Shown piece by piece: positions 1 through 64,000 of a DNA stretch of 64,000 bases (the first letter of the stretch is position 1; each line of letters starts with the position of its first letter). A program made the position numbers and the translations under genes. The notes under the pieces are model-generated. The model did no database searches. It was not told the DNA's origin and saw only the letters and a list, made by a program, of their open reading frames with translations. The stretch is from Thiemannella venezuelensis. Lineage in GTDB: Bacteria; Actinomycetota; Actinomycetes; Streptosporangiales; Streptosporangiaceae. The stretch spans positions 558,001 to 622,000 of the forward strand of contig NZ_JACHJJ010000001.1 in assembly GCF_014203605.1 (NCBI RefSeq). The letters run 5' to 3'.

Positions 1-3000
1 ATGCCGGGGTCGAGCAGGGCCTCGGGGGAGTCCAGCCGCCCGGAGGCGGCCGCGGGCGCCACCGCCTCCGGAGGACCGGCCGCGGCGGCGGGCGCCGCAG
101 GGCCGTCCGGAGACCCGGCCGGGCCGGTGCCGGAGCGCAGGACCGTGCGCAGGACGGCGTCGAGCTCCTGCCCGCGCAGCGGCTTGGCGAGGAAGGCGTC
201 CATGCCGGCGGCCAGGCAGCGCTGCTCGTCGGAGGCCAGCGCCGAGGCGGTCAGGGCGACGACCGGGACGGCGTTCAGCGGCGCGGGAAGCCGCCGGATC
301 CGCTCGGTGGCCTGGAACCCGTCGAGACGGGGCATCTGGCAGTCCATGAGCACGGCGTCGTAGTGCCCCGCCCGCAGCAGGCGCAGCGCCTTCTCGCCGT
401 CGCCGGCGACGTCGGCGGCGTACCCGAGACGGGCGAGCATCGCGGTGACGACCTGCTGGTTGACCTCGTTGTCCTCGGCCACCAGGATCCGCATGCCGTT
501 CCCGGCGCGGTCGTCGGCCGAGGCCGTTCCCGGGTCCGCGACCGGCTCCGGGGCGTCGGCGTCGGGCGCGCGGCCGAGCAGCTGGAGCAGCGCGGCGCGC
601 AGCTGGGCGGCGCGCACCGGCTTGGTCAGGTAGACCTCGATGCCGCACGCGCGGGCGGCCTGCGCCTCGCCCGCCTGGTTGGTGGAGGTCAGCATGGCCA
701 GCCGGACGCCGTTGACGGAGGGGTCGGCGGCGACGGCCCGGGCCAGCTGCAGCCCGTCGAAGCCGGGCATGTGCATGTCCAGCAGGGCGACGCCGAACGG
801 GTCGCCCGAGCCGGCGGCGTCGCGCAGGACGGCGAGGGCGTCGTGGGCGTCCGGCGAGCTGTGCGCCCGCATGCCCCAGCTGGTGAGCAGGTCGTGGACC
901 ACGGTGCGGTTGGTGCGGTTGTCGTCGACGACGAGCACCCGCACCCCGGCCAGGTCGGCGGGAGGGGGCGGCGTGACCGACGGCGCCGCCGCGTCGGGCA
1001 GGGACAGGGTGAAGTGGAACCGGCTGCCGTGGCCGGGCCGGCTGGTCAGCCCGATCGTCCCGCCCATCAGCTCGACGAGCTGCCGGCTGATGGTCAGGCC
1101 GAGGCCGGTGCCGCCGTACCGCCGGGTGGTGGAGGCGTCGACCTGGGTGAAGGCGTCGAACAGGCCGGCCTGCCGGTCGGCGGGGATGCCGACGCCGGTG
1201 TCGGCGACGCTGATGTGCACCTGCCGGATCCGGTCCTCGCCCTCGGCGGGGCCGACGCCGACCTCGACGACGATCTCGCCGCGCTCGGTGAACTTGACGG
1301 CGTTGGAGACCAGGTTGGTCAGCACCTGGCGGATGCGGTGGGCGTCGCCGCGGACCGCGGGCGGGATCGCCGGATGCACCACCGCGGCGATCTCCAGTCC
1401 CTTGGCCTGCGCGCCGGCGGCCAGCAGGCTGACCACGTCCTCGGCGAGCGCCCGCACGTCGAAGTCGACCGGGTCGATCTCGAGCTTCCCCGCCTCGATC
1501 TTGGAGAAGTCGAGGATGTCGTTGATGACGTTGAGCAGGGCGTCGGCGGAGCTCTGCACCGTGGTCAGGTAGTCCCGCTGCCGGGCGTCGAGGCGGGTGT
1601 CCAGCAGCAGGCTGGTCAGGCCGATGACGCCGTTCATCGGGGTCCGGATCTCGTGGCTCATGTTGGCGACGAACTCCGACTTCATCCTCGACGCGGCCAG
1701 GGCCTCGTCCCGGGCCGCGGCGAGCTCGGCCTCCTGGCGCCTGCGCTCGGTGATGTCCCGGACGAACGCGCTGAAGGTCGTGTGACCGCCTGCCGAGGAC
1801 GTCCACGCGGTGACCTCGGCGGGGAAGGCGGTGCCGTCACGGCGGAGGGCCTGCACCTCCATCCGCCGGTTGAGCAGGTGGGGCCCGCCGCCGGTGGGCA
1901 CCCGGGCGAAGGCGGCGGCGTGCGCGTCCCGCTGCGGGCCGGGAGCCATCAGCTCGGTCAGCGGCCTGCCCAGCGCCTGCTCGACCGGCCGGCCGAAGAC
2001 CGCCTCCGCCTGGGAGTTCCACCGGTTGATCCGGCCGGTGCCGTCGACCGAGACGAACGCGTCGCCGGCCGCGTCCAGGATGGCGCTGACCTGCTCCTCC
2101 CGGTGGGCCAGGACCGCCTCGGCGACGCGCCGGCGCCGGTCGGTGTACGCCGCCAGCACCAGCCCGGCCAGCAGCATCTGCGCCAGGGACAGGGTCACGG
2201 CCAGCGTCCGCCCGGCGAACCGGTCGGTGCCCGCGAAGGCCTCGCGGGTCGGTACCTCCGCGACCGCGGCCCAGTCCAGGCCGGGAACGGGCTGGTAGGC
2301 GGCGTCCAGTTCGACGCCGTTCTCCGTGCTCCGGCCGGTGCCGCTGGATCCGGCCAGGGCGGCCGCGACGTGTTCGTCGCCGGCACCCGAGGACAGGCCT
2401 GAGCCGTCGCCGGTGACACCGGCCAGCAGCGTGCCGCGCCGGTCCGTCAGCTTCAGCCGCACCTTCTGCACGTCGGCGAGCCGGTCGGTGAAGGACTCCA
2501 GCGCCTCCAGCCGGTAGCCCGCGGCGAGCACTCCGACGACCCGTCCGCCGTCCGTCACCGGCGCGGCGATGGCCACCACGCGGGGGCCGCCCGGCAGCGC
2601 GGTCGTGAAGGCGTCCGACACGTACGGCTCGCCGGTGCGCAGCACACCCTGGACGTAGTCGTGGGAGGAGAAGTCCGTTCCGGCGGCCGCGGGCTGGGAG
2701 GGGACGGAGGAGAGCAGCGTGCCCGCCGCGTCCAGCACCCAGGCGCCGGCGAACGCCGGGTCGCGCGACGTGAGCTCGGCCACGTGCCGGTCGATCTCCG
2801 GCCGGCCGGAACCCGCGAGCCCGTCCGGCGCCGCGGAGACGGCCTTCCTCAGCAGCCGCCGGTCCGCGTAGGAGCCGACGAGCTCCCGCAGCGTCGCCAG
2901 CTGGTCCCCGACGTAGGCGACGCTGACGTCGACGCTGGTCACCAGCCGCCGTTCGACCTCGGCTCGCACGGTGCCGGTGTCCTCGCGTACGGACAGGTAG

Positions 3001-3305
3001 GCCAGTCCCGCCAGCGGCAGCAGCCCCAGGACCGTGACCGCGGCGCACAGCCGCAGGACCGAGCGGCGCAGCGCCCTCCGCACGGAGGCCTCGGTGAGGG
3101 GGCCGCCGGCCGAGGCGAGGAGATGGACCAGCGCGAGCGCGGCCATCACCAGGGAGCCCGCGGCGACCACCGCGAGATCGTCGGTCGAGGCCTGCACCGC
3201 CCGCACCACCGGCAGCACCACCAGCGGCGTCACCAGGGCGCCCGCCAGCCAGGCGGGAAGGAGCCGTCTGCCCGGTCGGGGGCCGGGTGCCCGATGAGTA
3301 GCCAT
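1..3305 (-). CDS. hybrid sensor histidine kinase with two receiver domains (partial, runs off left edge)
   Basis: Membrane sensor kinase of a phosphorelay. The frame is open from ATG 3305 to the left edge, about 1,101 residues, C terminus missing. Seen in order: three hydrophobic segments in the first ~105 residues; an extracytoplasmic sensor region of Cache type; a further membrane helix near 365-385; a PAS domain (~400-510); a HisKA box MSHEIRTP with the phospho-accepting His near 551; a HATPase with an N box near 660 ([11 protein letters not shown]) and G boxes; receiver 1 starting VLVVDDN near 787 with its Asp in LLDMHMPG; receiver 2 starting ILVAEDN near 937 with LMDCQMPR. An Ala/Pro linker then leads out of the window, where an Hpt domain would be usual (inference). 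GGAG lies ahead of the start. The signal sensed is unknown. Confidence 0.9.
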
Positions 3306-3385
3306 ACAGGCTTCTCCATCGGCAGAGGCCTGCGGGGCTGAAGGAAACCCGGAACGCCCGCCCGCGTCCGGTTCGGGCCGGGAGG

Positions 3386-6271
3386 TCAGCCGATCAGGGC
3401 GAGGCGGTGGGCGGCCGCGGCGGCCTCGCCGCGCGTGGAGACGCCGAGCTTGCCCAGGATGTTCGAGACGTGCACGCTCACCGTCTTGGCGGAGATGAAC
3501 AGCTCGGCGGCGATGTCCCGGTTCGAGCGCCCCTGCGCGACGAGCCGGAGCACCTCCTGCTCGCGCGGGGTGAGCGCCGGGGCGCCCGGGGTCTCCGGGC
3601 TCTGGGCGTCCGCCGGGGAGAGAGCGGTCCCGGTCCGCCGGGCCAGGGCCTCGATCTCGGCGGCCAGCGGTCGGGCCGCGAGCGCGAGGGCCACCGGGTG
3701 GGCGGTGCGCAGCCGTACGGCGACGCCCTCGCGGTCGCCCGCGGCGGCGGCGGCGCGTGCCGCCTGGAGCAGCGAGACGGCCCGCGGGAAGGGGCGGTCC
3801 AGCCGCTCCCAGGCGGCGGCCGCGGCGTCGTGGTCGCCGGTGAGACCGAGCCGGTACGCCTCGGAGACCGGGTTGTCCGTCGTCATCGCGGCGGCGGCCT
3901 CCCCGGTCCGGGCGCGCAGGGCCGCCGCCCGCTCGGGGGCGACGGCGGCGGCGGCGTCGCAGACGCCGGCGACCACCGAGAGCAGCCGCCAGCCGAGCTG
4001 CGGCTTGTTCATGATCCCTGTGTCGACCTCGACCCGCTCGGCCACGTCCAGCGCGGCCGGCGGCTCGCCCTCCAGCAGGTGGAGGGCCATCCTGAGCCGG
4101 TCGTTGGCGGTCAGCTCCTGGGTGAACTCCTCCTCCGCGGTGAAGGCGTCCACCTCGGCCAGGACGGACCTGAGCAGGTCCGTCTCGCCGCGGGCGGCCG
4201 CCACGTCCGCGCGGATCCGGCGCAGGTGGTGCCGGGTGCGCAGGGTGGGGTCCATGGCGAGGGCGTGCTCGGCCGCCGCGGCGGCCTCGTCGAAGCGGCC
4301 CAGGGACTCCAGCGCCTCGGCGCGGTTGTTGGCGATGAAGGTGCCGTGGACGCGGTAGAGGCCGTACCGCTTGGCCAGCCGCTCCCCTTCGAGCGCGCGC
4401 TCCACGGCCTCGGCGGAGCGGCCCAGGTTGTTCAGCGCGTCCACGTTGTTGGCCAGGGCGCGCAGGAAGATCCGGCCGGAGCCCAGCCGCTCGCCGATCG
4501 CCAGGGCGGTCTCGTTGACCGCGACGGTCCGCTCCATGTCCCCGGTGATCGAGTGGCCGACGGCGAGGTTGAGCAGCAGGTCGGCCTCCAGGGCCTCCTC
4601 CCCGTGCGCGCGGGCTATGTCCAGCGCCTCCCGGGTGAGCGACGTGCCCTCGGTGACCTCGCCCTGGAACATGAGGTAGGAGCCGAGCCGCGCCAGCACC
4701 CGGGCGCGGGCCAGGCCCGGCTCGGGCACCAGCCGTTCGGCGTGGCGGAGGTCGCCGAGCGCGCCCGGCCGCCGCTTGGAGATCTTGAGCTGCGAGAGCC
4801 GCACGACCAGCTCGGCCACCCGTTCGGGCTCGGCCGTCTCGTCCAGCTCGGCCAGGGCGGCCTTGACGAACTTCATCCCCCGGTCGTTCTCTCCGGAGGC
4901 GTAGGCGGCCTCCGAGGCCTGCTCCAGCACCGTGGTGTAGTCCGCGCCGATCCGCGCCTCCGCGTCGGGGACCTTGCCCCACAGGGTGAGCACCCGTTCC
5001 AGGAGCTGGACCTTCTCGGTGTAGGCGAAGGTCTTGGCGGCCTTCTGCGCGGCCTGCCAGGCGGAGACGAGGGCCCACAGATCGTCGCGGGCGGAGTACC
5101 AGTGGTGGGCGATCTCGATGGCGGCCCGGCCGGGCGGGACCAGGGTGCGGTCCTTCTCGATCTCCTCCGCGAAGCGGGCGTGCATCCGCACGTGCTCGCC
5201 GGGCAGGAGCTCGTCGTGTACGGCCTCGCGGATCAGCGCGTGCCGGAAGACGTAGGCCCGGCCGTCGGCGACCTGGAGCACGTTGGCCGCGACGGCGGGC
5301 CGGAGCGCGTCCTCCAGGTCGGGGTCGGACAGGCCGGTGACCGCGGAGAGCAGGGCGTGGCCGACCCGGATGCCGCCGGCGGCGGCGACGCGCAGCACGC
5401 GCTGGGTCTCGTCGGGGAGCTGCTCCACGGAGCCGATGATCAGGTCGTGCAGGGAGTCGGGGAAGGCGCACTCGCCGTCGCAGTCGAGCAGCGCCTCGAC
5501 GAACAGCGGGATCCCCTCGCTGCGCTCGTAGACCCTGCCGACCTTGGCGAACTCCGGGGTGGTGCCGAGGATGCCGGCCATCTGCGCGGCCACCTCGTCG
5601 CGGGTGAGCCGGGGCAGGTCCAGCCGGAGGACTCCGTCCACCCGGCCGAGTTCGGCGAGCACCGGCCGGAGCGGGTGCTGGCGGTGCAGGTCGTCGGAGC
5701 GGTAGGTGAGGACCATCAGGACCGGCGCGGTGCGGAGATTGCGGCTGAGGAAGGCGATCAGGTCGCGGCTGGACCGGTCGGCCCAGTGGATGTCCTCGAT
5801 GACCAGGACGACCGGGCGGCGCTCGGCCAGCCGTTCCAGAAGGGTGAGGATCTGCTCGAACAGGCGGGCGCGGGCGGTCTCGCTCTCCGCGTCGCCGCCG
5901 GGCTCGCCGAACTCGGGCAGGAGGCGGGCCAGATCGCGGGCGGCGCCGTCGGGCAGCAGGGCCGCCACCTCGTCGGAGCCCTGCTCGCGGACGAGCTGGC
6001 GGAGCACCGCGGTGAAGGGGGCGTAGGCCAGGCCCTCGGTGGAGAGCTCCACGCAGCCGCCGGTCAGCACGTGCGCGCCGTCGGCGGAGGCACGCTCGGC
6101 GAAGCACGTGACCAGCCGGGTCTTGCCGACCCCGGCCTCGCCCCCGAGCAGCACGGCCGCCGCGGCGTTCTTGCGCGCCTGCTCGAAGGACTCCCCCAGA
6201 CCCGCGAGTTCCGCCTCCCGCCCCACGAAGACGGGGCTCACCGCCGCCCGACCCATCATGTCGTCCAGCAT
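3386..6271 (-). CDS. LAL-family LuxR transcriptional regulator with AAA ATPase domain
   Basis: Large ATP-dependent transcriptional activator (961 aa, within the 850-1,000 aa usual for the LAL family). A Walker A, GGEAGVGKT, lies at residues 43-51. Walker B is seen in VIEDIHWADRS near 157. The long middle is TPR-like and Ala/Leu-rich. The last ~62 residues are a LuxR HTH with the signature LTPREQEVLRLVAQGRSNRD. Such proteins respond to a small-molecule ligand and often control sugar use or secondary metabolism. The target here is unknown because no obvious pathway operon adjoins it. The start used has AAGG about ten bases upstream; ATG 6256 is a possible shorter start. It lies directly upstream of the sensor kinase on the same strand, with an 80-bp gap. 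Confidence 0.93.
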   Translation of the reverse strand: MLDDMMGRAAVSPVFVGREAELAGLGESFEQARKNAAAAVLLGGEAGVGKTRLVTCFAERASADGAHVLTGGCVELSTEGLAYAPFTAVLRQLVREQGSDEVAALLPDGAARDLARLLPEFGEPGGDAESETARARLFEQILTLLERLAERRPVVLVIEDIHWADRSSRDLIAFLSRNLRTAPVLMVLTYRSDDLHRQHPLRPVLAELGRVDGVLRLDLPRLTRDEVAAQMAGILGTTPEFAKVGRVYERSEGIPLFVEALLDCDGECAFPDSLHDLIIGSVEQLPDETQRVLRVAAAGGIRVGHALLSAVTGLSDPDLEDALRPAVAANVLQVADGRAYVFRHALIREAVHDELLPGEHVRMHARFAEEIEKDRTLVPPGRAAIEIAHHWYSARDDLWALVSAWQAAQKAAKTFAYTEKVQLLERVLTLWGKVPDAEARIGADYTTVLEQASEAAYASGENDRGMKFVKAALAELDETAEPERVAELVVRLSQLKISKRRPGALGDLRHAERLVPEPGLARARVLARLGSYLMFQGEVTEGTSLTREALDIARAHGEEALEADLLLNLAVGHSITGDMERTVAVNETALAIGERLGSGRIFLRALANNVDALNNLGRSAEAVERALEGERLAKRYGLYRVHGTFIANNRAEALESLGRFDEAAAAAEHALAMDPTLRTRHHLRRIRADVAAARGETDLLRSVLAEVDAFTAEEEFTQELTANDRLRMALHLLEGEPPAALDVAERVEVDTGIMNKPQLGWRLLSVVAGVCDAAAAVAPERAAALRARTGEAAAAMTTDNPVSEAYRLGLTGDHDAAAAAWERLDRPFPRAVSLLQAARAAAAAGDREGVAVRLRTAHPVALALAARPLAAEIEALARRTGTALSPADAQSPETPGAPALTPREQEVLRLVAQGRSNRDIAAELFISAKTVSVHVSNILGKLGVSTRGEAAAAAHRLALIG

Positions 6272-6380
6272 GTCACGCCTTATGTGTGGGTTTCTCCCTC
6301 TTATTCGGTGGTGCCGGGAGGCTAGGGGGGCTGAGATGCCCGGCCGGGCGGGAGGGGGCGGCCGGGCTCTCGTGTCAGCG

Positions 6381-6548
6381 TCATGCCGTGGTGGTCTTGC
6401 GGAAGAGGCCCAGCCCCCGGCGGCGGGTCTCGCCGGAGCGGCTCTTCCTGGCCTCCACGGCCTCGCGGGCCATGCGGTGCTCGGCCGCCTCGGCGCGAAG
6501 CTCGGCGGTACGGGTGACCATCAGGTCGAAGTGGATGTCCGGACCCAT
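6381..6548 (-). CDS. small conserved-looking charged protein, 55 aa, function unknown
   Basis: Short gene chosen from ATG 6548 because a near-perfect Shine-Dalgarno, AAGGAGG, lies eight bases upstream; a longer reading from 6587 has no such site. The product begins MGPDIHFDLM and continues with a helical, Arg/Glu/Ala-rich segment ending in a basic tail. There are no membrane segments and no recognised domain. The size and helix resemble small actinobacterial proteins of unknown function. It is read away from deoC, and the 310 bp to the deoC start is a shared divergent control region. Confidence 0.6.
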   Translation of the reverse strand: MGPDIHFDLMVTRTAELRAEAAEHRMAREAVEARKSRSGETRRRGLGLFRKTTTA

Positions 6549-6858
6549 TTCGGGTGCCTCCTTGAGCGGTGCGATTTCCTTACACACTCAAGATTCGTCC
6601 TAAGGCCCCCCACCCCGCATCGGACGGATGCCCTATCTCCGGGGCGCCCGCCGGCCGGAAGGTACCTAGGACGGTCCCACCGCCGCCGGGAACGGCCTAG
6701 GACACCTCCGTACCGGGCTCCCCGGGCTCCGGCGGGCCGTGTCCCCCGCCGGGCGACGGGCCGGACTCGGCGAATGTTGACGAAAAGCTGTGAGAGGACT
6801 CGGCCACGTCCAGTTTGGAACTAATCACGCCTGTCGGCATGCTGGTGTGGTGTCAACT

Positions 6859-7815
6859 ATGACTACTCCGCTCGCTGACGTGGCCGCCTCCGGCGCCACG
6901 CTGCGGGCCTTCCTGCACGGCCTGCCCGGTGTCGACCGGGTGGGCGCCGACCAGCGGGCCAAGATGCTCGGCACCCGGTCGATCAAGACCACCGCCAAGG
7001 CGGAGGCCATCGACCTGGCCATCCGCATGGTGGACCTGACGACCCTGGAGGGCGCGGACACGCCCGGCAAGGTCCGCGCGATGTGCGCCAAGGCCGCCCA
7101 CCCCGACCCGAGTGACCCGTCCGTGCCCAAGGTGGCCGCGGTCTGCGTCTACCCCGACCTGGTGGGCCTGGCCGTGGAGGCGCTCGGCGGCTCCGGCGTG
7201 AAGGTCGCCAGCGTCGCGACCGCCTTCCCGAGCGGCCGGTCCTCCCTGGAGGTCAAGGTCGCCGACACCGCGCTCGCGGTGGCCGCCGGGGCCGACGAGA
7301 TCGACATGGTGATCGACCGGGGCGCGTTCCTCGCGGGCGACTACCTGAAGGTCTACGAGGAGATCGCCGCGATCAAGGCCGCCTGCGCCCGTCCCGGAGA
7401 CGAGCACGGCGCGCACCTGAAGGTGATCCTGGAGACCGGCGAGCTCGCGACCTACGACAACGTGCGGCGCGCCTCCTGGCTGGCCATGCTGGCCGGGGGC
7501 GACTTCATCAAGACCTCCACCGGAAAGGTCCAGCCCGCCGCGACCCTGCCGGTGACCCTGATCATGCTGGAGGCGGTCCGCGACTTCCTCGCGGCGACCG
7601 GCCGCAAGGTCGGCGTGAAGCCCGCGGGCGGCATCCGGACCACCAAGGACGCGATCAAGATGCTCGTCCTGGTCAACGAGACCGTCGGCGAGGGCTGGCT
7701 GGACCCCGACTGGTTCCGGCTGGGCGCCTCCACCCTGCTCAACGACCTGCTGATGCAGCGCCAGAAGCTGGCCACCGGCCGGTACGCGGGCCCCGACTAC
7801 TTCACCCTGGACTGA
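6859..7815 (+). CDS. deoC: deoxyribose-phosphate aldolase
   Basis: Cleaves 2-deoxyribose-5-phosphate to acetaldehyde and glyceraldehyde-3-phosphate in deoxynucleoside breakdown. It has 318 aa from ATG 6859 (MTTPLADVAA), the length of the long, human-like DERA class. The Schiff-base lysine is K218 in GGDFIKTSTGK, K254 sits in KPAGGIRT, and a third conserved lysine is in HLKVILETG; all are present. An upstream in-frame start at 6790 would add 23 residues without family resemblance, so the shorter start is preferred, although its ribosome site is weak. The stop is two bases before the aldehyde dehydrogenase start, so the genes are an operon. The acetaldehyde made here is a plausible substrate for that enzyme (inference). 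Confidence 0.95.
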   Translation: MTTPLADVAASGATLRAFLHGLPGVDRVGADQRAKMLGTRSIKTTAKAEAIDLAIRMVDLTTLEGADTPGKVRAMCAKAAHPDPSDPSVPKVAAVCVYPDLVGLAVEALGGSGVKVASVATAFPSGRSSLEVKVADTALAVAAGADEIDMVIDRGAFLAGDYLKVYEEIAAIKAACARPGDEHGAHLKVILETGELATYDNVRRASWLAMLAGGDFIKTSTGKVQPAATLPVTLIMLEAVRDFLAATGRKVGVKPAGGIRTTKDAIKMLVLVNETVGEGWLDPDWFRLGASTLLNDLLMQRQKLATGRYAGPDYFTLD

Positions 7816-7817
7816 CG

Positions 7818-9242
7818 ATGTTCGAATACGCACCGGCACCCGAGTCCCGCGACGTCGTCGACATCAAGCCGTCCTACGGCCTGTTCATCGACGGCGAGTT
7901 CGTCGACGGCGCGGGCACGTCCTTCAAGACGGTCAACCCCGCGACCGAGGAGGCGCTGGCCGAGGTGGCCGCCGCCTCCCAGGCCGACGTGGACCGCGCC
8001 GTCCAGGCCGCGCGCAAGGCGTTCGGCGCCTGGTCGGCGATGCCCGGCTCCGAGCGGGCCAAGTACCTGTTCCGGATCGCCCGCATCATCCAGGAGCGCT
8101 CGCGCGAGCTGGCGGTGCTGGAGACGCTGGACAACGGCAAGCCGATCCGCGAGTCGCGCGACGTGGACCTGCCACTGGTCGCCGCGCACTTCTTCTACTA
8201 CGCGGGCTGGGCCGACAAACTCGGCTACGCCGGGTACGGCCCGGCCCCGAAGCCGCTGGGCGTGGCCGGCCAGGTCATCCCGTGGAACTTCCCGCTGCTC
8301 ATGCTCGCCTGGAAGATCGCCCCCGCGCTGGCCTGCGGCAACACGGTGGTGCTCAAGCCCGCGGAGACCACGCCGCTGACCGCGCTGCTGTTCGCCGAGA
8401 TCTGCCGCCAGGCCGACCTGCCGCCCGGCGTGGTGAACATCGTGACCGGCGCCGGGGAGACCGGCGCGGCCGTGGTGAACCACCCCGACGTGAACAAGGT
8501 CGCCTTCACCGGCTCCACCGAGGTCGGCCGCCTCATCGCGCGCAGCGTCGCGGGCACCGGCAAGAAGGTCACGCTGGAGCTGGGCGGCAAGGCCGCCAAC
8601 GTCATCTTCGACGACGCGGCGATCGACCAGGCCGTCGAGGGCATCGTCGACGGCATCTTCTTCAACCAGGGCCACGTCTGCTGCGCGGGCTCCCGGCTGC
8701 TGGTCCAGGAGTCGATCGCCGAAGAACTGCTGGAGTCGCTCAAGCGCCGGCTGTCCAGGCTCCGGCTCGGCGACCCGCTGGACAAGAACACCGACATCGG
8801 CGCGATCAACTCCGCCGAGCAGCTCGCCCGGGTCCGCGAGCTGTCCGACATCGGTGAGGCCGAGGGCGCCGAGCGCTGGTCTCCGGCGTGCACGCTGCCC
8901 GAGCGGGGCTTCTGGTTCCCGCCGACGGTCTTCACGGGCGTCGCCCAGTCGCACCGGATCGCCCGGGACGAGGTCTTCGGCCCCGTCCTGGCCGTGCTGA
9001 CCTTCCGCACCCCGGCGGAGGCCGTGGAGAAGGCCAACAACACCCCGTACGGCCTGTCGGCCGGGGTCTGGACGGAGAAGGGCTCGCGCATCCTGTGGAT
9101 GGCCGACCGGCTCCGCGCCGGCGTGGTCTGGGCCAACACCTTCAACAAGTTCGACCCGGCCTCCCCGTTCGGCGGCTACAAGGAGTCCGGCTACGGCCGG
9201 GAGGGCGGGCGGCACGGGCTGGAGGCGTATCTCGATGTGTGA
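7818..9242 (+). CDS. NAD(P)-dependent aldehyde dehydrogenase
   Basis: Full-length ALDH-superfamily enzyme, 474 aa, oxidising an aldehyde to an acid. The catalytic cysteine is C288 in FFNQGHVCCAGSR. The general-base glutamate lies in VTLELGGKA. The cofactor-binding asparagine motif IPWNFPLLM and the FTGSTEVG turn are present, as is the C-terminal EVFGPVLAV segment. It begins two bases after deoC, so it is translationally coupled. This links it to aldehyde released by DeoC, with acetaldehyde or a phospho-aldehyde as candidates (inference). Substrate cannot be read from the sequence. Confidence 0.92.
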   Translation: MFEYAPAPESRDVVDIKPSYGLFIDGEFVDGAGTSFKTVNPATEEALAEVAAASQADVDRAVQAARKAFGAWSAMPGSERAKYLFRIARIIQERSRELAVLETLDNGKPIRESRDVDLPLVAAHFFYYAGWADKLGYAGYGPAPKPLGVAGQVIPWNFPLLMLAWKIAPALACGNTVVLKPAETTPLTALLFAEICRQADLPPGVVNIVTGAGETGAAVVNHPDVNKVAFTGSTEVGRLIARSVAGTGKKVTLELGGKAANVIFDDAAIDQAVEGIVDGIFFNQGHVCCAGSRLLVQESIAEELLESLKRRLSRLRLGDPLDKNTDIGAINSAEQLARVRELSDIGEAEGAERWSPACTLPERGFWFPPTVFTGVAQSHRIARDEVFGPVLAVLTFRTPAEAVEKANNTPYGLSAGVWTEKGSRILWMADRLRAGVVWANTFNKFDPASPFGGYKESGYGREGGRHGLEAYLDV

Positions 9243-9424
9243 CCATCGCGGGGCCGGACGCCGTGCCCGCCGGGCCCAGAGCACCCGTGGCCGCGCTTTC
9301 GCCCGTGCCGGCCGTCCGGCGCTGCGCGGCTGGTTCGCCCACCGGTGCGGGGTGAGCCGCTGCGGGCAGGTCTTCGTGCCGGTACGGCTGGCACAGCAGC
9401 AGAGCACGTGGAGAGGGCGCGGAG

Positions 9425-10288
9425 ATGAGTAAGACCGAGGCCGTACGGCTGGCCGTGCGCAAGACGTACAAGCTGTACATCGGCGGGGCGTTCCCCCGTT
9501 CGGAGAGCGGAAGGTCCTACGCGGTGACCTCCTCCAAGGGCGACTTCCTGGCCAACGCGTCCAAGGCCTCCCGCAAGGACGCCCGCGACGCGGTGTCCGC
9601 CGCGCGCAAGGCCTTCCCCGGCTGGTCCGGCGCGACCGCCTACAACCGGGGGCAGATCCTCTACCGGATCGCCGAGATGCTGGAGGGCCGCCGGGCGCAG
9701 TTCGTCGCCGAGCTGACCGAGGCGGGCGCCAAGAAGGCCGGGGACGCCGTGGACGCGGCCGTCGACCGGCTGGTCTGGTACGCCGGGTGGTCGGACAAGA
9801 TCACCTCGGTCGCCGGGGCGGCCAACCCGGTCGCCGGGCCGTACTTCAACATCTCCACCCCCGAGCCGACCGGCGTCGTCGCGGTGGTCGCCCCGGCCGA
9901 CCCGCTGCTCGGGCTCGTCTCGGTGGTCGCCCCGGTGATCGTCACCGGCAACACGTGCGTCGTGGTCGCGAGCGAGCGGGCCCCGCTGCCCTCGATCACG
10001 CTGGCCGAGGTGCTCGCCACCTCGGACCTGCCCGGCGGGGTGGTGAACGTCCTCACCGGCTCGGTGAAGGAGATCGCCCCCTGGCTGGCCGCGCACATGG
10101 ACGTCAACGCCGTCGACCTGACCGGCGTCGCCGACGACGACCTGGCGGTCGCGTGCGAGCAGGCCGCGGCGGAGAACCTCAAGCGGGTCCTGCGCCCGTC
10201 CGCGCCCGACTGGTCCGCCGATCCGGGCCTCAAGCGGATGACGGCCTTCCTGGAGACCAAGACCGTCTGGCACCCCACCGGGTTCTGA
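9425..10288 (+). CDS. half-length aldehyde dehydrogenase-family protein lacking the catalytic domain
   Basis: The product, 287 aa, matches only the cofactor-binding half of ALDH proteins. It has the N-terminal LYIGGAFPRSESG start, a Rossmann region with VVAVVAPADPLLG where active enzymes have PWN, and GGVVNVLTGS. It then ends with a short tail (WHPTGF). The Glu and Cys catalytic region is absent, and no frameshift or missing stop explains the loss, so this is the gene's real length. It follows the complete ALDH by 182 bp and is preceded by GAGAGG. It may pair with the complete subunit as a regulatory or structural partner (inference). The intervening 182 bp contain no convincing gene. Confidence 0.85.
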   Translation: MSKTEAVRLAVRKTYKLYIGGAFPRSESGRSYAVTSSKGDFLANASKASRKDARDAVSAARKAFPGWSGATAYNRGQILYRIAEMLEGRRAQFVAELTEAGAKKAGDAVDAAVDRLVWYAGWSDKITSVAGAANPVAGPYFNISTPEPTGVVAVVAPADPLLGLVSVVAPVIVTGNTCVVVASERAPLPSITLAEVLATSDLPGGVVNVLTGSVKEIAPWLAAHMDVNAVDLTGVADDDLAVACEQAAAENLKRVLRPSAPDWSADPGLKRMTAFLETKTVWHPTGF

Positions 10289-10291
10289 TCT

Positions 10292-10336
10292 CCCCGCCCC
10301 GCCTCGCTCATGGAGCCGGGGCGGGGCGTTCCTTTC
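10292..10336 (+). terminator. hairpin terminator ending the deoC operon
   Basis: Perfect 9-bp stem CCCCGCCCC (10292-10300) with GGGGCGGGG (10318-10326). A smaller GCTC/GAGC pair lies inside the loop, and a T-rich stretch follows. It sits four bases after the stop of the half-length ALDH gene. Confidence 0.8.
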
Positions 10337-10575
10337 GGAGGGTCGGCCGGATGGGCCGGGAGTTGAGCCGACGGCAGGACTCCCTTGTCGGCCGATGCCG
10401 TTGTCGAACCCAGCTCGGCGAGTTCGTGCGGTGATGTCTCGTATTGATCACCGGGTCCGCTGTGACGCCCCTCAAGACAGCGGCATCTGAAGCACGTACA
10501 GTTACGGTATCGGCTCGTGCGGATTTTCCACACGGATCGGTATGTAAGCCTCATCTGGAGGGGGTTAACCCGCTC
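10337..10575. other. boundary between the deoC operon and a low-GC insert; probable promoter region
   Basis: No gene is seen. G+C falls steadily across this stretch into the ATPase gene. Toward its right end are AT-richer words such as GTTACGGTAT and TGGAGGGGGTTAA, the last serving as a ribosome site for the gene at 10576. No clear attachment site or terminal inverted repeat was found. Confidence 0.4.
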
Positions 10576-11847
10576 ATGCTGCTGAGTTTCCGTGTAACCA
10601 ACCATAGATCGCTCCGTGGTGAGCAACAACTCCTGTTGACGCCCGGTTACGGCACGGACAGCTCTCAAAACAGGGTTTCGGAAGCCGTTCCGGTGATCGG
10701 CCTGTTCGGGCCGAATGCTTCTGGAAAGTCGAACGTCATAGACGGGCTGGTCTACATGCGCGACCTCGTCCGGGGATCGCTTCGCGAGAACGAACCCGGG
10801 GCCGGGATCGAACGCCAGCCCTTCGCTCTGGACCCTGTAGCCAGGGAGGAACCGTCCACGTATGTCGTCGATCTCCTGATCAATGATGTCAGATACACGT
10901 ACGGTGTGGCGGTCGATGATGCACGGGTGGTTGAAGAATGGATGTTCAGCTATCCCCTCAAAAAAAAGAGGACTATATTTCATAGGCGTTTTGATGACTA
11001 CTCTTATGGAGAACGCTCTCCGGATTCAATGCGACAAGTTGCGGATATCACAGACTCCAATGTCCTTTTCTTGTCAATTGCTGCGCGGTCGAAGCAGGAG
11101 CTGGTGAGGCCGGTTTACGACTGGTTCACGGGAGTCCTGGCCCGCAGTCCATGGAGTCCTCGGTTCGCGCGACGGTCCATAGCCGAGTCGCTCGATCGTC
11201 TGGGACTCCTCGGAAGGATAACCGATCTTCTGCGTGCGGCCGATACTGGGATCGAATCCGCAGAGATCGTCGAAGAAACCGATGCGGAGCTCGCAGAGAG
11301 GTCCATGCGAATAAAGGGAATCGAAGGATATTCTCCGGAGCGGCGCAAGGACATACGGTTCAGGCACAGAGGTGAGGATGGGACTTTTTTACTGAGTCTC
11401 CACGACCAGTCCCTCGGAACGCGAACCCTTTACGAGTTGGGTTTTGACGTGCTCAGAGTGCTCGATCGAGGAGCGATTTTGATCGTTGATGAGATCGATT
11501 CGAGCCTCCATCCTTACTTGACGGCCCAGCTTGTCAAACTGTTCAACGACCCAGAGGTGAATCGTCACGGGGCCCAGCTCGTCTTCAGTAGTCACGATGC
11601 CACGCTTCTCGGCAGGATTCAGGGTGAAGAGGTACTGCGCCGCGACTCGATCTGGTTCACTGAAAAGGACGAGCACGGTGCGACGGAGCTGTTCCCTCTG
11701 ACGGACTTCAAGCCTCGCCGTGACGAGAACCGGGAACGCCGCTATCTGGCCGGTCGCTACGGAGCTGTTCCCATCGTCAGCGACAACCTGTTCGCCGCCG
11801 CCCTGGCAACACGCGGAGAGGCAGGCGATGTCTCGTCGAACCCCTAG
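10576..11847 (+). CDS. AAA/ABC-type ATPase, RloA/AbiLi-like defence component
   Basis: 423-aa SMC/OLD-like single-protein ATPase. It starts with the typical LLSFRVTNHRSLRGEQQLLL, followed by Walker A GPNASGKSN at residues 45-53. An ABC-type signature is seen in SLGTRTLYEL, Walker B is ILIVDEIDSSLHP, and the switch His lies in FSSHDATLL. This is the AAA_21/AAA_15 arrangement of the ATPases in AbiL, Septu and PARIS-type systems. The start 10576 is taken over an in-frame start at 10444 because the conserved N terminus begins there and GGAGGGG lies upstream. It overlaps the RloB-like gene by 20 bases. G+C is far below the neighbours (lines near 40-50 %), suggesting transfer. Role as sensor/ATPase of a defence pair is inferred. 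Confidence 0.85.
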   Translation: MLLSFRVTNHRSLRGEQQLLLTPGYGTDSSQNRVSEAVPVIGLFGPNASGKSNVIDGLVYMRDLVRGSLRENEPGAGIERQPFALDPVAREEPSTYVVDLLINDVRYTYGVAVDDARVVEEWMFSYPLKKKRTIFHRRFDDYSYGERSPDSMRQVADITDSNVLFLSIAARSKQELVRPVYDWFTGVLARSPWSPRFARRSIAESLDRLGLLGRITDLLRAADTGIESAEIVEETDAELAERSMRIKGIEGYSPERRKDIRFRHRGEDGTFLLSLHDQSLGTRTLYELGFDVLRVLDRGAILIVDEIDSSLHPYLTAQLVKLFNDPEVNRHGAQLVFSSHDATLLGRIQGEEVLRRDSIWFTEKDEHGATELFPLTDFKPRRDENRERRYLAGRYGAVPIVSDNLFAAALATRGEAGDVSSNP

Positions 11848-12439
11848 GGATGAAAGGTCGAGGAAGAAGATTCAAACGGAAACAGATCTCGGGCGCAGGA
11901 GAGGCGGTGTGCGCCAGGAGCGGCCATCGTTCCTGATTCTCTGTGAAGGGAAGACCGAGAGAGACTACTTCATCGGCATGAGATCCCGTCGTGGACCGCA
12001 AATCGATGTCGACATTCCTGATGTCGACCATCTTTCCATCGTGCGGGAGGCGACCGTTCGGAAGTCGGACGAATACAGTTCCATCTGGTGTGCTCTGGAC
12101 ACCGAGCTCGACCATGCGCTGACGGCCAGACTTGTCGACGAGGCCCGTCGCGGAGAGGTCAACCTGTGCCTGTCCACTCCATGTTTCGAGGTCTGGCTCA
12201 TCCTGCACCACGCGGACTGTGCAAGGCCTTTTCAGTCCGCAGAAGAGGCCAAGAAGAAGCTGAAGTCCCTTGTCCGGTCCTGGAGCGAGGGAAGTACCCG
12301 GTTCTCTGATTTCTCTCACGGGATCGAAGTCGCCTGCGGCCGGTCGCGGAAGCTCGATCCCACTGGAGGCGAGGTCCTGAAGAACCCTTCGACAAACGCC
12401 TGGAAGCTGGTCGCCGAGATCCAGGAAGAACCAGAGTAG
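11828..12439 (+). CDS. RloB-like protein with TOPRIM-type acidic motifs, AbiLii-like
   Basis: 203-aa partner of the ATPase. A basic N terminus (about 30 residues) leads into PSFLILCEGKTERDYF, the RloB family hallmark. The Glu in CEGKTE and the acidic LDTELDH sequence match the E and DxD-like positions of TOPRIM nuclease folds. The second aspartate of the classical DxD is a Glu here. The later motif TPCFEVWLILHH is also typical of RloB. It begins inside the end of the ATPase gene with GGAGAGG upstream, so the two are translationally coupled. Known relatives occur with restriction-modification loci and as AbiLii. Nuclease activity is a family-based expectation, not shown here. Confidence 0.82.
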   Translation: MSRRTPRDERSRKKIQTETDLGRRRGGVRQERPSFLILCEGKTERDYFIGMRSRRGPQIDVDIPDVDHLSIVREATVRKSDEYSSIWCALDTELDHALTARLVDEARRGEVNLCLSTPCFEVWLILHHADCARPFQSAEEAKKKLKSLVRSWSEGSTRFSDFSHGIEVACGRSRKLDPTGGEVLKNPSTNAWKLVAEIQEEPE

Positions 12440-12494
12440 ACATGCCGTGACCCCGCCTCCGCGAGCCCGGTCCCAGCGATGTATGGCGCCCGTT

Positions 12495-13901
12495 TCAGGC
12501 GGGCGGGGCGTGCCGGGGCCAGGGGGCGGCCTGCTCCAGGCAGGCGGCCAGCGTCAGCAGCTGGGCCTCGCCGCCGGGGGCCGCGACGAGCTGCACGCCG
12601 ATCGGCAGGCCGCTGGAGTGCCTGCCGTACGGGACGGTCATGGCCGGCCAGCCGGCCACGTTCCAGGCGGCGGTGGCGGGGGCGTAGGTCAGGTTGGCGC
12701 GGGCGTTGCGCAGCAGGCCGCGGCGGCCCCAGCGCTCGGCCCGCGGCGGGACCATCGCCAGCGCCGGGGAGACGAGCACGTCGGCGTCGCCGAACCACTG
12801 GTCGGCGCCGTTGGCCCGCCAGCGGTCGCGGCCCTTCGCGCCGTCCAGCCCGAACGCGCCGAGGACCCGTCCGGCGCGGGCCAGGGCCCTGGTCCGCCGC
12901 TCCAGTCTCCGCCGGTCGAGCCCGGCCGCGTCCTCGCGGGCCAGCGCGAACCAGGTGGCGACCGCGGCCGAGCCGAGCCAGACCGGCAGCCGCGCGCCGT
13001 GCTCCACGACCGTGTGCCCGGCCTCGCCGAGCACCCGCGCCGCGCCGGTCACCGCCTCCTGGAACTCCCGGTCCACCGCGAACCCGGGCGGGAGCGGGCG
13101 GGGGGCGACGGCGACGCGGAGCCGTACCGGCTCGGCGGTGGTCAGCCCGCCCGGGTAGTCGTCGATCGAGTCGCCCACCCGCAGGGACTCGCTCTTGCCG
13201 GGTGTGGCCAGGGACATGTCGCCGGCCATCACGGCCAGGGCGAGGGCGAGGTCGGCCACCGTCGTGGCGAGCGGGCCGTTCTCCGACATGCCGTGCCAGT
13301 CGGGCTCGGGCGGGGGGACCACCCCCAGGCCCGGCTTGATGGAGACGATCCCGCAGCAGGCGGCGGGGATGCGCAGCGAGCCGAGCCCGTCGGTGCCGTG
13401 GGCCAGCGGGACCATCCCCGCCGCCACCGCCGCGGCGCTTCCGCCCGACGACCCGCCGGGCGTGCGCCCGGGATCCCACGGGTTGCGGGCCACGCCGTAC
13501 ACGCTGTCGGAGAACCCGGCCAGGCAGAGTTCCGGCACGTTGGTGATCCCCACGACCACCGCGCCCGCCGCGCGGAGCCTGGCGACCACGGGATGGTCCT
13601 CGGCCGCGGGCGCGTCCGGCGTGGCGGCCGAGCCGGAGCGGAACGCCTCCCCGCGGACCGGGACGTTGTCCTTGACCGCCACCGGCACCCCGGCGAGCGG
13701 CAGCTCCGCCAGGTCCTCCCGTTCCTGTACGGCGCCGGCCTCGGCGAGCGCCTGCTCGGCCCTGACCACGCGGAACGCCCCGACGCGCCCGTCCCGCTCG
13801 GCGATCGCCCGCAGGTGCTCCGCGACGACCGCCTGAGCGGTGACCCTGCCCCGTCGTACGGCTTCCGCGATCTCGACTGCGGACCTTCCCACCCACGACA
13901 T
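12495..13901 (-). CDS. amidase signature family enzyme
   Basis: 468-aa amide hydrolase from ATG 13901 (MSWVGRSAVEIAEAV). The Ser-cisSer-Lys triad is recognisable: Lys in VAVKDN, the bridging Ser in GGSSGGSAAAVA, and the nucleophile Ser in GTDGLGSLRIPAACCG. In that last motif the usual GG before the Ser is LG, a mild deviation. It begins 59 bp downstream of the small ribbon-helix-helix gene on the same strand and converges on the RloB gene. Substrate is not predictable. It has no GatB/GatC neighbour, so it is not a tRNA amidotransferase subunit by context. Confidence 0.9.
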   Translation of the reverse strand: MSWVGRSAVEIAEAVRRGRVTAQAVVAEHLRAIAERDGRVGAFRVVRAEQALAEAGAVQEREDLAELPLAGVPVAVKDNVPVRGEAFRSGSAATPDAPAAEDHPVVARLRAAGAVVVGITNVPELCLAGFSDSVYGVARNPWDPGRTPGGSSGGSAAAVAAGMVPLAHGTDGLGSLRIPAACCGIVSIKPGLGVVPPPEPDWHGMSENGPLATTVADLALALAVMAGDMSLATPGKSESLRVGDSIDDYPGGLTTAEPVRLRVAVAPRPLPPGFAVDREFQEAVTGAARVLGEAGHTVVEHGARLPVWLGSAAVATWFALAREDAAGLDRRRLERRTRALARAGRVLGAFGLDGAKGRDRWRANGADQWFGDADVLVSPALAMVPPRAERWGRRGLLRNARANLTYAPATAAWNVAGWPAMTVPYGRHSSGLPIGVQLVAAPGGEAQLLTLAACLEQAAPWPRHAPPA

Positions 13902-13960
13902 GCACCGAGTGTGGTCCTGCGGGCGCTTCGAGGGGAAGTGCCCGTGTCGCAATCGAGGTC

Positions 13961-14131
13961 TCAATCGGGTGACTTGTCTTTCCTGGGGTCGCGGCCCGCT
14001 TCCTTCAGCGCCAGGCGCAGCGCGTACTCGATCTGCGCGTTGACGCTGCGCAGGTCGTCGGCCGCCCACCTGGCGATCGCCTCGTAGACGGCCGGATCGA
14101 GCCTGAGCAGGAGCTTCTTGCGTTCCGGCAT
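13961..14131 (-). CDS. small ribbon-helix-helix (Arc-like) DNA-binding protein
   Basis: 56-aa protein starting MPERKKLLLRLDPAVYEAIA. The pattern is a short beta strand (KLLLRL) followed by two helices, the second with VNAQIEYALRLALKEAG, typical of Arc/CopG/HicB-antitoxin folds. It starts four bases after the stop of the SPFH gene. It has no good ribosome site of its own, so it is probably coupled to it. No toxin gene adjoins. It could be an autoregulator binding the palindrome ahead of the operon (inference). Confidence 0.75.
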   Translation of the reverse strand: MPERKKLLLRLDPAVYEAIARWAADDLRSVNAQIEYALRLALKEAGRDPRKDKSPD

Positions 14132-14135
14132 GTGC

Positions 14136-14999
14136 TCAGGAGTAGAGACTGCCGGCGTTGACCACCGGCTGGGTCGCCCGGTCGCCGCACAGGACGACCA
14201 GCAGGTTGGAGACCATCTGCGCCTTCCGCTCCTCGTCGAGATCCACCACGCCCTCCTCGGCCAGCTTGTCCAGCGCGAGCCGGACCATGCCCACCGCGCC
14301 GGCCACGATGTGCGTGCGGGCCGCGACGACCTGGGCGGCCTGCTGGCGGACCAGCATCGCCTGGGCGATCTCCGGAGCATAGGCGAGATGGGTGATCCGC
14401 GCCTCCAGGACCTCGACCCCGGCGAGGTCGGTGCGCTCGCGCAGCTCGGCGGTGAGCTCCTCGGCGATCTCGCCGCCCTCGCGGAGGCTGGTCCGGCCCT
14501 CGTCGTGGGCGTCGTAGGGGTGGCTGGTGGCCAGGTGCCGGACGGCGGCCTCGGACTGGATCGCGACGTACTCCTCGTAGTCGTCCACGGAGAACGCGGC
14601 CTTGGCGGTGTCGGTCACCTTGTAGACGACCACCGCGGCGATCTCCACGGGGTTGCCGTCGGCGTCGTTGACCTTCAGCTTGGCCGTTTCGAAGTTCCGC
14701 ACCCGCAGGGTGACGCTCTGCTTGGTGGTGAACGGCAGCACCCACTGGAAGCCCGGCGTGCTCACCGTGCCGACGTAGCGGCCGAGGAACTGCACGACCT
14801 TCGCCTCGTTCGGGTTGACGACCGTGAACCCGCTGAGCAGGACGAGCGCGGCCAGGCCCCACGGGCCCGCGGCGCCGATCAGCGCCGCGGCCGAGGCGGT
14901 CCACCCGGCGGCCACCACGACCGCCGCCGCGACGCCTCCCAGGACCAGCAGCCCGGCCAGGACCGCGAACCCGCTCATCCGGAACGCCTGTCGCTCCAT
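14136..14999 (-). CDS. SPFH/band-7 (prohibitin-like) membrane protein
   Basis: 287 aa. Two N-terminal hydrophobic segments (about residues 9-32 and 35-58) are followed by an SPFH domain beginning [19 protein letters not shown], with the typical [18 protein letters not shown] and VVVYKVTD. A helical C-terminal part has [20 protein letters not shown]. Start 14999 (MERQAFRM) is chosen because GGAGGG lies 4-5 bases upstream. SPFH proteins organise membrane microdomains and associated proteases. The gene leads a two-gene operon with the small RHH protein, directly downstream of a large palindrome. Confidence 0.88.
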
Positions 15000-15006
15000 G
15001 AAACCC

Positions 15007-15047
15007 TCCATTGCTATCGGGGTGATATCACTACGATAGCCAATGGA
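15007..15047. promoter_or_regulatory. 28-bp palindromic operator ahead of the SPFH-RHH operon
   Basis: Nested symmetric element. The core GTGATATCAC (15022-15031) is a perfect palindrome. Two bases out on each side are arms GCTATCG (15013-15019) and CGATAGC (15034-15040). Beyond these, TCCATT and AATGGA extend the symmetry with a one-base offset. It lies just upstream of the SPFH ribosome site, where a bound dimer or tetramer would block transcription or ribosome access. The binder is not known; the RHH protein of the same operon is a candidate. Confidence 0.75.
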
Positions 15048-15171
15048 GCCGCTGCGCGCGCACGCCGTACGGCCGCCGCGCGGGCTCCGGACACCCCTCC
15101 CGCGCGGCCGCCCATGCCGTGACCAGGAGGTTCGCAAGTGAGCCGCAAGCGGGATCGCGCATACTGGCGTC

Positions 15172-15915
15172 ATGTGGTTCCTCGATCGCACGGCACGCCA
15201 GCTCCGTGCCAACCCCGCTCTGCTCACCTACCGGCCCCCGGAGCCGGCCCGGCTGGAGAGCCTCCTGCGCCAGTACGACCCCGGCCTCTCCGTCTCCGGA
15301 GACTGGTTCGTCGCGCGGGGCGCCAAGATCCGCTGGGTGGAGGTCACCGAGGAGCTGGCGGGCAAGGCGCGCATCCCCGCCGACCGGCGCGGCGCGATCA
15401 TCGCCAGCCACGACAACAAGCACGTGGCGGGCTTCGTCCTCAACGGCCTCGCCAGCCGCCTCGGCGGCGCGCTGCACCCCCCGGACGTGCACGACCCCTA
15501 CGTGGACGTCCAGGTGAGCCTGCCGGGAGTGCCGGCGCCCGACTGCGAGGAGGTCGCCGCGCTGGTCCGCTCCATCCTCGGCGAGCGGGTCATCGAGCAC
15601 GACCACGAAATCGGCTTCTGCTCCATCACCGGAGCCCCGGACGACCCGGTCAAGGTCTCCTACGACTGGCCGGCGGACGACGACGTCAAGGGCTCCTACG
15701 ACCCGCGGACCCCCGGCGGCTCCGTGCTCGACCCCGACTACGCGATCGACCTGGAGATCGACCTGGCGGAGGACCCCGACCACCCCGGCCTGGAGCTGCT
15801 CTACCGCACCGCCGTCTCCCTCGCCACCGCCTTCAACGGGGTCGTCGTCTCCAAGGACATGCCCGTCACCCGCATCGAGGACATCACCCCCACCCGCGAC
15901 CGCCTCCCCGCCTGA
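15172..15915 (+). CDS. hypothetical cytoplasmic protein, 247 aa
   Basis: No domain recognised. The start ATG 15172 (MWFLDRTARQL) lies a few bases after GCATACTGG, a -10-like word, so a leaderless transcript is likely. The sequence is mixed alpha/beta and rich in acidic residues toward the end (DLEIDLAEDPDHP). It has no signal peptide and no membrane segment. It is read divergently from the SPFH operon, 173 bp from its start. Coding bias matches the genome, so it looks native and real. Confidence 0.7.
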   Translation: MWFLDRTARQLRANPALLTYRPPEPARLESLLRQYDPGLSVSGDWFVARGAKIRWVEVTEELAGKARIPADRRGAIIASHDNKHVAGFVLNGLASRLGGALHPPDVHDPYVDVQVSLPGVPAPDCEEVAALVRSILGERVIEHDHEIGFCSITGAPDDPVKVSYDWPADDDVKGSYDPRTPGGSVLDPDYAIDLEIDLAEDPDHPGLELLYRTAVSLATAFNGVVVSKDMPVTRIEDITPTRDRLPA

Positions 15916-16037
15916 CAGCCCCGTCCGCCTCCCGGCGGCTATGGTGCTCCGTACCCGATTCGATCTAGGTCGCAGGAGCCGCGCGGTGATGGACCCGAGG
16001 GAGCCCGACTGGGCGTACGTGACCAGCACTGGTCAGG

Positions 16038-16928
16038 GTGGTGCTCATCGCCGGATCGTTGCTCCTGGGATTTCGCGCCACCGAGGGCGTGCTCGCGGTC
16101 TTCGGCGACCTCGGCGAACGGACGGCGGCGGTGTACGGCACCGCCGCCGGCATCGTGAACCCGGACAAGCGCCTGCGCGACCACGACCTCGACGCGGGGC
16201 TGCTGTCGACGACGTACACGATGCGGTGGGAACCGCGCCGGGCCGTCTCCGGCGGCGGCACGAGCAGTTACGACGTCACGGAGAACCTGTTCGGCGCGGT
16301 CCACGCCCCCGCCCTCGGGTACCCGGAGCGATCCGATCTGATCGATGCGGTCCGGTCGGTGAGCGGACACAGGGACGATGCGGCGGACGCGGAGCTGAAA
16401 CAGGACGCGCGCGAGGTCTTCGACCGGCTCCCACCGGCGCTCGACGCGGTCGCGGTCGTGGAGTTCGCCCGGCCCATGACGGCGGAACGGCTCACCGACC
16501 TCTACCGGAAGTACGGCCTGTGCGGAGGGGAGGGCGTCTCCTACATCTACTCCCTGTATCACCACGACGACTCCGGCGGGGATCCTCCCGAGAACGCGGT
16601 CGTCTGGGACCGCTACCCGGGCTATCGCGACATGCGGCGCCCCGCTCCGGAGCGGGCGGAGACCCCGCAGGACGTCGCCCGCCGGTGCGGGACCGGGCCG
16701 GAGGCGGCACTGGCCTCGTTCAGGGACTGGGTCGGCGTGCTCGACGAGGACGACGATCTCGCCGAGTTCGGCCTGGACCACGGCGCCCTCAGGCTGGCGG
16801 CCGACGAGGGCGTCGCGTACGGGCTCGTCGCCGACCGGTGGAAGGCCGCCGATCTCGGCAGGCTGCTCGGCGATCCGGACGTCCGGACGGTCCGTGTCAC
16901 GGACGTGGCCTTCGACCTCGGACGGTGA
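16038..16928 (+). CDS. hypothetical membrane-anchored or exported protein
   Basis: 296 aa from GTG 16038; an in-frame TGA at 16020 limits how far upstream the start can be. The first ~25 residues (MVLIAGSLLLGF onward) are hydrophobic and may be an anchor or signal sequence. The rest is soluble, with Tyr/Asp-rich stretches, and resembles no family I know. The ribosome site is weak. It converges on hrpB with 24 bp between stops. Confidence 0.6.
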   Translation: MVLIAGSLLLGFRATEGVLAVFGDLGERTAAVYGTAAGIVNPDKRLRDHDLDAGLLSTTYTMRWEPRRAVSGGGTSSYDVTENLFGAVHAPALGYPERSDLIDAVRSVSGHRDDAADAELKQDAREVFDRLPPALDAVAVVEFARPMTAERLTDLYRKYGLCGGEGVSYIYSLYHHDDSGGDPPENAVVWDRYPGYRDMRRPAPERAETPQDVARRCGTGPEAALASFRDWVGVLDEDDDLAEFGLDHGALRLAADEGVAYGLVADRWKAADLGRLLGDPDVRTVRVTDVAFDLGR

Positions 16929-16952
16929 AGGCCTTTCCCGGGGGAGGACGGC

Positions 16953-19583
16953 TCAGCGGCGGGGGTTGGTGCGGCGGGTCGCCACGGCGGAGAGCGGGTC
17001 CTCCGGCCAGGGGTGCTTGGGATAGCGGCCGCGCAGCTCGGCCCGGACCGCGCGGTAGCCCTCCCGCCAGAACGAGGCCAGGTCGCCGGTGACGGCGGCC
17101 GGGCGGCCCGCCGGGGAGAGCAGGTGGACGGTGAGCGGCACCCCGGCGACGCGCGGGGCCGCGTCCCAGCCGAACAGCTCCTGCAGCTTGGCCGCGAGGA
17201 CCGGCCGCTCTCCCGAGTAGTCGACCCTGATCCGCGACCCGCTCGGCACCTCGATCCGCTCCGGGGCCACCTCGTCCAGGCGGGCGCTCCACGGGACCAG
17301 CCGGTGCAGGGCCGCGGCCACGTCGATGCGCTCCAGGTCGGCGCGGCGGCGGGCGCGGGAGAGCTCGGGCTCCAGCCACAGCTCGGCGGCGTCCACCAGG
17401 GCGGCGTCGTCCACCGGGTGCCAGGGGTCGCCGAGCGCCCGGTGGCAGAAGGCCAGCCGTTCGCGCAGGGCCACGGCCTCGGGGGGCCAGCGCAGCACGG
17501 AGGGGCCCTCGGCGCGCAGGCCGTACAGGATCGCCGGCCGGACGTCGGCCTCGCGCAGCGGGACCGAGGACAGCTCGATCGCGCCCAGGCGCTCGACCCG
17601 GCGGGCCGAGACGTCGCCCTGCCGCTGCCCCGGCGGGACCCTCCAGGCGATCTCGTCCCCGGAGGCGAGGAGCGGCGCGGCGGCGAGCCGGGCGATCTCC
17701 TCGTCGATCACGACCGCCTGCCTGATCCGGGCCGCCGCGGACCCGGCCGGACGGTCCGCGACCGCGACCGCGAGCCACTCGGCGGTGCCGAGCCGTGAGC
17801 CCCGGGGCAACTCGGCGGCGGTCCCCGAGGCCATCAGGTAGGCCCCGCCACGCCGTCTGGCCACCCGCTCGGGGTAGGCCAGCGCGACCGTCATCCCGGC
17901 CAGGCGGTCGTCGCTCCGTCCGCGGACGGGATCCGGGTCCTCCGGGCCCCCGGAGGCGCCGTTCCGCGGCCCCGCCGTCCCGGCGTGCTCCGGGACCCGG
18001 TCCCCCCGCGGTACGGCTCCCGCCAGGCGCCGGGCCTCCTGCCGCCAGCGGGCGGAGAAGCCGTCGCCGCCCCGGCGCGCCGAGCGCCACACCGCGACGA
18101 GGTCGTCGCCGGCGTCGCGGGGGAGCTGCTCGGACAGGAGCGCGACGACCTCGGCGGCCCGCGGGCCGAGGTCGGTCAGGGCCCGGGCCAGGCGGGGATG
18201 CACCCCGGCGGCGGCCATCGTGCGGCCCCGGCCGGTGACGACGGCGTGGGAGAGGCCGGGGGCGTCCGGGCCGCCGGACCCTTCGGGACCGGTGCGCGCG
18301 TCCGGGCCGGCGGCGGCGCGGGGGCGCAGGGCGCCGAGGGCGTGCAGGGTACGGCGGGCGGCGTCCATCGCGGCAGGCGGGGGCGGGTCGAGCAGCGCCA
18401 GGCCGGTGGCGGCGGGGTCGCCCCAGCAGGCGGCCTGCAGCGCGAAGCCGGTCAGGTCGGCGAGGGCGATCTCGGGCCGGGCGTGCTCGGGGAGCCGCTC
18501 GTGCTCGGCCTCGGACCAGCAGCGGTAGACGGCGCCGGGGGCCTCCCGGCCCGCGCGCCCGGCCCGCTGCTCGGCGGAGGCCCGGGAGGCGCGGACGGTG
18601 GTGAGAGAGCCGAGGCCGCGGGCGTGGTCGGTGCGCGGCTCGCGGGCCAGGCCGGAGTCGACCACGACGCGGACGCCGGGCACGGTCAGACTGGACTCGG
18701 CGACCGAGGTCGCGAGGATCACCCGCCGCGTCCCGCCGGGGGACAGGACCGCGTCCTGGACGTGGGCCGGTGCCTGGCCGTGGACCTGGAGGACCTGGAG
18801 TCCCCGGCCGTCCTGGACGTCGCCGAGCAGCCCGGCGACCCGGCCGATCTCGCCGACCCCCGGCAGGAAGCAGAGCACGTCGCCGTCCCGCTCGGCCAGC
18901 GCCCGCCGTACGACGTCGGCGACGTGGGACAGGAACGCGGGATCGACCCGCATGCCGTGCGGGGGAGCCGTCGGCCGGGGCGGCGGCGCCCAGACCGCGG
19001 TGACGGGATGCAGGGCGCCGGAGGCGTGGACGACCGGGACCGGCCCGCTCGTGCCGGTGCCGAGCAGGCGGGCCCAGGGCTGCGCGTCGGCGGTGGCGGA
19101 GGCGGCCAGGAGCCGCAGGTCGGGGCGGAGGGCGGCGCGGACGTCGAGGAGGAAGGCGAGGGCGGTGTCGGCGTCCAGGTGGCGTTCGTGGCACTCGTCC
19201 AGCAGGACCGCGTCCACCCCGCCGAGCTCGGGGTCGCGCTGCAGGCGCTGGAGGAGCACGCCGGTGGTGACGACCTCGACGACCGTGCGCGGGCCCGCCC
19301 GGCGCTCGCCGCGGACCGAGAAGCCGACCTCCGCGCCCACCTCGGACTCCAGCAGCCAGGCCATCCGCCGGGCCGCCGCCCGCACCGCCATCCGCCGCGG
19401 CTCGGCCACGATCACCTTCCCGGCGGGCGGACCGTCCAGGAACCCGGCCAGGGCGAGGGGGACCAGCGTCGTCTTGCCGGTGCCGGGTGGGGCGGTGAGC
19501 ACGGCGGCGCCGTGCCCGTCCAGGGCGGCCAGCAGCTCGGGGAGGACACGCCGGACGGGCAGCCCGGACCACTCGGAACGCAT
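16953..19583 (-). CDS. hrpB: ATP-dependent RNA helicase HrpB (DEAH/RHA family)
   Basis: 876-aa helicase, of usual HrpB length. Motif I is APPGTGKTT (residues ~31-39), Ia is VAEPRRMAVRAAARR, and motif II is DECHERHLDADTAL (DEAH/DECH type). Motif III is SATADAQPWARLL, and motif VI is in EQRAGRAGREAPG. The C-terminal HrpB-specific region ends with RGRYPKHPWPEDP. HrpB proteins are RNA-stimulated ATPases whose cellular role in actinobacteria is not established. It is a stand-alone gene read divergently from the chitinase gene. Confidence 0.93.
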   Translation of the reverse strand: MRSEWSGLPVRRVLPELLAALDGHGAAVLTAPPGTGKTTLVPLALAGFLDGPPAGKVIVAEPRRMAVRAAARRMAWLLESEVGAEVGFSVRGERRAGPRTVVEVVTTGVLLQRLQRDPELGGVDAVLLDECHERHLDADTALAFLLDVRAALRPDLRLLAASATADAQPWARLLGTGTSGPVPVVHASGALHPVTAVWAPPPRPTAPPHGMRVDPAFLSHVADVVRRALAERDGDVLCFLPGVGEIGRVAGLLGDVQDGRGLQVLQVHGQAPAHVQDAVLSPGGTRRVILATSVAESSLTVPGVRVVVDSGLAREPRTDHARGLGSLTTVRASRASAEQRAGRAGREAPGAVYRCWSEAEHERLPEHARPEIALADLTGFALQAACWGDPAATGLALLDPPPPAAMDAARRTLHALGALRPRAAAGPDARTGPEGSGGPDAPGLSHAVVTGRGRTMAAAGVHPRLARALTDLGPRAAEVVALLSEQLPRDAGDDLVAVWRSARRGGDGFSARWRQEARRLAGAVPRGDRVPEHAGTAGPRNGASGGPEDPDPVRGRSDDRLAGMTVALAYPERVARRRGGAYLMASGTAAELPRGSRLGTAEWLAVAVADRPAGSAAARIRQAVVIDEEIARLAAAPLLASGDEIAWRVPPGQRQGDVSARRVERLGAIELSSVPLREADVRPAILYGLRAEGPSVLRWPPEAVALRERLAFCHRALGDPWHPVDDAALVDAAELWLEPELSRARRRADLERIDVAAALHRLVPWSARLDEVAPERIEVPSGSRIRVDYSGERPVLAAKLQELFGWDAAPRVAGVPLTVHLLSPAGRPAAVTGDLASFWREGYRAVRAELRGRYPKHPWPEDPLSAVATRRTNPRR

Positions 19584-19768
19584 CCGTCCAGTCTCCCCGA
19601 ACGCGCCGGTGCGGTGACCGGGAGACCGGCCCGGAGGCGGTGTCCTGGACGCCCGGCTCCGGAGATCGTGTCGCGGTATGGAACGTCCCGGGCGGGTGAC
19701 CGCCCGGGACGTTCCGCACCGGCCGGAACGGCGGGGCCGGAGACGCGTCCGGACCGAATTTTCGGGTC

Positions 19769-19797
19769 TTGTTGACAGGGGGCGTCAGAGTTACGAT
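19769..19797 (+). promoter_or_regulatory. candidate vegetative promoter of the chitinase gene
   Basis: TTGTTG (19769-19774), a 17-bp spacer and TACGAT (19792-19797). This places transcription start near 19804, just before the 17-bp palindrome. Confidence 0.45.
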
Positions 19798-19808
19798 CCG
19801 CGTAATTG

Positions 19809-19825
19809 TTAGGAAACTTTCCTAA
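19809..19825. promoter_or_regulatory. perfect 17-bp palindrome in the chitinase 5' leader
   Basis: TTAGGAAA, one central C, TTTCCTAA: both eight-base arms match exactly. It lies 16 bp before the chitinase start codon and, from the promoter above, at the very beginning of the transcript. It could be an operator for a polysaccharide-responsive repressor, or a 5' hairpin in the mRNA. Confidence 0.7.
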
Positions 19826-19841
19826 AAGAAAGAGTTTCCGC

Positions 19842-22412
19842 ATGCGCCGTACACCCTCCACGCTGCTCGTCCTCACCCTGCTGGCCGTCCTCGCCACCGT
19901 GCTGGCCGCCGTACCCGCCGCGGGCGCCGCCCGCCTCACCGCCGTGTTCACCCTGGCCGGAAGCCAGGGCACGTTCGTGGTGAGCAACCCCGGCACCACC
20001 GCGGTCACCGGCTGGTCGATCACCTTCGACCTGCCGGCCGGGGTCACCGTGAGCAACCCCCAGAACGCCACCACCACCCAGAACGGGACGCGGGTCAGGC
20101 TGACCCCCGCGTTCTACATCAACACCGTGCGGGCGGGCGGCTCGACGGAGCCGTACAGCCCCACGTTCACCCTCAGCTCACCGGTGCAGCCGACGGGCTG
20201 CTCGATCAACAACGCCGCCTGCGACGGGAGCGGCGACCCGCCGCCCCCGCCCGCGCCGGTCACCGCCACCTACATCGGCAGCGGGACCCGGGGCGGGTTC
20301 ACGGTCGCCAACAACACCGCCACCGCCCTCAACGGCTGGTCCATCACCTTCGACCTGCCGGCCGGGGTCACCGCGGGCGGCGCCCAGCACGCGACGCTGA
20401 GCCAGAGCGGCCGCCAGGTCACGCTGACCCCGGCCCACTACAACACCACCGTGCCCGCGGGCGGGTCCACCGAGCCGTACAGCCCGGCCTTCACCCTCAG
20501 CGCCGCCGCCGAACCGGAGAACTGCCGGGTCAACGACGTCAGGTGCGACGGGTCGGCGGACACGGCCCCGCAGGCGCCGAAGAACCTGCGCTCCCCGGTC
20601 AGGACCACCAAGACCGTCTCGCTGGCCTGGGACGCCTCGGTCCCGGGCAGCCTGCCCGTCACCGGGTACGAGGTCTACAACGGCACGGCGCTCGCCGCCG
20701 CGGTCACCGGGACGAGCACGACCCTCACCGGCCTCACCCCCGACACCGAGTACACGTTCACCGTGAAGGCCAAGGACCGCAAGGGGAACACCTCCCCGGC
20801 CGGTTCCGCACTGAAGGTCAGGACCAACGATCCCGGTCAGGATCCCCAGCCGCCCACCGCGCCGACCGGACTGCGCGGCACGGGCAAGAGCCCGGCGAGT
20901 GTCTCGCTCGCCTGGGAGGCCTCCACCGACAACACGGGCGTCGCCGGATACGACGTCTACATCGGCGAGACCCTGAAGACCACCGTGCCCGGCACCTCGG
21001 CCACGGTCAACGGGCTCTCGCCGTCCACCGAGTACACCTTCACCGTCAGGGCCCGCGACCTGTACGACAACGTCTCACCGCCGAGCAACGAGCTGAGGGC
21101 GAGCACCGCCGACATCGTCGGCGACGGCTACGCCCGGGTCGGCTACTTCGTGCAGTGGGGCATCTACGGCCGCCAGTACTTCGTGCGCAACCTCGACACC
21201 ACCGGAGCCGCGGCGAAGCTGACCCACCTCAACTACGCCTTCGGCAACATCGACCCGGTCAACCTGACCTGCCTGCAGGGGGTCACCAAGGGCACCACGT
21301 CCAACCCGCAGGACCCGAACCAGGGCGACGGCGCGGGCGACGCGGACGCCGACTACGGCAGGCCGATGAGCGCGGCGCAGTCCGTGGACGGGGTCGGCGA
21401 CACCGGCTGGGAGAAGCTGCGGGGCAACTACAACCAGCTCCGCAAGCTCAAGGCCAAGTACCCCCACCTGAAGGTGCTGATCTCGCTGGGCGGCTGGACC
21501 TACTCGAAGTACTTCTCCGACGCGGCCGCCACCGACGCCTCCCGGCGCAAGTTCGTCAGCTCCTGCATCGACGTCTACATCAAGGGCAACCTGCCCGCCT
21601 ACAACGGCGCGGGCGGGCCGGGCACCGCGGCCGGGATCTTCGACGGCATCGACCTGGACTGGGAGTGGCCGGGGGCCGAGGGGCACCCGGGCAACCACGT
21701 CAGCCCCGCCGACAAGCGGAACAACACGCTGCTGATCGCCGAGTTCCGCCGCCAGCTCGACGCGCTGACCGAGGAGACCGGCAGGCGCTACCAGCTCACC
21801 GCCTTCACCCCGGCCGACCCGGCCAAGATCGAGGCGGGCTGGGAGCTGGCCGAGGTCGCCAGGCACATGGACATCTTCAACGTCCAGGGCTACGACTTCC
21901 ACGGCTCGGGCAGCGACGACTCCTGGGAGCCGAACCGGACCGGCCACCAGGGCAACCTGTACGCCGACACCGACGACCCCTACTCCTTCCACTTCAGCGT
22001 CGAGAACGCGGTCCGGGAGTACCTGGACGCCGGGGTGCACCCGAGGAAGATCACCATCGGCCTCGCCTACTACGGGCGCGGCTGGAAGGGCGTCGCCGAC
22101 GGCGGCAGGGCGGGCGAGTGGCAGCCGGCCACCGGTGCGGCCCCCGGCCAGTTCCAGGACGAGGCCGGCACCCGCGGGTACGGGAACCTCGTGGCGAGCG
22201 TGCCGGGCTGTACCGTGCGCCACGACGAGCAGGCCGTGGCCACCTCCTGCTTCACCGGCGACGGCGGCCAGTGGTGGACCTTCGACGACACCTGGTCCAT
22301 CCAGCGCAAGACCGCCTGGGTGCGGCAGAAGGGCCTGCTCGGCGTGATGATCTGGGAGATGTCCGGGGACACCGGCATCCTGACCGACGCCGTCGACGCC
22401 GGACTGAGGTGA
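19842..22412 (+). CDS. secreted GH18 chitinase with two CBM2-like and two fibronectin III domains
   Basis: 856-aa exported chitinase. A signal peptide (about residues 1-31, ending VPAAGAA) is followed by two repeated carbohydrate-binding modules, each with WSITFDLPAGVT. Two FnIII domains follow, with TVSLAWDAS...TEYTFTVKA and SVSLAWEAS...TEYTFTVRA. The GH18 barrel comes last. Its catalytic motif is FDGIDLDWEWPG, with acid/base E608. LISLGGWTYSKYF and MIWEMSGD are also GH18 signatures. The start ATG 19842 is preferred over 19806 because the signal peptide begins there. Substrate is chitin or chitin-containing cell walls. Control is probably through the palindrome just upstream. Confidence 0.95.
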   Translation: MRRTPSTLLVLTLLAVLATVLAAVPAAGAARLTAVFTLAGSQGTFVVSNPGTTAVTGWSITFDLPAGVTVSNPQNATTTQNGTRVRLTPAFYINTVRAGGSTEPYSPTFTLSSPVQPTGCSINNAACDGSGDPPPPPAPVTATYIGSGTRGGFTVANNTATALNGWSITFDLPAGVTAGGAQHATLSQSGRQVTLTPAHYNTTVPAGGSTEPYSPAFTLSAAAEPENCRVNDVRCDGSADTAPQAPKNLRSPVRTTKTVSLAWDASVPGSLPVTGYEVYNGTALAAAVTGTSTTLTGLTPDTEYTFTVKAKDRKGNTSPAGSALKVRTNDPGQDPQPPTAPTGLRGTGKSPASVSLAWEASTDNTGVAGYDVYIGETLKTTVPGTSATVNGLSPSTEYTFTVRARDLYDNVSPPSNELRASTADIVGDGYARVGYFVQWGIYGRQYFVRNLDTTGAAAKLTHLNYAFGNIDPVNLTCLQGVTKGTTSNPQDPNQGDGAGDADADYGRPMSAAQSVDGVGDTGWEKLRGNYNQLRKLKAKYPHLKVLISLGGWTYSKYFSDAAATDASRRKFVSSCIDVYIKGNLPAYNGAGGPGTAAGIFDGIDLDWEWPGAEGHPGNHVSPADKRNNTLLIAEFRRQLDALTEETGRRYQLTAFTPADPAKIEAGWELAEVARHMDIFNVQGYDFHGSGSDDSWEPNRTGHQGNLYADTDDPYSFHFSVENAVREYLDAGVHPRKITIGLAYYGRGWKGVADGGRAGEWQPATGAAPGQFQDEAGTRGYGNLVASVPGCTVRHDEQAVATSCFTGDGGQWWTFDDTWSIQRKTAWVRQKGLLGVMIWEMSGDTGILTDAVDAGLR

Positions 22413-22418
22413 TCGGCT

Positions 22419-22465
22419 CCGTGGCCGCCCGCGGGCGGAGGGCCCGCGGGCGGCCACGGTCCTTC
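22419..22465 (+). terminator. strong hairpin terminator after the chitinase gene
   Basis: Perfect 18-bp stem: 22419-22436 pairs with 22442-22459 around a five-base loop (GGAGG). TCCTTCT follows. It starts seven bases after the stop codon. Confidence 0.85.
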
Positions 22466-22579
22466 TGCCGGGGGACCACCGGTCGCCGGGGAGGCTGACG
22501 ACGGCCGCCGCGGCGCCTGGCACGATGGTCCGGCGGTCGCGCCCGTGCGGCGGGACGGCCGATCCGTCCCCTTCGACCA

Positions 22580-23185
22580 ATGGACACGCCGATGCCACCA
22601 CCGGAACCACGCCTGCCGCTCCTCACCCGCGCGCTGATCGGCCCGCCCGGCCTGCTGCTGCTCCCGGTCTGCGCGCTCACCGGCCTCCTCCTGCTGTACG
22701 GCGTGAGCGTCCCGGGCGGCTACTTCGGGCTGCTGCTGCTCGGCGGGTTCGCGGGACTGCTGCTCACCGTCGTCTGGCTGCCCCGGTTCGTCGTGGGGCT
22801 GATCCGCGAGGACGGCCGTCCCGGCCTGCGCAGGCACTGGGTCCGCTGGGCGGCGGCGCCGGTCATGGCGGCGGCGGTGATCGGCCTGGTCGCCTTCGAC
22901 GTCCCGTGGACCGTGCGGTTCGCCGCCTCGGAGGCGAGCCTGGAACGGGTCGCGAAGGACGTCTCCGCCGGGGCCGAGCCGGAGGGCGGCACCCGGTGGA
23001 TCGGGCTGGTCCAGGTCTCCTCCGTCACCCGGGCCGACGGCGGGGTCGCCTTCAGGCTGGCGGACGCCGGCTTCCTCGACTCGCACGGCCTGGTCTGGTC
23101 TCCGGAAGGCGCGCCGCAGGAGAACGCCCCGTCCACGTACGAGCACCTGGACGGTCCCTGGTACGAGTGGACGGAGGGCTGGTGA
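22580..23185 (+). CDS. hypothetical membrane protein, 201 aa
   Basis: Three hydrophobic segments (about residues 22-42, 48-68 and 92-112) are followed by a ~85-residue soluble domain. That domain ends EHLDGPWYEWTEGW, probably extracytoplasmic. No family recognised. The start ATG 22580 is used; ATG 22592 is an alternative. Its stop region overlaps the ribosome site of the next small membrane-protein gene, so the two form an operon. Confidence 0.7.
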   Translation: MDTPMPPPEPRLPLLTRALIGPPGLLLLPVCALTGLLLLYGVSVPGGYFGLLLLGGFAGLLLTVVWLPRFVVGLIREDGRPGLRRHWVRWAAAPVMAAAVIGLVAFDVPWTVRFAASEASLERVAKDVSAGAEPEGGTRWIGLVQVSSVTRADGGVAFRLADAGFLDSHGLVWSPEGAPQENAPSTYEHLDGPWYEWTEGW

Positions 23186-23187
23186 CG

Positions 23188-23394
23188 ATGGCACGCAACC
23201 CCGCGACCTGGGTGGCCGTCGCGATCCTGTCCGTCCTGGCGCCGCTCCTGCTCCCGTCCGGCGCCGTCTGGCCGCTGGCCCTCGTGGCGGGGCCGGTGGC
23301 GATGACCGCGGCCGTGGTCACCGCCTACCAGCAGGCCGCCAGGATCCGCGCCGGGCACGCCGCGGACCCGCGGCATCCCTCCGAGGGGTCCTGA
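23188..23394 (+). CDS. small two-helix membrane protein, 68 aa
   Basis: Starts MARNPATWVAVAIL with GGAGGG nine bases upstream; a GTG at 23182 overlapping the previous stop is a less likely start. It has two hydrophobic helices and a polar tail (RIRAGHAADPRHPSEGS). Function unknown. It is probably co-transcribed with the 201-aa membrane protein. Confidence 0.65.
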   Translation: MARNPATWVAVAILSVLAPLLLPSGAVWPLALVAGPVAMTAAVVTAYQQAARIRAGHAADPRHPSEGS

Positions 23395-23563
23395 CGTCTC
23401 CGGCGTCTCCGTGACAGCCGGGTCCTGACGTCCTTTCCGGTGGATCCGGGGCACCGGCGCACGGTCGGCCCTGCCACTGCCATCGGCGGCGGCCGGGAGA
23501 CCTGGGGTTTCCCGGCGGGTGTTCACCGGGTGCGTCCGCCCGGATGTCCTCAGCGGCCGGTGC

Positions 23564-24403
23564 TCACGGGGCGGGATCGAGGACGCCGAAGCTCACCAGG
23601 GCGATGATGGCGGTGCCCAGGACGACGCGGTAGATCACGAATCCGGTGAAGCGGTGGGTGCTGATGTACTTCAGGAACCAGGAGACCGCCGCGTAGCCGA
23701 CGGCGAAGGAGATCACCGTGGCCAGGATGGTCGGCCCCCACGCCGGGGCCCCACCCTCGCCGATCTCGAACAGCTCCAGCACCCCGGCGCCCAGCACGGC
23801 GGGGATGGCCAGCAGGAAGGAGTACTTCGCGGCCTCCTCGCGGCGGTAGTCCAGCAGCAGGCCCGCGGTGATCGTGCCGCCGGAGCGGGAGACGCCGGGG
23901 ATCAGGGCGAGGGACTGGGCGAGGCCGTACACGATGGCGTGGGTGAAGCTGAGGTGCCGCTCCAGCGTGAGCTTGTTGCGGGCGGTGCGGTCGGCGTACC
24001 AGAGGACCAGGCCGAAGACGATCAGCGTGGCGCCGATCAGGCGCAGGTCCCGGAAGACGGTCTCGATGCTGTCCTTGAAGAGCAGGCCGAGGACGAGGAT
24101 GGGGAGCGTGCCGACGATCACGTACCAGCCCATCCGGGCGGCGTGGTGACCGCGCAGCGAGGGAGTCCAGAGCGCACGCGTCCAGGTGGAGACGATCTCC
24201 CAGATCTCCTTGCGGAAGTAGATCAGCACCGCGGCCTCGGTGCCGAGCTGGATCACCGCGGTGAACGCGGCCCCCGGGTCCTCCCAGCCGAAGAACGCCG
24301 ACACCACCCGGATGTGGGCGCTGGAGGAGATCGGCAGGAACTCCGTCAGTCCCTGGAGGACCCCGAGGACCACCGCTTCGAACCAGCCGATCAACTTGGG
24401 CAC
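23564..24403 (-). CDS. uppP: undecaprenyl-diphosphatase UppP/BacA
   Basis: 279-aa integral membrane enzyme that dephosphorylates undecaprenyl pyrophosphate, recycling the lipid carrier of cell-wall synthesis. The family's two conserved regions are intact: GLTEFLPISSSAHI near residue 18 and PGVSRSGGTITAG near residue 167. Multiple membrane helices follow. GGAAGGTG precedes the start. Overexpression in other bacteria gives bacitracin tolerance (family knowledge). It lies alone, with a small unrelated gene upstream. Confidence 0.95.
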   Translation of the reverse strand: MPKLIGWFEAVVLGVLQGLTEFLPISSSAHIRVVSAFFGWEDPGAAFTAVIQLGTEAAVLIYFRKEIWEIVSTWTRALWTPSLRGHHAARMGWYVIVGTLPILVLGLLFKDSIETVFRDLRLIGATLIVFGLVLWYADRTARNKLTLERHLSFTHAIVYGLAQSLALIPGVSRSGGTITAGLLLDYRREEAAKYSFLLAIPAVLGAGVLELFEIGEGGAPAWGPTILATVISFAVGYAAVSWFLKYISTHRFTGFVIYRVVLGTAIIALVSFGVLDPAP

Positions 24404-24483
24404 CTTCCGTCCGGCGCGTGCGTGACCTACGCGAGGTTAGCGGAGGAAAGCGACGTCCGTGATCCGGCCGTCCGGCCGGACCG

Positions 24484-24960
24484 TCACCGCTCGTCGGCGG
24501 GCTCGTGGTCGCCGTTGGCGTGCCCGCGGTCCAGCGGTCCCCACTCGCAGGATCCCTGGCTGTCGACGAGCTCGCCGGCCTCCTTCATGACCGCGTCGTC
24601 GACGATCGCCACCACCTCGTCGCACCGGACGAGGGGCTCGTTGTCGGGGCCGCGGCCCACCTCCCTGCCGGACAGGACCCACGCCTTGACGCCGGGCCCG
24701 CGGTCACGGCGGAGGTGGGAGTAGTCGTGCAGGCGGCGGGCGACCCAGAGCCGGATCGGACGCCCGCCCCACCAGTCCTCGACGTCCAGCGGGTTGGCGG
24801 ACAGGCCGGGCAGCTCCGCGCCGGTGAGGGAGTCGCGGCTGCAGCCGTTGGCGCGGTCGCCGTCCGGGTCCCTGGACCAGCGGATGAACAGCCCCCGCCG
24901 CTCTCCGAGCAACGTCGCCAGCTCGCGGAGACTGGTGACGACGGACGGTGCCGACTCCAT
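24484..24960 (-). CDS. DUF6098 family protein
   Basis: 158 aa from ATG 24960 (MESAPSVVTSLRELATLLGE), with AGGTG five bases upstream. The family pattern is clear: RRGLFIRWSRDPDGD, then SRDSLTGAELPGLSANPL, then RPIRLWVARRLHDYSHLR and GREVGRGPDNEPLV. The family is common in actinobacteria and has no established function; I see no catalytic motif. The gene is followed after 80 bp by uppP. Confidence 0.85.
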   Translation of the reverse strand: MESAPSVVTSLRELATLLGERRGLFIRWSRDPDGDRANGCSRDSLTGAELPGLSANPLDVEDWWGGRPIRLWVARRLHDYSHLRRDRGPGVKAWVLSGREVGRGPDNEPLVRCDEVVAIVDDAVMKEAGELVDSQGSCEWGPLDRGHANGDHEPADER

Positions 24961-25110
24961 GATCACCTCGCTCTCTCCGGCCTGTGGTTCACGGTTCCCG
25001 CGTGCGGGCGGCCCACACCCGGCGGCACGGGTCCGTACGGGGTCCCGGCCCTGCGCGGGCGGGGCGGTGACCGGCGGGGCGGCGGTCCCGGTCACCGCCC
25101 CGCCGGGGGT

Positions 25111-25527
25111 CTACCGGTTGCCCTCCGCGGCCGAGATGTCGGCCAGCGCCGAGCCGGCGTCGCGGTCGATGGCCAGGTCGCCGATGCTCACGATGCCGAC
25201 GGCCCGGTCGTTCTCCACCACCGGCATCCGGCGGACCGCCTTGGACCGCATCAGCTGCACGACCTGCTCGATGCTGGTGTCGGGCCCGACCGTCACGAGG
25301 TCGTCGCTGCAGGCGTCCCTGACGGGTGTCTCGGGGCCCTTGTCCTCGGCCACGATGCGGACGGCGATGTCCCGGTCGGTCACGATCCCGGCGATCACGC
25401 CGTCATTGGTGATGATCACGGCTCCGGTGTCCTCGTCGCTCATGATCCGGGCCGCCACGGACACGGGCTGGCTGGCGTCGATCGTCATCGGATCGGCCGT
25501 CATCACGTCGGCCACGGTCTTGCTCAT
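25111..25527 (-). CDS. tandem CBS-domain protein
   Basis: 138 aa, made almost wholly of two CBS motifs. They run from VADVMTADPMTIDASQPVSVAAR and from VRDACSDDLVTVGPDTSIEQVVQLM, each followed by the GIVTDRDIA / GIVSIGDLA turn. The pair folds as a Bateman module that binds adenine nucleotides and senses energy state in other proteins. No attached effector domain is present, so it probably acts in trans. AGGGGGG precedes the start. A strong terminator lies directly upstream, so it has its own promoter. Confidence 0.9.
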   Translation of the reverse strand: MSKTVADVMTADPMTIDASQPVSVAARIMSDEDTGAVIITNDGVIAGIVTDRDIAVRIVAEDKGPETPVRDACSDDLVTVGPDTSIEQVVQLMRSKAVRRMPVVENDRAVGIVSIGDLAIDRDAGSALADISAAEGNR

Positions 25528-25603
25528 GAGATTCCCCCCTTGCTCGTGATGGGGACTCCTCCCCACACGGAACAGACGAACGGCTGGACTTGTCCCGATC
25601 GGA

Positions 25604-25653
25604 CGATCCTCGGGTGCCCCGCCCGGTGGGCCGGGCGGGGCACCCGAGGATCG
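25604..25653. terminator. 23-bp perfect-stem terminator
   Basis: The left arm 25604-25626 pairs exactly with 25631-25653, leaving a four-base loop TGGG. It starts six bases after the stop of the small basic-protein gene (minus strand), which it terminates. Confidence 0.85.
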
Positions 25654-25658
25654 AGGGC

Positions 25659-25853
25659 TCAGGCCGGATGCGGCGGCTGCTGGCCCGGAGGCACGCCGCC
25701 TCCCTTTCCGCCGCCCCGGTTGCCCTTGTCGGTGCCGTGGGACCGGCCGGAGGACTTCTTCCCGCTGCGCGACTGGGGAATGACCGGGTTGTCCTTGTCG
25801 GAGGTGCCTCCCCGCTGGGATCGCCGGAGTTCGGGCTGCTGTGGTTCGGGCAT
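25659..25853 (-). CDS. small basic, disordered protein, 64 aa
   Basis: Start ATG 25853 (MPEPQQPELRRSQRGG) is set by AAGGAG six bases upstream. The product is rich in Lys, Arg, Gly, Ser and Gln, with KGNRGGGKGGGVPPGQQ near the end. It has no hydrophobic core, so it is likely disordered and may bind nucleic acid or acidic partners (inference). It is divergent from the tiny acidic-protein gene at 25961, with an AT-rich region between them. Confidence 0.6.
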   Translation of the reverse strand: MPEPQQPELRRSQRGGTSDKDNPVIPQSRSGKKSSGRSHGTDKGNRGGGKGGGVPPGQQPPHPA

Positions 25854-25960
25854 GATGGCTCCTTCCATGTGAGATAGGACGATTCCCCATGAAATTGACA
25901 TGAACCCGGAATTTACTTATTTAAAGGATCAAATGGGATTTCCCGGGGCATGGGAGAGTC
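25854..25960. promoter_or_regulatory. AT-rich divergent promoter region
   Basis: About 100 bp, markedly AT-rich for this genome around 25890-25935 (words such as GAAATTGACAT and TTTACTTATTTAAAGG). It lies between two small genes read away from each other. TTGACA-like and TATTTA-like words support promoters, but I cannot assign exact hexamers to each direction. Confidence 0.55.
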
Positions 25961-26092
25961 ATGACGATGCCAGAGGAGAGCAGGCCGAAGACCGACGACA
26001 ACGACCCCCTGCTGCAGTCGGTCGCCGAACGGAACCAGGACGTGGAGGAGGCCGGGGCCGAGGAGGACGAGGATCTCGAAGACCTCCAGTGA
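25961..26092 (+). CDS. tiny acidic protein, 43 aa
   Basis: ATG 25961 to TGA 26092, with GGGAGAG just upstream. The product starts MTMPEESRPKTDDNDPLLQS and ends in a strongly acidic tail (EEAGAEEDEDLEDLQ). It has no hydrophobic segment. The good ribosome site, AT-rich promoter and tight fit before the next convergent gene support a real gene. Function unknown. Confidence 0.6.
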   Translation: MTMPEESRPKTDDNDPLLQSVAERNQDVEEAGAEEDEDLEDLQ

Positions 26093-26158
26093 CCCCGGCC
26101 CCGCCGCCGGCCGGGACCGGTACGGCCGTGCCCCCGGCAGGGCGCGGCCGCCCGCGTG

Positions 26159-29388
<3,230 letters not shown>

Positions 29389-29573
29389 GAACGCTCCTCG
29401 GGAGGTGTTACATGGGGGGTCCCCATTCCGTACTAGGCGGAACGTACCGTTATCGACCATCTACGCCTAGAGGGGATCCGGGAGGTTCGCGAATAGTTAT
29501 GGAGTTCGAGTGGCCGCAGCGGACGATGCATCGTGAAATCCGACCCTGACAGGGTTTTCTCAGGGGTGTTCCG
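29389..29573. other. divergent intergenic region upstream of the PA-domain peptidase
   Basis: No gene is seen. It holds two short inverted repeats: ATGGGG-GGT-CCCCAT (29412-29426), and TTCCG/CGGAA arms around TACTAGG (29426-29442). A CCCTG-A-CAGGG repeat lies at 29544-29554. The first two are placed to act in the leader of the minus-strand peptidase gene. Confidence 0.4.
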
Positions 29574-29600
29574 GGAACGTGAGTCTCTTCGCCCCTCGTT
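29574..29600 (+). promoter_or_regulatory. possible ECF-sigma promoter of the PspC-domain gene
   Basis: GGAAC (29574-29578) and CGTT (29597-29600) with 18 bases between, resembling extracytoplasmic-stress sigma promoters though the spacing is slightly long. It would start transcription about 30 bases before the PspC gene, a membrane-stress type protein. Confidence 0.35.
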
Positions 29601-29637
29601 CTACCGGGTGAGAAACGACAATCCGGGGAGACAAGAC

Positions 29638-29823
29638 ATGCACCGTTCGAGAAACCACAAGATGGTCGCCGGCGTCTGCGGCGGGATCGCGGAGAGCCTC
29701 GGCTGGTCGCCCACGGTCGTCCGGGCGCTCTGGCTGCTGCTCTCGCTGATCCCGGGACCGCTCTGGGTCGTCTACGTGCTGATGTGGATCTTCGTCCCGA
29801 AGGCCCCCGCGGTCCGGTACTGA
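29638..29823 (+). CDS. PspC-domain small membrane protein
   Basis: 61 aa from ATG 29638 with GGGGAGA upstream. The whole protein is one PspC domain: NHKMVAGVCGGIAESLGWSP, then a membrane segment WLLLSLIPGPLWVVYVLMWIFVP. PspC proteins are linked to envelope-stress responses. Stand-alone short versions are common in actinobacteria, where their role is not settled. It ends 15 bp before lipB and is probably co-transcribed with it. Confidence 0.9.
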   Translation: MHRSRNHKMVAGVCGGIAESLGWSPTVVRALWLLLSLIPGPLWVVYVLMWIFVPKAPAVRY

Positions 29824-29838
29824 AAATATGCTGGGGAC

Positions 29839-30474
29839 ATGAGGCAACGCCCCCTGTCCCTGATCACCGACGACCTGGTCGACTACGAGAAGGCCATGGA
29901 CCGGATGGCCGAGCTGGTCGGCGAGCGGCAGCGCGACGAGCGGCCGGACACTCTCTGGCTGCTCAGCCACCCCCAGGTCTACACCGTCGGCCGGCGCACG
30001 CCGGAGCAGCACCTGCCCGACCCCTCCCACGGCATCCCCGTCGTGAGCACCGGGCGCGGCGGCCAGCTCACCTACCACGGCCCCGGCCAGCTGGTCGGCT
30101 ACCTCGTCGTCAAGCTCGGCGAGGGGGAGGGGATCGTCGACTACGTGCGCGAGGTCGAGCTCCGGCTCGTCCGCGCCCTGGCCGCGCTGGGGGTCCCGGC
30201 CGAGCGCAGGGACACCCCGCCCGGCTCGGAGCTGCTCACCGGGGTGTGGACGACCGGGACCGACCGGAAGATCGTCTCGATCGGCATGCGCCAGAGCCGG
30301 AGCGTCACCAGCCACGGGTTCGCCCTCAACGTCGACGGCGACCTGGCCCCGTGGGACTGGGCGGTGCCCTGCGGCATGCCCGAGGTGGACATGACCTCGC
30401 TGGTCCGGGAGGCCTCCGCCGTACCGATGGAGCGGGTCAGGGCCGCGGTGGCGGAGGCCTTCGAGGCGGGCTGA
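29839..30474 (+). CDS. lipB: octanoyltransferase LipB
   Basis: 211 aa. Transfers octanoyl from acyl carrier protein to lipoyl domains, the first step of lipoic acid synthesis. The family core RGGQLTYHGPGQLVGY is intact. The catalytic lysine lies in DRKIVSIGMR, followed by VTSHGFALNV, and the catalytic cysteine is in VPCGMPEV. The usual partner lipA does not follow within the window. The gene ends at a hairpin shared with the convergent permease gene. Confidence 0.95.
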   Translation: MRQRPLSLITDDLVDYEKAMDRMAELVGERQRDERPDTLWLLSHPQVYTVGRRTPEQHLPDPSHGIPVVSTGRGGQLTYHGPGQLVGYLVVKLGEGEGIVDYVREVELRLVRALAALGVPAERRDTPPGSELLTGVWTTGTDRKIVSIGMRQSRSVTSHGFALNVDGDLAPWDWAVPCGMPEVDMTSLVREASAVPMERVRAAVAEAFEAG

Positions 30475-30480
30475 CCGGGT

Positions 30481-30503
30481 GGGCGGGCCGTGGGGGCCCG
30501 CCC
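30481..30503. terminator. bidirectional hairpin between lipB and the permease gene
   Basis: GGGCGGGCC (30481-30489) pairs exactly with GGCCCGCCC (30495-30503). It lies between two convergent stop codons 50 bp apart. Confidence 0.7.
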
Positions 30504-30524
30504 GCCCCGGAGCGTCCGGCCGGG

Positions 30525-32066
30525 TCAGCCGACGGGCTTGGTCTCGTCCTCGGGGACCTCGTCGACCGTGCGGCGCGGCCCGGTGAACCAGTGCCGGGCC
30601 GACAGCGCCCACCACAGCCCGACGCCCAGGACCATGACGCCGACCACGATCGGCGCGTAGTTCACCGCCGTCCAGGTGAAGTCCGCGCTGAACGGCACCG
30701 CCTGCGGGACCAGCGGCATGATGAAGTAGACCGACACGATCACGATCTCGATGATCGCGATCCAGCACATCACCTTGTACTTCGAGCCGAGCGTCCACGG
30801 GCCGGGCTGGAAGCGGTCGCCCATCCGCAGCCGGAGCCAGATCGGGATCAGGAACGCGAGGTAGAGGCCGATGACCGCGACCGAGACGACCGCGTAGAAC
30901 GCCAGCGGCAGCCCGTTCGGCGCCTCGTAGAGCGCGGGCAGGGTCAGGACCAGCGCGAGCACGCAGCCGAAGACGATCGCGTTGACCGGGGTCCGGTTCC
31001 GGTCCACCTTCGACCAGAGCCGCCAGCCGGGGATCGCGCCGTCCCGGGAGAAGGCGTAGGTCATCCGGGACATGGAGGTCACGCAGCTCATGCCGCAGAA
31101 GAACTGGCCGACCGTGGAGATCGCGAAGATCGCCGTGGCCAGGTTGCCGGGGAGCGCCGACTCGAAGATGGCGCCGACGAAGCCGCCCGCCGCGTTGACC
31201 GCCTCGACGTCCGTGGCCGCGAACAGGAAGGCCAGCAGCACGATCCAGCCGCCGATCGCGGAGTAGAAGATCGACTGCCAGAGGCCCCGGGCGGCGGCGG
31301 TGGAGGCGCCCTGGGTCTCCTCCGAGACGTGCGCGCACGCGTCGAAGCCGGTGATCGTGTACTGGGTCAGCAGGAAGCCGAGCGGCAGCACGTAGAACCA
31401 GTAGGACGAGTCGGAGAAGCCCGAGTTGTTGATCGTCTCGGTGAAGACGAACGACATCGACTGGTGCGAGTCCGGGCCGAAGACCAGGATGAGCACCACC
31501 GCGGCCGCGCCGAACACGTGCCAGTAGACGGAGACGTTCTGCAGGACCGAGATCAGCCGGTGGCTGTAGATGTTGATCAGCGCGTGCAGCACCAGGACGA
31601 CCGCGAACAGGATGAACGTGTTGAGCAGCGAGATCTCGAACCCGGGGGCGAACCGGTTGATCGTGATGTTCATGAACGTCGCGCAGCCGTAGTCGACCGA
31701 GGCCGTGACCGCGATCAGGCCGATGAGGTTGAACCACCCGGTGAACCAGCCGTGGATCGGCCTGCCCATCTTCGCGGCCCACCAGTAGATGCCGCCCGCG
31801 GTCGGGTAGGCCGAGACCAGCTCCGACATGCACAGGCCGATGATCAGAATGAAGATCGAGATCAGCGGCCAGCCCCAGGAGATGGCGATCGGCCCGCCGT
31901 TGTTCCAGGCCTGGCCGAAGGTGGTGAAGCACCCGGCCAGGATCGAGATGATGGAGAAGGAGATGGCGAAGTTGGAGAAGCCGCTCCACGTGCGGGAGAG
32001 CTCCTGTTTGTAGCCGAGTTCGGCGAGTCGCCTCGCGTCCTCGTCCACCGGGGCCGGCTCGGTCAT
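30525..32066 (-). CDS. APC-superfamily amino acid/amine permease
   Basis: 513 aa with about twelve hydrophobic helices. The N-terminal SGFSNFAISFSIISILAGCFT and the sequence AYPTAGGIYWWAAKMGRP are typical of the bacterial GABA/amino-acid transporter branch of the APC superfamily. The C terminus is charged (DEVPEDETKPVG). The start overlaps the stop of the phosphotransferase gene (ATGA), so the two are one transcript. With the flavin oxidoreductase divergent from them, an amine or methylated amino acid is a likely substrate (inference). Confidence 0.88.
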   Translation of the reverse strand: MTEPAPVDEDARRLAELGYKQELSRTWSGFSNFAISFSIISILAGCFTTFGQAWNNGGPIAISWGWPLISIFILIIGLCMSELVSAYPTAGGIYWWAAKMGRPIHGWFTGWFNLIGLIAVTASVDYGCATFMNITINRFAPGFEISLLNTFILFAVVLVLHALINIYSHRLISVLQNVSVYWHVFGAAAVVLILVFGPDSHQSMSFVFTETINNSGFSDSSYWFYVLPLGFLLTQYTITGFDACAHVSEETQGASTAAARGLWQSIFYSAIGGWIVLLAFLFAATDVEAVNAAGGFVGAIFESALPGNLATAIFAISTVGQFFCGMSCVTSMSRMTYAFSRDGAIPGWRLWSKVDRNRTPVNAIVFGCVLALVLTLPALYEAPNGLPLAFYAVVSVAVIGLYLAFLIPIWLRLRMGDRFQPGPWTLGSKYKVMCWIAIIEIVIVSVYFIMPLVPQAVPFSADFTWTAVNYAPIVVGVMVLGVGLWWALSARHWFTGPRRTVDEVPEDETKPVG

Positions 32067-33055
32067 TCAAGCCTCCTTGCGTTCCTTGCGCTGTGCGGGG
32101 GGTGGAGCACCCGGGGCGCGCCCCGGACGTCGTCGATCAGCCGCCCGAACCCCGGGTCGTCCAGGTCCCGTACGGCCTGCGCGAACTTGTCGGCCGCCTC
32201 GGCCCCGTAGTCGAAGTCGGCGGCGGCCGCCTGCTCCCTCAGCAGTCCGTGGTGGACGGAGAACCAGAGGGTCCAGGTGAGGTTCGACATGATGAGGTTG
32301 AGCCGTACCCTGGCCTCCAGTCGTGGGCTGTCCTCGCCGAAATAGGCGCGGGCCAGTTGGCAGGTGAGACCGGGGTCGTAGTCCGCCTCGGCGGCGATGT
32401 CGCCCAGCTCGAAGGCGGGGTCGTTGTTCCCGGAGAGCTGGTAGTCGACGATCTTCACCTCCGCGCCGCAGCGGATGAGGTTCTCCGGGAGCAGGTCGTT
32501 GTGGCACGGCACGGCCGGCAGCGGGGCGGCGGCCAGCGCCCGTTCGATCTCGGTGGCGGCGGGCAGCCGGTCCTCGTACCCGGCGGGCATGCTCAGGCCG
32601 TGGGTGCGGCAGAGGGCGAGGAACTCCTCCAGTTTCCGGAAGATGGAGAAGTCGTTGACGAAGCGGGGCCCGGCGTGCAGGCGGCGGCAGGCCGCCGCGA
32701 CCGGTCCCGGCAGGGCCCGTACGGCGTGCGCGTCCAGGGTCGTGCCGTCCAGGTACTCCAGCAGCAGCGCGCCGGGCATCCGGTGCAGGACCCGGGGGCC
32801 GATCCCGGCCTCGGCGGCCCGGAGGGTGTTGGCGATCTCCTGGTCGAGGGGGATGCCGAGCCCGGCGGCGCTGACGCGCGGGTCGAGGATCCGCAGCAGC
32901 CAGCGCCGCCCGTCGGCGGCGTCCATCCGGGAGATCCGGTGGCTGAGCCCGCCCTTGATGGGCGTCTCGGCGACCGGCTGCCCGGCCCATTCGCGGACGG
33001 CCCCGAGGGCGGCTTCGTGGACGGCTTCGTGGGCGGCGGTGCGGGCATCTGGCAT
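32063..33055 (-). CDS. phosphotransferase of the choline/ethanolamine kinase-like (APH) family
   Basis: 330 aa with a protein-kinase-like fold. It has the catalytic Brenner motif PCHNDLLPENLI and the metal-binding IVDYQLSGNNDPAFELG. The N-lobe carries the GGLSHRISRM nucleotide loop. This version of the family is closest in pattern to choline kinase and related amine kinases rather than antibiotic kinases. AAAGGAG precedes the start. Four-base overlap with the permease gene and divergent position to the GcvT-type oxidoreductase suggest it phosphorylates an imported amino alcohol (inference). Confidence 0.85.
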   Translation of the reverse strand: MPDARTAAHEAVHEAALGAVREWAGQPVAETPIKGGLSHRISRMDAADGRRWLLRILDPRVSAAGLGIPLDQEIANTLRAAEAGIGPRVLHRMPGALLLEYLDGTTLDAHAVRALPGPVAAACRRLHAGPRFVNDFSIFRKLEEFLALCRTHGLSMPAGYEDRLPAATEIERALAAAPLPAVPCHNDLLPENLIRCGAEVKIVDYQLSGNNDPAFELGDIAAEADYDPGLTCQLARAYFGEDSPRLEARVRLNLIMSNLTWTLWFSVHHGLLREQAAAADFDYGAEAADKFAQAVRDLDDPGFGRLIDDVRGAPRVLHPPHSARNARRLE

Positions 33056-33129
33056 GCCGGACTCCTTTGGCCTACCTTCAGACCATTGATCCGATTCTGC
33101 GGACGAGGCGTTACAGAGAGGTCCCGATC

Positions 33130-35598
33130 GTGAAACTTCCCGACTCCGCGCGGGCCGTCGTGATCGGCGGCGGAGTGGCCGGCTGCAGCGTCGCCTACCA
33201 CCTGGCGAGGCTCGGCTGGGGCGAGGTGCTCCTGGTCGAGCGGCACGAGCTCACCGAGGGCACCACCTGGCACTCGGCCGGGTTCGTGGGCCAGCTCCGC
33301 TCCACCGTCACCCAGACCAAGATGATCATGTACTCGGCCGGGCTCTACCCCGAGCTGGCCGAGCTGACCGGCCTCGACCCGGGCTGGCGCGGCGTGGGCG
33401 GGCTCCGCCTGGCGACCACGCCCGAGCGGGTGGAGGAGTCGCTCCGCCTGGCCGGGGCCGCCGAGACCTACGGGCTGGACCTCTCGCTGCTCTCCGGCGC
33501 CGAGGCGGGGGAGATGTCGCCGCTGCTGGAGACGGCCGGCGTGCGGGCCGCGCTCTGGCTGCCGGGCGACGGCTGGCTCGACCCGGCGCTGCTGGCCAGG
33601 GCGCTGGCGGCCGGGGCGGAGAAGCTGGGCGTGCGGATCCGCACCGGGACCGAGGTGGTCGGCCTCGACGTCGAGGGCGGCCGGATCACGGGCGTGCGGC
33701 TGGCGGCCGGCGCGGGAGCGGAGCGGGCCGCGGAGGGAGGCCCCGGCGCGGGCCCTGCCGGGGCGGGGGGAGAGGGTTCCGGCCGGGAGGAGTGGACGGT
33801 CCGGGCCGACGTCGTCGTCATCGCCGCCGGGGCGGCCAGCGGGCGGGTCGGGCGGCTGGCGGGGGTGGACATCCCGGTCGTTCCGATCAAGCACCAGTAC
33901 GTCGTCACCGAGCCTTTCGGGGTCCCCTCTTCCATGCCCACGGTCAGGGACCCGGACAACATCGTCTACTTCAGGGAGGAGGGCGGCGGGATCCTCGTCG
34001 GGGGGTACATCCGGACGCCCGAGGTCTGGGACACTCCCGCGCCGCTGGCCGAGCCGCGGACGCTCTTCCCCGCCGACATGCCGAAATTTCAGGAATCGTG
34101 GGACTCGGCGGTCCGGCGGGTCCCGGCGCTGGACCGCGCCGGGATCGCGAAGGTCGTGCACGGCCCCGAGGCGTTCACCCCGGACGGCGAGTTCCTGCTC
34201 GGCGAGACCGCGGTGCGCGGCCTGTGGGCGGCGGCCGGGTTCTGCGTGCACGGCCTGGCCGCGGCGGGCGGCGTGGGCAAGGTCATGGCCGAGTGGATCA
34301 CGGACGGCTCCCCCGAGTACGACGTCTTCGGCATGGACCTGCGCCGCTTCGGCGGTCACGCCCGCTCCGCCGCCTGGGCCCGCGCCAGGGCGCTGGACTC
34401 CTACGCGAAGTACTACGACATCGTCTACCCGGGCGAGGAGCGCACCGCCGCCCGCCCGCTGCGCCGCTCTCCCGCGTGGATCCGGCACGCGGAGCTGGGC
34501 GCCGCCTTCGGCGAGAAGGCGGGCTGGGAGCGGGTCAACTGGTTCGAGAGCAACGCGGAGCCCGCCGGAGGGATCCGGCCGGAGGGGTGGGCGGGGCGGA
34601 TCTGGTCGCCCGCCGTACGGGCCGAGTGCCTGGCCACGCGGGACGCGGCCGGACTGTTCGACCAGACCTCGTTCGCGAAGCTGGAGGTCTCCGGGCCCGG
34701 CGCCCTGGAGGGACTCCAGCGGGCCTGCGCCGGGCAGCTCGACCGGCCCGCCGGCTCGGTCGTCTACACCCAGTTGCTGAACGCGCGCGGTGGCGTCGAG
34801 GCCGACCTGACCGTCACCCGGCTGGCCGCCGACCGCTTCCGCCTGGTCACCGGGACCGCGTTCGGCGTGCACGACGCCGCCTGGCTGCGCGGCCACGGGC
34901 TGGAGGTCCGCGACGTCACCTCGGCGTACGCCTGCTACTGCCTCTGGGGACCTCGCGCCCTGGACATCCTCGGCGGGCTCTCGCCCGACGACCTGGCCTT
35001 CGGCTACATGAAGGCCAGGGAGATCAGCGTGGGAAACGTCCCGGTGCTGGCCCAGCGCGTCACGTTCGTCGGCGAGTTCGGCTGGGAGCTGTACTGCCCC
35101 GCCGAGTACGGCCTCACGCTCTGGGACGCGCTCATGGAGGCCGGCATGCCGTACGGCATGCGCCCGGCCGGGTACCGGGCCATCGACTCGATGCGCCTGG
35201 AGAAGGGCTACCGCGTCTGGGGCCTGGACGTCACCCCGGAGACCACCCCCCTGGAGGCGGGCCTGGGCTTCGCGGTGGCCGGGGACAAGGACTTCCTCGG
35301 CCGGGACGCGCTCACCGAGCCCTCCCGCAAGCTGTTCTGCCTGGTCCTCGACGACCCCCGCCAGGTCTGCCTGGGCGGCGAGCCGGTCCGGCTCGGCGGC
35401 GGGCCCGCCTCCCGGGTGACGAGCGGCGGGTACGGCCACCGCGTGGACCGCTCGATCGCCTACGCCTACCTGCCGGCGGAGACGGCTCCGGGCACCCGGG
35501 TCCAGGTCGGCGTCACAGGGGTCTGGACGGACGCCGCCGTGACGGCCGAACCCCTCTACGACCCGTCCGCCGAGCGGGTCAGGAGGCTCCCGGGCTGA
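33130..35598 (+). CDS. FAD-dependent oxidoreductase fused to GcvT domain (dimethylglycine/sarcosine dehydrogenase-like)
   Basis: 822 aa from GTG 33130 (KLPDSARAVVIGGGVAGCS), with GAGAGG upstream. The N-terminal half is a DAO-type FAD domain: the dinucleotide motif is VVIGGGVAGCSVAYHLARLG. The His in EGTTWHSAGFVGQL matches the covalent FAD attachment site of dimethylglycine and sarcosine dehydrogenases. The C-terminal half is a GcvT/T-protein fold with YTQLLNARGGVEADLTVTRL and a GCV_T C-terminal domain, which in relatives passes the released one-carbon unit to tetrahydrofolate. An Ala/Gly-rich insertion occurs near residue 200. Likely substrate is a methylated amine or amino acid. A TetR gene follows. 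Confidence 0.9.
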   Translation: MKLPDSARAVVIGGGVAGCSVAYHLARLGWGEVLLVERHELTEGTTWHSAGFVGQLRSTVTQTKMIMYSAGLYPELAELTGLDPGWRGVGGLRLATTPERVEESLRLAGAAETYGLDLSLLSGAEAGEMSPLLETAGVRAALWLPGDGWLDPALLARALAAGAEKLGVRIRTGTEVVGLDVEGGRITGVRLAAGAGAERAAEGGPGAGPAGAGGEGSGREEWTVRADVVVIAAGAASGRVGRLAGVDIPVVPIKHQYVVTEPFGVPSSMPTVRDPDNIVYFREEGGGILVGGYIRTPEVWDTPAPLAEPRTLFPADMPKFQESWDSAVRRVPALDRAGIAKVVHGPEAFTPDGEFLLGETAVRGLWAAAGFCVHGLAAAGGVGKVMAEWITDGSPEYDVFGMDLRRFGGHARSAAWARARALDSYAKYYDIVYPGEERTAARPLRRSPAWIRHAELGAAFGEKAGWERVNWFESNAEPAGGIRPEGWAGRIWSPAVRAECLATRDAAGLFDQTSFAKLEVSGPGALEGLQRACAGQLDRPAGSVVYTQLLNARGGVEADLTVTRLAADRFRLVTGTAFGVHDAAWLRGHGLEVRDVTSAYACYCLWGPRALDILGGLSPDDLAFGYMKAREISVGNVPVLAQRVTFVGEFGWELYCPAEYGLTLWDALMEAGMPYGMRPAGYRAIDSMRLEKGYRVWGLDVTPETTPLEAGLGFAVAGDKDFLGRDALTEPSRKLFCLVLDDPRQVCLGGEPVRLGGGPASRVTSGGYGHRVDRSIAYAYLPAETAPGTRVQVGVTGVWTDAAVTAEPLYDPSAERVRRLPG

Positions 35599-35662
35599 CC
35601 CCTCCGCCGTCCCGGCCGTCGTGGCGCGAGCGTTTCCTGGCCGACTGTGTTATTTTTTGGCC

Positions 35663-36289
35663 GTGCGGTCAGAAAAAAATTCGAGCGGCCAGGAAGGCCG
35701 GTCGTTCATCGAGACGGCCCGGCGGGCCCAGATCGTCGCGTGCGCGATCGAGGTGATCGCCGAGGTGGGCTACGCCCAGGCGTCGCTGGCGCTGATCGCG
35801 AAGCGGGCGGGGATCAGCAAGGGGGTGATCTCCTACCACTTCCGGGGCAAGGACGAGCTGATCCAGCAGGTGATGGAGGAGGCGTTCGCCCTCGGTGACG
35901 CCTTCGTCCGCTCCCGGGTCGAGGGGCGGACGACCGCCGCGGCCATGCTCCGGGCCTACCTCGAGGCGTCCGTCGAGTTCTACCGGACCCACCGGGCGCA
36001 CATGATCGCCCTGCTCGACATCTGGTCCGCCTTCCGCCACGAGGACGGCAGGCCGCGGTTCGACGCGACCACCAACGAGCCGGAACTGGCCTCCGTCGAG
36101 GAGATCCTGCGCTTCGGGCAGCTCGCCGGGGAGTTCCGCGGGTTCTCCACCCGTGTGATGGCCGTCACGGTCAAGCAGGCGGTCGACGGCGCGCTCGTCC
36201 AGATGGCCGCCTATCCCGATCTCGACCTCGACCTCTACGTCCGCGAGCTCGTCGAGACCTTCACCATCGCGACCCGGAAGGAGCGGTGA
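35663..36289 (+). CDS. TetR-family transcriptional regulator
   Basis: 208 aa from GTG 35663. The N-terminal HTH is clear: AIEVIAEVGYAQASLALIAKRAGISKGVISYHFRGKDEL. The C-terminal ligand domain follows. TTATTT lies about ten bases upstream of the GTG, so the transcript is probably leaderless. CTGGCCG and CGGTCAG flank this promoter as an imperfect inverted repeat and may be its own operator. It is likely to control the oxidoreductase-kinase-permease locus before it (inference). Confidence 0.88.
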   Translation: MRSEKNSSGQEGRSFIETARRAQIVACAIEVIAEVGYAQASLALIAKRAGISKGVISYHFRGKDELIQQVMEEAFALGDAFVRSRVEGRTTAAAMLRAYLEASVEFYRTHRAHMIALLDIWSAFRHEDGRPRFDATTNEPELASVEEILRFGQLAGEFRGFSTRVMAVTVKQAVDGALVQMAAYPDLDLDLYVRELVETFTIATRKER

Positions 36290-36825
36290 TGTCCCCCCGC
36301 CACGCCTCCCCGCCGCAGGAGCGTTCCGCCGGCCCCGCCGGGACCGGTCTGCGGCCCCCGCGGCACCCGGTGGACCGCAGGGCCGTCGGATGGTGGACCG
36401 GTCAGGCGCTGGTGCTCGTCGCCCCGCCGGTGCTGGTCCTGGTCCTCCTCGCCCTGCTGATCCCGCCCGCGCGGTTCTGGCTCCTGCTCCCGGCGGGGGC
36501 CATCGCCGCCCCCGGGCTGCTCTACACGCTGGTGATGCCCCGGTGGCGCTACCGGGTGCACCGCTGGGAGACCACGGAGGAGGCGGTCTACGCGGCCTCC
36601 GGGTGGCTCTGGCAGAAGTGGCGGGTCGCCCCGATGTCCAGGATCCAGACCGTGGACACGGTCAGGGGCCCGATCCAGCGGCTCTTCGGCCTGGCGGGGG
36701 TGACGGTGACCACCGCCTCGGCGGCCGGGGCCATCAAGATCAACGGCCTGGACCGCGCCCTCGCCGCCGATCTCGTCGAACGGCTCACCGCCCGCACCCA
36801 GGCGACCCCGGGGGACGCCACGTGA
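36289..36825 (+). CDS. bacterial PH-domain membrane protein (YdbS-like)
   Basis: 178 aa from ATG 36289, overlapping the TetR stop by one base; AAGGAG lies five bases upstream. It has two hydrophobic helices (about residues 41-80), then a bPH2 domain with the hallmark WRYRVHRWETTEEAVYAASG and SRIQTVDTVRGPIQRLFGLA. YdbS/YdbT-like pairs are widespread; their role is uncertain, although some relatives affect resistance to cell-envelope stress. It is coupled to the larger PH protein by a GTGA overlap. Confidence 0.85.
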   Translation: MSPRHASPPQERSAGPAGTGLRPPRHPVDRRAVGWWTGQALVLVAPPVLVLVLLALLIPPARFWLLLPAGAIAAPGLLYTLVMPRWRYRVHRWETTEEAVYAASGWLWQKWRVAPMSRIQTVDTVRGPIQRLFGLAGVTVTTASAAGAIKINGLDRALAADLVERLTARTQATPGDAT

Positions 36826-38378
36826 ACCCGCACGGCTCCGTCCGCGCACCGTGGTCCAGGCCCGACCCGCGACTGCTCTGGCTGGACCTGGGCCGGGCGC
36901 TCGGGCCGGCGGTCCCCGTCGGGGTGACGGCGTTCGCCGCCCGCGACCGGCTGAACCTCCAGGCCGCCATCACGCTCGGCACGGTCCTCGCCGCCCTGGC
37001 CGCGATCGCGGTGGCCGGTCTGGTCCGCCATTCCACCACCCGCTACCGGGTCACCGCCGAGCGCGTGGAACTCCGCTCGGGGCTCGTCCTCCGGCGGCAC
37101 CGCTCGGTCCCGCGCGACCGCGTGCGCAGCATCGACCTCACGGCGGACCCGCTCCGGCGGATCGCCGGGCTGGCCGCGGTCAGGATCGGCACCGGCCAGG
37201 GCGGCGAGGGCAAGGGGCTCGTCCTCGACGGGATCCGCCGGGAGGCGGCTCTCCTGCTGAGGGCGGAGCTGCTGGGCCGTACGGCTCCGGCCGGATCCGC
37301 CATCACGGAGCTGCGCCCCGCGTGGATCCGCTACGCCCTGCTGAGCAGCTGGTCGCTGCTCATCGGCCTCGCCCCGTTCGGCGTGTTCTTCCGGGTGCTG
37401 GACGCCGTCGGGGTGAGACCGGACGAGGTCGGCTTCCTGGGGGAGCTCTGGGCGCTCGTCGTCGCGACCCATCCGGCCGCGGTCGCCGCCGCCGCGGTCG
37501 CGGTCGTCCTGTCCATCGGCCTGGCCGGCACCCTCCTGCTCTACGTGGAGTCCTGGTGGGACTTCCGCCTGACCCGCGAACCCGACCGCACGCTCTCGGT
37601 ACGGCGCGGCCTGCTGACCACGCGGTCGGTGTCGCTGGAGGAGCGGCGGCTGCACGGGGCCGAGCTGGCCGAGCCGCTGCCGCTGCGCTGGGGAGGCGGG
37701 GCCAGGGTGAGCGCCGTGGCCACCGGGCTCGGCGAGGGCGAGTCGGCCGTCCTGCTCCCGCCCGCCCCGCGTGCCGAGGCCCACCGGGTCGCCGCCGCCG
37801 TGCTCGCCGGGAGCGCCTCGCGACCGCCCGCCGGGGACGCCCCACCGGCCGGGGAGGCCGCGGCCGCGGAGAGCGCGGCTCCCGCCGGAGGCTCCGCGTC
37901 CGGGGAGGGGCCGCCGCCCACGCTCATGCCGCTGGCCGCCCATCCCCGCGCCGCCCTCCGCCGGCGGGTCGTCCTGGCGATCTGGCCGCCGGTGCTCCTG
38001 GCCCTCCTCCCGGCCGGGCTCGCCGCCTGGTGGAGCGGGTTCCCGGGGCTGCTCTGGACGGCCGGGGCCGTCCTGCTCCCCGCCGCCCTGCTCCTGGCCC
38101 GGGACGCCTACCGGAGCCTGGGGCACGGGCTCCACGGCCCCTACCTCGTCACCCGGTACGGCACCGCCCGGCGCAGGACCGTGGCGCTCCGCCGTACCGC
38201 GATCATCGGCTGGACGGTCGGCAGGTCGCCCTTCCAGCGCAGGTCGGGCCTGCTCACCCTCACCGCGACGACGGCGGCCGGCCGCGGAGCCTACGCGGTG
38301 CGGGACGTGTCCGTGGCCGAGGGGCTGGCCTTCGCCGAGGAGGCGGTCCCCGGCCTGCTGGCGCCCTTCGTCCGCTGA
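36822..38378 (+). CDS. large bacterial PH-domain membrane protein (YdbT-like)
   Basis: 518 aa from GTG 36822, sharing GTGA with the previous stop. It contains repeated bPH2 units, each marked by a strand-helix with RHRSVPRDRVRSIDLTADPLRRIAGLA or TRSVSLEERRLHGAEL. These alternate with pairs of membrane helices. An Ala/Pro-rich linker lies near residues 345-365. It follows the YdbS-like gene as in other genomes, so the two probably form a membrane complex (inference from conserved pairing). Confidence 0.85.
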   Translation: MNPHGSVRAPWSRPDPRLLWLDLGRALGPAVPVGVTAFAARDRLNLQAAITLGTVLAALAAIAVAGLVRHSTTRYRVTAERVELRSGLVLRRHRSVPRDRVRSIDLTADPLRRIAGLAAVRIGTGQGGEGKGLVLDGIRREAALLLRAELLGRTAPAGSAITELRPAWIRYALLSSWSLLIGLAPFGVFFRVLDAVGVRPDEVGFLGELWALVVATHPAAVAAAAVAVVLSIGLAGTLLLYVESWWDFRLTREPDRTLSVRRGLLTTRSVSLEERRLHGAELAEPLPLRWGGGARVSAVATGLGEGESAVLLPPAPRAEAHRVAAAVLAGSASRPPAGDAPPAGEAAAAESAAPAGGSASGEGPPPTLMPLAAHPRAALRRRVVLAIWPPVLLALLPAGLAAWWSGFPGLLWTAGAVLLPAALLLARDAYRSLGHGLHGPYLVTRYGTARRRTVALRRTAIIGWTVGRSPFQRRSGLLTLTATTAAGRGAYAVRDVSVAEGLAFAEEAVPGLLAPFVR

Positions 38379-38442
38379 CGCCGTCCGCCGATCCCCGGCG
38401 GGCGTGCGGCTCCGCGGCCCGAGGGGAGGAGCGGTCCGGCCG

Positions 38443-38988
38443 TCAGCCGCCGAAGGCGGCGACGGCGGCCTGGCAGAAGGCCTTGAGGTCGTCCGGCTTG
38501 CGGCTGCTGACCAGGGTGTTCGGGCCGCCGGTGCAGACCCTGACCTCCTCGTCGACCCAGGTGGCCCCGGCGTTGCGCAGGTCCGTGGCCACGCTCGGCC
38601 AGGACGTCATCGTGCGGCCGCGCACGGCGTCGGCCTCGATCAGGGTCCACGGGCCGTGGCAGATGACGGCGACCGGCTTGCCCGCGTCGAAGAAGTCCTT
38701 GGCGAACCGTACGGCCCGCTCCTGCGTGCGCAGGAAGTCGGGGTTGGCGACGCCGCCGGGCAGGACCAGGCCCGCGAAGTCCGCGGCGGAGACCTCGTCG
38801 ACCGTGCCGTCCACGGTGAAGGTGTCGCCCCTGTCCAGGTGGTTGAACGCCTGCACGCTCCCCGGCTCGGTGGAGATCAGGCGGGGCGTGCCGCCCGCCT
38901 GCTCGACGGCCTTCCACGGTTCGGTGAGTTCGACCTGCTCGACGCCCTCCGGCGCGACGAGGAACGCGATCGCCTTGCCCTGAAGCAT
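38443..38988 (-). CDS. DJ-1/PfpI family protein
   Basis: 181 aa. The nucleophilic-elbow cysteine is in PVAVICHGPWTLIEAD and the supporting Glu in FLVAPEGVEQVEL, as in the YhbO/PfpI branch of class I amidotransferase folds. Proteins of this branch are described as stress chaperones, glyoxalases or peptidases. The exact activity cannot be told from sequence. Its start is about 100 bp from the first CsoR-like element, on the opposite strand from the copper genes. Confidence 0.9.
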   Translation of the reverse strand: MLQGKAIAFLVAPEGVEQVELTEPWKAVEQAGGTPRLISTEPGSVQAFNHLDRGDTFTVDGTVDEVSAADFAGLVLPGGVANPDFLRTQERAVRFAKDFFDAGKPVAVICHGPWTLIEADAVRGRTMTSWPSVATDLRNAGATWVDEEVRVCTGGPNTLVSSRKPDDLKAFCQAAVAAFGG

Positions 38989-39090
38989 ATTTCCCCCTAC
39001 GGGATGCCTGCTGTCCGAATGCGGTCTGTCCGCATGCGGTCTGCCCGGGAGCGGGTGATCTATGTCGCAGATCCGCCGTATATACCCCCG

Positions 39091-39108
39091 GGGGGTTGCA
39101 TGACGCGA
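39091..39108. promoter_or_regulatory. CsoR-type copper operator 1
   Basis: TATACCCCCGGGGGGTTG, close to the ATACCCC-GGGGTAT inverted-repeat class recognised by CsoR copper repressors. It lies between the divergent DJ-1 and copper-protein genes and could serve either. Confidence 0.6.
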
Positions 39109-39136
39109 TGGGATGTGGCAGCCTGAGGACTGCGAA

Positions 39137-39155
39137 GATACCCCATAGGGGTATC
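39137..39155. promoter_or_regulatory. CsoR-type copper operator 2
   Basis: GATACCCC-ATA-GGGGTATC, a perfect palindrome with eight-base arms, 16 bp before the exported copper-protein gene. It is the best match to a CsoR site in the window. Confidence 0.75.
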
Positions 39156-39171
39156 AATGAGGGGAGGGAAG

Positions 39172-40194
39172 ATGAACGGCGCAACCAAGGTGGGCGCGTA
39201 CGTGCTCGGGCTGGCGGCGGTGTTCGGAGGGGCGCTGGGCGTCGGAAGGGCGGTCGGGCCGGTCGTGCCGGCGGAGGAGGCGAAGGCCGCGGCCTCCCAC
39301 GGCGCGGGTCACGCCTCCGCGGGCCCGGCAGGGGGGAGCGGAGGCGTGGAGGGCCCGGCGGTCCCCGGCGGGCTCCAGGTCTCGGCGGCGGGATACACGC
39401 TGGTGCCCCGGACCGACCTCGTCGAGCCGGGCAAGGCCGTGGACTTCCGCTTCTCGGTGCTCGGACCCGACGGCCGGCCGGTGACCCGCTTCACCCCCCA
39501 GCACGAGAAGAGGCTGCACTTCATCGTGGTCCGCCGGGACCTGACCGGGTTCCAGCACCTGCACCCCGAGGAGGAGGGCGACGGGATCTGGTCGGTCCCG
39601 CTGACCCTGCCCGAGGCGGGCGAGTACCGGGCCTTCGCCGACTTCGCCCCGGAGGGGGCGGGCGGGATGACGCTCGGCATGGACCTGTCGGCCCCCGGCG
39701 ACTACCGGCCCGCGCCGCTCGCCGCGCCGGTCCGCACCGCCGCCGTGGACGGCTACACGGTCGCCCTCGCCGGAGACCTGGCCCCCGGGCGGACGAGCAG
39801 GCTCACGCTCTCGGTGAGCAAGGACGGCAAGCCGGTCACCGACCTGGAGCCCTACCTCGGCGCCTACGGCCACCTGGTCGCGCTGCGCGACGGGGACCTG
39901 GCCTACCTGCACGTCCACCCGGACGGCGAGCCCGGCGACGGGCGGACCGCCTCCGGTCCCGGCATCACCTTCCACACCGAGGTGCCCAGCGCGGGGGCCT
40001 ACCGCCTCTTCCTGGACTTCAAGCACGGCGGCACCGTGCGGACCGCGGAGTTCACCGCGACCGCGGGGGGAGCGACGGTCCTGCCCGGGGGAGGGGACGC
40101 CCCGGAGGCGGGCAGGGGCTCCGATCCGGAGGAGAAGGTCCCGGCGGATCCGTCCCCGGCGAAGTCGCACAACCCCGACGACCACACCCACTGA
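39172..40194 (+). CDS. exported His-rich protein of the copper operon
   Basis: 340 aa from ATG 39172, with GGGGAGGG upstream. A signal or anchor segment occupies residues ~5-30. A histidine-rich spacer with GHASAGPAGG follows, then two beta-rich modules. Each module carries His motifs: KRLHFIVVRRDLTGFQHLHP, and YGHLVALRDGDLAYLHVHPDG. The C-terminal end is polar with HNPDDHTH. The His clusters suggest extracytoplasmic metal binding (inference). The palindromic CsoR-like site upstream and copZ-copA downstream tie it to copper handling. I do not recognise a named family with confidence. Confidence 0.8.
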   Translation: MNGATKVGAYVLGLAAVFGGALGVGRAVGPVVPAEEAKAAASHGAGHASAGPAGGSGGVEGPAVPGGLQVSAAGYTLVPRTDLVEPGKAVDFRFSVLGPDGRPVTRFTPQHEKRLHFIVVRRDLTGFQHLHPEEEGDGIWSVPLTLPEAGEYRAFADFAPEGAGGMTLGMDLSAPGDYRPAPLAAPVRTAAVDGYTVALAGDLAPGRTSRLTLSVSKDGKPVTDLEPYLGAYGHLVALRDGDLAYLHVHPDGEPGDGRTASGPGITFHTEVPSAGAYRLFLDFKHGGTVRTAEFTATAGGATVLPGGGDAPEAGRGSDPEEKVPADPSPAKSHNPDDHTH

Positions 40195-40201
40195 CCAGGA
40201 A

Positions 40202-40218
40202 ATACCCTACGGGGGTTG
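40202..40218. promoter_or_regulatory. CsoR-type copper operator 3
   Basis: ATACCC-TAC-GGGGGTTG, a degenerate copy of the copper palindrome eight bases after the stop of the exported protein gene and upstream of copZ. It suggests a second, internal copper-responsive promoter. Confidence 0.55.
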
Positions 40219-40333
40219 AGTGTTCGTCGCGGTGGAGGGCCGTCGGCCGCGTCCGCCGCGCGGAGCACCACCCGCCGGAACCCGTCCAGCGGGGCTCCCG
40301 GAGCCCCGGACGACCGACAGAGAGGCGAGAGCC

Positions 40334-40603
40334 ATGACCGTCACCACCTACCGCGTCGAGGGCATGACCTGCGGCCACTGCGTCAGCTCGGTCACCGCCG
40401 AGGTGAGCAGGGTCGAGGGCGTGACCGCGGTGGAGGTCGACCTGACCGCCAAGCTGGTCACCGTGACCAGCGGCGCCCCGCTCGACGACGCCGCCGTGGG
40501 CGCCGCGGTGGACGAGGCCGGCTACGAGCTGGCAGGCAGGGCCGAGGCCCCGGCCGGGGCGGCCGGGACCGGCGCGTGCTGCGGCTCGGGCGGCTGCTCC
40601 TGA
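40334..40603 (+). CDS. copZ: copper chaperone CopZ-like heavy-metal-associated protein
   Basis: 89 aa from ATG 40334 (MTVTTYRVEG). A single HMA domain carries the Cu(I)-binding motif GMTCGHCVSSV. After the normal fold a short linker (AEAPAGAAG) leads to an extra Cys tail, GACCGSGGCS, with three more cysteines. It delivers Cu(I) to CopA by family analogy. It lies 63 bp before copA. Confidence 0.92.
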   Translation: MTVTTYRVEGMTCGHCVSSVTAEVSRVEGVTAVEVDLTAKLVTVTSGAPLDDAAVGAAVDEAGYELAGRAEAPAGAAGTGACCGSGGCS

Positions 40604-40666
40604 GCCCCGATTACCCCTCGCGGCTCCGGGCCGCGCACCATTGAGAGACGAACAACGGGAGAAGCG

Positions 40667-42886
<2,220 letters not shown>

Positions 42887-42900
42887 GCCCCCGCGGACAG

Positions 42901-42926
42901 GCCCCCGCACCGCCCGGTGCGAGGGC
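42901..42926 (+). terminator. hairpin terminator after copA
   Basis: A ten-base stem with one mismatch, GCCCCCGCAC (42901-42910) with GTGCGAGGGC (42917-42926), loop CGCCCG. Confidence 0.65.
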
Positions 42927-42975
42927 CCGCGACGAGGCTCCGGATCCCGCGGACGAATCCCCGGGATCCGGGGCC

Positions 42976-43677
42976 TCACGCTGTCCGGGTGCGCTCCACC
43001 CCGCCTCTGGCCAGGAGCCAGACCATGAACACGACCTCGCCCACGAAGGTGAACACGGCCGCGCCGAGTGAGAGGTCCGGGACGAGGAGCGCGCCGAGGC
43101 TGTCCACGAGGTAGCCGAGCCCCGCGATCGCGAGGAGGACGCCCAGCGGCCTGGGGACATGACCCGACCGGTATGCCAGGTACCCCAGGAGCACCAGGTG
43201 GAGGCCGAAGAGGCTCAGGCCGGCGTCCCAGATCTCGTGGAAGGCGTCGATCTTCATCAGCGCCTCGGCGTGCAAGCGGTCCGCGGTGTCCGCCCGCGGG
43301 TGCCCGGCGGCGTCGAGGAGGGGCGGCACTCCGGCGAGCTGGGCGATCGCGACGGTGAACACCCCCGCGTACACCGCCCTGAGCCAGGCGGCGAGAGTGG
43401 CGACGCCTTCGTGGACCGGCCTGAAGAAGACCATGAGCGCCCAGGCCGCGATCACGTCGAGGATGGCGACGAGGAGGAGGCCGGCCACGCCGTAGCGGAA
43501 GAGCCCTTCCGACCCGCGTACGGCCTGCGCGGTCCTCTCCGCGTCTCCCTCGGTGACGAGGTTCTCCACGACGCCGAAATTGGCGAGGCCCGCCAGGACG
43601 GCCATCGCCACGAGGGCGATCCCCGCGACCAGGGCGACCCCCCGAACGGGCTGGTCCGTTGTCCTCGACATGGTCAT
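42976..43677 (-). CDS. DUF4386-family membrane protein
   Basis: 233 aa from ATG 43677 (MTMSRTTDQPVRG), with GGGGAGA upstream. It has six or so hydrophobic helices with the family sequence GVALVAGIALVAMAVLAGLANFG and later AIAQLAGVPPLLDAAG. The function of DUF4386 proteins is unknown. It sits behind a 14-bp palindrome that may be an operator, and no regulator gene adjoins. Confidence 0.85.
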   Translation of the reverse strand: MTMSRTTDQPVRGVALVAGIALVAMAVLAGLANFGVVENLVTEGDAERTAQAVRGSEGLFRYGVAGLLLVAILDVIAAWALMVFFRPVHEGVATLAAWLRAVYAGVFTVAIAQLAGVPPLLDAAGHPRADTADRLHAEALMKIDAFHEIWDAGLSLFGLHLVLLGYLAYRSGHVPRPLGVLLAIAGLGYLVDSLGALLVPDLSLGAAVFTFVGEVVFMVWLLARGGVERTRTA

Positions 43678-43768
43678 GTTCTCTCCCCTGGGTGATCGCG
43701 GGGCGGCGGCATCGGGCGCAGGGCGACGGGTGTCATGGCTGCCGGACCCGGGATGTACAGAATGTTTG

Positions 43769-43782
43769 ACATTGACCAATGT
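43769..43782. promoter_or_regulatory. 14-bp palindrome upstream of the DUF4386 gene
   Basis: ACATTG-AC-CAATGT, perfect six-base arms, within an AT-rich stretch about 90 bp upstream of the start codon. It is likely an operator of a dimeric repressor encoded elsewhere. Confidence 0.6.
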
Positions 43783-43854
43783 AGTGAATCCTTGACGTCA
43801 TGTCTACGATTTTTTACATCACTCGTCCTGCCGTACGACGGCGCGGTCATGCGG

Positions 43855-43878
43855 CCGCTCCCGGGCCTCCGGGAGCGG
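43855..43878 (-). terminator. hairpin terminator after the Pr6Pr gene
   Basis: Perfect ten-base stem CCGCTCCCGG (43855-43864) with CCGGGAGCGG (43869-43878), four-base loop. It lies 40 bp beyond the minus-strand stop, with an AAAAAAT run further on. Confidence 0.65.
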
Positions 43879-43917
43879 GAGGGCGGGTCGCGGCGGAGGC
43901 CGTCCTGCGAGACCCCG

Positions 43918-44553
43918 TCAGGCGGGGACGCGGGATCCGGCCGTACGGGCGGCCAGGCGGTGCAGGGCGACGAGGCCGTAGCCGAGGGCGGCGAAGAAGG
44001 CGGTGAGGACGACGGCCTGGAGGGCGACCCCGTCGTAGCCGAGCCTGTCCACGTCCAGGAACGGGTACGGGTAGCGGCGCTCGGTGCCGGGGTCGAGCAG
44101 GGCGCCGCGGATCAGCGCGAAGACCAGGTAGAGGCCGGGGTAGGCCAGCCAGGTGAGGGGGACGGTCCACGCCGGGCGCAGGGCGCGGTCGAACAGCAGC
44201 CAGTCGGCGACGGCCATGACCGGCGTCACGTAGTGCAGGAGCAGGTTTCCCATGTCGAGCACGTCGTCGCCGCGGCCGTCGGGGAGCATGCCGAGCGGGC
44301 TGGCGCCGTGCATCAGGACGAAGTGGAAGACCAGGCCGGTGATCGAGATGAAGAGGGTGACCGCGCCCTTGAGGACCGCCGAGGGGACCCCGCGCCAGAG
44401 CAGCCAGGCGTAGTAGGCCACCAGCATGACGTTGCTCTGCACGGTGAAGTAGACGGGCGGGCCGAGCGGGTCGGCCGCGGGCCACCAGGTGCAGACGAGC
44501 CCCGCCAGGCCCGCGACGACCAGCACGATCCGATACGCGTTCGTCCCGTTCAC
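43918..44553 (-). CDS. Pr6Pr-family membrane protein
   Basis: 211 aa from GTG 44553 (NGTNAYRIVLVVAG). It has six hydrophobic helices with VYFTVQSNVMLVAYYAWLLW and LHYVTPVMAVADWLLFD, matching the Pr6Pr/FAR-17a-like family. The function in bacteria is unknown. TATGGT lies about ten bases before the GTG, so it may be leaderless. An upstream ATG at 44601 in the same frame is less likely because that N terminus does not fit the family. Confidence 0.8.
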   Translation of the reverse strand: MNGTNAYRIVLVVAGLAGLVCTWWPAADPLGPPVYFTVQSNVMLVAYYAWLLWRGVPSAVLKGAVTLFISITGLVFHFVLMHGASPLGMLPDGRGDDVLDMGNLLLHYVTPVMAVADWLLFDRALRPAWTVPLTWLAYPGLYLVFALIRGALLDPGTERRYPYPFLDVDRLGYDGVALQAVVLTAFFAALGYGLVALHRLAARTAGSRVPA

Positions 44554-44608
44554 GCGCACACCATACTGGCCGGTAATGCATTGAACGGACAGAAGGGGCA
44601 CCGGGTCG

Positions 44609-44634
44609 CCGGCCCCGAGGGGGACCCCGGCCGG
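44609..44634 (-). terminator. hairpin after pyrF
   Basis: CCGGCC (44609-44614) pairs with GGCCGG (44629-44634), with a further G-run/C-run pair inside. It begins six bases after the minus-strand stop. Confidence 0.5.
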
Positions 44635-44639
44635 GCGGG

Positions 44640-45473
44640 TCAGGCGGACAGGTGCGCGCGGGCCTCGTCGTTGAGACGGGCGACCGCGGCCCGCAGGCGG
44701 GCGGGGTCGGGGCCCTCGGCGAGGACGGCCCGGGAGACCGAGGGCAGCACGTCGCGCCGGGCCGCGGCGAACAGGCGGGCGGCGTCGGCGAAGGTGGCGC
44801 CCTGAGCGCCCACGCCGGGGGCGAGGATCGGGCCGCCCAGGCGCTCCACCGGGTAGCCGGGATCGTCCAGGGTGGCGCCGAGCACCACGCCGAACGAGCC
44901 CAGCGGCTCGGCCCCGCGGTTCAGCCCGGCGACGTGGTCCATGATCGCGGCGGCCACGGTCCGCCCGCCGGGGACGGTCGCGAGCTGCACCTCACCCGCC
45001 TCCGGGTTGGAGGTCCTGGCCAGCACGAACAGGCCCGCGCCGTGCGCCAGAGCCGTGTCGATCATCGGCTGGAGCGAGCCGAAGCCCAGGTAGGGGCTGA
45101 CCGTGACGGCGTCGGCCGCCAGAGGGCTGCCCGGGTCGAGGTACGCCTGCGCGTAGGCGGCGGTGGTACTGCCGATGTCACCCCGCTTGGCGTCCATGAC
45201 CACCAGTGCGCCCGCGGCCCGCGCGTCCGCGACCACCGCCTCCAGTACGGCGACGCCCCGGCTGCCGAACCGCTCGAAGAACGCCGACTGCGGCTTGACG
45301 GCCGCGGCCAGGCCCGCCACCGCTTCGGTCGCCGAGCGGGCGAACTTCTCCAGCCCGCCGGGGGAGTCGTCCAGACCCCACGCGCGCAGCAGCGCCGTAC
45401 TCGGATCGATCCCCACGCACAGCGGGCCCCGGCTGTCGATGCGCGACCGCAGCCGCTCTCCAAATGACGTCAC
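44640..45473 (-). CDS. pyrF: orotidine-5'-phosphate decarboxylase, type 2
   Basis: 277 aa. Final step of UMP synthesis. The catalytic Lys-Asp array is in VVMDAKRGDIGSTTAAYAQ. The N terminus has LCVGIDPS and KPQSAFFERFG, and the C-terminal phosphate loop is seen in GPILAPGVGAQG. The length and these motifs place it in the longer actinobacterial/mycobacterial PyrF class. It is not next to other pyr genes here; the D-2-hydroxyacid dehydrogenase gene precedes it by 115 bp. Confidence 0.95.
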   Translation of the reverse strand: MTSFGERLRSRIDSRGPLCVGIDPSTALLRAWGLDDSPGGLEKFARSATEAVAGLAAAVKPQSAFFERFGSRGVAVLEAVVADARAAGALVVMDAKRGDIGSTTAAYAQAYLDPGSPLAADAVTVSPYLGFGSLQPMIDTALAHGAGLFVLARTSNPEAGEVQLATVPGGRTVAAAIMDHVAGLNRGAEPLGSFGVVLGATLDDPGYPVERLGGPILAPGVGAQGATFADAARLFAAARRDVLPSVSRAVLAEGPDPARLRAAVARLNDEARAHLSA

Positions 45474-45588
45474 GACACACCAGGATGCCAGGGGCGGGCC
45501 AGGCGGCGACGCCCCGGGGGCGTGCCGGCGGGCACGGCCGGATCGCGGCGTTCCGAGGCGTTTCGAGGACCCGCCGGTGAGGGGCCGG

Positions 45589-46560
45589 TCAGTTCACGAC
45601 GTCGAGGGGCGGCCTGCCGCCGAGGTGCTCGGACACGTTCTGCACGGCCGCGAGGGCGATGCGGACCACGGCCTCCCGGGTCACCCCTCCGGCGTGCGGG
45701 GAGAGCACGACGTTCGGGGCCTTCAGCAGCCGGAAGCCGGCGCCGGGGGGCTCCGGGTCGTAGACGTCGAGCCCGGCTCCGGCCAGGCGGCCCCGCTCCA
45801 GGGCGTCGGCGAGGGCGTCCTGGTCGACCATCGCGCCCCGGGCGGTGTTCACGACGAACGCGGTCGGCTTGAGCAGGGCCAGCCGGGCGGCGTCGAGCAG
45901 GTTCCGGGTGGAGTCGTTGAGCGAGGCGTGCAGGGTGACGTAGTCGGAGACGCGCAGCAGCTCCTCCAGCGGGAGCCGGCGCGCGCCCAGGCGCTCCTCG
46001 ACCTCCGGAGCGGCGGGGGTGCGGGAGGCGTACACCACGGTCATGCCGAACGCGGCGGCCCGGCGGGCCACCTCCCGGCCGATCGTCCCCAGGCCGACGA
46101 CGCCGAGGGTCTTGCCGGAGAGCTCGGTCAGCGAGCCGCGCAGCCGGGGCAGCGCCCACTCGCCTCCCGCGAGGGCGTTGTGGGCCGGGACGACCTGCTT
46201 GGCCAGGGCGAGCATGAGCGCGAACGCCTGCTCGGCGACGCTGTGCACCTCGGCACCGCTGGAGCCGATGGTGCACACCGGCACGCCGCGCCGCGCGGCC
46301 GCCTCCGTGTCGACGTGCTCGTAGCCGTGGCTGGAGCACTGGACCAGCTCCAGGGCTCCGGCGGCGTCCAGGTGCCCGGCGGTGACGGGGACCAGGGCGG
46401 TGAGGACGACGTGGGCCTCGCGCAGCGCCTCCGGATCCTCGTCGAGGCTCTCCACCACGGTGACCTTCGCCTGTCCGGGGAAGAGGGTGCCGAGCGCGGA
46501 GCCGGCCCGGCGGCCGCCGACATGGGGCGCGACGGCGACCAGAACGTTCTTGAGCGGCAT
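45589..46560 (-). CDS. D-isomer-specific 2-hydroxyacid dehydrogenase
   Basis: 323 aa NAD-dependent dehydrogenase. The Rossmann motif is VVGLGTIGREVARR near residue 150. The catalytic Arg is in VNTARGAMVD, the Glu in VYDPEPPG, and the His in LSPHAGGV. The substrate could be glyoxylate, hydroxypyruvate, phosphoglycerate or a related acid; this cannot be resolved. The gene is 30 bp downstream of the HAD gene on the same strand, so it may belong to the end of that operon. Confidence 0.9.
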   Translation of the reverse strand: MPLKNVLVAVAPHVGGRRAGSALGTLFPGQAKVTVVESLDEDPEALREAHVVLTALVPVTAGHLDAAGALELVQCSSHGYEHVDTEAAARRGVPVCTIGSSGAEVHSVAEQAFALMLALAKQVVPAHNALAGGEWALPRLRGSLTELSGKTLGVVGLGTIGREVARRAAAFGMTVVYASRTPAAPEVEERLGARRLPLEELLRVSDYVTLHASLNDSTRNLLDAARLALLKPTAFVVNTARGAMVDQDALADALERGRLAGAGLDVYDPEPPGAGFRLLKAPNVVLSPHAGGVTREAVVRIALAAVQNVSEHLGGRPPLDVVN

Positions 46561-46589
46561 AGGGGGGCTTTCTGCTGGTCGGGGGGTTG

Positions 46590-47453
46590 CTACGGTGCTT
46601 CGCCGGGACCGCCCGCGGCGCTTCCGGCCGGAGCGGGGGCGGAGATGGTGACGGTGGCCGGGGCCGGGACGGCGGCCGGGGCGGAGAAGGTGACGGACCG
46701 CAGGGCGGCGCCGAGGTCCGCGGCGGTGACCGATCTCCGGACGGCGCCGAGGTCCGGGGCGGTCACGGACCTCCGGACGGCGCCGAGGTCGGGGACGGTC
46801 CAGCGGACGGGGACGTCGCAGGCCCCGGGCGGCCCGGCGGGCCGGGCGGCCCGGGCGCGGTCGACCCAGCAGAAGTCCACGCCGGCCTCCCTCGCGCAGC
46901 CGCCGTCGCTCGCCGGGGAGTCGCCGACCATCAGGGCGGCGTCGGGTTTGGCCCCCAGGAGGGAGAGGGTGTGGTGGAGCAGCGCGCCGTCCGGCTTGCG
47001 CAGGCCGACCTCGGGCGCGATCACGACGTGCTCGAAGAACCTCCCGATGCGCGTGCGGCGGAGCTTGACCCGCTGCACGTCCGCGATGCCGTCGGTCACC
47101 AGGGCCAGCCGGAAGTACCGGGAGAGCCGCCGCAGGGCGCGGTTCGCCTCCGGGAACAGGACGGTGTTGCGGCCCAGGGCTTCTTCGAACGCGGCGGCCA
47201 CCGCCGGTCCGGCGCCCAGCCGGGCCCAGCGCTCCACCCGCAGCTCGGCCAGGTCGATGCGGCGCTCGCGGTAGGCGGTCCAGAGGGGCTCGTTGGCCGC
47301 GTGGAAGTCGCGCAGGAAGGCTCTCAGCTCACCCCGGAAGAACCGGCGGTGGACCTCACGAAGCGCACCGCCCTCGGTCCGGGCGTAGTCGACCACGGTC
47401 CCGTCCAGATCGACCAGCAGGACCCGGTAACGACTCTCCCTCGCCGAGCTCAT
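46590..47453 (-). CDS. HAD-superfamily phosphatase (YjjG-like) with tandem-repeat C terminus
   Basis: 287 aa. Motif I is LLVDLDGTVVDY, motif II LALVTDGIAD, the motif III lysine is in VGLRKPDG and motif IV is MVGDSPASDGG. The helical cap between motifs I and II fits the YjjG/HAD-IA group, which dephosphorylates nucleotides or sugars. The normal end, with a PDLGAVRRS helix, is repeated three times as a 12-residue unit and followed by an Ala/Pro tail, giving ~60 extra residues. The start overlaps the thymidylate-synthase-like gene by 98 bp, unusually long. Third gene of an operon with that gene and a membrane protein. Confidence 0.85.
   Translation of the reverse strand: MSSARESRYRVLLVDLDGTVVDYARTEGGALREVHRRFFRGELRAFLRDFHAANEPLWTAYRERRIDLAELRVERWARLGAGPAVAAAFEEALGRNTVLFPEANRALRRLSRYFRLALVTDGIADVQRVKLRRTRIGRFFEHVVIAPEVGLRKPDGALLHHTLSLLGAKPDAALMVGDSPASDGGCAREAGVDFCWVDRARAARPAGPPGACDVPVRWTVPDLGAVRRSVTAPDLGAVRRSVTAADLGAALRSVTFSAPAAVPAPATVTISAPAPAGSAAGGPGEAP
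46690..46797. repeat. three tandem 36-bp repeats inside the HAD gene
   Basis: Units 46690-46725, 46726-46761 and 46762-46797 each hold GGCGCCGAGGTC and encode a 12-residue unit (PDLGAVRRSVTA type). The frame is kept because the unit is divisible by three. The two left-flanking units are slightly diverged. Confidence 0.85.
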
Positions 47454-48075
47454 CGTGCTCCGACAGCCGGAGGATCTCGTCCACTTTCTCCACGTCCACG
47501 GCGTAGATGTGGGGAACGTCGACGAACACCCTCATTGACCCAATGCCCACCCCGAGATCGTCCGCGACCTCGCACTGGATACTACGCAGCGGGACGTAGT
47601 TCAGGTAGCAGGTGAAGGCGTTCTGCGAGCGGAATGTCGCGGTCATCGTCAGCCGGCCCTCGCGGAGCCGGAAGGCGAGGCCGGTCAGGCAGGGCACCGC
47701 GTCCGGCCGCTCGCCGGGCACGGTCAGCGAGATCCAGCCGCTCTTGCTGTACGGCTTCGCGCGCAGCACGTCGGTGACCCAGCGGAGCTGGTCCACCTCC
47801 AGCAGCCCGCGGAGCCTGCCGCCGTAGCTGTACTTGAACGGCGGCACGACCGCGAGCTCGCTGAACTTGCTGGAGTACAGCGAGATCTTCCCGGGGTCGC
47901 CGTGGGCCTCCAGGACCGGGTCGTCCCAGCCGAGCTCGTCGATCTCGAACAGCACGGCCGGGGCCTCGGTGACCGGTCCCCGGTCGTCGTCGGCGGGCCT
48001 GCCGTACTCCCTCACGTAGCGCATGAGCCAAATCCAGGTCTCCCCACAGGACGTGAATCGGAGGAGGTCTGCCAT
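47356..48075 (-). CDS. thymidylate synthase-like protein
   Basis: 239 aa from ATG 48075, sharing its first base with the stop of the membrane-protein gene (TGATG). The second half follows the thymidylate synthase/dCMP hydroxymethylase pattern. The catalytic Cys context is VPCLTGLAFRLREGRLTM, then FRSQNAF (Arg-Ser of the phosphate site), CYLNY, VPLRSIQCEVA, and VPHIYAVDVEKVDEIL with the HIY motif. The Asp after Arg-Ser in true synthases is Asn here. It is about 25 residues shorter than E. coli ThyA and has a non-standard N terminus. It is therefore unlikely to be the cell's own dTMP synthase. Its place between a membrane protein and a HAD phosphatase suggests a nucleotide-modifying role (inference). 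Confidence 0.8.
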   Translation of the reverse strand: MADLLRFTSCGETWIWLMRYVREYGRPADDDRGPVTEAPAVLFEIDELGWDDPVLEAHGDPGKISLYSSKFSELAVVPPFKYSYGGRLRGLLEVDQLRWVTDVLRAKPYSKSGWISLTVPGERPDAVPCLTGLAFRLREGRLTMTATFRSQNAFTCYLNYVPLRSIQCEVADDLGVGIGSMRVFVDVPHIYAVDVEKVDEILRLSEHDELGEGESLPGPAGRSGRDRGRLRPDRGRCAS

Positions 48076-48779
48076 CAAGTCTCCACGTTGGGGAAATGGA
48101 ACGGGTTCTGCGGGAGTCTGCGCTGGCGCGAGACGTTGGCCCGCACGTAGTAGACGGAGTAGTGGATCGAGGCGATCAGACCGATGATCACCATGAGGAC
48201 GGCCGGGTTGGGCTCCGCCCGGAACAGGCCCAGCGTGCCGACCGCGATGTAGGCGCTGTTCACCAGCGAGAGCATCATCACGTTGATGCCGGGCCAGGCG
48301 AGCGGCGCGTAGGTCTCCGGATAGCGCGGGTCCACCGGGAGGTTCGGGGACCAGCCGAGGGCGGAGAAGTGGTCCTTGAGCTGGACCACGTAGAGCAGCC
48401 GGAAGTTGTTGAGCGCCCGGGCGGTGCGCATGTGCGCGTTGACCGCCTCGATCAGCCGCAGGAACGGCAGCACGCTGAGCAGTCCGAAGGCGACGACCAT
48501 CGCGAACAGGTACTCCGGGATCATCTCCCACGAGGTGAGCGCCACCGGGTCGATCACCTGCGTGCTGGCCAGGGCGATGGCGGCGGCGAAGGGAGCGGCG
48601 AGCAGGCTCATGGAGAGCCTGGTCATCTTGAGGCGCTCGTCCTTGGCGGAGAGGTAGACGTTGTAGGTCCCGGTGAAGTCCGCGGTCACCAGTTGGAGGA
48701 ATTCCTTGGAGTCCACGGGCAGGTTGTCGAGTCTCTCGGGCAGCGACTCCGCGCTCATTCGCGGCAGCATCTTCTTCAT
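48075..48779 (-). CDS. four-helix membrane protein paired with the thymidylate synthase-like protein
   Basis: 234 aa. A charged cytoplasmic N terminus (~55 residues, with KEFLQLVTADFTGTYN) leads to two hydrophobic helices near 58-78 and 88-108. A soluble loop holds DHFSALGWSPNLPVDP. Two more helices near 167-212 end in IHYSVYYVRANVSRQRR. No family recognised. G+C is somewhat below the surroundings. It is the first gene of the operon, and a 17-bp palindrome lies about 85 bp upstream. The membrane partner could anchor or gate an effector response (inference). Confidence 0.75.
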   Translation of the reverse strand: MKKMLPRMSAESLPERLDNLPVDSKEFLQLVTADFTGTYNVYLSAKDERLKMTRLSMSLLAAPFAAAIALASTQVIDPVALTSWEMIPEYLFAMVVAFGLLSVLPFLRLIEAVNAHMRTARALNNFRLLYVVQLKDHFSALGWSPNLPVDPRYPETYAPLAWPGINVMMLSLVNSAYIAVGTLGLFRAEPNPAVLMVIIGLIASIHYSVYYVRANVSRQRRLPQNPFHFPNVET

Positions 48780-48863
48780 CGGGGGCCCAGCCTCGCGGGT
48801 TGGCGAACTTTCCCAGTAAGAAAATTTTGACGCACTTGTCAGCGCGACGCGCGGATTTTACCG

Positions 48864-48880
48864 AGTTATCTTGGATAACT
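48864..48880. promoter_or_regulatory. 17-bp palindrome upstream of the membrane/thymidylate synthase-like operon
   Basis: AGTTATC-TTG-GATAACT, seven-base perfect arms, in an AT-rich stretch ahead of the operon's first gene. Probable operator or promoter element; the binder is unknown. Confidence 0.6.
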
Positions 48881-48995
48881 TTGCCAAGCTCAGAGCCTCT
48901 ATAGGGAGGTTCTGCCAAGAATGAGGATCTTTCACAAAGGGAGAAGGCCGTGGCCCTCTTCCGTGCGCGCCGGACGGCCGTGCGGCCGTACGGGC

Positions 48996-49697
48996 TCAGG
49001 ACCCCCCGGTGCCCGTCGTGCGGCGGTAGAGCAGCCAGAGCTTGAGCTTGGCCGCGGCGAGGAAGCTCCACAGGGCCAGCCAGAGCAGGATCGCCGCGGC
49101 CCTGCCGGCGTCCCGGGCCGCGTCGCCGTGCGAGAAGGTGGCGAACGCGCTGACGAGAACGGACAGGAAGGCTCCCGCGGGGAGGTAGAAGAGCACCAGC
49201 TTGGCGGCGGTCCAGATGGTCGGCCGCGGGCCGTACAGCCGCTCCAGCCGCGCGACCGGGCTCTCCGGCCCGGCCGGGCCGCGCGGCCGGGCGCCGGGGC
49301 CGCCCCCCGCGCGGTGCGGCGGCGCGCTCCCGCCCGGGTGCCCCGTCCCGCCCGGGTGCCCCGCCCCGCCCGGATGCTCCGTCCCGCCCGGATGCTCCGC
49401 CCCGTCCCCCGTCGCATGGCCGTGCCCGGCTCCGCCCGGGTGCCCCGCCGCCGCCCCGGCCCCGGCCCCGCCGGCCCCGGCCCGCCCGGCGTCGTAGCGC
49501 AGGCGGCGCCCGGGGTCGGAGAGCAGCCCGTACGCGCTCGCTATCTCCATGAACGCCGCCTGGCCCTGCGGGTTCTTGTCCGGGTGGTACCGGCGGGCGA
49601 GCCGCCGGTACGCCTGCCGGAGGTCCTCTGGGGTGGCGTCGGGCGGGACACCGAGCACCTGGTACGGATCTCTCCCTTGAAGATCGTTTACGCCCAT
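48996..49697 (-). CDS. J-domain membrane protein with His-Pro-Gly-Gly repeat linker
   Basis: 233 aa. The N-terminal J domain (residues ~8-70) has DPYQVLGVPPDATPEDLRQAYR and the HPDK tetrad needed to stimulate Hsp70 ATPase. A linker of about 70 residues contains five-residue repeats of the type EHPGG / GHPGG. Two membrane helices (~165-190 and 200-220) close the protein. It would recruit DnaK to the membrane (inference). It is not next to dnaK or grpE. Confidence 0.85.
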   Translation of the reverse strand: MGVNDLQGRDPYQVLGVPPDATPEDLRQAYRRLARRYHPDKNPQGQAAFMEIASAYGLLSDPGRRLRYDAGRAGAGGAGAGAAAGHPGGAGHGHATGDGAEHPGGTEHPGGAGHPGGTGHPGGSAPPHRAGGGPGARPRGPAGPESPVARLERLYGPRPTIWTAAKLVLFYLPAGAFLSVLVSAFATFSHGDAARDAGRAAAILLWLALWSFLAAAKLKLWLLYRRTTGTGGS

Positions 49698-49815
49698 GTG
49701 GCATCCGTCCGCGCGAAGATCTCGGGGTGTGCCATTCTGGCACGCGATCAGACGGATGAACCGTCCCGGCGTGATGGTCCTGATGTGATGTTTTATCCGG
49801 ACATGCGGAAGCGCA

Positions 49816-51102
49816 TCACGGGGTCGCGCGGTCCGCCGCCCTGCGGGCGCGCCCGCCGTACCCCAGCGCGAGCGCGAGGAGCAGGTACGGCACGGCGAAC
49901 AGGGCGAAGACCACGCCGTGCCCGGCGAACGCCGAGGCGGCCGCGTAGCCGCCGTAGACCAGGACCGTCGCCAGGTCCGTGCCCAGGTTCGCCATGGAGG
50001 TCACCGTCGCCCGGCTCGGTCCCGTGATCCTCTCCTGGAGCCGGGCGTCCACGACGATGCTCGCCAGCTGGAAGACGCAGAAGGCCGCCGAGACCAGGAC
50101 CAGCCCCGCCGGGTGCCCGCCGATGGTCCCGGAGGCCAGGGAGAGCGCGGCGAACGCGAGGGCCCCGGCGAGCGCCCCGGTGCTCAGGCGCCGCCCGGCC
50201 GGGGCGAGGAGGCCTCCGGCCGTCACCCCCGCCCAGACCAGCAGCACCCACAGGGGCACGGCCTGCGCCGGGACGCCGGTCTCCGCCACGAGCAGGGCGA
50301 CGTACTCCTCCAGGGCACCCCAGACGGCCGTCACGGCGGGGATGAGCAGCAGCGCGCGCCGCACGGCGCGGTCGTCGCGGGCCGCGGCGAGCCCGGACCG
50401 CAGGATCGCGGCGTACCCGCCGTACCCGCCGTCTCCGCTGTCCCCGTCGGTTCCGCTCCCGTCACCGCCGCGCCCGCCCGCCCCGCCGTCCCCGGCCGGG
50501 TCCTGCGAGGTCCGCGAGCGGTGCTCGGGAAGGAGCGCCCCGGCGGCCGCGCAGAGCAGGCAGGCCAGCACGCTCGCCGCGCCCAGCGCCGGGTAGCCGC
50601 CGGCGGCGAACACCGGCCCCGCGGTCGCGGTGGCCACCGCGACCCCGCAGAGGCCGGCCACCTCGGCGCGGCCGATCACCCGGGCGTACCGGTCGGCCTC
50701 GCCCAGCCGGTCGAGCTCCTCGTAGGCGAGCGCCTCGAAGGCGCCCGAGCTCATCGCCCCGCGCACCCCCCACAGGACGAACCCGAGGGCGAACGCCCAG
50801 TAGGAGGGGGTCGCGACCCACAGGGCGTATCCGGCGGCCGCGGGGAGGGGGGCCAGGCAGAGCAGGAGCCGCCGCGAGACCGCGTCGGCCCAGACGCCGG
50901 AGGGGACCTCCAGCACGATGCCGGTCACCGACCAGATGACGAAGAGCGAGGAGATCTCGGCGACGGACAGCCCGGTCTCGGCGAACAGCAGCGCGTACAC
51001 CGGGTAGAGCAGGATGAGGTCGTCGAGGAACGTGTAGACGTAGAGCGTCGCTGCCAGCCGCTTCGCGCGCACGCCGGGCGCGCGTGAGGAATGAATGATC
51101 AT
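49816..51102 (-). CDS. MFS transporter
   Basis: 428 aa from ATG 51102 (MIIHSSRAPGVRAK) with GGAAAG upstream. It has about twelve hydrophobic helices. The loop between helices 2 and 3 has GVWADAVSRR, the family's motif A. A Gly/Asp-rich central loop (GDGGAGGRGGDGSG and onward) separates the two halves. Substrate unknown. The gene is divergent from the LysE-type exporter gene, sharing a 263-bp control region. Confidence 0.88.
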   Translation of the reverse strand: MIIHSSRAPGVRAKRLAATLYVYTFLDDLILLYPVYALLFAETGLSVAEISSLFVIWSVTGIVLEVPSGVWADAVSRRLLLCLAPLPAAAGYALWVATPSYWAFALGFVLWGVRGAMSSGAFEALAYEELDRLGEADRYARVIGRAEVAGLCGVAVATATAGPVFAAGGYPALGAASVLACLLCAAAGALLPEHRSRTSQDPAGDGGAGGRGGDGSGTDGDSGDGGYGGYAAILRSGLAAARDDRAVRRALLLIPAVTAVWGALEEYVALLVAETGVPAQAVPLWVLLVWAGVTAGGLLAPAGRRLSTGALAGALAFAALSLASGTIGGHPAGLVLVSAAFCVFQLASIVVDARLQERITGPSRATVTSMANLGTDLATVLVYGGYAAASAFAGHGVVFALFAVPYLLLALALGYGGRARRAADRATP

Positions 51103-51189
51103 GAGGTCTTTCCGTGGGGACGATTCGGACTCCGGGCGGCAGGCGTCCCGGGTGGTCCGCGGCATCGTGTCCCGCGCCGACCTCTAGGC

Positions 51190-51335
51190 GTTCATCAATG
51201 TCGGTGTCTCATGGTGCCGAGTCTAGGCCGCCGCGCTCGGGGAGGACAGGACTTTTCGGGCGCCGGGCGGCGGGACGGCGCGCTCCCCCGGCGGGTGGCG
51301 GCGTTTCGTGACGCCGGTTCCGGTTCATCAATGAA
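51190..51335. promoter_or_regulatory. repeated GTTCATCAATG element between divergent transporter genes
   Basis: GTTCATCAATG occurs at 51190-51200 and again at 51323-51333. The second copy extends to a palindrome, TTCAT-CA-ATGAA (51324-51335), just ahead of TACGAT (51352-51357). That hexamer is eight bases before the LysE GTG. The copies are placed to control both genes. Confidence 0.5.
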
Positions 51336-51365
51336 TGTCCTGGGTGCACCGTACGATGGGCCACC

Positions 51366-52001
51366 GTGGACATCTACACGTCGGTCGTCTCGTTCGCCCT
51401 CGTCGTCGGACTGCTGACCCTCACCCCCGGTCTCGACACCGCGCTCATCCTGCGCACGTCGATGCTCTCCGGCAGGCGGTCCGCCTGGGGCGTGGTCCTC
51501 GGCATCCAGGCCGGGACCCTCGGCTGGGGGGCGATGACCGCGGCGGGCGTCTCGACCCTGCTGGCGACCTCCCGGCTCGCCTACGACGTCCTGCGCTGGG
51601 CGGGCGCCGCCTATCTGGTCTGGATGGGAGCCCGCATGCTCTGGGAGAGCCGCCGGGGCGGCGGCGCGGCGGCGGAGGCCCCCGCGGACCGGCCGGAGGG
51701 CGGAGGGTTCCTCACCGCCTTCCGGCGCGGCCTGCTCACCAACCTCCTCAACCCGAAGGTGGGCGTCTTCTACGTCGCGATGCTCCCGCAGTTCATGCCG
51801 GACGGCGTCCCCCACCTGCTGATGGGGGTGCTGCTGGCGGGCGTGCACGTGGTCGAGGGCCTGCTGTGGAGCGTGCTGCTCATCGGGTTCACCGTCCTGC
51901 TGCGCGGCTGGCTGCGAAGGTCCTCCGTCAAGCGCGCCCTGGACCGGCTGACCGGCGTCGTCGTGGTGGGCTTCGGCGTGCGGCTGGCCGTACAGGACTG
52001 A
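51366..52001 (+). CDS. LysE/RhtB-family amino-acid exporter
   Basis: 211 aa from GTG 51366, probably leaderless as TACGAT lies eight bases before it. The family start TLTPGLDTALILRTSMLSGRRSAWGVVLGI is clear, followed by WAGAAYLVWMGARML and NLLNPKVGVFYVAMLPQF. It exports an amino acid or related compound. It has five or six membrane helices. Confidence 0.92.
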   Translation: MDIYTSVVSFALVVGLLTLTPGLDTALILRTSMLSGRRSAWGVVLGIQAGTLGWGAMTAAGVSTLLATSRLAYDVLRWAGAAYLVWMGARMLWESRRGGGAAAEAPADRPEGGGFLTAFRRGLLTNLLNPKVGVFYVAMLPQFMPDGVPHLLMGVLLAGVHVVEGLLWSVLLIGFTVLLRGWLRRSSVKRALDRLTGVVVVGFGVRLAVQD

Positions 52002-52022
52002 GGTCCCGGCCCGGGTCCGGCT

Positions 52023-52050
52023 CCCGCGCCCGCCGGGGAACCGGCGCGGG
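52023..52050 (+). terminator. hairpin terminator after the LysE gene
   Basis: CCCGCGCC (52023-52030) pairs with GGCGCGGG (52043-52050), twelve-base loop. Confidence 0.6.
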
Positions 52051-52172
52051 TCAATGCCGTTGATCACCGGGTGGGCGGGGCAATACCGTGCAGACATGGA
52101 GATCCGTCCCGCGGCCCCCGGCGCGGAAACCCCGACCCGCCGGTTCCGCGTGTACGCCTGAAGGAAGAGGCC

Positions 52173-52808
52173 ATGAACGTGTACGACGCCGTGCTGTGCG
52201 ACTTCGACGGAGTGATCCGCCACTACGACGCCGCCGGGCTGGTCGAGCTCGAACGCTCCTACGGGATCGCCGAGGGGACCACGGTGAAGGTCGCGCTCGC
52301 GCCCGGGCTGCTCACCCCGGTGACCCAGGGACAGATCACCGTCGAGCAGTGGCGGGACTCGATCGTCGAAGGGCTGGCGCGGCTGCTCGGCTCCCCGGAG
52401 CGGGCCGCGGCGCTGGGGGACGCGTTCGCCCGGGCCCGCGCCCAGCTGGACGAGGAGGTCCTCGGCCTGCTGCGCCGGGCCCAGGAGCGGGTGCCGGTGG
52501 TGCTGGTGACGAACGCGACGTTCCAGCTGGAGGACGACCTGCGCGCGCTCGGCCTGGCGCGCTTCTTCGACGAGGTCGTCAACAGCGCCAGGGTGGGGGC
52601 CGTCAAACCCGAGCGGCGGATCTACGAGATCGCGGCCGAGCGGGCCGGGGCGGACGCCGTACGATGCCTGTTCGTGGACGACCGCGAGGAGAACGTCGAG
52701 GCCGCCCGGGCGCTCGGCATGACCGGCGTGCTCTACCGCGAGGCCGCGGACCTGCGTGAGGCGCTGGCTCCGCTGCTGGAGGGGGACCGCGGCGCGGTCC
52801 TCCCGTAG
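52173..52808 (+). CDS. HAD-IA family hydrolase
   Basis: 211 aa from ATG 52173, with AAGGAAGAGG upstream. Motif I is VLCDFDGVIRHYD, motif II VVLVTNATFQ, the lysine of motif III lies in VGAVKPERRIYE, and motif IV is CLFVDDREENVEAA. The short helical cap between I and II is that of the haloacid dehalogenase/epoxide-hydrolase N-terminal phosphatase subgroup. Substrate unknown. Confidence 0.88.
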   Translation: MNVYDAVLCDFDGVIRHYDAAGLVELERSYGIAEGTTVKVALAPGLLTPVTQGQITVEQWRDSIVEGLARLLGSPERAAALGDAFARARAQLDEEVLGLLRRAQERVPVVLVTNATFQLEDDLRALGLARFFDEVVNSARVGAVKPERRIYEIAAERAGADAVRCLFVDDREENVEAARALGMTGVLYREAADLREALAPLLEGDRGAVLP

Positions 52809-52896
52809 CGGGGACCGGCGCGCCGGAGACGCGTGCGGGTACGGGGTGAGCGGCCGGGAGGACCTCCCGCCGCCCCCGGTGCGGGAAGGAGACGGG

Positions 52897-53847
52897 GTGG
52901 CCGCGGACGGGTTCGGCGAAGTCATCGAGCAGCACCGCCGGGAGCTGCACGTGCACTGCTACCGGATGCTCGGCTCGTTCGACGAGGCCGAGGACATGGT
53001 GCAGGAGACGTTCCTGCGGGCCTGGCGGAGCCGTACGGCGCTGCAGAGCGAGGCGGGGCTGCGCGCCTGGCTCTACCGGATCGCCACCAACGCCTGCCTC
53101 GACTTCCTGCGGGCGAGCCCGCGAAGGCCGGAGCCGCGCGAGGCGCCCGTCATGGCCGACCCGTGGCTGGAGTGGCCGGTCAGGACGGCGGTGCCGTGGC
53201 TGCAGCCGTACCCCGACGACCTGCTCGACGCCGTCATCGAGCGGGAGACGATCGAGCTGGCCTTCCTGGCCGCGGTCCAGCACCTGCCGCCCCGGCAGCG
53301 CGCCGTGCTGATCCTGCGCGACGTCCTCGGCTGGCCGGCCCAGGAGACCGCGGAGGCGCTGGGGATGAGCGCGGCCGCGGTCAAGAGCGCCCTCCAGCGG
53401 GCCCGGCCGGTCATGCGCGAGCACCTGCCCGCGCAGCGGCTGACCTCCGCGACGGAGGAGGAGGCGGCCGTGGTCCAGCGCTACATCGACGCCCTGGAGC
53501 AGGCCGATCCCTCCCTCCTGCCCGGACTGCTCCGCGCCGACGTCCACCAGACCATGCCGCCCTCGCCGGTGTGGATCCTCGGACGCGAGGCGTTCCTGGC
53601 GTCCTGGACGCCCCAGCTGGCGGGCGAGGGGTCGTGGGGCGACTGGCGGCTGGTCGCCACCCGGGCGAACCGGCAGCCCGCGGTCGCCGCCTACCTCCGC
53701 AGGCCGGTCGACTCCCTGTACCGGCCCTACTGGCTCGGCGTCCTCCGCGTCGAGGACGGGCTGATCAGCCAGATCACCACGTACGGGCACGAGATGTTCC
53801 CCGAGTTCGGCCTCCCCGATTCCTTTTCCGGGGACCCCTCGTCCTAG
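52897..53847 (+). CDS. RNA polymerase sigma factor, ECF type with C-terminal SnoaL-like domain
   Basis: 316 aa from GTG 52897, preceded by AAGGAG six bases upstream. Region 2 is seen in YRMLGSFDEAEDMVQETFLRAWR, and region 4 in LPPRQRAVLILRDVLGWPAQETAEALGMSAAAVKSALQRAR. The last ~120 residues are a SnoaL/NTF2-like fold (WILGREAFLASWTPQ and VLRVEDGLISQITTY). Such tails regulate sigma activity in related groups in place of an anti-sigma factor. The serine hydrolase gene follows after 27 bp and is a likely co-transcribed partner or target. Confidence 0.9.
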   Translation: MAADGFGEVIEQHRRELHVHCYRMLGSFDEAEDMVQETFLRAWRSRTALQSEAGLRAWLYRIATNACLDFLRASPRRPEPREAPVMADPWLEWPVRTAVPWLQPYPDDLLDAVIERETIELAFLAAVQHLPPRQRAVLILRDVLGWPAQETAEALGMSAAAVKSALQRARPVMREHLPAQRLTSATEEEAAVVQRYIDALEQADPSLLPGLLRADVHQTMPPSPVWILGREAFLASWTPQLAGEGSWGDWRLVATRANRQPAVAAYLRRPVDSLYRPYWLGVLRVEDGLISQITTYGHEMFPEFGLPDSFSGDPSS

Positions 53848-53874
53848 GAGGAGACACCGAGAAGGGAAACGAGC

Positions 53875-54966
53875 ATGTCCGATCTTCAGAAGGACGTCCA
53901 GGCCGCGATCGACGAGCTGGTCGGGTCGGGGGCCGAGCGCGGGGTGCAGGTCGCGGTCTACCGCCGCGGCGAGCTGCTGGTCGACGCGGTGGCGGGCGTG
54001 GCGGACCCGGCGACCGGCCGGGCCTTCACCTCCGACACGCCGGTCTACGTCACCTCCACCGGCAAGGGGGTGATCTCGGCCGTCGTGCACGTGCTCGCCG
54101 AGCGCGGAGTCATCGACTACGACGCGCCGATCGCCTCGTACTGGCCGGAGTTCGGCGCGTGCGGAAAGGATCGGGCGACGGTACGGCACGCGCTCACGCA
54201 CTCCGCCGGCGTGCCCGGCGTGCCGGTGGACACCACACCCGAGGACCTCGCCGACTGGGACCGGATGTGCGCGGTCATCGCCGCCGCCAAGCCGTGGTGG
54301 GAGCCGGGCACCAGGTTCGGCTACCACCCGCAGACCTTCATGTTCATCGCCGGGGAGATCGTGCGGAGGACGACGGGGAAGACCGTCTCGCAGGTGCTCC
54401 GCGAGGAGGTGGCCGAGCCGCTCGGCCTGACCGGCGAGCTGTTCCTCGCGGTGCCGCCCGCCGAGCTGCCGAGGCTGGCCGTGATCGAGGACGCGCAGCC
54501 GCCGGCGGGGGCGGGGACGGAGATGCCGCCGGAGATGCTCGCCGAGATCCCGTTCTTCCGGGTCGTCGACGGCTATACGGCCGCGCCGATGGCGGCGATG
54601 CCCGACGCCGCCTACAGCAACCGGCCCGACATCCTGACCTCCGACTCGGGGGCCACCATGACCGCGCGGGCGGTGGCCCGCGTGTACGACGCGCTGCTGA
54701 ACGGGCTCATCTCCGCCGAGCGGCTGCGCGAGGTCACCACGCCCGCGGCGTCCGGTACGGACGAGATCACCGGCATGCCCGCCACCTGGGGACTGGGGTA
54801 CGCCACCGGCATGCTGGACCGCCCGACCGTCTTCGGGATGCCGGGCAGCGGGGGGACGGCGGCGTTCGCGGACACCGCCACCGGCATCTCGGTCGGGGTG
54901 ACCAAGAACCGCGCCTCCGCCGGGGACTTCAGCACGATCGAGCGGGTGGCCCGGATCGTGCTGTAG
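53875..54966 (+). CDS. serine hydrolase of the class C beta-lactamase/esterase family
   Basis: 363 aa. The SxxK motif is in VTSTGKGVISAVV near residue 62, and a Tyr motif lies in FGYHPQTFMFIAGE. The C-terminal GMPGSGGTAAFADT supplies the third element. No signal peptide is seen, so it is likely intracellular and more probably an esterase than an antibiotic-degrading enzyme. Behind the sigma factor by 27 bp. Confidence 0.88.
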   Translation: MSDLQKDVQAAIDELVGSGAERGVQVAVYRRGELLVDAVAGVADPATGRAFTSDTPVYVTSTGKGVISAVVHVLAERGVIDYDAPIASYWPEFGACGKDRATVRHALTHSAGVPGVPVDTTPEDLADWDRMCAVIAAAKPWWEPGTRFGYHPQTFMFIAGEIVRRTTGKTVSQVLREEVAEPLGLTGELFLAVPPAELPRLAVIEDAQPPAGAGTEMPPEMLAEIPFFRVVDGYTAAPMAAMPDAAYSNRPDILTSDSGATMTARAVARVYDALLNGLISAERLREVTTPAASGTDEITGMPATWGLGYATGMLDRPTVFGMPGSGGTAAFADTATGISVGVTKNRASAGDFSTIERVARIVL

Positions 54967-54974
54967 CGCTCCCG

Positions 54975-55012
54975 GGGACCCGTACGGCGTCAGCCGCGGC
55001 CGTACGGGTCCC
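54975..55012. terminator. hairpin between convergent hydrolase and PrmC-like genes
   Basis: A perfect 14-base stem: 54975-54988 (GGGACCCGTACGGC) with 54999-55012. It lies eight bases after the hydrolase stop and serves both strands. Confidence 0.8.
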
Positions 55013-55048
55013 GGAAGGGGCTCGCACCGGACGCCCCGGTCCGGCGGC

Positions 55049-55912
55049 TCAGGGCAGGACGGTCCCGGATCCGACGACGACGGTGGCGTTCAGCTCGTCG
55101 GAACCGGTCACGCGCGGTGCCAGCCCGGCGCGGGCGACGGCCTCGGCGGCCCGCACCGCCTGGTGCTCACCCGTCTCGACCAGCAGGAAGCCGTCCGGCG
55201 ACAGCCAGCGCGGCGCCTCGGCGGCCACCCGCCGTACGACGTCGAGCCCGTCCGCGCCGCCGTCGAGCGCCACCCGCGGCTCGTGCACGCGGGCCTCCGC
55301 GGGCAGCAGGCCGATCGCCTCGGTGGGCACGTACGGCGCGCAGGCGACCAGCACGTCGACGCGGCCCCGCAGCGCGGCCGGGAGCGGCCGGTAGAGGTCG
55401 CCCTCGTAGACCCGGCCGCCCGAGGCGGCGAGGTTGCGGCGGGCGCACGCCACCGCGGCGGGGTCGATGTCGACGGCGTGCAGCTCGACCCGGCCCAGGG
55501 CCGCGGCCAGCGCGGCGCCCACCGCGCCCGAGCCGCAGCACAGGTCGACGACGACGGCGCCCGGCCCGGAGGGCCCTCCGGGGTCTCCCCGGTTTTCGGG
55601 GCCTTCGGACGTGGTGCGGCCGCAGGCCCGGCGGGCGAGGGCGGCGGCCTGGCGGACGAGGAACTCGGTACGGCGGCGCGGCACGAAGACCCCCGGGTCC
55701 ACGGTTATCCGCAGGCCGCAGAAATCCGCCCAGCCGAGGACGTGTTCGAGGGGCAGCCCGGCGACGCGCCGCTCCACCATGGCGGCGAGGTCGGCGGGGG
55801 TGCGGGCGGTGGAGACGAGCAGGTCCGCCTCGTCCTCGGCGAAGACGCAGCCGGCGGCCCGGAGCACGGTGACGACGGCGGAGTGGGACGGAGGCGGTGA
55901 GGAAAGCGACAT
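55049..55912 (-). CDS. PrmC/HemK-family putative protein-glutamine methyltransferase
   Basis: 287 aa. SAM-binding motif I is VVVDLCCGSGAVGAALA, and the acidic post-I position is VDIDPAAVACARRN. The N-terminal segment VERRVAGLPLEHVLGWADFCGLRITVDPGVFVPRRRTEFLVR is the PrmC hallmark. The catalytic NPPY tetrad is replaced by CAPYVPT, as in a branch of actinobacterial relatives. It may methylate a release factor or another substrate. The real prmC is normally beside prfA, so this is more likely a paralogue. Confidence 0.85.
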   Translation of the reverse strand: MSLSSPPPSHSAVVTVLRAAGCVFAEDEADLLVSTARTPADLAAMVERRVAGLPLEHVLGWADFCGLRITVDPGVFVPRRRTEFLVRQAAALARRACGRTTSEGPENRGDPGGPSGPGAVVVDLCCGSGAVGAALAAALGRVELHAVDIDPAAVACARRNLAASGGRVYEGDLYRPLPAALRGRVDVLVACAPYVPTEAIGLLPAEARVHEPRVALDGGADGLDVVRRVAAEAPRWLSPDGFLLVETGEHQAVRAAEAVARAGLAPRVTGSDELNATVVVGSGTVLP

Positions 55913-55951
55913 GGGAACCCTTCGGAATGCCGACGGGCGCTCCCTCGGTCC

Positions 55952-56020
55952 CTAAGCCAGGGGGACCGCGCAGCCGTGGGATGAGAGCACCCGGCCTGAT
56001 CTGGCGGTAATGGGTCTCAC
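55952..56020 (-). CDS. possible leader peptide of the PrmC-like gene (22 codons)
   Basis: A short frame from GTG 56020 (RPITARSGRVLSS...) to TAG 55952, with the strong ribosome site GAGGAGG seven bases upstream, which is hard to explain otherwise. Its stop lies inside a stable hairpin: CGGTCCC pairs with GGGACCG around the TAG. The main gene starts 39 bp further. Ribosome position on the leader could decide folding of the region before the PrmC-like gene (inference). No T-run follows, so control would act on translation or on the hairpin. Confidence 0.45.
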   Translation of the reverse strand: MRPITARSGRVLSSHGCAVPLA

Positions 56021-56171
56021 CTCCTCGGAACGATCACTGCTGGAGACGGTAACACTACCTCAGCCGGGCCACCGGGCGCGCGGACGGCACGATCCTCAGA
56101 GGCCGACGCCGGTCACTCCGGACGGCGGTTCACGGAAAACGTGATCTTGACGTGCGGGTCGGCGCTGCGAG

Positions 56172-56999
56172 ATGGTCATCCGCGTGTCTTCGCCGAATGA
56201 CGAACTGGTAGCCGAGGCGATCCCCGCAGAGAAGGTGCCCAGGTCGCGCTTGCGACCGTGGATGGCCGCGGCCGTACTCCTCATCGCCGGCGGAGCGGCT
56301 GCCGCATGGTTCTTCGGGGCGCGGGCGGAAGGCGTCCTTCCCCCGCCGGACGGTCCCTGGCCCGAGCAGCGCGGGTTCATGGTCCTGCGGTGCTCGCAAG
56401 AAGGGCTGACGCCGGAGACTCAGCCGGTTGTCGAGAAGTTCCTCCGTACCGTGCCGGAGATCGAAAGCCTCACCGCCTACAGCAAGGCGCAGATGGAGGG
56501 GGAACCGCTGGCCACGCGCAACGTCTGCGGTGTCCAGGCGCACTTCGTGGGAACCGCCCGTGACGCGGGTGACGTCCCAGAGATTGCGCAAGAGATCGCG
56601 AAGTCGCCGGTTCCGGTGGCCCTGGTGCGGCTGCCCTCCGATTTCTGGGCAGGCAAGGCGGACGTGCGCATCGAACTGACCCGTCCCGGCTCTCCTCTCC
56701 TCCAACTCGGCGCGGAAGGGGCGCGGGTGGCGACCGGGAAGGACAGGGAGGCCATCGTTGAGAAGGTCCGGCAGACGGTGGACGTCGAGGCGGTCTACTT
56801 CGAGGACGGTGCCTTCGCGACGAAGGTCAACGCTTCCTACTGCCCTGACCGGTTGTGCGTTTTCGAGCCGGGGCCGGTCGACCGGGAGACCCTCTACGTC
56901 AAGACCGGCACCCCCGGCGCGGCCGAGACGCTGAGAAGCGCCCTCGAGGACATGCCCGGCGTGGAACTCGTCTTCCCGATCAGGACTGAAGTGTTCTGA
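56172..56999 (+). CDS. single-pass membrane protein with FtsX-ectodomain-like region
   Basis: 275 aa. A cytoplasmic N terminus of ~30 residues is followed by one membrane helix (WMAAAVLLIAGGAAAAWFFG). Two copies of a ~85-residue alpha/beta unit follow. The first has FMVLRCSQEGLTPETQPVVEKFLRTVPEIESLTAYSK, resembling the extracellular domain of actinobacterial FtsX. It lacks FtsX's permease helices. It might present a hydrolase-binding ectodomain (inference). The ribosome site is weak, and the gene is single. Confidence 0.65.
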   Translation: MVIRVSSPNDELVAEAIPAEKVPRSRLRPWMAAAVLLIAGGAAAAWFFGARAEGVLPPPDGPWPEQRGFMVLRCSQEGLTPETQPVVEKFLRTVPEIESLTAYSKAQMEGEPLATRNVCGVQAHFVGTARDAGDVPEIAQEIAKSPVPVALVRLPSDFWAGKADVRIELTRPGSPLLQLGAEGARVATGKDREAIVEKVRQTVDVEAVYFEDGAFATKVNASYCPDRLCVFEPGPVDRETLYVKTGTPGAAETLRSALEDMPGVELVFPIRTEVF

Positions 57000-57105
57000 T
57001 CCGGCCCGGACGGTTGGCGCGCGGGCCCTGCGCAGTCAGACGATCGGTTGCAGCAGAGCCGCCGCAGGAGGGCACACCGGACGGGAGCCATGGAACCCTG
57101 CGGGG

Positions 57106-58056
57106 CTACAGGGCCAGCTTGATGTAGAGGGGCCTGTGGTCGGAGAGGGGAGTGAGCTGCCCGATGCGGCATAGTCGTACGCTGCCCGGGGGTGCGAACA
57201 GGTGGTCGAGCTTCTTCCGCACTTTCCCACCGCTGTGGGTCCATCGTCCGGTACGGCCTGCTCCGTGCTGGTCGCACTCCTGGTACGCCCGGTAGGCGGA
57301 CATGACGGTGCGGCGGCCCGCGGCGCCGCCGTCGCCGCTGTTCGGCGGGATGACATTGAGGTCGCCTCCGAAGACGGTCCGGTAGCCGGGCCTTGCGGAG
57401 TGGGACATGAGCTCCTTGATCTGCCTGGTCCGGTACGGCGCGCCCCGCTCCCGGTCGTCGTTGGCTGTCCCGGACGACAGGTGGGCGCCACAGGCGTGGA
57501 TCCGCTTGGCGGGGATCGTGGCGCAGAGCACGGCCGCTTCGCGTACCACGGAGGTGAGGTCAGCGGGTGACCCTGGAAGGCGGCTGCGTCGTCGGCTACC
57601 GCGACGGTGACGCTCTGGGCGCCCCGCGGACGGCCGAACCAGTTGGGTGGCAGGCGTACGGTGCGCCGTCGCCGGAGACGAGGCCCCATGAGCGGACGCT
57701 CCATTTCCGGCCGGTCCGCTGCTCCAGCCCGAGTTCGAGCGCCCTGTCGGCCCCGGTGCAGAACTCCTGGAGGAAGACGACATCAGGCTTGATCGGCTGA
57801 CTGACGGCGTGCTGTCCGACGCTCCCGACCAGTTCCTGCGAGCCAGCGCGGTAGAGGCGGCAGGCGGGGTTGGTGCCCGCGCAGGCGTTCCAGGTCATCA
57901 CGGAGAACTCCGTCCGCGTCTCTGCGGCGGGAGCCGAGACTGCGAAGGCGAGGACCGTCTCGGGATCGCGGTCGCCGACGGTCAGAGCGGGAGAGGAGTC
58001 GGTCGTGATACTGGTGGAGTATGTCAGTGGAGGGACCGGTGGCCGGACCGGCCACA
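57106..58056 (-). pseudogene. endonuclease/exonuclease/phosphatase family gene, split by two frameshifts
   Basis: Pieces of one EEP-fold protein read in three frames. The first, to about 57640, has FSVMTWNACAGTN and KPDVVFLQEFC. A middle piece (about 57640-57565) has GRPRGAQSVTVAVADDAAAFQGHPLTS. The last, to 57106, has VLCATIPAKRIHACGAHLSSG, FGGDLNVIP and SDHRPLYIKLAL. Active-site Asn, Glu, Asp and His motifs are all still readable, so the damage looks recent, or a sequencing error. The expected start and signal peptide are not seen upstream, where the low-GC segment begins. Confidence 0.75.
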
Positions 58057-58173
58057 CCGCGCCCGGAACGTCCGAACTGTTCGGGAAAGCTGAGGAAATC
58101 AGGGAAATTTTCAGTCGTTTCGTCCCCAGTTCAACCGATACCCGTGCCGCAACCCAGCTGACCTCGGGCACGC

Positions 58174-58214
58174 GTCTTGTAGATCTGGCATATCTACAAG
58201 ACCATGTTGTAGAT
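58174..58214. promoter_or_regulatory. operator of the AlbA_2-GHKL gene: 11-bp palindrome plus extra half-site
   Basis: GTCTTGTAGAT (58174-58184) and ATCTACAAGAC (58192-58202) are perfect inverse copies seven bases apart. TTGTAGAT occurs again at 58207-58214, overlapping a -10-like TAGATT (58210-58215). A repressor bound here would cover the promoter. Confidence 0.75.
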
Positions 58215-58222
58215 TAGGTCTT

Positions 58223-60067
58223 GTGGATTTCGCTGAGCTGTCAACACTGATTGCTGATCTTCGTAGTGAAGGAAGTGACTTCGCAGAGGTTGAGGTCAAG
58301 CAGGCCGCCGGGGGTTTTCCGGTGTCTCTCGCCCCCACTCTGTCGGCCTTCGCCAACACTCCTGGCGGAGGGATACTGATATTTGGCCTGGACGAGTCGG
58401 ACTTCTTCAAGGTTGTAGGTGTATATGACGTTTCTGCCTGCAAGTCTGCGCTGGCCTCCGTATCCAGAAACGGCCTCGAGCCGCCCGTCAACCCTCAGAG
58501 TTGGGACTTCGTAGTAGACGGACAAGCGGTTGTTGTGGCAAAGGTCGAAGAAATTTCCGGGTCTGTGAAGCCCTGTAGGGTCCGGTCAACGGGTAAGGCA
58601 TATCTTCGCTCCTATGATGGCGATTACGAGCTCTCCCAGCTCGAGGAGCAGTCATTTATTGCGAACCGGGACACTCCTCGATTCGATCAGTCCACGGTGG
58701 AAGGAGCCACTCTGGAAGATCTGGATGAAGAGCTTGTAGGTTCGTATGTTGACGCTTGCCGTTCAAGTTCGGCAGCGTTATCGCGTATGAAAGACCTGGA
58801 TATTCTTTTTCGGACCGGAGTAGTCTCAGGATCCGATAGGAAGCCCACGGTTGCGGGAATCCTTTCTTTGGGAGTGTATCCTCAACAGTTTTTTCCGAAC
58901 CTGGTCATACAGGCTAGTGCCGCCCCTGGCCCCGGCGATCCCAAAGGGACCAGAGTTGTTGATGCGAAAAGATTTGACGGCCCTATTCCGCTGATGCTGG
59001 ACCAAGCCTTGAGGTGGGTGCAGAGAAATACGAGAACCCGGGTCAGGTTCGGCCAGGACGGGCATGGCAGGGATGAATTAGAATATCCCATGGAAGCTGT
59101 CCGTGAACTACTTTCAAACTCTCTTGTGCATCGTGATCTCGGGCCGTACGCCCTAGGCGAGGCGATCACGCTGAGGATTGAGAACTCTCAGCTTGTCCTA
59201 AGTAATCCGGGCGGCCTCTGGGGGCTTTCGGTAGATCGACTCGGAAAAACGGGAGTTACGTCCGCGCGTAACGGCTACTTGGTCAGAATATGCCAAAATG
59301 TTCGACTTGGGCGTGAGCAACGTGTCGTTGAAGCGCTTGCGTCCGGAATTCCCACGGTACTGCGGAGCCTTCGAGAGGCGGGTATGGTGCCTCCACGGTT
59401 TCACGATCAAGGTGTTCGATTCACAGTACGAGTTCCAAACCATGCCCTGCTTTCTCCGTCAGACCTTGAATGGCTCTCAGAGGTAAACTCATCGACTCCG
59501 TTGAGCGATATACAGCGCCATGCCCTCGTGGCGATGCGCCATGGCATCCGATGGACCAACAAAACTCTTCGTGACGCCTTTCCAATGGACTCGCTGGAGG
59601 CCCGAAATATCTTGGCCGGCCTCGTGGACGCGGGTGTCGCGGAAGCCGTGGGAGAGCGTGGCGGGCGCGTATACCGATTAGCGCAAGGCTTGGGGAGTCT
59701 TGTTCCTGTCCAAGTTCAGCAATATCTCTTCCTGGGATCGGAGGAGAACGCAGGACAAGTGCAGCCGCCTGTTCCTCGGGAGAGTGAAGCCCTTCGCCCT
59801 GGCGCAAGGTCGGCGCCCCGCTCGAAGGGAGCGCGCCGGTTAAACGCGAAGCTGATAATGCAACTACTCGCTTCCGGTCCTGCTTCGATGCTGCAACTTT
59901 GCAGTATGACCGGTTTTTCCGAGCGGCAGGTTCAATATGCTTTAGCGCTCCTTAAGGAAGAAGGGGATGTCGTTCTTCTCGGGGGGAGGGGGGATCGCAC
60001 CAGCAAGTGGATTCTTACTTCTCAGATGAATGACCAGACGGATTCGGACGGTAATCCGGAATCTTAA
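58223..60067 (+). CDS. AlbA_2/Schlafen-like and GHKL ATPase-domain protein, probable regulator
   Basis: 614 aa from GTG 58223, likely leaderless. The N-terminal AlbA_2 (Schlafen-like) domain has FAEVEVKQAAGGFP and LSAFANTPGGGILIFGLDE. A GHKL ATP-binding domain follows around residues 290-350 with EYPMEAVRELLSNSLVHRDL. The C-terminal 60 residues are a winged helix (ASMLQLCSMTGFSERQVQYALALLKEEGDVVLL). Such COG2865-type proteins act as transcription regulators or in phage and element conflict. G+C is far lower than around it (about 50 % in places), marking transfer. The operator just upstream suggests autoregulation. Confidence 0.85.
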   Translation: MDFAELSTLIADLRSEGSDFAEVEVKQAAGGFPVSLAPTLSAFANTPGGGILIFGLDESDFFKVVGVYDVSACKSALASVSRNGLEPPVNPQSWDFVVDGQAVVVAKVEEISGSVKPCRVRSTGKAYLRSYDGDYELSQLEEQSFIANRDTPRFDQSTVEGATLEDLDEELVGSYVDACRSSSAALSRMKDLDILFRTGVVSGSDRKPTVAGILSLGVYPQQFFPNLVIQASAAPGPGDPKGTRVVDAKRFDGPIPLMLDQALRWVQRNTRTRVRFGQDGHGRDELEYPMEAVRELLSNSLVHRDLGPYALGEAITLRIENSQLVLSNPGGLWGLSVDRLGKTGVTSARNGYLVRICQNVRLGREQRVVEALASGIPTVLRSLREAGMVPPRFHDQGVRFTVRVPNHALLSPSDLEWLSEVNSSTPLSDIQRHALVAMRHGIRWTNKTLRDAFPMDSLEARNILAGLVDAGVAEAVGERGGRVYRLAQGLGSLVPVQVQQYLFLGSEENAGQVQPPVPRESEALRPGARSAPRSKGARRLNAKLIMQLLASGPASMLQLCSMTGFSERQVQYALALLKEEGDVVLLGGRGDRTSKWILTSQMNDQTDSDGNPES

Positions 60068-60165
60068 TCGGGCCGGTGGCTGCGGAGCGCTCGGCGAGCG
60101 TGCCAGGCAAGGCAGCTGATGGGCCCCGAGCCGCTCTGACTCGCTTGGGGTCCCTATATGATCAT

Positions 60166-60534
60166 ATGGTGGACGGGCAGGAGGACTCGGTTCGGGCGGC
60201 GATCGCGGGGGAGATCCGCCTTCTCGATCGGGAGGTCCGGTCGTCGGCGGTGCTCATGGACCAGCTCATGGATCCCGAATTCACTGAGATCGGGGCCTCC
60301 GGGCGCCTCTGGGACCGAGCGTCGCTCGTCGCCGCCCTCTCCGAGGACCCGGATCCGTCGACGGTTCCGATAACCGTGAGCGACATGGAGGGCGAGCTCC
60401 TCGCCCCGGGGATCGTCCACCTGACCTACGTCTCCGACGACAACGGCCGCAGGGCGAGGCGGAGCTCGATATGGCGGCGGTCGGAGCAGGGGTGGCGGCT
60501 GTACTTCCACCAGGGAACGCTGAGTTCCCACTGA
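60166..60534 (+). CDS. DUF4440 (NTF2-like) protein
   Basis: 122 aa from ATG 60166; a -10-like TATGAT (60157-60162) just before it suggests a leaderless message, so longer in-frame starts back to 60076 are doubted. The family pattern is evident: LMDQLMDPEFTEIGASGRLWDRASLVAAL and SSIWRRSEQGWRLYFHQGTLSS. NTF2-like folds of this kind are often ligand-binding or steroid-isomerase-like; its role is unknown. Confidence 0.8.
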   Translation: MVDGQEDSVRAAIAGEIRLLDREVRSSAVLMDQLMDPEFTEIGASGRLWDRASLVAALSEDPDPSTVPITVSDMEGELLAPGIVHLTYVSDDNGRRARRSSIWRRSEQGWRLYFHQGTLSSH

Positions 60535-60835
60535 GAACCCGCCCCCGTGTGATGCGGGAGCCGCCATCGGAGAGCCGCTGTAGGCCGTGCCGGAGCGCAT
60601 CGGTCCCGGCACCGCCGGCAGGCGGACGTGACCGCGTGGGAAACGATCCGCCGATCCCGCGACACGTCCTGCCCGGACGTCGGGACGGGGTCACCGGGAG
60701 AACGGACCGGGCACTGGGCCCGGAGACTCACCACGATGAGTTCACATACTTTTAGTGCGCTTTGTCTTTGTGTGGACCGAGCCGGGCAGGGATCCTGGCA
60801 CGTGTCGGCCTCCCCCCACCCCGCAAGGAGGTTTC
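60535..60835. other. intergenic region with promoter of the RNase gene
   Basis: No gene is supported. A weak hairpin, CCCGC (60538-60542) with GCGGG (60554-60558), follows the DUF4440 stop. An AT-rich patch near 60740-60770 (CACATACTTTTAGTG) is the likely promoter of the RNase-barstar operon. Confidence 0.4.
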
Positions 60836-61249
60836 GTGCACACTCCGAAACGCCCCCGGCCTTCCTGGCCGGTACGGCTCACCGTCGTCCTCACCGCCAT
60901 CGTGTCCCTGACCGGTCTGGTCACCGTCACCCCCGCCAGCGCGTCGGTCTACAACTCCTGTACCGTCTCCCGCTGCTCCGACGCCCGCTCGGCCAAGGCG
61001 ATCTGGGCGGGCAAGGGCTACCCCACCGGCAGGGGCTGGTACTCCTGGCCGGACGGCAGGTACAACTTCGCCGGCGGCCGCTTCTACAACCGGGAGGGCC
61101 AGCTCCCAGGCGGCGCCACCTACCAGGAGTACGACGTGTACTCCCGGGCGCGGGGCGCCGCGCGCGACGCGTACCGGATCGTCGTCAACCGCAGCACCGG
61201 CGCGGCCTGGTTCTCCCCGAACCACTACACCGACTTCTACCGGCTCTAG
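60836..61249 (+). CDS. secreted guanyl-specific ribonuclease (Sa/barnase family)
   Basis: 137 aa from GTG 60836, set by an ideal AAGGAGG seven bases upstream; a longer start at 60755 would place residues before the signal peptide. A signal peptide ends near VTVTPASAS. The mature domain has the microbial RNase pattern: YQEYDVYS with the catalytic Glu, AYRIVVNRSTG with the Arg, and FSPNHYTDFYRL with the catalytic His at the C terminus. Two Cys lie near the mature N terminus. It is exported to cleave RNA outside. The barstar gene follows by seven bases. Confidence 0.9.
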   Translation: MHTPKRPRPSWPVRLTVVLTAIVSLTGLVTVTPASASVYNSCTVSRCSDARSAKAIWAGKGYPTGRGWYSWPDGRYNFAGGRFYNREGQLPGGATYQEYDVYSRARGAARDAYRIVVNRSTGAAWFSPNHYTDFYRL

Positions 61250-61256
61250 GAGTGCC

Positions 61257-61634
61257 ATGACATCCGACGCGCGCCCGCTGCCGCAGTGGCTGACGGTGTC
61301 CACCGGTCCGGCGCCGGCGGTCGTCGACGGGCGCGCCTGCCGTACCCTCGCCGCCTTCTTCGAGGAGGTGGCGCGGGCTCTGCGCCTGCCCGGCTACTTC
61401 GGCCGCAACTGGGACGCCCTCACCGACTCCCTGCGTGACGCGACGGACGCCGGGGACGTCGCCCTGATCGTGGAGCACGCCGGGGAGCTGCTCGACGCCG
61501 AGCCTCCCGAGCAGCTCGCCACCCTGCTGGCCGTCCTGGCCGACGCCGCCGAGACCGGGCTGACCGTGACGCTGTGCGCCGACCCCGGCCGGGAAGCCCC
61601 GCTCCGCGAGCGGATCACCGCCGCCCTGGCGTGA
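61257..61634 (+). CDS. barstar-family ribonuclease inhibitor
   Basis: 125 aa. The barstar core is FFEEVARALRLPGYFGRNWDALTDSLRD, with the acidic residues that fill the RNase active site, and a C-terminal Leu-rich helix. It keeps any unexported RNase harmless in the cytoplasm. It lies seven bases after the RNase stop, so synthesis of enzyme and inhibitor is linked. Confidence 0.92.
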   Translation: MTSDARPLPQWLTVSTGPAPAVVDGRACRTLAAFFEEVARALRLPGYFGRNWDALTDSLRDATDAGDVALIVEHAGELLDAEPPEQLATLLAVLADAAETGLTVTLCADPGREAPLRERITAALA

Positions 61635-61685
61635 TCGACGGCCCCGGGCCGGCCCCATGGACATGAGCAGCCCCGGTGGTGTGAT

Positions 61686-62267
61686 TCAGCGCGGGCCGGC
61701 CGCCCGATGGTCGAGCCACTCCTGCCGGGTGATCGCGTACTCGACGTCGCCGAGCTCGCTGCCGGGGATCGGTTCGTCCCAGTCCAGGTGGAACGTGCGG
61801 ACGTACTGCATGCCGATCGCGGCCATCGTCGCGCGGGAGGCGGTGTTGACCGCCATCGTCTCGGCGAAGACGCGGTCCAGCCCGAGGTCCTCGAACCCGT
61901 GCCGGACGAGCTCGCGGGCCCCCTCACTGGCCAGGCCCCGGCGCCAGTGGCGGCGCAGGAGCCGGTACCCGAGCTCGGCCTGCCCTTCGGCGGGGCCCTG
62001 GTCCGTGCGCTCCGGCGGCTCCAGGATCCACCAGCCGACGAACCGCCCGTCGACGAGACCGGCCCAGAAGCCGAGTCCCGGAACACGGCCCGCGACCGCG
62101 AGCCGCCGGTGATGGAGGATCTCGACCTCCTCGCGGGTACGGGCACGGCCGTTGCCGAGGTAGCGCATGACCTCGGGATCGGCGTCGAGCTCGACCTCGT
62201 GTTCGAGGTGCTCGTCGGAGAGCGGGACGAGCCGGATGCGGCCGGTTCGCAGAGTCGCCTGGGACAT
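61686..62267 (-). CDS. GNAT N-acetyltransferase (RimJ/RimL type)
   Basis: 193 aa from ATG 62267 (MSQATLRTGRIRLVPLSDEH). The acetyl-CoA motif is in LLRRHWRRGLASEGARELVRHGFE, and the C-terminal NTASRATMAAIGMQYVRTF is typical of Acetyltransf_3. The substrate could be a protein N terminus or a small amine. AATATG shortly before the start suggests a leaderless transcript. It is divergent from the dioxygenase gene. Confidence 0.9.
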   Translation of the reverse strand: MSQATLRTGRIRLVPLSDEHLEHEVELDADPEVMRYLGNGRARTREEVEILHHRRLAVAGRVPGLGFWAGLVDGRFVGWWILEPPERTDQGPAEGQAELGYRLLRRHWRRGLASEGARELVRHGFEDLGLDRVFAETMAVNTASRATMAAIGMQYVRTFHLDWDEPIPGSELGDVEYAITRQEWLDHRAAGPR

Positions 62268-62468
62268 GGGACATATTCTCGCGTGTGGATCCGCAGGACG
62301 CGGTCCCCGGCCGCCGTGCCGCGCCGCCGTACGATTCACCGAGAAGCTCGCCCGGATGGGACGTCGCCTGGGCTGCCCGACCCATCCGGTCCGGCGTCCC
62401 CGTCTTCTCCGCCCGGCTCGGCCCACGCGTTCCCGAAAACGGGTGGACGCGGTCGTTAGCGTTCAGAC

Positions 62469-63200
62469 ATGAACATTGTTGATGTCGACAGGTTCGTCAC
62501 CGACGGGTTCGTCAAGCTGGAGGCGGCCGCCCCCCGTGAGGCCGGCGACGCCGCCAGGGCACTGCTGTGGCAGCAGATCGGCCTGTCGCCGCAGGATCCC
62601 GCCGGCTGGAGAGAGCCGGTGGTGTGGGCCTCGGATCTCACCGGGGAAGGGCCCTTCGGGGAGATCATGCGGAGCGCGCGGCTCGCGGGGGCGCTGGACG
62701 AGCTCTGCGGGGCGGGCGGCTGGGGGCCTCGCGGTGCGCTCGGCACGGTGCCGGTCCGGTTCCCGCGCCTTCCCGCCGCCGACGACCGGGGATGGCACAT
62801 CGACGCCAACGCCGCGCAGCCGGACGGCGGTTACCTGTGCAGCGGGAAGCCGGAGACGATGCTGCTGCTGACCCTGCTGTCGGACGTCGGTCCGGACGAC
62901 GCGCCGACCCGCATCCGGGTCGGTTCCCACCGGGACGCGGCCGCGGTGATGGCGGGCCGCGTCCTGGACCCGTTCGAGGCCGGACCGCTGGTGGACGCGG
63001 CCAGCGCGCACCGCCCGCTCGCCTACGCGACGGGCCGGCCGGGCGACATGTACCTGCTGCACCCCTTCACCGTCCACGCCGCCGACGAGCACCGGGGCGG
63101 CGAGCCGAGGTTCATGTCCCAGACGCCCGTCTTCCTGACCGAGCCGGTGACCCCGGAAGGGGGCAACGCACTGGCCCGGGCCGTCGCGGACGGTGTCTGA
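62469..63200 (+). CDS. phytanoyl-CoA dioxygenase (PhyH) family protein
   Basis: 243 aa Fe(II)/2-oxoglutarate-type fold. The HxD metal motif is in [11 protein letters not shown] and the distal His in [11 protein letters not shown], with Arg for 2-oxoglutarate further on (GGEPRF). The N terminus [13 protein letters not shown] is typical. Substrate unknown. TAGCGT lies about ten bases before the ATG, so leaderless expression is possible. A large hairpin follows. Confidence 0.88.
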
Positions 63201-63207
63201 GCCGGAG

Positions 63208-63254
63208 GCGCCGGTTTCGCCCCGGCCTCCGGGCGGCCGGGGCGAAACCGGCGC
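63208..63254 (+). terminator. 20-bp perfect-stem terminator after the PhyH gene
   Basis: The left arm 63208-63227 (GCGCCGGTTTCGCCCCGGCC) pairs exactly with 63235-63254 around a seven-base loop, TCCGGGC. No T-run follows. Confidence 0.85.
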
Positions 63255-63331
63255 GAAGCCGCGGCGAAGCCGATGGCGCGGAAGCTCTCCTCAGCCGCCG
63301 GGAGGTACCCGGCGGAGAGAGGAGACGCGTC

Positions 63332-64000
63332 ATGGCGGACCTCAGCGCCGTCCGGGCCGACGGCCTCGTCAAGGACTTCGGGGACTTCCGGGCCGTGGAC
63401 GGAATCGACCTCCACGTACGGCAAGGCGAGATCTTCGGCGTCCTGGGCCCCAACGGAGCGGGCAAGACCACCACGCTCCGCATGCTCGCCACCCTGCTCC
63501 CGATCGACGGCGGCCACGCGGAGATCTTCGGCGTCGACGTCCGGCGGGAACCCCACCGCATCCGGCAGCTGGTAGGCGTCACCGGCCAGTACGCCTCGGT
63601 GGACGAGGACCTGACCGCCCGGGAGAACCTCTGGCTCTTCGCCCGTCTGCAGGGCCTGACCAGTACCCGGGCCAAGAGCATCGCCGGTGACCTGCTCGAG
63701 CGCTTCGGTCTCCAGGAGGCGGCCGACCGCCCCCTGTCCCAGTTCAGCGGCGGCATGCGCCGCCGCCTGGACCTGGCGTCCAGCCTGATCACCCACCCTC
63801 CGCTGATCTTCCTGGACGAGCCCACGACCGGCCTCGACCCGAGAACCCGGGGCCAGATGTGGGACACCATCCGCGAGCTGGTCACCGACGGCTCCACGAT
63901 CCTGCTCACCACCCAGTACCTGGACGAAGCCGACCAGCTGGCCGACCGCGTGGCCGTGATCGACCGGGGCCGGAAGGTCGCAGAGGACACCCCCGACGCC
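63332..64000 (+). CDS. DrrA-type ABC transporter ATP-binding protein (partial, runs off right edge)
   Basis: First 223 residues of an ABC ATPase from ATG 63332 ([19 protein letters not shown]), preceded by GAGAGGAG. Walker A is GPNGAGKTT, the signature is [15 protein letters not shown], Walker B is [13 protein letters not shown], and the switch is [17 protein letters not shown]. The whole pattern matches DrrA, the ATPase of daunorubicin-type efflux. A permease (DrrB-like) gene would be expected next, beyond the window. What is exported cannot be told. Confidence 0.9.

What the first reader, a model, noticed from the sequence alone, without database searches (positions are those of the whole stretch)
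10576..12439. Low-GC RloA/RloB (AbiL-like) two-gene defence module
Seen: a 423-aa ATPase with GPNASGKSN, DEIDSS and an H-loop overlaps by 20 bases a 203-aa protein with CEGKTE and LDTELD. G+C drops sharply for exactly this stretch. Known: ATPase plus RloB is the make-up of AbiL and of RloAB accessory genes in restriction loci. Inference: horizontally acquired phage defence. The host-side trigger and target remain open.
Basis: partly seen in the sequence, partly recalled or inferred. Interest (0 to 1): 0.65.

Follow-up and report, generated by a model that had tools for sequence, protein, structure and literature searches.

The report
Acquired two-gene AbiL phage-defence module
Two overlapping genes, an ATPase and a probable RNA- or DNA-cutting partner, form a known kind of bacterial anti-virus module (AbiL) that was inserted between two ordinary metabolic genes; it is an ordinary new copy, and its main extra interest is that the same spot holds other defence-like genes in some related bacteria.

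Summary
A 423-aa ABC/SMC-type ATPase (10576-11847) overlaps by 20 bases a 203-aa RloB protein (11828-12439). PADLOC names them AbiLi (2.4e-87) and AbiLii (3.1e-25); Pfam gives AAA_21 and RloB over cut-off. G+C falls to 55-60% against roughly 70-80% outside; codon usage is far off the window's norm. Relatives show the empty site: the flanking ALDH and amidase genes lie at most 305 bp apart in 21 of 32 relatives measured, 34 bp in a close one. The one other genome of the genus that was listed lacks the module. So it is a horizontally acquired AbiL. The R-M-linked part of 'RloAB' is not met among the neighbours scanned. Likely mechanism: the ATPase senses infection and holds or licenses RloB, a TOPRIM-type nuclease toxin; trigger and target are unknown, the TOPRIM fold is only weakly supported, and published precedent is mixed. 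Added here: the site is an insertion hotspot; 3 of 33 sites carry defence or TA-like cassettes, and these are the three filled sites with low G+C. Known kind, low interest.

The parts
10576..11847 (+). AbiLi-type ABC/SMC-like ATPase (423 aa), probable sensor/regulator; Walker A G45-x-N-A-S-G-K51, signature S279-x-G-T282, Walker B D305-E306, H-loop H340
   Evidence: PADLOC AbiLi 2.4e-87, best of 63 families; Pfam AAA_21 144.4 bits, cut-off 27; motifs invariant or nearly so in 13 sequences; Rad50/SMC and PtuA folds at Z 16.8-20.0 in the 50 rows listed
11828..12439 (+). AbiLii / RloB-like effector (203 aa), probable TOPRIM-type nuclease; E40-G-x-T-E44 and D91-x-E93
   Evidence: Pfam RloB 87.1 bits, cut-off 31.5, profile 1-195 of 195; PADLOC AbiLii 3.1e-25, best stretch profile 15-87 of 170; G41, T43, E44, D91 invariant in 11 sequences, E40 in 10 of 11
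11828..11847 (+). 20-base overlap of the two genes, suggesting one transcript and coupled translation (inference)
   Evidence: coordinates; sequence
10308..12493 (.). approximate extent of the inserted DNA between ALDH and amidase genes (boundaries to within about 10-20 bases, read by eye from one close empty site)
   Evidence: relative L084 (G171) has 34 bp between the tblastn match ends of the two genes, the window 2213 bp
9425..10288 (+). left flank: half-length aldehyde dehydrogenase homologue (287 aa), conserved in relatives
   Evidence: Pfam Aldedh, profile 12-232 of 461; 79-93% identical in the 32 relatives measured
12495..14069 (-). right flank: amidase, convergent with the left flank (start codon uncertain; homologues often align only from about residue 43-53)
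   Evidence: Pfam Amidase 7.5e-80; relatives

Best explanation
A horizontally acquired AbiL-type abortive-infection module. SHOWN: the two genes belong to the AbiLi (ABC/SMC-like ATPase) and AbiLii (RloB) families, the conserved motif residues are intact, the genes overlap on one strand, and they occupy an intergenic site that is empty in most measured relatives. INFERRED: AbiLi, probably as a dimer or larger ATP-bound assembly, keeps AbiLii silent or unlicensed; a phage-made protein or damage signal changes AbiLi; AbiLii, a metal-dependent TOPRIM-type nuclease, is then released or activated and cuts nucleic acid (I favour host RNA such as tRNA, by analogy with PARIS AriB), halting the cell before phage are made. 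Identity as AbiL I would put at about 0.95; the figure below is for the whole statement with its mechanism.
For: Family profiles. Conserved Walker A/B, signature and H-loop and E-G-x-T-E / D-x-[DE] in RloB. Over 100 genomes (window's own included) a RloB match lies 56-182 bases downstream on the same strand of an AbiLi match in 22 of 28 AbiLi loci, that is 22 of 27 RloB loci. In the genome contigs set RloB follows AbiLi in 12 of 14 loci. The ATPase model resembles Rad50/SMC heads and the defence ATPases PtuA of Septu and retrons. RloB profile against an OLD TOPRIM profile: motif 1 pairs with VEG-type motif 1 at E 0.0043, and the D-x-D/E motif pairs as a second hit, but at E 0.42; five control proteins gave 0.28-0.89. 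Patchy distribution: 17 of 100 genomes have AbiLi at E <= 1e-30 and 16 of 100 have RloB, the window's own counted in both. Plasmid records with AbiLi relatives: 125 of 72,556. Passages read: PMC10440598 (RloB homologue D44 with AAA ATPase D29 from C. algidicarnis shown in the figure legend of toxicity-neutralisation pairs; HHPred links RloB to OLD_TOPRIM) and PMC12409363 (AbiL listed with PARIS and OLD; AriA holds AriB, AriB cuts tRNA).
Against: PMC3985639 passages: L. lactis AbiLii was not toxic in E. coli, and F. nucleatum AbiLi did not neutralise its toxic AbiLii, so simple sequestration is not general. The TOPRIM fold is not firmly shown: hhalign probability 8% for motif 1 and 0.1% for motif 2, the latter no better than controls, and the controls were single sequences while the OLD side was a 12-sequence profile; Foldseek's one hit at E <= 0.001 is a lumazine synthase; OLD chains 6nk8 and 6njx come at Z 7.8 (rmsd 4.2, 146 aligned) and 6.7 (rmsd 4.5, 144 aligned), not above unrelated Rossmann-like chains at up to 8.3. 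No Pfam TOPRIM family matches any of 11 RloB members up to E 10. E40 is G in one of 11. 6 of 28 AbiLi loci have no RloB match beside them and 5 of 27 RloB loci no AbiLi. No trigger, substrate or phage phenotype is known here.
Confidence: 0.6

Rival explanations
1. AbiL member, but the RloB effector cuts DNA (OLD/Gabija-like) instead of RNA, so infection is stopped by phage or host DNA degradation.
For: The motif that aligns best is to OLD-type TOPRIM, and the two OLD C-terminal chains are the longest-aligned of the 50 solved structures listed for RloB (146 and 144 residues).
Against: PARIS AriB, the two-gene ATPase/TOPRIM effector whose chemistry I read about, cuts tRNA (PMC12409363 passages). 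Nothing here separates DNA from RNA.
Confidence: 0.25
2. A selfish toxin-antitoxin (addiction) cassette kept by linkage, with no real role against phage.
For: An RloB-type D44 / AAA D29 pair is among the toxicity-neutralisation pairs of PMC10440598 (passages); AbiLi relatives sit on plasmids.
Against: Lactococcal AbiL was described as a phage abortive infection system (title of Deng 1999 seen in reference lists only); F. nucleatum AbiLi did not act as antitoxin.
Confidence: 0.1
3. A decaying, inactive import: foreign codon usage and a TTA codon leave it poorly expressed, and the family decays readily in this group.
For: Low codon adaptation and one TTA codon in AbiLi. All three nearest relatives (Nonomuraea, 71-74%) are disrupted as deposited: AbiLi of L004 is split by an inserted transposase-like gene, AbiLii of L002 is frameshifted towards its end and AbiLii of L003 near its start; assembly error is not excluded for the two shifts. 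This third disruption was found on re-check and raised the odds slightly.
Against: Both window frames are full-length and the conserved motif residues are kept.
Confidence: 0.12

Closest known systems
AbiL (AbiLi + AbiLii, Lactococcus lactis type)
   Same: Both PADLOC profiles match; two-gene operon as described for abiLi/abiLii in PMC3985639 passages
   Different: Actinomycete chromosome; nearest relatives seen are 71-74% identical Nonomuraea copies; activity untested. The lactococcal proteins themselves were not compared
RloA/RloB genes of restriction loci (RloB context as described in PMC10440598 passages)
   Same: RloB family protein with an AAA ATPase partner
   Different: No R-M gene among the seven neighbours scanned here
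PARIS (AriA + AriB)
   Same: Two-gene ATPase + TOPRIM-type effector logic; an AriA profile also matches (4.7e-40), though that model has the same 304 positions as generic AAA_21
   Different: Second gene is RloB/AbiLii; no other family of Pfam or PADLOC matches it
Septu / retron PtuA ATPases, Rad50/SMC heads
   Same: ATPase fold (Z 16.8-20.0 in the rows listed)
   Different: Partner matches RloB only, not an HNH nuclease family

Membership tests
AbiL | AbiLi-family ATPase | tested here: met
   PADLOC AbiLi 2.4e-87, best of 63 families
AbiL | AbiLii / RloB-family second protein | tested here: met
   PADLOC AbiLii 3.1e-25, the only match up to E 1; Pfam RloB 87.1 bits over cut-off 31.5
AbiL | adjacent two-gene unit, ATPase first | tested here: met
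   20-base overlap; same order in 22 of 28 AbiLi loci over 100 genomes, own included
AbiL | abortive infection phenotype | not testable with these tools
   needs phage assays
RloAB of restriction loci | linked to type I R-M genes | tested here: not met
   seven other genes over about 6.9-15.9 kb scanned by Pfam: DeoC, two Aldedh, Amidase, Band_7, one with weak RHH-type matches below cut-off, one without match; none is an R-M gene. Genes further away were not scanned for this
PARIS | AriB-type (not RloB) second protein | tested here: not met
   only AbiLii and RloB models match the second protein
TOPRIM nuclease | conserved E in an E-G-x-x-[DE] loop plus D-x-[DE] (pattern recalled) | tested here: met
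   window protein has both; E40 in 10 of 11, G41, T43, E44 and D91 in 11 of 11, position 93 D or E in all 11 by eye
TOPRIM nuclease | TOPRIM fold | tested here: inconclusive
   model pLDDT 85.6; OLD chains Z 7.8 and 6.7, not above unrelated folds; profile hits E 0.0043 and 0.42, probability 8% and 0.1%
TOPRIM nuclease | metal-dependent nuclease activity | not testable with these tools
   needs enzyme assay

The most novel reading that the evidence does not exclude
The gap between the convergent ALDH-like and amidase genes is a small chromosomal docking site of this actinomycete family that takes up single cassettes without integrase or tRNA (checked for the window copy only) and exchanges different immune modules: AbiL here, PDC-M55 in G016, a RosmerTA-like HTH/ImmA plus DUF3368 pair in G168, other cargo or nothing elsewhere.
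Probability: 0.4. Interest if true: 0.4.

Novelty: new member of a known kind. Interest (0 to 1): 0.22.

Why it matters
It adds a well-bounded, intact actinomycete AbiL with a mapped empty site, useful for deletion and transfer tests of an Abi family whose trigger and target I found no account of in the passages read. The site itself is a cheap place to look for unknown defence cassettes in this family, because all three low-G+C fillings longer than 1 kb found there look like defence or TA modules.

Tried and rejected
Flanking repeats: direct- and inverted-repeat search over 10200-12600 gave only short pairs that look like chance; a 14-base pair at 10319 and 12501 is G+C-rich and overlaps a probable terminator stem and the amidase end, so I do not read it as a target duplication. 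tRNA genes: none in the window. Promoter/terminator scan: one promoter-like site, on the other strand, against 0.4 expected, and three terminator-like sites against 1.7. Sequence search for solved relatives: only weak FtsE/SMC/helicase-type hits for the ATPase and one chance-level hit for RloB. Foldseek for RloB led to lumazine synthases, which I treat as a common Rossmann-like arrangement; no PARIS AriB chain was among the rows listed. NCBIfam gave nothing over cut-off for either protein. I tested whether the second PDC-M55 protein of G016 is RloB-like: no (E 0.57). AriA membership was considered and dropped because the PADLOC AriA model that matches best is as long as generic AAA_21. Phage records: RloB relatives at 25-26% identity in 4 of 50,697 records, two of them the same phage, too distant to say anything about origin. 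Viral contigs and the PHROGs library were not searched. Literature searches with RloB/AbiL terms returned few relevant papers; a search on actinobacterial defence led to PMC10482375, whose passages say nothing on AbiL that I could use.

Limits of the hotspot count. Gaps are measured between ends of best tblastn matches, not stop codons. The 38 loci are six regions chosen after (one of them, G034, is not among the 40 genomes) and 32 of the 34 not yet held among the 40 genomes (G021 and G207, near contig ends, were not fetched). Of the 11 other gaps over 600 bp, PADLOC was run on chosen ORFs of nine; L086 and L102 cargo and the sigma factor of L046 were scanned by Pfam only, L093 and L097 by PADLOC only, and the second ORF of L087 by neither. 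ORFs were picked by a length and codon-position score. There is no matched control site. The pairing counts use coordinates typed from the tables, with split matches merged.

Full report
WHAT IS THERE. Two genes lie head to tail on the + strand. The first (10576-11847, 423 aa) begins at an ATG with GGAGGGGG 11 bases upstream; the open frame continues upstream to TTG 10444, but homologues align from the ATG. The second (11828-12439, 203 aa) starts inside it, overlapping by 20 bases. PADLOC's best match for the first is AbiLi at 2.4e-87, with AriA next at 4.7e-40, and the only match for the second is AbiLii at 3.1e-25. Pfam gives AAA_21 (144.4 bits, cut-off 27) and RloB (87.1 bits, cut-off 31.5, whole profile). 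NCBIfam names neither.

FOREIGN DNA. G+C is 0.55-0.60 inside against 0.68-0.81 outside. Third-position G+C is 0.64 and 0.69 in the two genes against 0.91-0.98 in seven neighbours, and codon adaptation lies 7.0 and 6.0 sd below the mean of 36 background ORFs of the window. Related AbiLi genes of other actinomycetes are often below their flanks too; of 13 loci compared, L054 and L056 are near their flanks and L059 is above them.

EMPTY SITE. The left flank is an aldehyde-dehydrogenase homologue, the right flank a convergent amidase. I looked for the same pair in relatives. Of 38 loci fetched, 32 have both genes in measurable position; the other six (L106, L111-L115) show no match to this ALDH homologue in the stretch fetched and were left out of the count. 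In 21 of the 32 the two matches are 6 to 305 bases apart, one has 636, and ten have over 1 kb; the window has 2213. In L084 (G171, amidase 86-87% identical) the gap is 34 bases, and the sequence before and after it resembles the window on both sides of the module, putting the insert at about 10308-12493 (read by eye). The only other genome of the same genus in the rows listed, G001, has no AbiLi match at E <= 1e-30 and no RloB match and carries different genes at the site: a sigma-70/ECF-type factor and a 423-aa protein without Pfam or PADLOC match. The window's own genome has one match to each gene.

A HOTSPOT. Counting the window, 11 of 33 sites hold over 1 kb. Three hold defence or TA-like cassettes: AbiL in the window (gap G+C 0.586); three genes matching PADLOC PDC-M55 A, B and C at 4e-182, 7.9e-119 and 2e-253 in G016 (L047, gap G+C 0.610); and an HTH/ImmA-type protein matching RmrA (5.9e-27) with a DUF3368 protein (PIN-like by recall) matching PDC-S70 (2.1e-16) in G168 (L110, gap G+C 0.621). 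These are the only gaps over 600 bp below 0.63 G+C. The rest hold ordinary-looking genes: a luciferase-like monooxygenase (L048), leucine-rich-repeat (L100), ARPP-2 (L086) and large ThuA/PKD (L102) proteins, and others with no PADLOC match (L087, L088, L093, L097). No tRNA or clear repeat marks the window copy. Cargo scanning was partial (see Tried and rejected) and there is no matched control site, so enrichment for defence is suggested, not shown.

PARTNERSHIP AND SPREAD. Of 100 genomes, the window's own included, 17 have AbiLi at E <= 1e-30 and 16 have RloB. RloB lies directly downstream of AbiLi in 22 of 28 AbiLi loci and 22 of 27 RloB loci; six AbiLi loci and five RloB loci lack the partner. 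In public genome contigs 14 loci encode an AbiLi relative, from 74% identity in Nonomuraea to 28% in a Patescibacteria and a Cytophagales MAG; 12 of 14 have RloB next to it by tblastn at E <= 1e-4, L010 ends at its contig edge and L009 shows none. None of the three Nonomuraea loci shows the ALDH or amidase flank, so the module sits elsewhere there. As deposited, all three are disrupted: AbiLi of L004 by an inserted gene, AbiLii of L002 and of L003 by frameshifts at different places. 125 of 72,556 plasmid records hold AbiLi relatives at E <= 1e-20, all under 60% identity.

STRUCTURE AND MECHANISM. The ATPase motifs are invariant or nearly so in 13 sequences. The ATPase model (pLDDT 78.4) matches Rad50 and SMC heads and the PtuA ATPases of Septu and retrons. 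RloB keeps G41-x-T43-E44 and D91 in 11 of 11 sequences and E40 in 10 of 11, the TOPRIM pattern (pattern recalled). Its profile against OLD TOPRIM sequences pairs motif 1 at E 0.0043 (probability 8%) and, as a separate hit, motif 2 at E 0.42 (probability 0.1%); five control proteins gave 0.28-0.89, but as single sequences against a 12-sequence profile, so the control is not an even one. The RloB model (pLDDT 85.6) finds OLD C-terminal chains at Z 7.8 and 6.7, not above unrelated Rossmann-like folds. PMC10440598 (passages) states that HHPred relates RloB to OLD_TOPRIM and has a C. algidicarnis RloB-type/AAA pair in its toxicity-neutralisation figure. PMC12409363 (passages) places AbiL with PARIS, OLD, Gabija, retrons and MADS as ABC ATPase plus TOPRIM, and describes how AriA holds AriB, which when freed cuts tRNA. 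PMC3985639 (passages) reports that L. lactis AbiLii was not toxic in E. coli and that F. nucleatum AbiLii was toxic but not neutralised by its AbiLi. I therefore favour an ATPase sensor that holds or licenses a TOPRIM-type nuclease; holding versus licensing, RNA versus DNA, and the trigger are open.

VERDICT. It is a new member of a known kind. The recurrent use of the ALDH-amidase gap by unlike defence-type cassettes is the part that goes beyond routine annotation. On re-check I lowered the mechanism confidence from 0.62 to 0.60, because the second TOPRIM motif pairs no better than controls, and raised the decay rival from 0.10 to 0.12.

Noticed in passing
window 58223-60067 (+): Second low-G+C gene in the window (614 aa, third-position G+C 0.55): Schlafen AlbA_2 plus HATPase_c_4 (Pfam), weaker PADLOC matches to pAgo/Aga models; possibly another acquired defence-related gene.
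   Followed up: partly
L047:3125-7097 (G016, ALDH-amidase gap): Low-G+C three-gene cassette matching PADLOC PDC-M55 A, B, C at the same chromosomal site as the AbiL.
   Followed up: partly
L110:10265-12048 (G168, ALDH-amidase gap): Low-G+C HTH/ImmA-type (RmrA-like) protein overlapping a DUF3368 / PDC-S70 protein at the same site.
   Followed up: partly
L004:8733-10341 (Nonomuraea corallina): AbiLi relative split by about 1.6 kb holding a 495-aa transposase-like ORF on the other strand (IS66-like by recall, not tested).
   Followed up: partly
L002 and L003, AbiLii genes (Nonomuraea): Both AbiLii copies are frameshifted as deposited, at different places (towards the end in L002, near the start in L003), beside full-length AbiLi frames; loss of the toxin partner or assembly error.
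   Followed up: partly
window 9425-10288 (+): A half-length aldehyde-dehydrogenase homologue (Aldedh profile positions 12-232 of 461) sits beside a full-length one and is 79-93% identical in the 32 relatives measured, so it is not a fresh truncation.
   Followed up: no
window 10576-11847 (+): AbiLi holds one TTA codon while the seven neighbours scanned hold none; TTA codons tie expression to development in some actinomycetes (recalled).
   Followed up: no
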